Of a stretch of 24,692 nt of DNA, positions 1-24,692 are shown one piece after another. The DNA is from a virus. Location of the stretch: IMG/VR virus record IMGVR_UViG_3300032223_000817, positions 1 to 24,692 of that record; one strand, 5' to 3'. A model generated the notes under the pieces. That model had not been told where the DNA came from. It did not search any database and saw nothing but the letters and a program-made list of their open reading frames with translations. Both the position numbers and the translations under genes were made by a program. Position 1 is the stretch's first letter; each line of letters opens with the position of its first letter.

Positions 1-68
1 AGAAGGTTAAAGGCAAAGCCTGTACTTGTGGCAAGTGCAAGGCATGTAAGGCAAAGAAAAAGAAGTAA
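1..68 (+). CDS. 3' end of a gene with a Cys-rich, Lys-rich tail (partial)
   Basis: The first complete codon is at position 3 and the frame runs to a TAA at 66-68, so only the last 21 residues are visible. They contain the pattern C-x-C-x2-C-x2-C and end in a run of lysines. Four closely spaced cysteines suggest a metal-binding knuckle or a redox tail, and the basic end could bind nucleic acid; both are inferences from 21 residues. The gene lies just upstream of a terminator, so it closes a transcription unit. Given its place before the neck and tail genes it may belong to the head module, but the product cannot be named from this fragment. Confidence 0.6.
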   Translation, partial: KVKGKACTCGKCKACKAKKKK

Positions 69-73
69 CGATT

Positions 74-100
74 AGCCCCCGCAAGGGGGCTTTTTGCTTT
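74..100 (+). terminator. Rho-independent terminator
   Basis: A perfect 7-bp GC-rich stem (AGCCCCC/GGGGGCT) closes a GCAA tetraloop and is followed directly by a T-rich tract (TTTTT, then GCTTT). It begins six bases after the stop codon of the partial upstream gene. It should end the upstream unit, so the tail genes need either their own promoter or read-through. Confidence 0.9.
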
Positions 101-116
101 ATGATTTCTATTGACG

Positions 117-130
117 CCGGAGTAATCCGG
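117..130 (+). promoter_or_regulatory. Small GNRA-type hairpin in the leader of the tail operon
   Basis: A perfect 5-bp stem CCGGA/TCCGG closes a GTAA loop, which fits the stable GNRA tetraloop class. It lies between the terminator and the ribosome binding site GGAGG at 163-167. A -35-like TTGACG precedes it at 111-116, but no good -10 was found at the right spacing. There is no T tract, so it is not a terminator. A structured leader or processing site is possible; chance cannot be excluded for so short a stem. Confidence 0.3.
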
Positions 131-171
131 AACCCTGCTTGTAACACCCTGCGCCTTCCTATGGAGGATTT

Positions 172-333
172 ATGATTAATTTAGCTACTCGGCTTGCTCG
201 TGAAGAGACTGATGCCGATAAACAGGAGTTCGTTCGTGGCTTATCCAGCCTTGACCAAAATGGTGGTAAGAAAATCATTGTTGGTTTAGCTGCAGGGTTT
301 TTGCTATCGAAATGGCTCAGTAACCGTGGCTAG
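172..333 (+). CDS. Small protein with a short C-terminal hydrophobic segment (53 aa)
   Basis: ATG 172 is preceded by a strong Shine-Dalgarno GGAGG at 163-167 with a 4-base gap. The frame runs to TAG 331-333 and overlaps the next gene by 8 bases. Residues 1-30 are charged and probably helical. Residues 33-48 (KK, then IIVGLAAGFLLSKW) form a short hydrophobic stretch flanked by lysines, a possible membrane anchor or buried helix. No family was recognised. The good ribosome binding site and the overlap with the connector gene make it a real gene. Its place at the head of the neck/tail operon suggests a small structural or assembly role, which is inference. Confidence 0.65.
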   Translation: MINLATRLAREETDADKQEFVRGLSSLDQNGGKKIIVGLAAGFLLSKWLSNRG

Positions 334-595
334 TTTTAAAAAAACCTTAAACTCCATAATCACTGCTGCAGAGAAGCAAGTAGTTAAAGAATACACAAAG
401 AATCTTCGCTCCCATGCCTCATCATATGGGTGGCCTTCAGATGTCACAGATAACCTAATGATTTCTCATGACGGTTCTAACCACACCATCTCATACCCAC
501 AAAATATAGAAGATGCTGTACTTACATTAGAGTATGGAACTCAACATGTTCCGCCAGCTCCTGCACTTAGAACTTTTATGTTAGGATCTAGATAA
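326..595 (+). CDS. HK97-gp10-like head-tail connector / tail completion protein
   Basis: The 89-residue protein starts at GTG 326 inside the end of the previous gene. No ATG lies near the start in this frame. The N-terminal half looks like an amphipathic helix rich in K and E (residues 5-30). The C-terminus carries LEYGTQHVPPAPALRTFM (about 68-85), which resembles the E-[FY]-G-T...P-x-P-x-[LF]-R ending typical of HK97 gp10-family minor tail or neck proteins. These proteins link the head connector to the tail. The position, two genes upstream of the sheath and next to a probable tail terminator, fits. It is shorter than usual for the family (often 110-150 aa). The family call rests on the C-terminal motif only. 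Confidence 0.6.
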   Translation: MASFKKTLNSIITAAEKQVVKEYTKNLRSHASSYGWPSDVTDNLMISHDGSNHTISYPQNIEDAVLTLEYGTQHVPPAPALRTFMLGSR

Positions 596-1200
596 TGCCA
601 TTTATTATTAATGAAGATGCCGCCTTGAAGACTTTGCTCTCCGGCATTACCGTATCTGATGGTGGAAATGCAGCACGTCCTGTAGCTGTTTACTATGGTC
701 AACCGGATAAAGATATCCGTCAACAGAGCTACCCATATATCACCCTAGATTTAGTTGGTGTTCGTGAGGATGTAGAGCGTGCTCATAGAGGTGTAGTAGA
801 CCTAACCTATGCTCCTGAAGGTACTACCCCAAATTATAACGAAGATGGAACTCTAAATCAACCAGTTAATTTTCCTATTCCAGTAGACCTTGTCTACCAA
901 GTCTCCACATGGTCTCGTCAACCTCGTCATGATCGTCAGATTATGGCTAAGTTGTTTGCACCTGGTAGACTACCATTTAGATTTGGACAGCTCCATATCC
1001 CAGAAGACAATACAAACCGTCGTCTGGATATGTTGGGATTTTCCAAAAGAGATACTACTGAAGGCGGTAAACGTTTATTTAGTAATGTCTATAACATCCG
1101 TGTAAGCGCTGAACTTTTCCCAGATCAATTGGGAGATGTTTACGAAGTATCAAGCGTTCACACATTGTACAACTATCAATCTACGGTATTTAATCCCTAA
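595..1200 (+). CDS. Probable tail terminator / neck protein
   Basis: The 201-residue protein starts at ATG 595, sharing one base with the previous stop (TAATG). It is a soluble mixed alpha/beta protein with no signal peptide, membrane segment or cysteine motif. The N-terminal part (residues 1-60) includes VYYGQPDKDIRQQSYPYITL, reminiscent of tail terminator and tail completion proteins, which often carry a Y/F-x-x-P-x-[IL] stretch in a beta sheet. The middle, about 85-120, contains a strand-helix unit (VDLVYQVSTWSRQPRHDRQI) seen in many terminator-like folds. The main argument is synteny: between a gp10-like connector and the sheath, contractile phages usually encode the protein that caps tube and sheath at the head end. 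Another neck or completion role is possible. Confidence 0.5.
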   Translation: MPFIINEDAALKTLLSGITVSDGGNAARPVAVYYGQPDKDIRQQSYPYITLDLVGVREDVERAHRGVVDLTYAPEGTTPNYNEDGTLNQPVNFPIPVDLVYQVSTWSRQPRHDRQIMAKLFAPGRLPFRFGQLHIPEDNTNRRLDMLGFSKRDTTEGGKRLFSNVYNIRVSAELFPDQLGDVYEVSSVHTLYNYQSTVFNP

Positions 1201-1250
1201 ACAATTTGGCCCACCTAAGAAAACAACCTAACCCTAAGGAGTAACCCCGA

Positions 1251-3035
1251 ATGGCAACATTTGCTCGTCCCGGAGTCTATATCCAAGAAGTGGCTCTTCC
1301 ACAGACTGTGACACCTGCTGATACCAGCAATGCTGTCGGTGCGTTTGCTGGAGCTCTTCCACAAGGTCCTACTGCTGCACCAGTACTAGTAAGTACATGG
1401 ACAGATTTTTTTAAGACCTTTGGAGGCTTGAATGACTCATACCCAACAACTTGGGCTGCCTATAACTTTTTTGCTAATGGTGGCCGCAATCTTTATGTAA
1501 AGCGTGTAGTAGGCTCAGGAGCTACTGCAGGTTCTTTAACTATCACTGATGGTTCTGGAACTACAACTACTACTACAGCTGTTGTTACAGCAGCTTCAGC
1601 AGCTAGTGGAACTATTACTTACACAGCTACAAATACATTTTCTGTTGGACAGACTGTAAATATTACAGGTCTTTCAACAACAGCATTTAACTTAACTGGT
1701 GCAACTATTGCTACACGTTCAGGTTCACAGTTTACTGTTACAAATGCCGCAACAGGTACTGCAGTAACTGGAGCTTCTGCAGCAGCTACTGTTACAGTTA
1801 CAGTTGCTTCAAACCCAGTGTTTACTTTACAGGCAATCAACGCAGGAGCTTGGTCTACAAGCTATGCTGTTAAGATTGTTGCCGCTGGAAATGCTGCTCG
1901 TTTTGGTCTTGAAGTTTACCAAACAACTATTGTTAATGGAAACTCTGCATCTACTCTTGTAGATTCATATACAGATCTAAGCATGGCAACAACAGATCGT
2001 AACTACTTCCTATCAGTCATTAACTCTAACCCAGCAGCTATTATTAAAGTTTCTTCTTCAGGAATTGATAACTCTAAGTACCCTGCCGCAACCGTTACTG
2101 CTACAGCATTAGCTGGTGGAACAGATGGTGGAACACCAGGTCGTTCAGACTATTCAGCTGCTTGGACAACTTACGATTCTGTAAATAATCCTTTAGTTAT
2201 TTATGCGCCAGATGCATCTTATGCTGGAACAAGTCAACTAACAGCTCAGATTCACGGAGACGCTGTTTCATATGCAGCTAGCCGTACAGATTGCTTTACA
2301 GTATTTGATACTCCTTCGGGGCTATCAGTATCTGCAGCTCAAACTCAAGTAACTGCTACATACGCTGTATTTGCTGGAGATACTACAGGAAATATTGCGG
2401 CAGCTTACTACCCATGGTATAACATTCCAGATACAACTAAGGGAATTGGCGTAACACGTTTACAAGCCCCTGGTGCTGGTGTTGTTGGTCAGTACATTGC
2501 TACTGATGCAACTCGTGGTCCAGCTAAGACTCCAGCTGGTCTAAACAATGTTATGGCTCTTGCTGTTTCAACTGAGCACCTATTTACTAACGCTGAACTT
2601 GATGCAATCAACATATCTGTAGATCCAATCAATGCTATCCGTCAAGTACCTGGTGCAGGAATTGTTATTATGGGTGGTCGCACACTTGATAACACCCCTA
2701 ACAATCGCTACATCAACATCCGTCGTTCATTGATTTACATTGAAAAGTCTATGAATGACCTATCAGCATTTGCAGTGTTTGAGAACAATGATTCACGTCT
2801 TTGGTCTCAAATCCGTACCACACTGAACAGCTTCTTGCTTTCTTACTGGCAATCAGGCGGTCTACGTGGAACAAATCCATCTCAAGCATACTATGTAAGA
2901 TGCGATGCAACTACAACCTCTTTTGCAGACATGCAAGCAGGTCGAGTAAACATCGAAGTAGGAGTTGCTCTTGAGTACCCAGCAGAGTTCGTTGTCATTA
3001 AGCTTGGACAACTAACCGGAAACGCAACAGCGTAA
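1251..3035 (+). CDS. Contractile tail sheath protein with an inserted beta module
   Basis: The 594-residue protein begins MATFARPGVYIQEV, the classic PGVY-x-x-E start of phage, pyocin and injection-system sheaths. The C-terminal third holds the conserved sheath core: INAIRQVPGAGIVIMGGRT near 459-477, then NIRRSLIYIEKSMNDL, a helix with FENND, and an end with VALEYPAEFVVIKL. Sheath subunits polymerise around the tube and contract to drive it into the cell. Residues about 95-190 are an insertion: a Thr/Ala-rich linker (six consecutive Thr near 103-108) and then a small beta domain. That domain closely resembles one inserted in the baseplate wedge protein at 11463. In known sheaths such insertions sit on the outer surface. 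The start has a good ribosome binding site (AAGGAG). The tube gene follows 15 bases downstream. Confidence 0.97.
   Translation: MATFARPGVYIQEVALPQTVTPADTSNAVGAFAGALPQGPTAAPVLVSTWTDFFKTFGGLNDSYPTTWAAYNFFANGGRNLYVKRVVGSGATAGSLTITDGSGTTTTTTAVVTAASAASGTITYTATNTFSVGQTVNITGLSTTAFNLTGATIATRSGSQFTVTNAATGTAVTGASAAATVTVTVASNPVFTLQAINAGAWSTSYAVKIVAAGNAARFGLEVYQTTIVNGNSASTLVDSYTDLSMATTDRNYFLSVINSNPAAIIKVSSSGIDNSKYPAATVTATALAGGTDGGTPGRSDYSAAWTTYDSVNNPLVIYAPDASYAGTSQLTAQIHGDAVSYAASRTDCFTVFDTPSGLSVSAAQTQVTATYAVFAGDTTGNIAAAYYPWYNIPDTTKGIGVTRLQAPGAGVVGQYIATDATRGPAKTPAGLNNVMALAVSTEHLFTNAELDAINISVDPINAIRQVPGAGIVIMGGRTLDNTPNNRYINIRRSLIYIEKSMNDLSAFAVFENNDSRLWSQIRTTLNSFLLSYWQSGGLRGTNPSQAYYVRCDATTTSFADMQAGRVNIEVGVALEYPAEFVVIKLGQLTGNATA
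1611..1815 (+). repeat. Beta module copy A (inside the sheath gene)
   Basis: This encodes sheath residues about 120-185. V132-G150 reads VGQTVNITGLSTTAFNLTG and is followed by a second block (QFTVTNAATGTAV). It aligns with copy B in the gp6-like gene at 12585-12795, with 10 of 19 identical residues in that core by hand count. It looks like a mobile Ig-like or other small all-beta surface domain. The family is not identified here. Confidence 0.6.
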
Positions 3036-3050
3036 AGGAGATAAGAAAAC

Positions 3051-3671
3051 ATGTCAGCAACTGAAAACCTACTAAGCACCTTAATGACGGACCCAGTCCG
3101 TAATTTTAAGTTCCTAGTCACATTTGATACAACTTCAGATTGGAGTAAGGGAGCTAAGCCACTAAAGATGGGTTTTGTTTCTCTCTCCGGTCTCAGTGTA
3201 ACAACCGAACCTATTGCCTATCGTGAAGGTGGATACAACACTAACGTTCACCAGATCCCTGGTCAATCAGCGTTCACACCAATCACTCTCTCTAAGGGAG
3301 TAATGTTGGGACAAGATTCAAACATCAATTGGATGAAGCGCCTATTCTCAGTTCTAACCCCAAGCCTAACAACTGGTGTTGGACAAGGATTCCGTGCAGA
3401 CCTTACTATCCAAGTACTAAGCCATCCAAACCCACAAGCAGATACTGGTGCTGGAGCTCAGGCCCCAAACCCTGGAGATCAACACACTTCACTACGCTTT
3501 AAGGTTTACAACGCTTGGATCTCATCACTATCGTACAGCAACCTAGATGCAGGAGCTAACACCCTTATGGTGGAAGAGATGTCTCTAGTTCATGAAGGTT
3601 GGGATGTACAATATGCTACAGGATACACACTATCAGGATCAGCAGACGGAGCTACATTCCTAGGACGTTAA
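3051..3671 (+). CDS. Tail tube protein (T4 gp19 / contractile-tube family)
   Basis: The 206-residue protein starts at ATG 3051 after the ribosome binding site AAGGAG. It matches the tube family of contractile phages and injection systems in layout. An N-terminal DPVRNFKFLVTFD strand (about 14-26) is followed by GFVSLSGLSVTTEPIAYREGG (about 43-63), where the 'V-S-G-L ... E-x-x-x-Y-R-E-G-G' pattern is typical. Then come a loop with ITLSKGVMLGQDSNINWMKR and a C-terminal beta part ending near EEMSLVHEGWDV. The protein stacks as hexameric rings that form the inner tube through which DNA passes, inside the sheath encoded just upstream. It is slightly longer than many family members; the extra length lies around residues 120-150, a Pro/Gly/Ala-rich loop that may face outward. 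Confidence 0.93.
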   Translation: MSATENLLSTLMTDPVRNFKFLVTFDTTSDWSKGAKPLKMGFVSLSGLSVTTEPIAYREGGYNTNVHQIPGQSAFTPITLSKGVMLGQDSNINWMKRLFSVLTPSLTTGVGQGFRADLTIQVLSHPNPQADTGAGAQAPNPGDQHTSLRFKVYNAWISSLSYSNLDAGANTLMVEEMSLVHEGWDVQYATGYTLSGSADGATFLGR

Positions 3672-3691
3672 ACTAAACAAAGGTGAATAAT

Positions 3692-4513
3692 ATGACAACT
3701 GACACAACTATAACTGCTTCAAACAACCCAGCTTTAGCAAATGAACTAGCAGCTAAAGCTATGAAACCTTCTGATCAGGTGGTGGCTAGTAGCGCTCCAA
3801 AGACTGCTACAAACCCACCACCTGCTACAGATGTTGAACTATTAGGTGGATTATTAGATCCAATTTTTGGAATGATTACCACCGCAGAAGTAAGAGAACT
3901 AACAGGACTTGATGAAGAACTCATCTCTAAGGTTACTGATCCTGGTAAAGCTTTACTAACAATTTTAGAAAGAGCTACCGTAAAGATTGGTGATCAACCT
4001 GCAGACAAAGAACTTCTAGATGCTTTGTATGCCGGAGATCGTGAGCTTTTACTACTAGCAATTAGAAATGCAACTTTTGGTTCCGATATTAAATTGGGAC
4101 CTGGAGAATGCCCTAGCTGTGGCGTAGAGCAAGTCTTTGAAATTGATTTAATTAAGGATGTACCTCTCAAGAAACTTGATGGAGACCATACTTTTACAGT
4201 TAACTGTAAGGTTGGAGAAGTAGTGGTAGCGCTTCCTACAGGAAGTACTCAAAAAGCTATTGTAACTTCGACCAACAAAACCTCGGCAGAATTGGATACA
4301 ATTCTTCTGAAAAACTGCATAGAGTCAATCAACGGTGCGCCAGTACTTGGCTTAGACGATGTTAGAAAACTTAGTCTTAAAGACCGTAGAGACATTTTGC
4401 AAGAGATCACAAACCGCAACCCAGGCCCACAACTCAGTGAAATAAAAATACCATGTCAGTCTTGCGGCACGGAGGTACCGCTTCCGCTAACTTTAGCGGA
4501 GTTGTTTCGCTAA
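3692..4513 (+). CDS. Tail assembly chaperone, first frame (two CxxCG zinc knuckles)
   Basis: The chosen start is ATG 3692, with AAAGGTGA about 6-8 bases upstream. A GTG at 3683 is in frame but lies inside that ribosome binding site. The product is 273 aa. Residues 1-60 are Ala/Thr-rich and disordered. From about 60 the protein is folded, with helices around VRELTGLDEELISKV and LLLLAIRNATFG. C140-x2-C143-G and C255-x2-C258-G could together bind zinc. The position between tube and tape measure is that of tail assembly chaperones, which bind the tape measure while the tube is built. The 'CPSCG ... idL' pattern also recalls T4-type baseplate hub assembly proteins (gp26/gp51 class), so that name is an alternative. 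It ends in a short frame overlap with the second chaperone frame. Confidence 0.65.
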   Translation: MTTDTTITASNNPALANELAAKAMKPSDQVVASSAPKTATNPPPATDVELLGGLLDPIFGMITTAEVRELTGLDEELISKVTDPGKALLTILERATVKIGDQPADKELLDALYAGDRELLLLAIRNATFGSDIKLGPGECPSCGVEQVFEIDLIKDVPLKKLDGDHTFTVNCKVGEVVVALPTGSTQKAIVTSTNKTSAELDTILLKNCIESINGAPVLGLDDVRKLSLKDRRDILQEITNRNPGPQLSEIKIPCQSCGTEVPLPLTLAELFR

Positions 4514-4514
4514 C
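4502..4514 (+). other. Candidate +1 programmed ribosomal frameshift site
   Basis: The end of the first chaperone frame reads TTG TTT CGC TAA C. A tRNA-Phe on TTT (4505-4507) could slip forward one base onto TTC (4506-4508), a better match for its GAA anticodon. It would then continue GCT AAC GAG into the downstream frame, which is open from 4497 to TGA 4656-4658. Slow decoding of CGC or the nearby stop could promote the slip. The stop TAG at 4494-4496 limits a +1 shift to 4497-4513. Chaperone frameshifts are well known in tailed phages, mostly -1 and rarely +1 or -2. Confidence 0.5.
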
Positions 4515-4658
4515 GAGATTGATTATGAACTGCTTATGGATATGCAGGACTTATTAGTTCAAAGTTATCCAGGGTGGACATTAAATGAAGTGCGAAACCT
4601 CAGTATGAGGGAACGCATAAACTGGTTAAATAGAGCTACGGCTAGGATAAGGCGGTGA
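4512..4658 (+). CDS. Tail assembly chaperone, second frame (frameshift extension)
   Basis: This frame lies +1 to the preceding gene and gives about 48 residues beginning NEIDYELLMDMQ and ending with ARIRR before TGA 4656-4658. It contains TLNEVRNLSMRERINWLNR, a helical 'L-x-E-[VI]-x-x-L-x-x-R-E-R-x-x-W-L' motif much like second-frame tails of tail assembly chaperones, which recruit tape measure and tube. No ATG, GTG or TTG is available before ATG 4536. That ATG has no ribosome binding site and would cut off the first part of the helix, so fusion by frameshift is favoured. Independent translation of a 40-residue protein from ATG 4536 is the alternative. The tape measure gene starts 5 bases later. 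Confidence 0.6.
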   Translation, partial: NEIDYELLMDMQDLLVQSYPGWTLNEVRNLSMRERINWLNRATARIRR

Positions 4659-4663
4659 TGTAA

Positions 4664-7036
4664 ATGGCGGGTCAAAATCTAATACCACCATCTGACGCTG
4701 AGTCAACCTCTTTTTCTTCTATGTCTGACCAAGTAGACTTTGATGGGCTTCCTAAAAACTTTATTAAATACTTTAAAGAAGCTGCCAAACTTGTAGATGA
4801 TATGGTTGACAAATGGTCTAAAGCCATTAAAGATACCGAAGCAGCCACAGGAAAAGCTGCTGCTGGAAGACCTGGCGCTGGACGCCTAGGCCTTGGTGAA
4901 TTTACTCGTGCTGAAAAAATTGGTTTAGGCATTGGTGTAGCAACTGCAGCTGGGGCTACCTATATGTCTATGGCGCCTAATACTATGGCCGCTGTTACAC
5001 AGCGTATGGGTGCAGATACTTATGCCGGTCTTAGCGGCATGTCTTCTCGTCAAGCAATTCTTCAAGCTAACCGTCAAGTAGGCGGGGGTGCTACAAGTGC
5101 TATGGGTCCAACCATGGCTGCAATGAATTTAATGTACCAGGGTGGGTATACAGCTAGTTCTTTAAGCTCTAAGAACATCATGGGACAGCTTGGCGGATTA
5201 AGCGCCATGTCTGGTATGAGTAACGAACAGGCTGCCGGAAGTATGGCATCTATGAACGGCATGAGTTTTTTACGTGCCGGTATTCAAATTCGTGATAGGC
5301 AGGGTAACTTAAAGCCGCCTAATCAAATTATTAATGATGTATACAGCTTTTTGTATCGTGGACAAACGATTACAAAACAACAAGCAGCACTTGTATTAAA
5401 CCCTGGAAGTAAGGGTTACGCAACCATTCAACAGATTACTGGTGGCGATCCTCAGCTAATGCAAATGATCCAATCGGGTATTCTTGCACGTGCATCAAAT
5501 GGAAAACCACTTACAGCATCTCAAATGAGTGACCCAAATAAAGTTTTAAACGCTATGGGTGTAGATCAAAGCTCTCCTATTCGTGCTAACTTCCGCTATA
5601 ACTCAAGTGAAAATAAAAAGCTTGCTTCTACTGAACAAGGATTAGTAGGCGGATACGACGCCTCTCTTCGTACAGCTGCGTCTCTTAATGACGCCTACAG
5701 CAAGATGGCAGATATTCTTGGTCCGGTTAATGATGGGTTGATGACCCTTAAAGGAATTTTACAAACTTTTCCTAATGCTGGTGGCATGGGTGGAACAGTT
5801 TCTGGTTTAGCTGGTAGTGCTGTAGGTATTGGTAAGTCTATTTTAGAATACAAAATGCTTAGTAAGTTAATGGGTGGAACTGGTGCACTAGGTTTAAAGG
5901 GACTAGCAGGTGGTGCTCTTGAAGCAGGCGGTTTAGCTGGCGGATTAAAAATGCTGGGCGGATCAATGCTTAAGGGCGGATTAATTGCTGGCGGATCAAT
6001 GCTTGCTGGAAACCTTATTAAGGGACATTCATCTAAAGGTAGCTTCCGTTCACGTGCAGGTAACGCTGCAAAGTGGGCAGGTATTATGGCTGCTATTCCA
6101 GGACTAGGCGAAACTATTCTTCCAGAACTTATTGCTGGTGGAATTGGCTATGCAACTGGTGGGCCAAGTGATCATGGTAACTTAGGCGTTGGTGGGCCTT
6201 CTACATCTGGTATGGCGTTCTCTTACCCTGTTCCAAAAGCAACACCTATTACTTCTCCGTTTGGTCCAAGAGATAATTCTGCACACCCAGGAATTTCTGC
6301 AAACCACCACGGTATTGATTTTGGTACTCCTGTAGGAACTGCTCTAACTGCTGTTACAAACGGTACTGTTAGCAAGATCGGTAACGATATGAAGGGTTAC
6401 GGTAACTGGGTTGAAGTAAAGCACGATGACGGTACCGCATCTCGTTATGGACACCTATCTCAAATTGGTGTTTCTCGAGGACAAAAAGTTGGTCCTGGAC
6501 AAGTTGTTGGTAGGTCTGGCGGTAAAGCTGGAGCTGCTGGTGCAGGTAACTCTACCGGTCCACACCTTCACTTTGAAATTCTTGATCAAAAGGGTGTTAA
6601 GGTAAACCCAGCACCTTACTTAACCGGTGCTCCAGCAGGACCTATAAGTTCTGGAGGTTTTACAGCATCTGCTGTTGCAGGACCTGCAGGACCTAGAATA
6701 ATTTCTGGACAGAGTATGTCTGCAGCAAAATCAGCTACCTCTGGAATAAAAAGGGGGTTGCAATCATCTAAAAGTATTTCTACACTTACAAGCCCAAGCT
6801 TAAGTTCTACCTTAACTTCTTCATATAATGAAGATCTTGGGGGACCTACTGACGATATGAATATTGGAACATCGGTTGGTTCTCGTGGAACAGGTGGAAA
6901 GACTGCTAATATTTATGTAACTATGAAAGTAAATATTGCCCACGGAAGTGTTCAAGAAGCTCAACGTTTAGTTAAAGAGTTTGGAAAACAACTCACTTCT
7001 GGTAAGGTTTTAGACGCATTAGGAAAGGCACTTTGA
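4664..7036 (+). CDS. Tape measure protein with M23 peptidase domain
   Basis: The 790-residue protein starts at ATG 4664 behind AAGGCGGTGA. Residues 1-65 are charged and helical. About 80-400 is Met/Gly/Ala/Ser-rich helical sequence typical of tape measures. About 400-450 is a Gly-rich hydrophobic stretch with GG-x3-4 periodicity (such as GGLAGGLKMLGG) that could insert in a membrane. Residues about 525-650 form a LytM/M23 metallopeptidase: PITSPFG; H548-x-G-x-D552; YGH597; and PHLHFE with H634 and H636. All the zinc ligands and the catalytic histidine pattern are present, so the enzyme should be active. It would cut peptidoglycan cross-links during injection. The C-terminal 140 residues are Ser/Gly-rich and end in a helix likely to contact the chaperone or baseplate. 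At 790 aa it predicts a tail of medium length. Confidence 0.93.
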   Translation: MAGQNLIPPSDAESTSFSSMSDQVDFDGLPKNFIKYFKEAAKLVDDMVDKWSKAIKDTEAATGKAAAGRPGAGRLGLGEFTRAEKIGLGIGVATAAGATYMSMAPNTMAAVTQRMGADTYAGLSGMSSRQAILQANRQVGGGATSAMGPTMAAMNLMYQGGYTASSLSSKNIMGQLGGLSAMSGMSNEQAAGSMASMNGMSFLRAGIQIRDRQGNLKPPNQIINDVYSFLYRGQTITKQQAALVLNPGSKGYATIQQITGGDPQLMQMIQSGILARASNGKPLTASQMSDPNKVLNAMGVDQSSPIRANFRYNSSENKKLASTEQGLVGGYDASLRTAASLNDAYSKMADILGPVNDGLMTLKGILQTFPNAGGMGGTVSGLAGSAVGIGKSILEYKMLSKLMGGTGALGLKGLAGGALEAGGLAGGLKMLGGSMLKGGLIAGGSMLAGNLIKGHSSKGSFRSRAGNAAKWAGIMAAIPGLGETILPELIAGGIGYATGGPSDHGNLGVGGPSTSGMAFSYPVPKATPITSPFGPRDNSAHPGISANHHGIDFGTPVGTALTAVTNGTVSKIGNDMKGYGNWVEVKHDDGTASRYGHLSQIGVSRGQKVGPGQVVGRSGGKAGAAGAGNSTGPHLHFEILDQKGVKVNPAPYLTGAPAGPISSGGFTASAVAGPAGPRIISGQSMSAAKSATSGIKRGLQSSKSISTLTSPSLSSTLTSSYNEDLGGPTDDMNIGTSVGSRGTGGKTANIYVTMKVNIAHGSVQEAQRLVKEFGKQLTSGKVLDALGKAL
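5957..6004 (+). repeat. 15-bp direct repeat within the tape measure gene
   Basis: GGCGGATCAATGCTT occurs at 5957-5971 and again at 5990-6004, a period of 33 bases (11 codons). Each copy encodes GGSML in the Gly-rich hydrophobic segment. This suggests a recent in-frame tandem duplication of an 11-residue unit, a common way for tape measures to change length. Confidence 0.7.
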
Positions 7037-8724
7037 TGGCTAATTATTTTGCAAATGTTCAACTTTATTTAGGGGATACTAATAGCGGAGAGCTATTTGA
7101 TACTGCTACCGCAATTAAAAAAAACCCCGTAACTGCATATAATGGTATCTATATCTGGTATGTAGTAGACGTTTATAAGACTAATAGATCTTTTAGTGAT
7201 TTTAACACAACAGGTCCAAACAGTAGTGATACACAACTGCCTGGTAGCAAAATAGAAGCGGATAGCTTTACTACTAATAGTACTAATAGTAATATAAAGC
7301 AAGGTAAAATTATTGAGCGTGATAGCCATATAGAATTTACTGTTGTACACTCTACAGGTAAAGAATCTGGAACAGTTTCTTGTAAACCTACCTTTAAAGT
7401 TTATCAAACAGATGCAGGTGTAAATCGTACACAAGTTACTAACCTTAGATGGCCTACTGCTGCAGGGCCAGCTACTCTTAATTTTACTACAAGAGCAACT
7501 CAACCTACCTATCCTGTAGACAATATCTATAAGCTTATTTCTTTTGTAGCAGGTACTATGTACATAGTTGATTATTATTATGATAAGTGTTCATCTGCAT
7601 GGCTTGTTTTAGTTAAGTACGGTTCTTATGGGTCATCGGCAGTTACAGTTATGTGGCAATTTGATGAAAATGCTACCAAGGTATTGTTTTCAGGATATAC
7701 CCCTTCTTTAGCAAACCAAACTAATAAACAAAAATTAGCTACAACTGCCTCAAATACTAAACAATATACGGCATTAAAAAATGGTCTTAAGTGCGGAGAT
7801 AGCGTAGACCAGTTATCTGATAAAGCTGTACCTGACCCTAAAAATGCAAACCTTCATTGGAATCCCCCAACTCATTGGGATGCTCGTCGTCAGTCGCATG
7901 CTAAAAGATTAAACTATGAACCTATGCTTGACGCAGAAGGAAATGTTTTTGGGCAAATTGATGATTTAAATACTACTAAAGCTTTTGACGTGAGAGACGC
8001 AAACTTAGGTAAGATTTATCAAGACATAAATGGTGCAAAATCTTTAAACTTTAATCCTAGTAAACTATCAGATTCTGTTGGAACATACGCTGCAGGTCAT
8101 AGGTGGGGTTTTAGATTTATGTACAACCCTACTACTATTACTTACAGTACAGCTTCTAATAATTCAGTTGATTGGACATTAGGACAATCTGATCCTGCTA
8201 CATTACTTGCCGGTAATCAAAACGTTACTATTGAGTTATATTTAAATAGAATTCCTGACATGAGTTATTTACGTATGTCTAAGCCTAGAGTATCTGAAAA
8301 AATGGTTTATGGAAGAACTCTAGATCCTATAGAACGAGAAGGAATTTTAAACCGTGGAACCGAATACGATATTGAGTTTCTTTATAGAGTTTTAAATGGT
8401 GACCCGTTAAACAGCTCATTACTGTTAAGCCCTAGCTATAAAGGTGCTACGGCTGATTTTGGCTATACTACTGGCGTACCTTGCTGGCTACAGTTAAACG
8501 AAAATTTAGTTTACTTTGGTTCAGTTGCAAGTTTTAACGTAAACCATGCAATGTTCAACGAATATATGGTGCCTATGTTAAGTACCATAAGTATTACATT
8601 CTCTCGTTACCCAGCTCTTTGGAATGCCGAAGCACAGAAAGCATTTGGAACCGGATTGAATGCAACAAATCTTCGTGGATACCTTAAGAGTACTACCCAA
8701 ACGCAAGGACAACCACCAGCATGA
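7036..8724 (+). CDS. Tube-baseplate adaptor-like tail protein
   Basis: The start is ATG 7036, overlapping the tape measure stop by one base (TGATG), with AGGAAAGG upstream; a TTG three bases earlier is less likely. The product is 562 aa. The first ~250 residues are beta-rich, Asn/Thr/Ser-rich and unrecognised. The C-terminal part (about 350-545) contains WGFRFMYNPTTITYS, a 'F-x-F/Y-N-P-x-x-I' motif seen near the N-terminus of baseplate adaptor proteins that carry LysM domains (the Afp7/XkdP/gp53 type). VTIELYLNR and a 'GSVASFNV' strand follow. The next gene is a stand-alone LysM protein, so the pair may be a split version of that adaptor, which joins the last tube ring to the hub. The N-terminal half might be a peripheral domain. 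The exact family is uncertain. Confidence 0.55.
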   Translation: MANYFANVQLYLGDTNSGELFDTATAIKKNPVTAYNGIYIWYVVDVYKTNRSFSDFNTTGPNSSDTQLPGSKIEADSFTTNSTNSNIKQGKIIERDSHIEFTVVHSTGKESGTVSCKPTFKVYQTDAGVNRTQVTNLRWPTAAGPATLNFTTRATQPTYPVDNIYKLISFVAGTMYIVDYYYDKCSSAWLVLVKYGSYGSSAVTVMWQFDENATKVLFSGYTPSLANQTNKQKLATTASNTKQYTALKNGLKCGDSVDQLSDKAVPDPKNANLHWNPPTHWDARRQSHAKRLNYEPMLDAEGNVFGQIDDLNTTKAFDVRDANLGKIYQDINGAKSLNFNPSKLSDSVGTYAAGHRWGFRFMYNPTTITYSTASNNSVDWTLGQSDPATLLAGNQNVTIELYLNRIPDMSYLRMSKPRVSEKMVYGRTLDPIEREGILNRGTEYDIEFLYRVLNGDPLNSSLLLSPSYKGATADFGYTTGVPCWLQLNENLVYFGSVASFNVNHAMFNEYMVPMLSTISITFSRYPALWNAEAQKAFGTGLNATNLRGYLKSTTQTQGQPPA

Positions 8725-9002
8725 TAGAGCGAGTATCTAGATATTACGATGGGCCATTAGCTCAGACACAGCACAAGTACACAGGAGACTATATTATTTC
8801 AGTGTTTAGACGTTTTCCTACTTCTAATACTTTAAATTATATTTCTTATACTTGGAAAGAAGGGGACTCTCTTTCTAGTCTTTCTGAAGTTTTTGGTATA
8901 GGTTCTAAGTATTGGTGGGAAATTATGGAGATTAATCCAGAAATTACTGACCCCTTTGATATTGCTCCTGGAACAATTTTAAGGGTGCCTTATGGCAACT
9001 AG
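8721..9002 (+). CDS. LysM-domain baseplate protein
   Basis: The 93-residue protein overlaps the upstream gene in an ATGA junction (8721-8724). Residues about 44-91 form a LysM-like domain: YTWKEGDSLSSLSEVFGIG, then KYWWEIMEINPEI and a final PGTILRVPYG. This is the usual order 'Y-x-V-x-x-G-D-S-L-x-x-[IL]-A ... W-x-x-I-x-x-x-N ... P-G-x-x-[IL]-x-[IV]-P'. In contractile systems such proteins (gp53 or Afp7-type) hold the baseplate together around the hub, and the LysM fold need not bind peptidoglycan there. The first 40 residues (DGPLAQTQHKY, FRRFPTSNTLNY) resemble gp53-like N-termini that pack on the wedges. The next gene starts 11 bases before this one ends. Confidence 0.8.
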   Translation: MIERVSRYYDGPLAQTQHKYTGDYIISVFRRFPTSNTLNYISYTWKEGDSLSSLSEVFGIGSKYWWEIMEINPEITDPFDIAPGTILRVPYGN

Positions 9003-9855
9003 TAGTCCAGCACATCAAAATTTTGTTTGGGGTTCAAATGCAAAAGATAGTAATTTTGCTGCCGGTTTTCCAAAATCTCCAGATATGGATCTTCATTTAA
9101 TTGGGGCCGAGTTGTATCAAAATCCTGAAGAACATGATCGTCTTGTTTTACACTACAAAGGTAAGCCTGCAACTAAGAGAGAATCTATAGCTTCTGGAAA
9201 TCCAGTAGTGTTTAACTACCGTTCAGGTAAACTTAAAAAAACTTGGAAAGGATATGTTGTTCATATTCAACAGGACAATTCCTACCAAGGTGGAAATACA
9301 GACATAGTATGTGTTGGCGCTTCTTGGGTATTAAAGAATACAGATCAAAAAATTTACGTTAAATCTACAGCTGATCAAGTAGTTACAAAAATTGCAAAAA
9401 AACATGGCATGCAAGCGGTTACCCAAAGAGACCCCAGAGTTAGAGATCAAATTGTTCAGGCTGGTCAAAGTGACTGGCAGCTTTGCCGTCGTTTAGCGCA
9501 ACAAACTGGTTTTGCATTATTGACTGAAAACACTACTATTACTTTTGTGTCTAAAGATAAAATTTATCAAAGTAAGAAAAAATCAGCCCCATATTTTAAT
9601 TATGTAGATGATGAAATTGGTGGGGTAGTTCCAAGAGAACTTCGTATGACAGGAACTGTTCTTTCTTTTGAACCCATTATTTCAGATCAATCTCCAGAAA
9701 TGGGAGTCCGTGTAGACAGAGTTATGACTGGTACAAACTCTAAAACTGGTGCGGTAGTAAAAGCCACACATGCCCACACTGCACCTAAAAAGGGAACACC
9801 TGGAGTTGTTATACCAAATGCGGCATACTTCTTAAAAAAGAAAGGTACTAAATGA
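8992..9855 (+). CDS. Baseplate hub protein, N-terminal part (gp27 / gpD / VgrG-like)
   Basis: The 287-residue protein starts at ATG 8992. From about residue 40 it follows the phage late-control D/VgrG hub plan. There is a beta-barrel strand DRLVLHYKGKP, then GNPVVFNYRSGKLKKTWKGYVVHIQ, the 'G ... f-x-G-x-V' barrel pattern. A helical part ADQVVTKIAKKHGMQAV is followed by QAGQSDWQLCRRLAQQTGFALL (about 157-178), matching the well-conserved hub motif 'Q-x-x-x-S-D-[WY]-x-[FL]-[IL]-x-x-L-A-x-x-x-G'. Hubs trimerise below the tube and convert sixfold to threefold symmetry. The protein stops after a HAH motif (H260, H262), before the second hub barrel, which is encoded by the next gene. The hub thus appears split in two. 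Confidence 0.82.
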   Translation: MATSSPAHQNFVWGSNAKDSNFAAGFPKSPDMDLHLIGAELYQNPEEHDRLVLHYKGKPATKRESIASGNPVVFNYRSGKLKKTWKGYVVHIQQDNSYQGGNTDIVCVGASWVLKNTDQKIYVKSTADQVVTKIAKKHGMQAVTQRDPRVRDQIVQAGQSDWQLCRRLAQQTGFALLTENTTITFVSKDKIYQSKKKSAPYFNYVDDEIGGVVPRELRMTGTVLSFEPIISDQSPEMGVRVDRVMTGTNSKTGAVVKATHAHTAPKKGTPGVVIPNAAYFLKKKGTK

Positions 9856-10466
9856 GTAACTTTTCTAATAACAAATCTGATGCTAGTCAAAAAGCAATCT
9901 TTAAAAAACACCATACACATGAGGTTGTTAAAGACTTAACTGAATCTAAATTAGTAGCTCAAGCGTATAGTAATGCTCACAAGTATCAACACAGGGCAGT
10001 AGTTAGCGTTGTAGGGCACGCTACTTTGCGACCTTATGACCCTATTTATCTTGATGGGTTGCCTAATGGTATGTCTGGATACTGGACTGTTATATCTATT
10101 AAACATGTTTTTGGCGGTAGCTTAGCTAACTATATGATGTTATTAGAAGTAGGTACAGATGTCATAGGTGATATAGACAAAGATGCTAGGAATAGATCTG
10201 ACACTAGAGATATTCAAAATGACTTTGCAGGACAATCGTTAGAGGCATCTGATTCCGGTCTTACTGAGTATGCGTTATCCCCTAACTCATCAACATTAGA
10301 ATCTACGTATGGAATCACCTCATCAACAGCTGTAAAGAAAACTTCAGCGGTTGCTGTGCCCGTAGTAGCAGGAAGTACTCCTTTTAAAAAAACACCTCCA
10401 AATACGGCAAATCTAAAACAGACTGTACAATGGTCTGCTAAGTCTAGCGGGAAGGTATTAAGATAA
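9852..10466 (+). CDS. Baseplate hub protein, C-terminal part
   Basis: The 204-residue protein starts at ATG 9852, overlapping the first hub gene by ATGA. Residues about 40-105 carry NAHKYQHRAVVSVVGHATLRPYDPIYLDGL and GYWTVISIKHVFGG, matching the second barrel of gpD/VgrG hubs ('G-x-P-x-[IL]-x-P-x-D-x-[IV]-x-[IL] ... G-x-[WY]-x-V-x-x-[IV]-x-H'). It ends that domain with MMLLEVGTD. Residues 105-204 are Ser/Thr-rich and probably flexible. The N-terminus has HHTH (20-23), mirroring the HAH motif at the end of the first part, so the break falls in a His-bearing loop. No lost start or frameshift signal was seen, so this reads as two genes rather than a sequencing error. A genuine recent fission is possible. 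Confidence 0.72.
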   Translation: MSNFSNNKSDASQKAIFKKHHTHEVVKDLTESKLVAQAYSNAHKYQHRAVVSVVGHATLRPYDPIYLDGLPNGMSGYWTVISIKHVFGGSLANYMMLLEVGTDVIGDIDKDARNRSDTRDIQNDFAGQSLEASDSGLTEYALSPNSSTLESTYGITSSTAVKKTSAVAVPVVAGSTPFKKTPPNTANLKQTVQWSAKSSGKVLR

Positions 10467-11071
10467 TGTCTTACAAACAATTAGATTCAGAATATGGTTT
10501 AGACCCTATTGGACGTCCAGTATATCCAGGTATATACTCTGCAAAAGTTATTGATGTTACTGACCCTTTAAAAAGAAATAGAATTAAAGTGCAGGTTCAG
10601 CAAATTACTGGGGAAGCAGCGCATAACTGGGCAGAAGCTTGCCTACCTGTTTCTGCTAACTCTTATCATCCAGATCACCAACCGCATACTGCAGCACAAA
10701 TTGCGGCACTATTAACAACTACTTCCACCACTGCAAGTGATCCTCAAGGAGGATCTGTTACAATTCCAGCGTTAACTGTAGTTGCTAAAAGTGGTGGGGG
10801 GCAATTAAACCATGCACATACTGCAACTAAAACTATGGTCAATAAAGGCTTGGTAGTAAACGCCCCTACTTCTACAACCGATACAAAAGAAACCAGCTTA
10901 TATACCACAGCTAGTGGTTTATCGGCACCTGGAACAACATCTTCTAATACATCCGTAAAAATTCCAGAGCATACTTTTCATAGAAACGTACCTGTAGTAG
11001 GTCAATTAGTTTGGGTTATGTTTATAGCCGGAAATCCTGAACACCCTGTATGGATGGGAGTCCAATCATGA
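10466..11071 (+). CDS. Baseplate spike OB-fold protein (gp5 N-terminal / VgrG-OB-like)
   Basis: The 201-residue protein shares one base with the previous stop. Residues about 12-60 begin an OB fold: YPGIYSAKVIDVTDPLKRNRIKVQV, with the 'Y-x-G-x-V-x-x-[IV]-x-D-P-x-x-x-x-R-[IV]-x-V' pattern of gp5, gpV and VgrG spikes, then NWAEACLP. The end, PVVGQLVWVMFIAGNPEHPVWMG, is the standard 'P-x-x-G-x-x-V-[WL]-V-x-F-x-x-G-x-x-x-x-P-V-W-x-G' closing strand. Between them lie about 100 residues of Thr/Ser/Ala-rich insertion containing an HAH (116-118). No lysozyme domain and no C-terminal beta-helix needle are present, so this gene gives the OB collar and the membrane-piercing tip must be short or encoded elsewhere. 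Confidence 0.8.
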   Translation: MSYKQLDSEYGLDPIGRPVYPGIYSAKVIDVTDPLKRNRIKVQVQQITGEAAHNWAEACLPVSANSYHPDHQPHTAAQIAALLTTTSTTASDPQGGSVTIPALTVVAKSGGGQLNHAHTATKTMVNKGLVVNAPTSTTDTKETSLYTTASGLSAPGTTSSNTSVKIPEHTFHRNVPVVGQLVWVMFIAGNPEHPVWMGVQS

Positions 11072-11460
11072 CGCAACAAGCTGTTAGTTTTCCCTATACT
11101 ATTGGGACTCAAGGTATAGTACAAAAAACAAACTCTCCTGCAAAAATATATGTTGATAGAGTTTTAACTCTTCTTTCAACTTATGTAGGTCAACGCCCTA
11201 TGCTACCTACCTATGGGGTTGATTGGAGCGGCTCACTTTTTGAAAACGATGGTGATGCTCAAAAAGCTATACCAGTGGCTATTACGCTGGCAATAGGAAA
11301 ATGGCTTCCAGAAGTAAAAGTTACCTCCGTAGAGTTTGCTGGAGAAAATACTGACGGTACTGAAAACGTAATACTGTCTTTACATCTTCCAGATGATACA
11401 CTTACATCCTTAACCATCAATACTGGCACCATCACATACAACGGAATTATTGCGGGGTAA
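11068..11460 (+). CDS. gp25-like baseplate wedge protein
   Basis: The chosen start is ATG 11068, in an ATGA overlap with the spike gene and with GGGAG 7 bases upstream. An in-frame ATG at 11050 has a poorer context. The product is 130 aa. It matches the gp25/GpW-lysozyme-like fold of contractile baseplates: NSPAKIYVDRVLTLLSTYVGQRPMLPTYGVDW (the 'I-x-x-[IL]-L-x-T-x-x-G-x-R-x-x-x-P-x-Y-G' motif), a helix DAQKAIPVAITLAIGKWLP, and a strand pair ending in TLTINTG-like sequence. gp25 links each wedge to the first sheath ring and is one of the most conserved baseplate parts. It is followed by gp6/gpJ, the universal order in this type of tail. Confidence 0.92.
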   Translation: MTQQAVSFPYTIGTQGIVQKTNSPAKIYVDRVLTLLSTYVGQRPMLPTYGVDWSGSLFENDGDAQKAIPVAITLAIGKWLPEVKVTSVEFAGENTDGTENVILSLHLPDDTLTSLTINTGTITYNGIIAG

Positions 11461-11462
11461 TC

Positions 11463-13211
11463 ATGCAAATTGACTATACATCTAGAGATTTTGCTGCATT
11501 AAAAGCAGACTTAATTTCTCTCATTAAAGAACGTACTGGAACTACTTGGGACCCTACAGATTACTCAGATTTGGGTCACGTACTAGTAGAGTCTTTTGCA
11601 TATATGGGAGATATTATGTCTCATTACCTAGACCGTATTGCAAATGAAACTACTTTAGATACTGCAATTCAACGTAGTACTTTGCTTTCCTTAGCCGCTA
11701 TATATGACTATATTCCTTCTGGTCCAACTCCTGCAACGGTAGCGGTAACGTTTACTAATATTAGTGATTACACACTTGATATTCCTGTAGGTACGCAAGT
11801 TATGGCGCCACTTTCATTTGGTATTTATTCTGAAGTTTATTTTGAAACTCTTGTGGCAGCTACAGCAGTGGCTCCTGGTGCAACAATTTCTCTTCTTTGT
11901 CAAGAAGGAAAAACAGTAAATACAGATCGTCCAGATTTAATTGACAGTACGTATAATATTGCTCTTCCAGCAAACCTTGGAACCTCTGATGGTTCATCTA
12001 ATCAGTATTTTATTATTCCAGATACCGGTATAATTAATAGTTCAGTAACAACATATATTGGTCAAGGAATTGCTTTTGGTAGCTGGTCTTATAAAGACAA
12101 CCTTATTGAGGCTGGACCTCAGGATAAAGTTTTTGGAATTTCTCCTAATGAAGATGGCACTATAAATATTGTTTTTGGTGACGGTGTAAACGGAGCAATC
12201 CCACCAAGTGGACAGTTAATAAGTGCAACCTATAAAACTAGTGTTGGGTCTGCAGGAAATATCAAGTCTTTGGCTATTACTGAAGTAACCTTTTTTCCAG
12301 GAAATGTTGATCCAGCAGTAACTTCTTATTTTACTGCGGTTAATAATGCACCTGCTACCGGCGGTGCAGATCCTGATGGACTTACTAATATTAAGAAAAA
12401 AATTAAAGCTGCTGCTACTACAAGACGTAGAGCAGTAACTCTAGATGACTATTCATATTTATCTTTACTTTCTGAAGGTGTTGGAAAAGCTAATGCATCT
12501 TCTACAACATATACAAATGTAAATTTATATGTTCAACCAATGGATGATGGGCAAGCAGCTACGGGATATCCTCAAGCTAACATTATTGGTATTGCTACAA
12601 CCGGTACGGCTGTTACTTTTGGAACAGATGCTGATCATGGATTTGCTGTTGGAAACACTATTAATATTTCCGGTGTAAACCCAACTGTATACAATCTTCA
12701 AGGTGTAACTATTACAGCAGTTCCTACAACATCTAGTTTTACTGTAGCAAGCACGCTTACAAATGCTTATGTTGGAAACGGATTAGCTATTTCTTTAACT
12801 CCTACATCAGCTTGGTATAATCTGTCTTATAGTGTAGATGCCTATTTAGCAGATAAAATTTTAGTAGGTACTGACGTAACTGTTTTACCGCCAACTTACG
12901 TACCTATCTATCTATCAGCAACTATTACCGCTGATTCAGCTTATAGAAATGCGGATATAAAACTAGCTGTTTATCAAGCTATGCTTGGTTCTGGCGGTAT
13001 TTTTCAATATGAAAACAATACTTTTGGAAGAGTTATTAACATATCAGAAGTTACTTCAGCTATTCAAAATGTTGAAGGAGTAATTTCAGTAGCATTAACT
13101 CAACTTTCAAAAGATGGGGCTACATCTGTGAACACTATTACTTTAGCAGCTAATGAAATACCATACCTACTTGCTTCTAACTTGATTAGTACAGTCACTG
13201 GCGGTGTGTAA
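11463..13211 (+). CDS. gp6 / gpJ-like baseplate wedge protein with inserted beta module
   Basis: The 582-residue protein opens with IDYTSRDFAALKADLISLI and DLGHVLVESFAYMGDIMSHYLDRIANE (about 2-62), the N-terminal signature of baseplate J proteins. It continues with a beta part (IPVGTQVMA) and the GDGVNGAIPPSGQLISATYKTSVGSAGN motif ('f-G-d-G-x-x-G-x-x-P ... Y-x-x-G-x-x-G-N', about 238-265). Then comes TTRRRAVTLDDYSYLSL, the usual 'A-V-T-x-x-D-Y' segment near 320. Residues about 376-440 are an insertion of the same kind as in the sheath. The C-terminus (NISEVTSAIQNVEGV) completes the wedge fold. Two copies dimerise in each wedge and form the ring whose rearrangement triggers contraction. The gene is followed within 3 bases by the wedge/fibre gene. 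Confidence 0.94.
   Translation: MQIDYTSRDFAALKADLISLIKERTGTTWDPTDYSDLGHVLVESFAYMGDIMSHYLDRIANETTLDTAIQRSTLLSLAAIYDYIPSGPTPATVAVTFTNISDYTLDIPVGTQVMAPLSFGIYSEVYFETLVAATAVAPGATISLLCQEGKTVNTDRPDLIDSTYNIALPANLGTSDGSSNQYFIIPDTGIINSSVTTYIGQGIAFGSWSYKDNLIEAGPQDKVFGISPNEDGTINIVFGDGVNGAIPPSGQLISATYKTSVGSAGNIKSLAITEVTFFPGNVDPAVTSYFTAVNNAPATGGADPDGLTNIKKKIKAAATTRRRAVTLDDYSYLSLLSEGVGKANASSTTYTNVNLYVQPMDDGQAATGYPQANIIGIATTGTAVTFGTDADHGFAVGNTINISGVNPTVYNLQGVTITAVPTTSSFTVASTLTNAYVGNGLAISLTPTSAWYNLSYSVDAYLADKILVGTDVTVLPPTYVPIYLSATITADSAYRNADIKLAVYQAMLGSGGIFQYENNTFGRVINISEVTSAIQNVEGVISVALTQLSKDGATSVNTITLAANEIPYLLASNLISTVTGGV
12585..12795 (+). repeat. Beta module copy B (inside the gp6-like gene)
   Basis: This encodes wedge-protein residues about 375-444. 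V396-G414 reads VGNTINISGVNPTVYNLQG, followed by a second block SFTVASTLTNAYVGNG. Order and spacing of the blocks match copy A in the sheath gene. Confidence 0.6.
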
Positions 13212-13214
13212 TAA

Positions 13215-16200
13215 ATGGCAAAGTACGGTACTAAACGATATGGTTCTGGTGTACGATACGGAGTTACCTCTGTAATTAGTGTTTACTACCAATCAAACAT
13301 TGTTGCAAGATCTATAGACTATGGAAAAATAAAAGTTGATTGGGAGCCTGTTACTCCAGACCCTACAGATAGAGTTCCAACACATTGGGCCTTAGTAAGA
13401 AGTTACTCAGGTTCTCTAGATAATCCTTATGATGGTACTATTTTAACAGGTGGTGCATATTCAACTATATCTACAACATATACCGATACAATTATTGATA
13501 AAGAAGATATTGAAGTTTGTTATTCTTTATGGTTATTTAACGGTGTTGCTTGGAAATTTTGTGGAAACTCTTATACTATTTTAGTTGGGTCTAAAGATTC
13601 TTTAGTTAAAATTAGTAACTGGTTGCCTAAAGCTTGGCTTAATCCTGTAGATAGAGTTGGTGAAGGGTTATCAACCTATAATGACAATACTTTAACTACT
13701 ATCCTTGGTGTATTTGCTTTTATGTACGACCGCCTTAGAGTAGAAGGTAGTATATTAGCAAATCAATTTAATTCTTTTTACACGCCTAACACACTTTTAG
13801 ACTACAAAGGTACAAGCATAGGTTATCAATATGAAGCTGCTTTAGGAGACACCTATAATAGATCTATATCTGCTGTAGGAAATATTGTTAACTCTTATAA
13901 AGGAACAACTGCTGGTTTAATTACATATACTAATGGACTTGTACACTGGAATTCTACCCCAGTAGTTGGGCACAACCTTTTATTAGATTATAATGACTCT
14001 TCTTTTGAAGAATCATTGGGAAATTGGGGTGTTTCTAGCGGAACGTTTACTGCAACAACTTATGCTCTAGCATCTATTTCAGCACCTGCTCCTTTTGTAG
14101 ATATATCTTATCCTCCAAGAACTATTGGATTAGCTAAACTAGTGACTGCGGCAACAACACCAATAACTATGTCTTTACCTAAATCTGGAAACTCTGTTCT
14201 TTTAACTGGCGTTCCAATTAAACAAAATACCCGTTATGTATTTAGTGGTTGGGCTAGACATGTTACAGCTTCAGCAACTGTTTCAGCTGTCATTACTTGG
14301 TATGATCAATTTGGAACATCGTTGGGGAGTACCCCAGCTGGAACAACTCTTACGACTACAACCTCTTTTGCAGAATTTACTTCCTCTTCAGACTCAGGTA
14401 GAAATGGAAAACTATCCCCTTTAAATGCAAAATTTGCCAAAGTAACTCTTACTGTAACACCATCTTCTAGTGCATCTAACACTTTGTATTTTGATATGTT
14501 TCAATTTGCTGAAGCAGATAAAAGCTTTTTGTTTGAGGATGCTAGAAAAGTATACCTAACCATTAGTGGTCAAAAGGAAAACTATATTTATAATCCTGAA
14601 TTTGAATATGGGTACGGTTCTTGGGCTACAATTAATGGAAAAATTACTCCAGACAGTACTACGGCTGCAGCTATTGTGCATGGAACTAGATCTTTAAAAT
14701 TAACCTCTATTGCTAATGGCACTGTTGCTCTTGTCTCTGATTGGGTTGCTATGGACCCAGGACAATCTATTGTAGTTAGCGCATCTATTCTTGGTTCTGC
14801 AGCAAGAACGGCACGTATTAGAGTAGAGTTTTCAAATCAAGCAACCACTGAACAACAAACTTCTGTATTAACAGATGCAGATGGGCAATACTATCCGCTA
14901 ACAAATTACTATGAAGATAGTGACCCTATTACTTTATCAACAACTACATCAAGTACTGCATACACTTTTGCTGTTACACCTCCATTTACTCAAGATGCAG
15001 GAAACCCTTTAGCAAAAATAACTATTTATATTACAGATAACATTGCTGGAGATTCTTATTGGGTAGACGGAGTTTTACTTGAAGAAGCCAGCACATTGTT
15101 GCCATTTTTTTCAGGGGATGGTGGTGCAGCTATTACTAATCCTTTAACGCAACCTTATCAAGCTGCCGAAGACAGTATGTGGGAAATAAAAGAACTTTAT
15201 AACTATATGTCTAATGGTGGTTTTGATATTAATACTACAGACTGGACAGCAGGTAGTGGGACTCTTACCAGAGTAGCTCTAGATGGTTCAGGTATAGGAC
15301 CTAAATACGGGGCCTATTTTGGAAAGCTAACTTATAGCTCTACAGGTTCTGTTACTGGAACGGCTTACTTACCTTCAGCAGCATTGGGAGGAGAAGATCT
15401 TACTATATCTGCTTGGGTTAGAAAAGCAGTTGCTACTTATACTATTGGTGCAGATAGTTTTACTATTCCTTCTTCCGAAGCTTCCTCTTGGAATAGAATC
15501 CACACAAGTATTCAGTTAACTGCAGGACAGACAACAGTACCCTTTACTATCGCGGTTGCAAACACCGCTGGTTCCACCTCAACCATATGTCATATTGATG
15601 GGGTATCTGTTAATTATGGAAGGGTTGTAGTTCCTTATGTAGACCCTTCTGCTGCTGGTACCTTTGCTTTAGTAAATCCTTTAAACTCTGCTAAAAGTAT
15701 TTGGGCGTCAAAAACTAGTAGTGTTGGTGGGGGAAAAAGCAACTACTTTTATAATTATTCGGCAAAGTTAAAAAGATTAACAAATACTATAAATACATAT
15801 ATGCCTATTGCAAGTACTTGGGCAATTACTCCTGGAACTGACTCAGGTTTATATGAGGATCTTCCTGGGGCTAAGATATCTTCATCTTCTTTTGAAAGAG
15901 ATTTAAATGGGTGGATTTCAGTTAACTCTACTCTTGCAAGAAAAGTTGCTGCTGGTACTTTCTTAAACGACATTACTACTCACGGACAAGGATACTGCAC
16001 AGTTACAACTGCAGGTTCTAGTGGTAATAAACCGTTTGGTATTAAAACTGGAAAAGTCTATATTATTGCCGACGCCGGTTACTACTCTTCTGTTGCTATA
16101 CGCCCTAAGAATTCAAATTCTTTAGGAAACTATAGCCTTAGGGTAGATTACTATGATATTAATGATGCAGCAATTGTTGTATACCTTGACAATTTGACGG

Positions 16201-16439
16201 GTTACAAAACAACAAACTCAAAAGATTCTGCAGGCAATAATAATGCTGTGGTCACTGATGCGGCTAGAACTAAAACTGTAGCAATTACCCATACTGATCG
16301 TTGGGCTTATCTTGGAAATTCTTTTCCGGTAAGCACAATCACTGGCGCAGCGTATGCAATTATTAACGTTACCTTTAGCCCAACAACGTACGTGTCAGGT
16401 CAGGCCTTCGACATTGACAGAGTTGTATTTAGAGAATAG
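13215..16439 (+). CDS. Baseplate wedge/gpI-like protein fused to four jelly-roll-like binding modules
   Basis: The 1074-residue protein follows gp6 directly. Its N-terminal 230 residues contain ISNWLPKAWL (about 132) and a helical tail-protein-I-like part with LLDYKGTSIGY, the place of P2 gpI or T4 gp7. After that come four similar beta modules, about 253-430, 455-630, 662-805 and 889-1074. Each begins with 'F/E-x3-6-W' (SSFEESLGNWGV; PEFEYGYGSWAT; GGFDINTTDWTA; SSFERDLNGWIS) and ends with a strand such as YFDMFQFAE, YWVDGVLLEE, CHIDGVSVNYG or FDIDRVVFRE. This is the plan of carbohydrate-binding jelly-roll domains (CBM4/9-like). The likely role is anchoring a host-recognition device to the baseplate. 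No chaperone domain or enzymatic motif was recognised. It closes the tail operon. Confidence 0.78.
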   Translation: MAKYGTKRYGSGVRYGVTSVISVYYQSNIVARSIDYGKIKVDWEPVTPDPTDRVPTHWALVRSYSGSLDNPYDGTILTGGAYSTISTTYTDTIIDKEDIEVCYSLWLFNGVAWKFCGNSYTILVGSKDSLVKISNWLPKAWLNPVDRVGEGLSTYNDNTLTTILGVFAFMYDRLRVEGSILANQFNSFYTPNTLLDYKGTSIGYQYEAALGDTYNRSISAVGNIVNSYKGTTAGLITYTNGLVHWNSTPVVGHNLLLDYNDSSFEESLGNWGVSSGTFTATTYALASISAPAPFVDISYPPRTIGLAKLVTAATTPITMSLPKSGNSVLLTGVPIKQNTRYVFSGWARHVTASATVSAVITWYDQFGTSLGSTPAGTTLTTTTSFAEFTSSSDSGRNGKLSPLNAKFAKVTLTVTPSSSASNTLYFDMFQFAEADKSFLFEDARKVYLTISGQKENYIYNPEFEYGYGSWATINGKITPDSTTAAAIVHGTRSLKLTSIANGTVALVSDWVAMDPGQSIVVSASILGSAARTARIRVEFSNQATTEQQTSVLTDADGQYYPLTNYYEDSDPITLSTTTSSTAYTFAVTPPFTQDAGNPLAKITIYITDNIAGDSYWVDGVLLEEASTLLPFFSGDGGAAITNPLTQPYQAAEDSMWEIKELYNYMSNGGFDINTTDWTAGSGTLTRVALDGSGIGPKYGAYFGKLTYSSTGSVTGTAYLPSAALGGEDLTISAWVRKAVATYTIGADSFTIPSSEASSWNRIHTSIQLTAGQTTVPFTIAVANTAGSTSTICHIDGVSVNYGRVVVPYVDPSAAGTFALVNPLNSAKSIWASKTSSVGGGKSNYFYNYSAKLKRLTNTINTYMPIASTWAITPGTDSGLYEDLPGAKISSSSFERDLNGWISVNSTLARKVAAGTFLNDITTHGQGYCTVTTAGSSGNKPFGIKTGKVYIIADAGYYSSVAIRPKNSNSLGNYSLRVDYYDINDAAIVVYLDNLTGYKTTNSKDSAGNNNAVVTDAARTKTVAITHTDRWAYLGNSFPVSTITGAAYAIINVTFSPTTYVSGQAFDIDRVVFRE

Positions 16440-16448
16440 AATATATCT

Positions 16449-16724
16449 ATGGGCATAGTACTGATTGCAGGATTAGCTACAGCGTGTATTTTAACAGCTG
16501 TAGAAAGTCTAGTTAAACCTATTGGAAAATGGCGAGGACTTCTAGCTTTGATCCTCAGCCTACTTGCATGCCTTAATTTAAACACACGTCTATTGTACCT
16601 TGCTGTTTACACATTAGCAACTACATTTATAAGCCTTACTTTATCTCTTGCTACAGAGCAACTATTGACTGGAGTTACCGCAAGAGAACTTCGTGGTTTG
16701 CCAAACAGGGTGGATAGACTGTAG
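16449..16724 (+). CDS. Small membrane protein, possible holin
   Basis: The 91-residue protein has three hydrophobic segments: about 1-20 (GIVLIAGLATACILTAV), 29-43 (GLLALILSLLACLNL) and 48-70 (LYLAVYTLATTFISLTLSLA). They are separated by short charged turns, and the tail is basic and charged (RELRGLPNRVDR). Small size, multiple membrane segments and location right after the tail fibre gene fit a holin, which would time lysis. No endolysin is next to it, so a membrane-associated role at the start of infection or in replication is also possible. No SD sequence stands out; AGAGAA at 16431-16436 is weak. Confidence 0.5.
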   Translation: MGIVLIAGLATACILTAVESLVKPIGKWRGLLALILSLLACLNLNTRLLYLAVYTLATTFISLTLSLATEQLLTGVTARELRGLPNRVDRL

Positions 16725-16747
16725 TATAGATATAGAGGGAGGGTTAT

Positions 16748-17662
16748 ATGCTAAGACCAATTATTAACCCAAAGTTATCTTTACGAGCCAGGTCACTTTT
16801 CTATTATTTTGCAGAAAAGGGTCGGGTTATTTCTGCTGACGAATTAAGAAAGACGCAAGAATTTCCTGAAGGTAGGGATGCGCTTCAGTCTGCAATCAAT
16901 GAACTTAAAGATCTTAAGTACGTTAAGTCTGTCCGTGTACAGAATAACGGCCAATGGATTGCTCGCCTAAAATTTACAGAAGAGGCTAAAAAGCTGCTTT
17001 CTACCGACAACGGCTTTTCAGGGCACCTATACATAGACAACTATACAGCTACTAGTACTAGTGATATATCTACTAGAGCTAATATAGTTAAAGATACTAA
17101 CGTATCTTTAACTATAGGGGCTGCGCCCCAAGAAGGAGAAGAGATGAGTTGGAATCTTGATGGGGATGAAGAAGCTCCTAAAGCAAAGCGTGGCGAAGAA
17201 GAACCTATTGCTGGTGCTGTTGGCAAACTTGAAGATCGCCAGGCACGTCTTAACGCAAAGTACAAGAAACCAGTTAAGGCTCAGCGTGACAGCAAGGATA
17301 GAATCAATACTCCAGAGGAGCTTTGGTCTACCACAGATTTGATTGCAGAGTTCTACGATCTAGTTGAGAAGGCTGCACCAAACACTTCTAGCCAAGTCAA
17401 TAACAAATATCTTGCGACTTGGATCAACAAGCAGGTTGGCGAAGGAACTCAACGCCATGAACTTCTAAAGGCTATGCGTATGTTTTTTGCAGATCCACGT
17501 AACCTAAATGATCTTGGTATTGGTAAACCACTATGGCAAAGATTCTTTTCCTACTACCCAACAATTCAGGGAGTAGTTAAGAAGCCAGAGCAGCCAACAT
17601 ACTCAACAGATAAATTTAAAGCACATCAAGAAAAAATGATGCGACTACTAGAGGGAGAATAA
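16748..17662 (+). CDS. Winged-helix DNA-binding protein, probable replication initiator
   Basis: The 304-residue protein starts at ATG 16748 after a very strong Shine-Dalgarno region (AGAGGGAGGG at about 16733-16742). Residues 10-85 look like a winged helix: LSLRARSLFYYFAEKG, then VISADELRK, a recognition helix RDALQSAINELKDLKYV and a wing WIARLKFTEEA, as in phage replication and DnaD-like N-domains. Residues 110-185 are a charged, probably disordered linker. The C-terminal 110 residues are helical (LIAEFYDLVEKA, NNKYLATWINKQV, RHELLKAMRMFFAD), possibly the part that contacts helicase or loader. The DnaC-type loader overlaps its end by one base. By synteny with phage O/P-type or DnaD/DnaC-type pairs, it probably marks the origin and recruits the loader. 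Confidence 0.6.
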   Translation: MLRPIINPKLSLRARSLFYYFAEKGRVISADELRKTQEFPEGRDALQSAINELKDLKYVKSVRVQNNGQWIARLKFTEEAKKLLSTDNGFSGHLYIDNYTATSTSDISTRANIVKDTNVSLTIGAAPQEGEEMSWNLDGDEEAPKAKRGEEEPIAGAVGKLEDRQARLNAKYKKPVKAQRDSKDRINTPEELWSTTDLIAEFYDLVEKAAPNTSSQVNNKYLATWINKQVGEGTQRHELLKAMRMFFADPRNLNDLGIGKPLWQRFFSYYPTIQGVVKKPEQPTYSTDKFKAHQEKMMRLLEGE

Positions 17663-18339
17663 TGTACGATTTGTCTAAAGAAGCCCCAAGCATTCGGAAA
17701 CAAATCGTTCAAGCCGGTCTCCCAATGAAAACTATTGGTAAGGAATTTTCTGATTTAGATTCCACACCCGCTCTTGAAGCCGTCAAGAAATGGGTTGCTC
17801 GAGTAGTAAATGGCGAGATCATCCAAAAGGCCGGAACACCCTCTTGTGGGCTAGGAATTATGCTGGTGGGTAATCCAGGTCACGGAAAGACTACTATGGC
17901 TTCTACGGCCCTGCAGAGCCTTATTAGGGGTATCTCAGGGGACGCCTTAGGCACCCCAGGAATGCTCCCAAACCGTATAGGCGGGTTTATGGACTATCCA
18001 AAGCTTTTGCGGTTACAGAAGTCTCAGTTCTCGGAAGAAGACGATGCCACTCAGACTCTACTTGACGGCATATACGGGGACTCGGATAGAATGAATAACG
18101 TAAGGGTTTTTGTTCTAGATGATATTGGTAAGGAATATAGAACGGCATCAGGGTGGGCGGAAAATACTTTTGATGCGTTACTACGTTCAAGATTTAATGC
18201 GGGGCTTCCAACTATTGTAACTACAAACGTTCCTCTTGATAATTGGGGAAGTGTTTATGGTTCACCTATGGGAAGCTTTGCTATGGAAGCATTTATACCA
18301 ATCGAGGTAGAGGCACCACAGGGGGACAGACGAGGATGA
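17662..18339 (+). CDS. DnaC-type AAA+ helicase loader
   Basis: The 225-residue ATPase starts at ATG 17662 (TAATG junction). Walker A is G70-N-P-G-H-G-K76-T77. Walker B is VFVLDDIG with D153 and D154. Sensor 1 is near 190 (TIVTTNVPLDNW). This order and spacing are those of DnaC/DnaI-type loaders, which open the DnaB ring and place it on single-stranded DNA. The N-terminal 60 residues, with SIRKQIVQAGLPMKT, would be the helicase-binding part. The substrate is presumably the phage DnaB-type helicase encoded three genes downstream. An Arg finger could not be assigned with certainty. The gene ends close to the SWIM-finger gene. Confidence 0.85.
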   Translation: MYDLSKEAPSIRKQIVQAGLPMKTIGKEFSDLDSTPALEAVKKWVARVVNGEIIQKAGTPSCGLGIMLVGNPGHGKTTMASTALQSLIRGISGDALGTPGMLPNRIGGFMDYPKLLRLQKSQFSEEDDATQTLLDGIYGDSDRMNNVRVFVLDDIGKEYRTASGWAENTFDALLRSRFNAGLPTIVTTNVPLDNWGSVYGSPMGSFAMEAFIPIEVEAPQGDRRG

Positions 18340-18350
18340 AGGAAACTACT

Positions 18351-18635
18351 ATGAGTTCATGGCAAGTTACACAATTGTTTTTATCTGACTCTGGACCGCA
18401 TGAGGTTTGGATCAATCTTGATAATAAAAAACTTCGCTGTAATTGTGAAGGTTTTAACACACGCAGTATGTGTAAGCATACCCGTTACGTTTCAGATAAG
18501 ATGAAAAATAATTCTGGTGTGTATCCAGTAGAAATTTCTACTAGGGCTCCTGAGAATGATGCTGCTCTTGCAAGTTTAGATCCCGTTATGTTTAGGGATT
18601 TCTTATTGAAGTATGGCAAGATCGAAGTTCTTTAA
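18351..18635 (+). CDS. Small SWIM-type zinc-finger protein
   Basis: The start is taken at ATG 18351 because AAGGA lies 7 bases upstream. ATG 18336 in the overlap with the loader stop is an in-frame alternative adding five residues. The product is 94 aa. C30-x-C32-x8-C41-x-H43 is a SWIM finger (C-x-C-x(n)-C-x-H), within KLRCNCEGFNTRSMCKHTRYV. SWIM fingers bind DNA or proteins and occur in transposases, SNF2 helicases and recombination cofactors. Here it stands alone between the loader and the helicase. The remaining residues form a beta hairpin before the finger and two helices after it. A role in replication or recombination is inferred from the neighbours; the partner is unknown. Confidence 0.75.
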   Translation: MSSWQVTQLFLSDSGPHEVWINLDNKKLRCNCEGFNTRSMCKHTRYVSDKMKNNSGVYPVEISTRAPENDAALASLDPVMFRDFLLKYGKIEVL

Positions 18636-18637
18636 TA

Positions 18638-19054
18638 ATGCGTGGGGGCGATATATCAAATGAAACTCCTATGCGGGTTGTGGTTACTTTGGACTGCATC
18701 CTTGATCGCAGGCCCACCTTTAAGAAGGTACTTGGTGTGGCGGTCAGTGGTGAAGAGGTTACGTACAATAGACAGTCGCTCTCTTTATTTTGGCGATTTG
18801 CAGAAACCTACTCTTACAAGTTAGAATTGGTAGGGTACGGTTTTTCTCAAAATGAAATGGATGAAGTTTTAGAAGATCTAGACAATCTTGGAACTAATCC
18901 GTTTAACTACGCAAAAGCTTATAGAGTTCCTGCAGACCTTGTTGCAGAGCTAGCATACAGACCAGAGTTAAAGCATGTGATTGATATACCCGAACGTGGG
19001 TTACGTTACGGGCATTGGTATTTAGATATGGGGGCAGCTGGTGGCAGCAGATAA
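18638..19054 (+). CDS. HAD-like protein with a degenerate motif I
   Basis: The 138-residue protein starts at ATG 18638; ATG 18671 is a possible later start and neither has a strong ribosome binding site. The segment RVVVTLDCIL (about 13-22) looks like HAD motif I (h-h-h-D-x-D-G-x-L) but has Thr17 in place of the nucleophilic Asp and Cys in place of Gly. ELVGYG (about 58-63) could be motif II. VIDIPERGLRYG (about 113-124) recalls a C-terminal 'D-x-P-x-R-x-x-x-[WY]-G' motif of small phage HAD-like proteins. Phosphatase activity is therefore unlikely, and the family call is tentative. The gene overlaps the helicase gene by 14 bases and probably serves the replisome. Confidence 0.4.
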   Translation: MRGGDISNETPMRVVVTLDCILDRRPTFKKVLGVAVSGEEVTYNRQSLSLFWRFAETYSYKLELVGYGFSQNEMDEVLEDLDNLGTNPFNYAKAYRVPADLVAELAYRPELKHVIDIPERGLRYGHWYLDMGAAGGSR

Positions 19055-20285
19055 TGAAGAGAGATTAATCTCCAGAGTCGTAAGGACTCGGGAAATTATC
19101 CCTGCCTTAGAAAAGGGTGTTGATGATAGCTGGTTCTTTGTAGATGAGAATCGTTCTGTCTGGAAGTTTATTCGTACGCATTGGACTCGCTACCAAGAAA
19201 TTCCTAGCGCTGTAACTGTTAAGGATAATTTTCCTACCTATAGATTACTTGCTGTAGATGATTCTTTAGATTACTTAGTGGATCAATTAGTTGAATACCG
19301 ACGACGTCAAAAAGCTATAGAAGTAGTACAGACCGCTGCAGAACTTATTGCTTCTGGTAACCACGATGGCGCTATTGCAGAGATGAGTTCTGGGGTTGCA
19401 ACTATCTATGATGAGGGTGCTGCTCAGTCTAGCGACGTAGATCTTACCAAAGATCCGGACAAACGTTTTCAAGAGTATTTAGATATTAAAACTCGTGACG
19501 GTGCCTTGCTTGGTTACCGCACAGGGTTTCGTACTATTGATGAAGCTACCGCTGGTTTGCAAAACGGTCAATTAATTACAATTATTGCTCCTCCTAAAAC
19601 CGGTAAGTCTGTGCTTGCTATGCAGATCGCAGTCAACGTACATGAAGATGGTCATGTCCCTATGTTCCAATCTTTTGAGATGAGCAATATTGAGCAACAA
19701 CATCGTCACGATGCTATGCGTGCAAAGATTGCACACTCCCGCTTAGTGCGAGGAAATTTAAACTTAGAAGAAGAACGTAGATACAAAGCAACTTTAGAGC
19801 GTATGGAAACTATGCAGAAGTTTTATCTTACGGATAGTACTTCTGCCATGACAGTTACAGGATTGGCAGCAAAAATTGAAAAGATTAAGCCTGACATTGT
19901 TTTTGTTGATGGTGTCTATCTTATGGTTGATGAAGCTAGCGGTGAATCAAATACTCCACAGGCTTTGACAAGCATTACTCGTAACCTAAAACGACTAGCA
20001 CAAAAAGCTAACATTCCAATTGTGGTGTCCACTCAGGTTCTTCTTTGGAAGATGAAGAAGCGCCAGGTATCCGCAGATGCGATTGGGTATTCATCCTCGT
20101 TCTTCCAAGACTCAGATGTGATTCTTGGTTTGCAACGTCAAGATGAAGAAGATGATTCATCTCGTGAACTTCGTATTGTTGCAAGCCGTAACTCTGGCCC
20201 AGCAACAAGCGATCTTCTATGGGACTGGGAAGAAGGGAAGTTTGAAGAGTATGGAACCTTTGGCACTCCAATCAAACCCTTTTAA
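19041..20285 (+). CDS. DnaB-type replicative helicase
   Basis: The 414-residue protein starts at GTG 19041, inside the end of the previous gene, with a G-rich ribosome binding site at 19030-19034. Residues 1-105 correspond to the DnaB N-terminal helical domain. From about 160 the RecA-like domain follows. LGYRTGFRTIDEATAGLQNG is the usual entry ('G-x-x-T-G-[FY]-x-x-[IL]-D'). A183-P-P-K-T-G-K189-S190 is Walker A. PDIVFVDGVYLM with D290 is Walker B. VVSTQV is sensor-like, and SSSFFQDSDVILGL is the typical DnaB stretch near the end. It unwinds the phage fork and is presumably loaded by the DnaC-type protein upstream. The WhiB gene starts within its last 35 bases. Confidence 0.9.
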   Translation: MAADNEERLISRVVRTREIIPALEKGVDDSWFFVDENRSVWKFIRTHWTRYQEIPSAVTVKDNFPTYRLLAVDDSLDYLVDQLVEYRRRQKAIEVVQTAAELIASGNHDGAIAEMSSGVATIYDEGAAQSSDVDLTKDPDKRFQEYLDIKTRDGALLGYRTGFRTIDEATAGLQNGQLITIIAPPKTGKSVLAMQIAVNVHEDGHVPMFQSFEMSNIEQQHRHDAMRAKIAHSRLVRGNLNLEEERRYKATLERMETMQKFYLTDSTSAMTVTGLAAKIEKIKPDIVFVDGVYLMVDEASGESNTPQALTSITRNLKRLAQKANIPIVVSTQVLLWKMKKRQVSADAIGYSSSFFQDSDVILGLQRQDEEDDSSRELRIVASRNSGPATSDLLWDWEEGKFEEYGTFGTPIKPF

Positions 20286-20502
20286 CGGAACTCAGCTATG
20301 CGCTGGAGAAAACCCAGATATCTTTTTTCCGGAGAAGTATACAAATCACAAGGCTGTTCAAATAGCTAAAGAAATTTGTGGAGATTGCTGGATTAAAGAA
20401 GAATGTTACAAGTACGCACTACAGATCCCAAACCTAGAGGGTATCTGGGCAGGAACAACACCGCTTGAAAGGAAAAGATTATTAAAAACATTAGCGATCT
20501 AA
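20251..20502 (+). CDS. WhiB-family iron-sulfur transcription regulator
   Basis: The start is ATG 20251, giving 83 aa and overlapping the helicase by 35 bases; a longer frame upstream is only the helicase read out of frame. The four cluster ligands are C17, C43, C46 and C52 (C-x25-C-x2-C-x5-C). LCAGENPDIFFP after the first Cys and EGIWAGTTPLERKRLL (about 63-78) match the WhiB 'G-[VI]-W-[GA]-G' turn and basic tail. WhiB proteins bind a 4Fe-4S cluster and usually sigma-A region 4, changing host promoter use. Mycobacteriophage WhiB (TM4 WhiB) is known to repress host whiB2 and block superinfection. This is the clearest sign of an actinobacterial host. The overlap with the helicase suggests early, coupled expression. 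Confidence 0.92.
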   Translation: MEPLALQSNPFNGTQLCAGENPDIFFPEKYTNHKAVQIAKEICGDCWIKEECYKYALQIPNLEGIWAGTTPLERKRLLKTLAI

Positions 20503-20522
20503 AACCGGATTATACAAATGCA

Positions 20523-20741
20523 ATGGATGTTCGTGGAGAACCTACTCACGTTTGTCCGTGTGGTTCAATGCTTTGGAATGTTAAGGCTATGTTTCAAGAC
20601 TATGAAATTTCAATGTACTTCTTAGACATGGAGTGTGCAGAATGTGGTACTAAAGCTACCGCACCAACTTTGCCAGACATGCCGGAAGATTACGTAATGA
20701 TGGACGACCGACCAAAAGCAGAGTACGAAGAAGAGGACTAA
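20523..20741 (+). CDS. Small zinc-ribbon-like protein (72 aa)
   Basis: ATG 20523 lies 20 bases after the WhiB gene, without an obvious ribosome binding site. C11-x-C13-G and C38-x2-C41-G lie on either side of a beta-like stretch, which fits a single zinc ribbon. The last 22 residues are very acidic (DDRPKAEYEEED), which could mimic nucleic acid or mediate protein contacts. No family was recognised. It lies between WhiB and primase and two bases ahead of the primase start, so it probably belongs to replication or transcription control. Confidence 0.65.
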   Translation: MDVRGEPTHVCPCGSMLWNVKAMFQDYEISMYFLDMECAECGTKATAPTLPDMPEDYVMMDDRPKAEYEEED

Positions 20742-20742
20742 C

Positions 20743-21714
20743 ATGTATCGTGAGGGCGACGTAGAGTCTGTACTTCTAAGACTTGGCATTGAAGTAGATC
20801 AACGCAATGATGAGTTGCTTGGTCTATGTCCTATGCACTTAGAACGTACTGGTCGTGCAGACTCTCGCCCGTCATGGTCAATGAACGTAGAGACCGGTGT
20901 CCATCACTGCTTCTCATGTGGATACCGTGGCACCCTGCTTACTCTTGTTGCAGAGATCAATGAGTTTGAGACTCAATGGGGTCGCCTTGATTTTGAGGCA
21001 GCCAAGGACTGGTTGCGTCAAAACATTGAGGTTAACTTTGAGTTGATTGCTAAACAACTAGAAGAAGCTAAGAACTCTTATATACCTGTTCAGCCAGTGC
21101 TTGAAATGAGTGAGGCACGTCTGGCGATTTTCGACGGAGTACCACCAGATTGGGCCCTATCTGCTAGGGGTTTAACTGCAGATGCTTGTGTTAAGCATTC
21201 GGTTAAATGGGATGCTAAGCAACAGGGTTGGATTACACCAATTCGTAACCCAGAAAACAATAGGCTTATGGGTTGGCAAGAAAAGGGTCAGGTCAATCGT
21301 TATTTTCGAAACCGTCCCACCGGAGTACAGAAGTCTAAAACTTTATTTGGTTTAGATGTCTGGAGCAGTGGCACTATGATCATTGTTGAGTCTCCGCTAG
21401 ACGTAGTAAAACTATCGTCATTGGGAATTGAAGGCGGGGTCTCAACTTTCGGCGCATCTATTAGTCAGGATCAAGTAGATCTAATGCGTCGTGCAGATAA
21501 GTTAATCATTGCATTTGATAACCCTAGTATTGATCCCGCTGGTGAGAAGGCTTCTCGTGACATGCTTGCACGTACAAAAAAAGAGGGGCTTGAATGTTTC
21601 TTCTTTAAGTATGGTGGGGACTACAAAGACATTGGCGATATGCCTGAAGAGCAGGTTATACTAGGTATAGAGAAAGCAAAGCATTCTGTTTTTGGGGAGA
21701 TGGCATTTTTATGA
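20743..21714 (+). CDS. DNA primase (CHC2 zinc finger plus TOPRIM)
   Basis: The 323-residue protein starts at ATG 20743 with AGAGGA upstream. The CHC2-type zinc site is C29-P-M-H32 and C56-F-S-C59, in the typical setting LLGLCPMHLE and HHCFSCGYRG. Then comes a linker, and from about 205 a TOPRIM fold: MIIVESPLDVVKL with E216, then LIIAFDNPSIDPAGEKA with D259 and D264. The usual D-x-D-x-x-G is stretched to D-N-x3-D-P-A-G. The protein makes RNA primers for the fork unwound by the DnaB-type helicase encoded upstream. No helicase domain is fused, unlike T7 gp4. At 323 aa it is close to a minimal primase core and lacks the DnaG C-terminal helicase-binding domain, so contact with the helicase must differ. 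Confidence 0.88.
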   Translation: MYREGDVESVLLRLGIEVDQRNDELLGLCPMHLERTGRADSRPSWSMNVETGVHHCFSCGYRGTLLTLVAEINEFETQWGRLDFEAAKDWLRQNIEVNFELIAKQLEEAKNSYIPVQPVLEMSEARLAIFDGVPPDWALSARGLTADACVKHSVKWDAKQQGWITPIRNPENNRLMGWQEKGQVNRYFRNRPTGVQKSKTLFGLDVWSSGTMIIVESPLDVVKLSSLGIEGGVSTFGASISQDQVDLMRRADKLIIAFDNPSIDPAGEKASRDMLARTKKEGLECFFFKYGGDYKDIGDMPEEQVILGIEKAKHSVFGEMAFL

Positions 21715-21848
21715 TTAAAGCATTTAAACAGTGGCGTTGCAATAAGGCAGGGCACACCTACGGCGAGGGTGTTAGCTGCCCCTTTACTGGAAATACCTAT
21801 CACTACTGCAGCAAGTGTGGTAACAGAAAGACGGTGAGTGGTAAGTGA
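21711..21848 (+). CDS. Tiny zinc-ribbon-like protein (45 aa)
   Basis: ATG 21711 overlaps the primase stop (ATGA), and TGA 21846-21848 overlaps the next gene's GTG start (GTGA at 21845-21848). Both junctions are typical of translational coupling and argue that this is a gene. C10, H15, C23, C33-x2-C36-G give a compact zinc ribbon, with HYCSKCG as the second knuckle. The composition is basic (many K and R), compatible with nucleic-acid binding. No named family is claimed. Confidence 0.7.
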   Translation: MIKAFKQWRCNKAGHTYGEGVSCPFTGNTYHYCSKCGNRKTVSGK

Positions 21849-23401
21849 GTTTTACTGGAACACTTTTACCCTACCAGGTAGAAGCTGTAGAGGCAATGGT
21901 GGACCGCAAGAAGATGCTTGTGGCCTATGACCTTGGCCTGGGTAAAACAGTTTTAACTATTGCTGCTATTGAACAATTGAAAGACGAAGGAAAGATCACA
22001 GAGCCTGGTATAGTTATCTGCCTATCCTCATTGAAGTATCAGTGGGCAGATCAGATTAGGAAATTTACAGATGGATCTTCAACACCTTTGGTCATTGATG
22101 GTACGCCAAAACAACGAGCAGAGCAATACGCTCAAGCCTTCGACTGGGGTCATTCACTCGTGGACTATGTTATTCTCAATTACGAGCAAGCTGTTAACGA
22201 CTGGGAGTATATACGACAGCTCCCTACGGGATTCATTGTCTGTGACGAAGCAACCGCAATCAAAAGTTTTAGATCCAAAAGATCAAAGCATGTCAAAAAA
22301 TTAACTAGCCCAGTTAAGTTTGCGCTCACTGGTACCCCTATTGAGAATGGTAAGCCGGAAGAGCTTTACAGCATTATGCAGTTTGTGGACTCTAAGGTCT
22401 TAGGACGTTTTGATTTATTTGACCAAACCTTTATCGTACGCAATCGCTTTGGCGGTGTAGAGCGCTATCGTAATCTAACAACTCTCAGCAAAACACTTGC
22501 AGGAACAACAGTACGCAAGAGACAGACAGATGCAGACGTAGCACCCTACCTGCCCGATACAATTTTTGCGGAGCCTATTTTGGTAGAGTTTGATCGTGCT
22601 GGATCTGTGCTCTATAAGGATATTGCTAAGCAGCTACTAAAGGATCTAGATGATGCTGTGGAATCTTTTGGCTCATCATTTGATCTGTTCAGCCATTACG
22701 CTGGAGAGCACTCCAACGATGTGATGGACGCACTCAAGGGCAAGGTGATGTCAAAGCTGACAGCACTACGTATGCTCTGCGACCACCATGAGTTGATACG
22801 TGTCTCATCATCTACCTCCGGTTACGCCGGTGAGCTGGAAGAGGCGGGCAAGCTGGATAAGTTAAAACAAACTCCAAAGCTATCCGCACTCAAAGAGTAT
22901 GTTGATAATTTCCTGGAGCAAGATGAAAGAAACAAAGTAGTTATTTTTACAAGCTACGTCCACATGGTCGACTTGATTCGTAATGAGCTTAAGTACAAGT
23001 CTTCCCCGTATACAGGAGCAATGAATGCTAAAGAAAAAGAAGAATCAAAAGTCAAATTCCAAACGGATCCCGAAGTTCGCATCCTTGTCAGCTCTGACGC
23101 TGGGGGCTATGGTGTTGATCTACCTCAAGCTAATCTTCTTATTAACTATGATCTCCCGTGGAACGCAGGACTCGCACTTCAACGTAATGGACGAATCAGA
23201 AGAGCATCCAGCACATGGCCCTCAATCGTAATTCAAGATTTTATTATGGATGGCTCTATTGAGGAGCGTCAACACGCTATGTTAGTTCAGAAAATGGCTG
23301 TAGCAAATGCAATTATTGATGGAGAAGGTATCAATACAGAGGGCGGTGTAACCTTAACTGCGGGAACACTTAGGGCTTTCTTAGAAGCAGTTTCGGTTTA
23401 A
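21845..23401 (+). CDS. SNF2/DEAD-type superfamily 2 helicase
   Basis: The 518-residue protein starts at GTG 21845. Motifs in order: LPYQVEAVEAM (Q-like, about 8-18); DLGLGKT with K34 (Walker A, motif I); SSLKYQWADQI (Ia, about 60); CDEATAIKS with D134-E135 (motif II, DEAx form); ALTGTPIENG (motif III, about 159); VVIFTSYVHMVDL (IV); ILVSSDAGGYGVDLPQANLLINYDLPWN (V); and QRNGRIRRASS (VI, Q446, R450, R453). This is the SNF2-like translocase arrangement, not a replicative helicase. Phage members are thought to act in recombination, fork remodelling or removal of DNA-bound proteins. No nuclease or SWIM domain is fused; a stand-alone SWIM protein is encoded at 18351. Confidence 0.93.
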   Translation: MSFTGTLLPYQVEAVEAMVDRKKMLVAYDLGLGKTVLTIAAIEQLKDEGKITEPGIVICLSSLKYQWADQIRKFTDGSSTPLVIDGTPKQRAEQYAQAFDWGHSLVDYVILNYEQAVNDWEYIRQLPTGFIVCDEATAIKSFRSKRSKHVKKLTSPVKFALTGTPIENGKPEELYSIMQFVDSKVLGRFDLFDQTFIVRNRFGGVERYRNLTTLSKTLAGTTVRKRQTDADVAPYLPDTIFAEPILVEFDRAGSVLYKDIAKQLLKDLDDAVESFGSSFDLFSHYAGEHSNDVMDALKGKVMSKLTALRMLCDHHELIRVSSSTSGYAGELEEAGKLDKLKQTPKLSALKEYVDNFLEQDERNKVVIFTSYVHMVDLIRNELKYKSSPYTGAMNAKEKEESKVKFQTDPEVRILVSSDAGGYGVDLPQANLLINYDLPWNAGLALQRNGRIRRASSTWPSIVIQDFIMDGSIEERQHAMLVQKMAVANAIIDGEGINTEGGVTLTAGTLRAFLEAVSV

Positions 23402-23404
23402 ACT

Positions 23405-23563
23405 ATGTCTATGCCTAACGCACCTAAAACTCCAACTCGCACTATCCGTGTGTCTAATGACCTATGGACTGCTGTGAAGGATAAGGCTGCCATTGAAGAG
23501 CGTACCGTCACAGACGTAATTATTGAGGCTCTCAAGACCTATGTTGGCGATTTGCATTCCTAA
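23405..23563 (+). CDS. Ribbon-helix-helix DNA-binding protein (52 aa)
   Basis: ATG 23405 lies 3 bases after the helicase stop, with no own ribosome binding site, so coupled translation is likely; ATG 23411 is also in frame. Residues 11-48 fit the Arc/CopG fold: strand RTIRVS (12-17), helix NDLWTAVKDKAAIEE, turn RT, helix VTDVIIEALKTYV. RHH proteins dimerise and the strands enter the DNA major groove. In a phage such a protein would be a repressor or a copy-control factor of early promoters. No toxin partner is next to it, so an antitoxin role is not supported. Confidence 0.8.
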   Translation: MSMPNAPKTPTRTIRVSNDLWTAVKDKAAIEERTVTDVIIEALKTYVGDLHS

Positions 23564-23596
23564 GGATTAGCCTATAGAATAATAACAGGAGGAAAA

Positions 23597-24031
23597 ATGC
23601 CAACTGTTATAGAACGTCCAGACCCACAAGACCCAGGTTTTATGCCAAAGGTCTCAGAATTTATCTCTCTACGTAGTCGCATTGACGACATGAGCAAGCA
23701 ACGAGACACTATCAAAGCTGACTTGTCAGAGCTAGTTGATACTATAGGCGAGCCTGATGAAAAGGGAAACCTGTGGCTCCGTCTTCCCCACGAAGTTGAC
23801 GGATTCACATCCCTACAGCGTCAGCGCAAGGTGTCTCAGTCTTTAGATGAAGACACTGCGGAAACACTTCTAAAAGAAAAAGGTCTATACGACCGTTGCT
23901 ATGTTCAGCTTCCAGTTCTTAAGGAAGATGAAGTTATGGCGTGTCTATACGAAGGTCTTATCACAGAAGAAGAAGTTGATAAGATGTTTCCAAAGAAAGT
24001 ATCGTACGCATTTCTTACTAGCAAGGCTTAA
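23597..24031 (+). CDS. Unknown soluble protein with an N-terminal helical region (144 aa)
   Basis: ATG 23597 follows a perfect AGGAGG at 23587-23592, the strongest ribosome binding site of this region, so the gene is probably highly translated. Residues about 19-48 (EFISLRSRIDDMSKQRDTIKADLSELVD) form a likely coiled coil. Residues 52-95 are mixed beta/alpha, with NLWLRL and then the helix DEDTAETLLKEKG. The C-terminal part contains EEVDKMFPKK. The protein is acidic, with one or two cysteines and no membrane segment. I do not recognise a family. The location between RHH and MerR-like genes suggests a DNA-metabolism or regulatory role. Confidence 0.6.
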   Translation: MPTVIERPDPQDPGFMPKVSEFISLRSRIDDMSKQRDTIKADLSELVDTIGEPDEKGNLWLRLPHEVDGFTSLQRQRKVSQSLDEDTAETLLKEKGLYDRCYVQLPVLKEDEVMACLYEGLITEEEVDKMFPKKVSYAFLTSKA

Positions 24032-24033
24032 CA

Positions 24034-24501
24034 ATGGAAGATCAGGTAGACAAGTTCTTTAGTAGCTTAGATGATTTCTATCCAGGTTCTAAAAAGAAGC
24101 GTCGTCCTGTAGACCCAAACGTTAAGCCAAAGAAAGTAAAAGAAGAAGGTTCCTGGGATGCAAATCCACAGGTAAAAAAACTACCTAACGGAAACGTGGT
24201 AGAATTATATAGTGCGGGGTCATTGTGCCAAGCACTAGGAAGACCGATAGTTACTCTACGGCTTTGGGAACGAAAAGGTTATATACCACGTGCACCCTAT
24301 CGCCTAAAGTCAATCATCGTAGACGGAGTAAAGAAGCCAGGATGGCGTATGTACTCTAAAGCAATGATCGAGGAAACTGTACGAATCTTCAACTCTCGTG
24401 GCCTCCTAGAGGCACCGAGAATTGATTGGAATCGCTATCCAGATATGTCAATTGAGTTGGCAGAATCTTGGAAAGTAATTCACGATCAAGAAACAAACTA
24501 A
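24034..24501 (+). CDS. MerR-like winged-helix DNA-binding protein
   Basis: The 155-residue protein starts at ATG 24034 two bases after the previous stop. Residues 1-55 are charged and flexible, with a KKKRRP patch at 20-25. Residues 57-120 fit the MerR/excisionase fold: YSAGSLCQALGRPIVTLRLWERKGYIPRAPYRL, with the 'tlrxWERxGyip' signature, followed by a wing and RMYSKAMIEETVRIF. The C-terminal 30 residues (RIDWNRYPDMSIELAESWKVI) are helical. There is no dimerisation coiled coil of full MerR regulators, so an excisionase-like or architectural DNA-binding role is as likely as transcription control. A short palindrome lies 13 bases downstream (24515-24528). Confidence 0.75.
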   Translation: MEDQVDKFFSSLDDFYPGSKKKRRPVDPNVKPKKVKEEGSWDANPQVKKLPNGNVVELYSAGSLCQALGRPIVTLRLWERKGYIPRAPYRLKSIIVDGVKKPGWRMYSKAMIEETVRIFNSRGLLEAPRIDWNRYPDMSIELAESWKVIHDQETN

Positions 24502-24514
24502 CCACCTAGCGTAA

Positions 24515-24528
24515 AGACCCCTGGGTCT
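24515..24528 (+). repeat. Inverted repeat AGACCC-CT-GGGTCT
   Basis: Perfect 6-base arms flank a 2-base centre, between the MerR-like gene and the next start. There is no T tract, so it is not a classical terminator. An operator for one of the adjacent DNA-binding proteins or a small attenuating hairpin is possible, but chance is not excluded. Confidence 0.4.
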
Positions 24529-24559
24529 CAGCTATCAGCCAAGTAAAAGAGAGGAAGCC

Positions 24560-24692
24560 ATGAGCGCTTCATTAAAAATACAGAAGGATCTACCAAACGT
24601 AGATTCTTACGCATCAACAACACCTAACCTAGAAGAGTTGGAAGAACTCTTTACACCTGAGGATGAGAACGAAGTTCCTTCACACTCATCTG
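24560..24692 (+). CDS. Start of an acidic protein of unknown function (partial)
   Basis: ATG 24560 is preceded by GAGAGGAAG, a good Shine-Dalgarno at suitable distance. The frame stays open to the end of the window, giving 44 residues. The visible N-terminus is Ser/Thr- and Glu-rich (NLEELEELFTPEDENEVP) and probably flexible. Nothing in it identifies the product. Confidence 0.6.
   Translation, partial: MSASLKIQKDLPNVDSYASTTPNLEELEELFTPEDENEVPSHSS

Follow-up and report, generated by a model that had tools for sequence, protein, structure and literature searches.

Probable programmed +1 frameshifting on UUU_Y in a T4 gp26-type tail assembly chaperone gene with an upstream hairpin

The window, a stretch of 24,692 nucleotides (nt) that comprises positions 1 to 24,692 of the viral IMG/VR record IMGVR_UViG_3300032223_000817, carries a gene, here called ORF A, whose 3′ end is overlapped by a second reading frame. 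This arrangement raises the question of whether, and by which signal, ribosomes pass from the first frame into the second. An earlier note on this DNA had proposed a tail assembly chaperone in which a UUU codon slips to UUC next to a slow codon and a stop. Our comparison of related junctions strongly supports a programmed frameshift as such and makes it very probable that a +1 shift on UUU_Y would produce two forms of a gp26-type chaperone from one gene, with upstream stimulation being probable. The tail genes and the junction features described below lie on the plus strand.

A chaperone gene with an overlapping second frame

ORF A (3692 to 4513) begins with the ATG at 3692 and encodes 273 amino acids up to the TAA at 4511 to 4513. 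Its 3′ end, at 4499 to 4513, reads GAG TTG TTT CGC TAA and thus contains the TTG TTT CGC TAA that had been pointed out before. The +1 frame is open from the TAG at 4494 to 4496, which sets the 5′ limit of the shift, to the TGA at 4656 to 4658, and these two codons bound exactly the interval of 4494 to 4658 given in the earlier note. Just four zero-frame codons fall within the overlap, namely GAG, TTG, TTT, and CGC, and TTT is the only one that offers its tRNA a cognate partner after a move of one base (UUU to UUC). The putative slip site, UUU_C, occupies positions 4505 to 4508, where tRNA-Phe would move from UUU at 4505 to 4507 to UUC at 4506 to 4508. Translated from this TTC, the +1 extension (4506 to 4658; 50 codons and the stop) reads FANEIDYELLMDMQDLLVQSYPGWTLNEVRNLSMRERINWLNRATARIRR; it would form the C-terminal part of a long form, TAC-NC, with a fused product of 321 amino acids, while ORF A by itself would be the short form, TAC-N. 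The earliest ATG of the +1 frame is located at 4536, and inspection by eye revealed no Shine-Dalgarno sequence at a usable distance from it, in agreement with the claim that no plausible start precedes this ATG and that it lacks a ribosome binding site.

A search with ORF A revealed a match to the PF12322 family (T4_baseplate; T4 gp26/gp51) with an E value of 2.6 × 10−11 and 44.1 bits against a gathering cutoff of 24.5, and all 24 of the 24 fused relatives matched the same family. The baseplate hub family phrog_150 was matched as well (E value of 2.5 × 10−11), and a profile search of PDB sequences gave no match. The top PDB match of an AlphaFold model of ORF A alone (pLDDT of 85) was the HK97 tail assembly chaperone 2ob9 (Foldseek probability of 0.97, E value of 0.15). 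Comparison of the two structures by VIA yielded a Z score of 6.8 and an rmsd of 3.7 over 94 residues, the next match having a Z score of 4.0, and the top viral structure matches of the model were T4-like baseplate hub assembly proteins. Because its Z score is below 8, the fold match is moderate by itself.

The gene context is that of a tail module. The tail sheath protein (1251 to 3035; phrog_23, E value of 7.8 × 10−45) and a tail tube protein of the T4 gp19 family (3051 to 3671; PF06841, E value of 2.5 × 10−23) precede ORF A, and a probable tape measure protein with an M23 peptidase domain (4664 to 7036) follows it. The last assignment is based on the position after the chaperone and on PF01551 (E value of 4.3 × 10−26), and the matches of this protein to several tape measure PHROGs arise via the peptidase domain. 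The order of tube, chaperone, and tape measure is the same in BRock, LuckySocke, SP-15, LIS04, Mel-JY01, and immuto. Taken together, the fold match with a chaperone as the best solved structure, the position between tube and tape measure, and the PF12322 family make a convincing case, in line with the earlier proposal, that ORF A is predicted correctly as a tail assembly chaperone of the T4 gp26/gp51 type.

The BRock counterpart of the tape measure protein, gp134, is annotated as an endolysin. Directly past the tail module, the window carries replication genes for a DnaC-like loader, a DnaB-like helicase, a primase, and a DNA helicase (17662 to 23401). A WhiB-like transcription factor (20125 to 20502; phrog_472, E value of 7.6 × 10−17) points to an actinobacterial host.

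Conservation of the slip site

To place the junction in context, the junctions of PF12322 relatives were compared among the matches listed in scans of viral contigs. At least 45 IMG/VR relatives displayed the same overlap, phase, and protein wherever the contig reached the junction (3 of the 45 end before or inside the second frame), and further loci were added by profile scans and BRock-based scans. A scan of genome contigs provided two relatives, on contigs labelled Saccharothrix and Streptomyces. The Streptomyces phages BRock, LuckySocke, GiJojo, and pSt2308, with an ORF A identity of 33 to 37%, share the overlap, and in these BRock-like phages CTG TTT CGC GAA CTC TAA, or a near variant of it, leads into the same +1 extension. 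As judged by comparison, the overlap is neither a chance occurrence nor a sequencing error; overlap, phase, and protein recur in the relatives.

Within the window clade and the Streptomyces BRock-like clade, UUU_Y was present in every one of the 79 distinct junctions among the matches listed, with C following UUU in 76 of them and U in 3. UUU itself was found in 68 of 68 window-clade sequences and did not change anywhere on the tree. The codon after UUU, which in the window places CGC in the A site, differed among the 79 junctions (CGC, CGT, CGA, CGG, CAG, CTC, UAA, and UGA), and the zero-frame stop immediately followed UUU in only 3 of them. Because this stop is found 0, 1, 2, or 3 codons past UUU, the combination of a slow codon and a stop is not the conserved element; a slow Arg codon and stop adjacency were both rejected as the key signal, neither being conserved. 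Of the trigger suggested in the earlier note, the UUU therefore stood and the CGC codon and the adjacent stop did not, and the alignment of TTTCGC across relatives that it had proposed gave the same picture, with the overlap and UUU_Y being kept and CGC varying.

The distant set comprised 138 distinct junctions among the matches listed, and a +1 extension was counted when it reached at least 30 codons. All 133 junctions with such an extension had UUU_Y in the overlap, which, together with the near junctions, speaks for the proposed slip from UUU to UUC. Phages of Bacillus, Streptococcus, Microcystis, and Flavobacterium are represented among them, and the sites include UUU_CAC in SP-15, UUU_CGU in GXN1, UUU_CUA in LR756508, UUU_UUU_UGG in Mel-JY01, and UUU_CUU in immuto. 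The +1 frame is open in LIS04, too, and UUU_UUU codons lie within its overlap. The junction and the conservation of UUU_Y were thereby shown by comparison of sequences.

Five of the 138 distant junctions, those of Atu_ph07, PA5oct, LR756511, L172, and L173, had no +1 extension of at least 30 codons. In the first three, an extension in the −1 frame follows poly-U, and the direction of the shift, as read from the open frames, is one that has switched between +1 and −1 inside the PF12322 chaperone family. Since PA5oct has UUU_UUC yet a −1-frame extension, UUU_Y by itself would be insufficient for a +1 shift. These three loci (Agrobacterium Atu_ph07, uncultured LR756511, and Pseudomonas PA5oct) carry U_UUU_UUC or C_UUU_UUC on Phe-Phe codons. 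In L172 and L173, UUU is lost (TTC) and the second open reading frame (ORF) lies in another frame, with an ATG just after the stop (TAGAAATG and TAGAAATCATG), and a separate start has apparently replaced the frameshift. These two very distant loci were the only relatives among the matches listed with a separate start for the second frame, the arrangement that the earlier note had named as speaking against frameshifting.

Hairpin and Shine-Dalgarno-like sequence 5′ of the slip site

The explanation of the site by a slow codon and a stop had left out a constrained 5′ element composed of a hairpin and a Shine-Dalgarno-like sequence. Upstream of UUU, synonymous positions are strikingly constant in the window clade, with GAG in 68 of 68, TGC in 68 of 68, and GCG in 60 of 68 sequences, while GCG makes up about 11% of the Ala codons elsewhere in the gene. 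We attribute this constancy to two features, an 8-bp hairpin and the sequence GGAGGU.

The predicted RNA hairpin, UUCCGCUA-ACUU-UAGCGGAG, extends from 4482 to 4501 and is separated from UUU by 3 nt, i.e., by the E-site codon. Its minimum free energy is −10.7 kcal/mol compared with −1.4 kcal/mol for synonymous shuffles (p of about 0.001), the same test gave p values of ≤0.013 in 22 of 22 window-clade sequences tested, and the slip-adjacent segment ranks 1 to 8 of about 250 in-frame segments along ORF A. Of the 25 sequences of the GCG class, 23 to 25 retain each of the six inner pairs, and in the GCA subclade the hairpin is re-formed in another register (CUGCCA/UGGCAG) in 7 of 7 sequences. The BRock clade has a different hairpin at the site, CCCAC/GUGGG, whose changes are mostly pair compatible, and LR756508 carries an unrelated one, CGCAUCC-CGUU-GGAUGCG, likewise 3 nt from UUU. 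The hairpin was absent or not significant in Streptococcus phage GXN1, Listeria phage LIS04, and many Mel-JY01- and immuto-type phages, and the 45 nt 3′ of the slip site folded no better than shuffles, i.e., revealed no downstream stimulatory structure. Selection on the hairpin is well supported by this comparison, and the hairpin probably stimulates the +1 slip.

The GGAGGU sequence at 4471 to 4476, a putative stimulator, is 28 nt away from the slip codon on its 5′ side. Looping out of the hairpin would bring it to within 8 nt of the P-site codon, so that it may act jointly with the hairpin. GGAGGT is found in every window-clade sequence listed, and the codon before GAG changes its amino acid yet always ends in G (ACG, GCG, TCG, CAG, and CTG). 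Pairing to the anti-Shine-Dalgarno sequence exceeded that of codon shuffles in 8 representatives at a combined p of 1 × 10−5, a value overstated by relatedness, since Fisher combination treats related sequences as independent. Many other lineages have similarly strong sequences at an upstream distance of roughly 31 to 36 nt. The shuffle tests favored both hairpin and GGAGGU in the window and in the LR756508-, Mel-JY01-, and immuto-type groups; in the BRock group they favored the hairpin alone, GGAGGU not being significant. The significance of GGAGGU per lineage is modest, several lineages lack one or both features, and its role in the shift is moderately supported. Where prfB has its Shine-Dalgarno sequence, about 3 nt ahead of the slip codon, the window has the base of the hairpin. 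A prfB-style sequence right 5′ of UUU was considered as well and rejected, as GGAG at 4498 to 4501 is not kept and appears as GGAA, GGAT, or GGAC in relatives.

The frameshift could be real and the two features nevertheless by-products of protein or codon constraint, or have a different task, for example in RNA processing or in controlling translation of the gene downstream. Consistent with an incidental origin, the features are weak or missing in several lineages that have retained UUU_Y, and Pro-x-Gly stretches favor CC...GG pairing in some groups. In the window clade, however, the synonymous shuffles rule out protein constraint, a subclade keeps the pairing through different bases, and an unrelated sequence (locus L152) likewise has its hairpin one codon 5′ of the slip. 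We consider this alternative unlikely, albeit one to be reckoned with, and retain stimulation by the upstream element as the preferred reading.

Expression of the second frame and its relation to known systems

In the 68-sequence tree of the window clade, +1 codons 1 to 9, which lie 5′ of any ATG, accumulated 44, 41, and 93 changes at codon positions 1, 2, and 3, respectively, and the whole extension accumulated 268, 184, and 471. The conserved part of the extension begins at the slip-site Phe and contains the motif W...L(S/T).RER..W (29 relatives). The third-position bias from the slip site onward bears out the idea of an overlapping frame that extends the chaperone, and the comparison shows the +1 frame to be coding from the first codons past the slip, before any ATG. 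The extension resembled P2 GpE (PF06528) weakly (E value of 0.0072 and 16.2 bits, below the gathering cutoff of 23), as did 6 of the 24 fused relatives, and a comparison of the window-type with the Mel-JY01/immuto-type tail by hhalign, with a probability of 1.9%, did not establish homology. In the records of L046, L047, L048, L153, L049, and L052, the second frame is either unannotated or given as a hypothetical protein of its own whose start is arbitrary.

The second frame might instead be a separate small co-chaperone gene, translated from the ATG at 4536 or by reinitiation after the TAA at 4511. Many window-clade sequences do have an ATG at +1 codon 10 or 12, and in L172 and L173 an ATG immediately follows the stop; these two, however, are the loci without UUU, and their second ORF is in another frame. 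Moreover, the start is not conserved, 15 of the 79 junctions having no ATG, GTG, or TTG within the first 24 +1 codons and 82 of the 133 distant +1 junctions having none after the slip, and coding constraint begins at the slip site and not at an ATG, all of which renders a separate gene highly improbable. A shift of −2 would lead into the same phase as +1, is used by phage Mu (PMC5009743), and would be permitted by the U7 tracts of Mel-JY01-type phages. In the window it is hardly credible because it would force tRNA-Phe to re-pair with UGU, and the first residue that is conserved beyond the junction agrees with +1 slippage on UUU_C, the direction originally proposed. Transcriptional rather than ribosomal slippage, for which T7 runs (TTT_TTT_TGG) in some relatives could be quoted, deserves next to no credence, as TTT (GTTGTTTCGC) is all that is found in the window and its clade, a run too short for polymerase slippage, and the conserved hairpin one codon 5′ of the slip would need another explanation.

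For the +1 shift on UUU_Y, we infer that the slip takes place in vivo and with an efficiency at which most ribosomes would stop at the TAA at 4511 and release the short form. In a fraction of ribosomes, peptidyl-tRNA-Phe on UUU at 4505 in the P site would slip by +1 and re-pair with UUC, and these ribosomes would continue to 4658 and add a helical tail of 50 residues. The 8-bp hairpin would refold on leaving the ribosome, abut the E-site codon, and either impede backward movement or pull the message; GGAGGU, brought near by the hairpin, may add to the stimulation, this being the least certain step. If lambda gpG/gpGT is a guide, coating of the tape measure would fall to the short form and recruitment of tube subunits to the added tail.

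Frameshifting of chaperones is known, and the variant with UUU_Y and an upstream hairpin is new. In literature of mostly open-access coverage, we found neither a report of +1 shifting on UUU_Y in chaperones of the gp26 type nor one of a natural +1 cassette with an upstream hairpin. The findings would make chaperone frameshifting a feature of the T4 gp26 family as well, in which T4-like phages reportedly do without it, and they define a slip signal by comparison over more than 200 distinct junctions. If true, the hairpin would be the natural counterpart of the +1-stimulating upstream hairpins that have been demonstrated to date in engineered messages. For annotation, UUU_Y should be looked for at the end of PF12322 genes where the second frame is missing or is called a separate hypothetical gene, and the PF12322 chaperones offer a phylogenetic system for testing the switching between +1 and −1. 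A broader proposal, which we put forward tentatively and would not yet favor, is that of an ancient natural +1 recoding cassette, consisting of an internal Shine-Dalgarno sequence, a distance-closing hairpin behind the ribosome, one codon, and UUU_Y, that spans phages of Actinomycetota, Bacteroidota, Cyanobacteria, and Bacillota, with some lineages flipping to −1 on the same Phe codons or using a separate start.

Tail assembly chaperones of the lambda gpG/gpGT type were reportedly described by Xu, Hendrix and Duda in 2004, and Vladimirov et al. reportedly identified gp26 and gp51 in 2022 as the chaperones of T4-like phages, which, to judge from the title of that work, rely on a mechanism other than frameshifting. 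T4 gp26/gp51 share the Pfam family and the predicted fold with ORF A and differ in reportedly operating without frameshifting, whereas the window family would use +1. Chaperone frameshifting in the −1, −2, and +1 directions is described in PMC5009743. As in lambda, the gene of the window lies between tube and tape measure and would give rise to a rare C-terminally extended form by 3′-end frameshifting (PMC5009743); lambda, however, shifts by −1, and the window family, of the T4 gp26 type with zinc-ribbon-like CxxC pairs, would shift by +1 on UUU_Y. The archaeal virus HSTV-2 also has a chaperone +1 frameshift, albeit in an archaeal host (PMC5009743). For the myoviruses of Vandenendeviridae and Andersonviridae, a conserved poly-U slip site where the short chaperone form ends was likewise proposed recently from sequence comparison, but there the shift is −1 on GTTTTT and the available portion of PMC12846349 reports no upstream hairpin, in contrast to the probable +1 shift with a hairpin in the window.

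The slip itself resembles that of influenza PA-X and of bacterial UUU_Ynn sites, where pairing in the P site moves from UUU to UUC and the A-site codon is often CGN (PMC3498833 and PMC5009743). In bacteria, UUU_Ynn is described as readily slipping by +1 even if no stop adjoins it (PMC5009743), and mass spectrometry proved the +1 slip of PA-X expression to lie within UCC_UUU_CGU, which has the UUU_CGN core of the window (PMC3498833). PA-X differs in gene and host and has UCC in the E site, where the window family has Leu codons, and the accessible part of PMC3498833 names no upstream hairpin. A likeness to the 5′ element is found in Escherichia coli prfB (RF2) and in an engineered CUUUGA hairpin construct, both with a +1 P-site slip and a duplex behind the E site (PMC6321510). 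With 70S ribosomes, a hairpin right behind the E-site codon stimulated the +1 shift on CUUUGA, an effect that mimics the internal Shine-Dalgarno helix of prfB and is tied to hairpin stability (PMC6321510). In that assay, the effect required the absence of RF2, whereas the A-site codon of the window family is usually CGN. In prfB, the Shine-Dalgarno sequence adjoins the slip codon and a stop occupies the A site; in the window, by contrast, a natural hairpin takes that place, with GGAGGU at a greater 5′ distance, and the A site usually holds a sense codon. The anatomy of the window is nevertheless what the upstream-hairpin mechanism of PMC6321510 would need.
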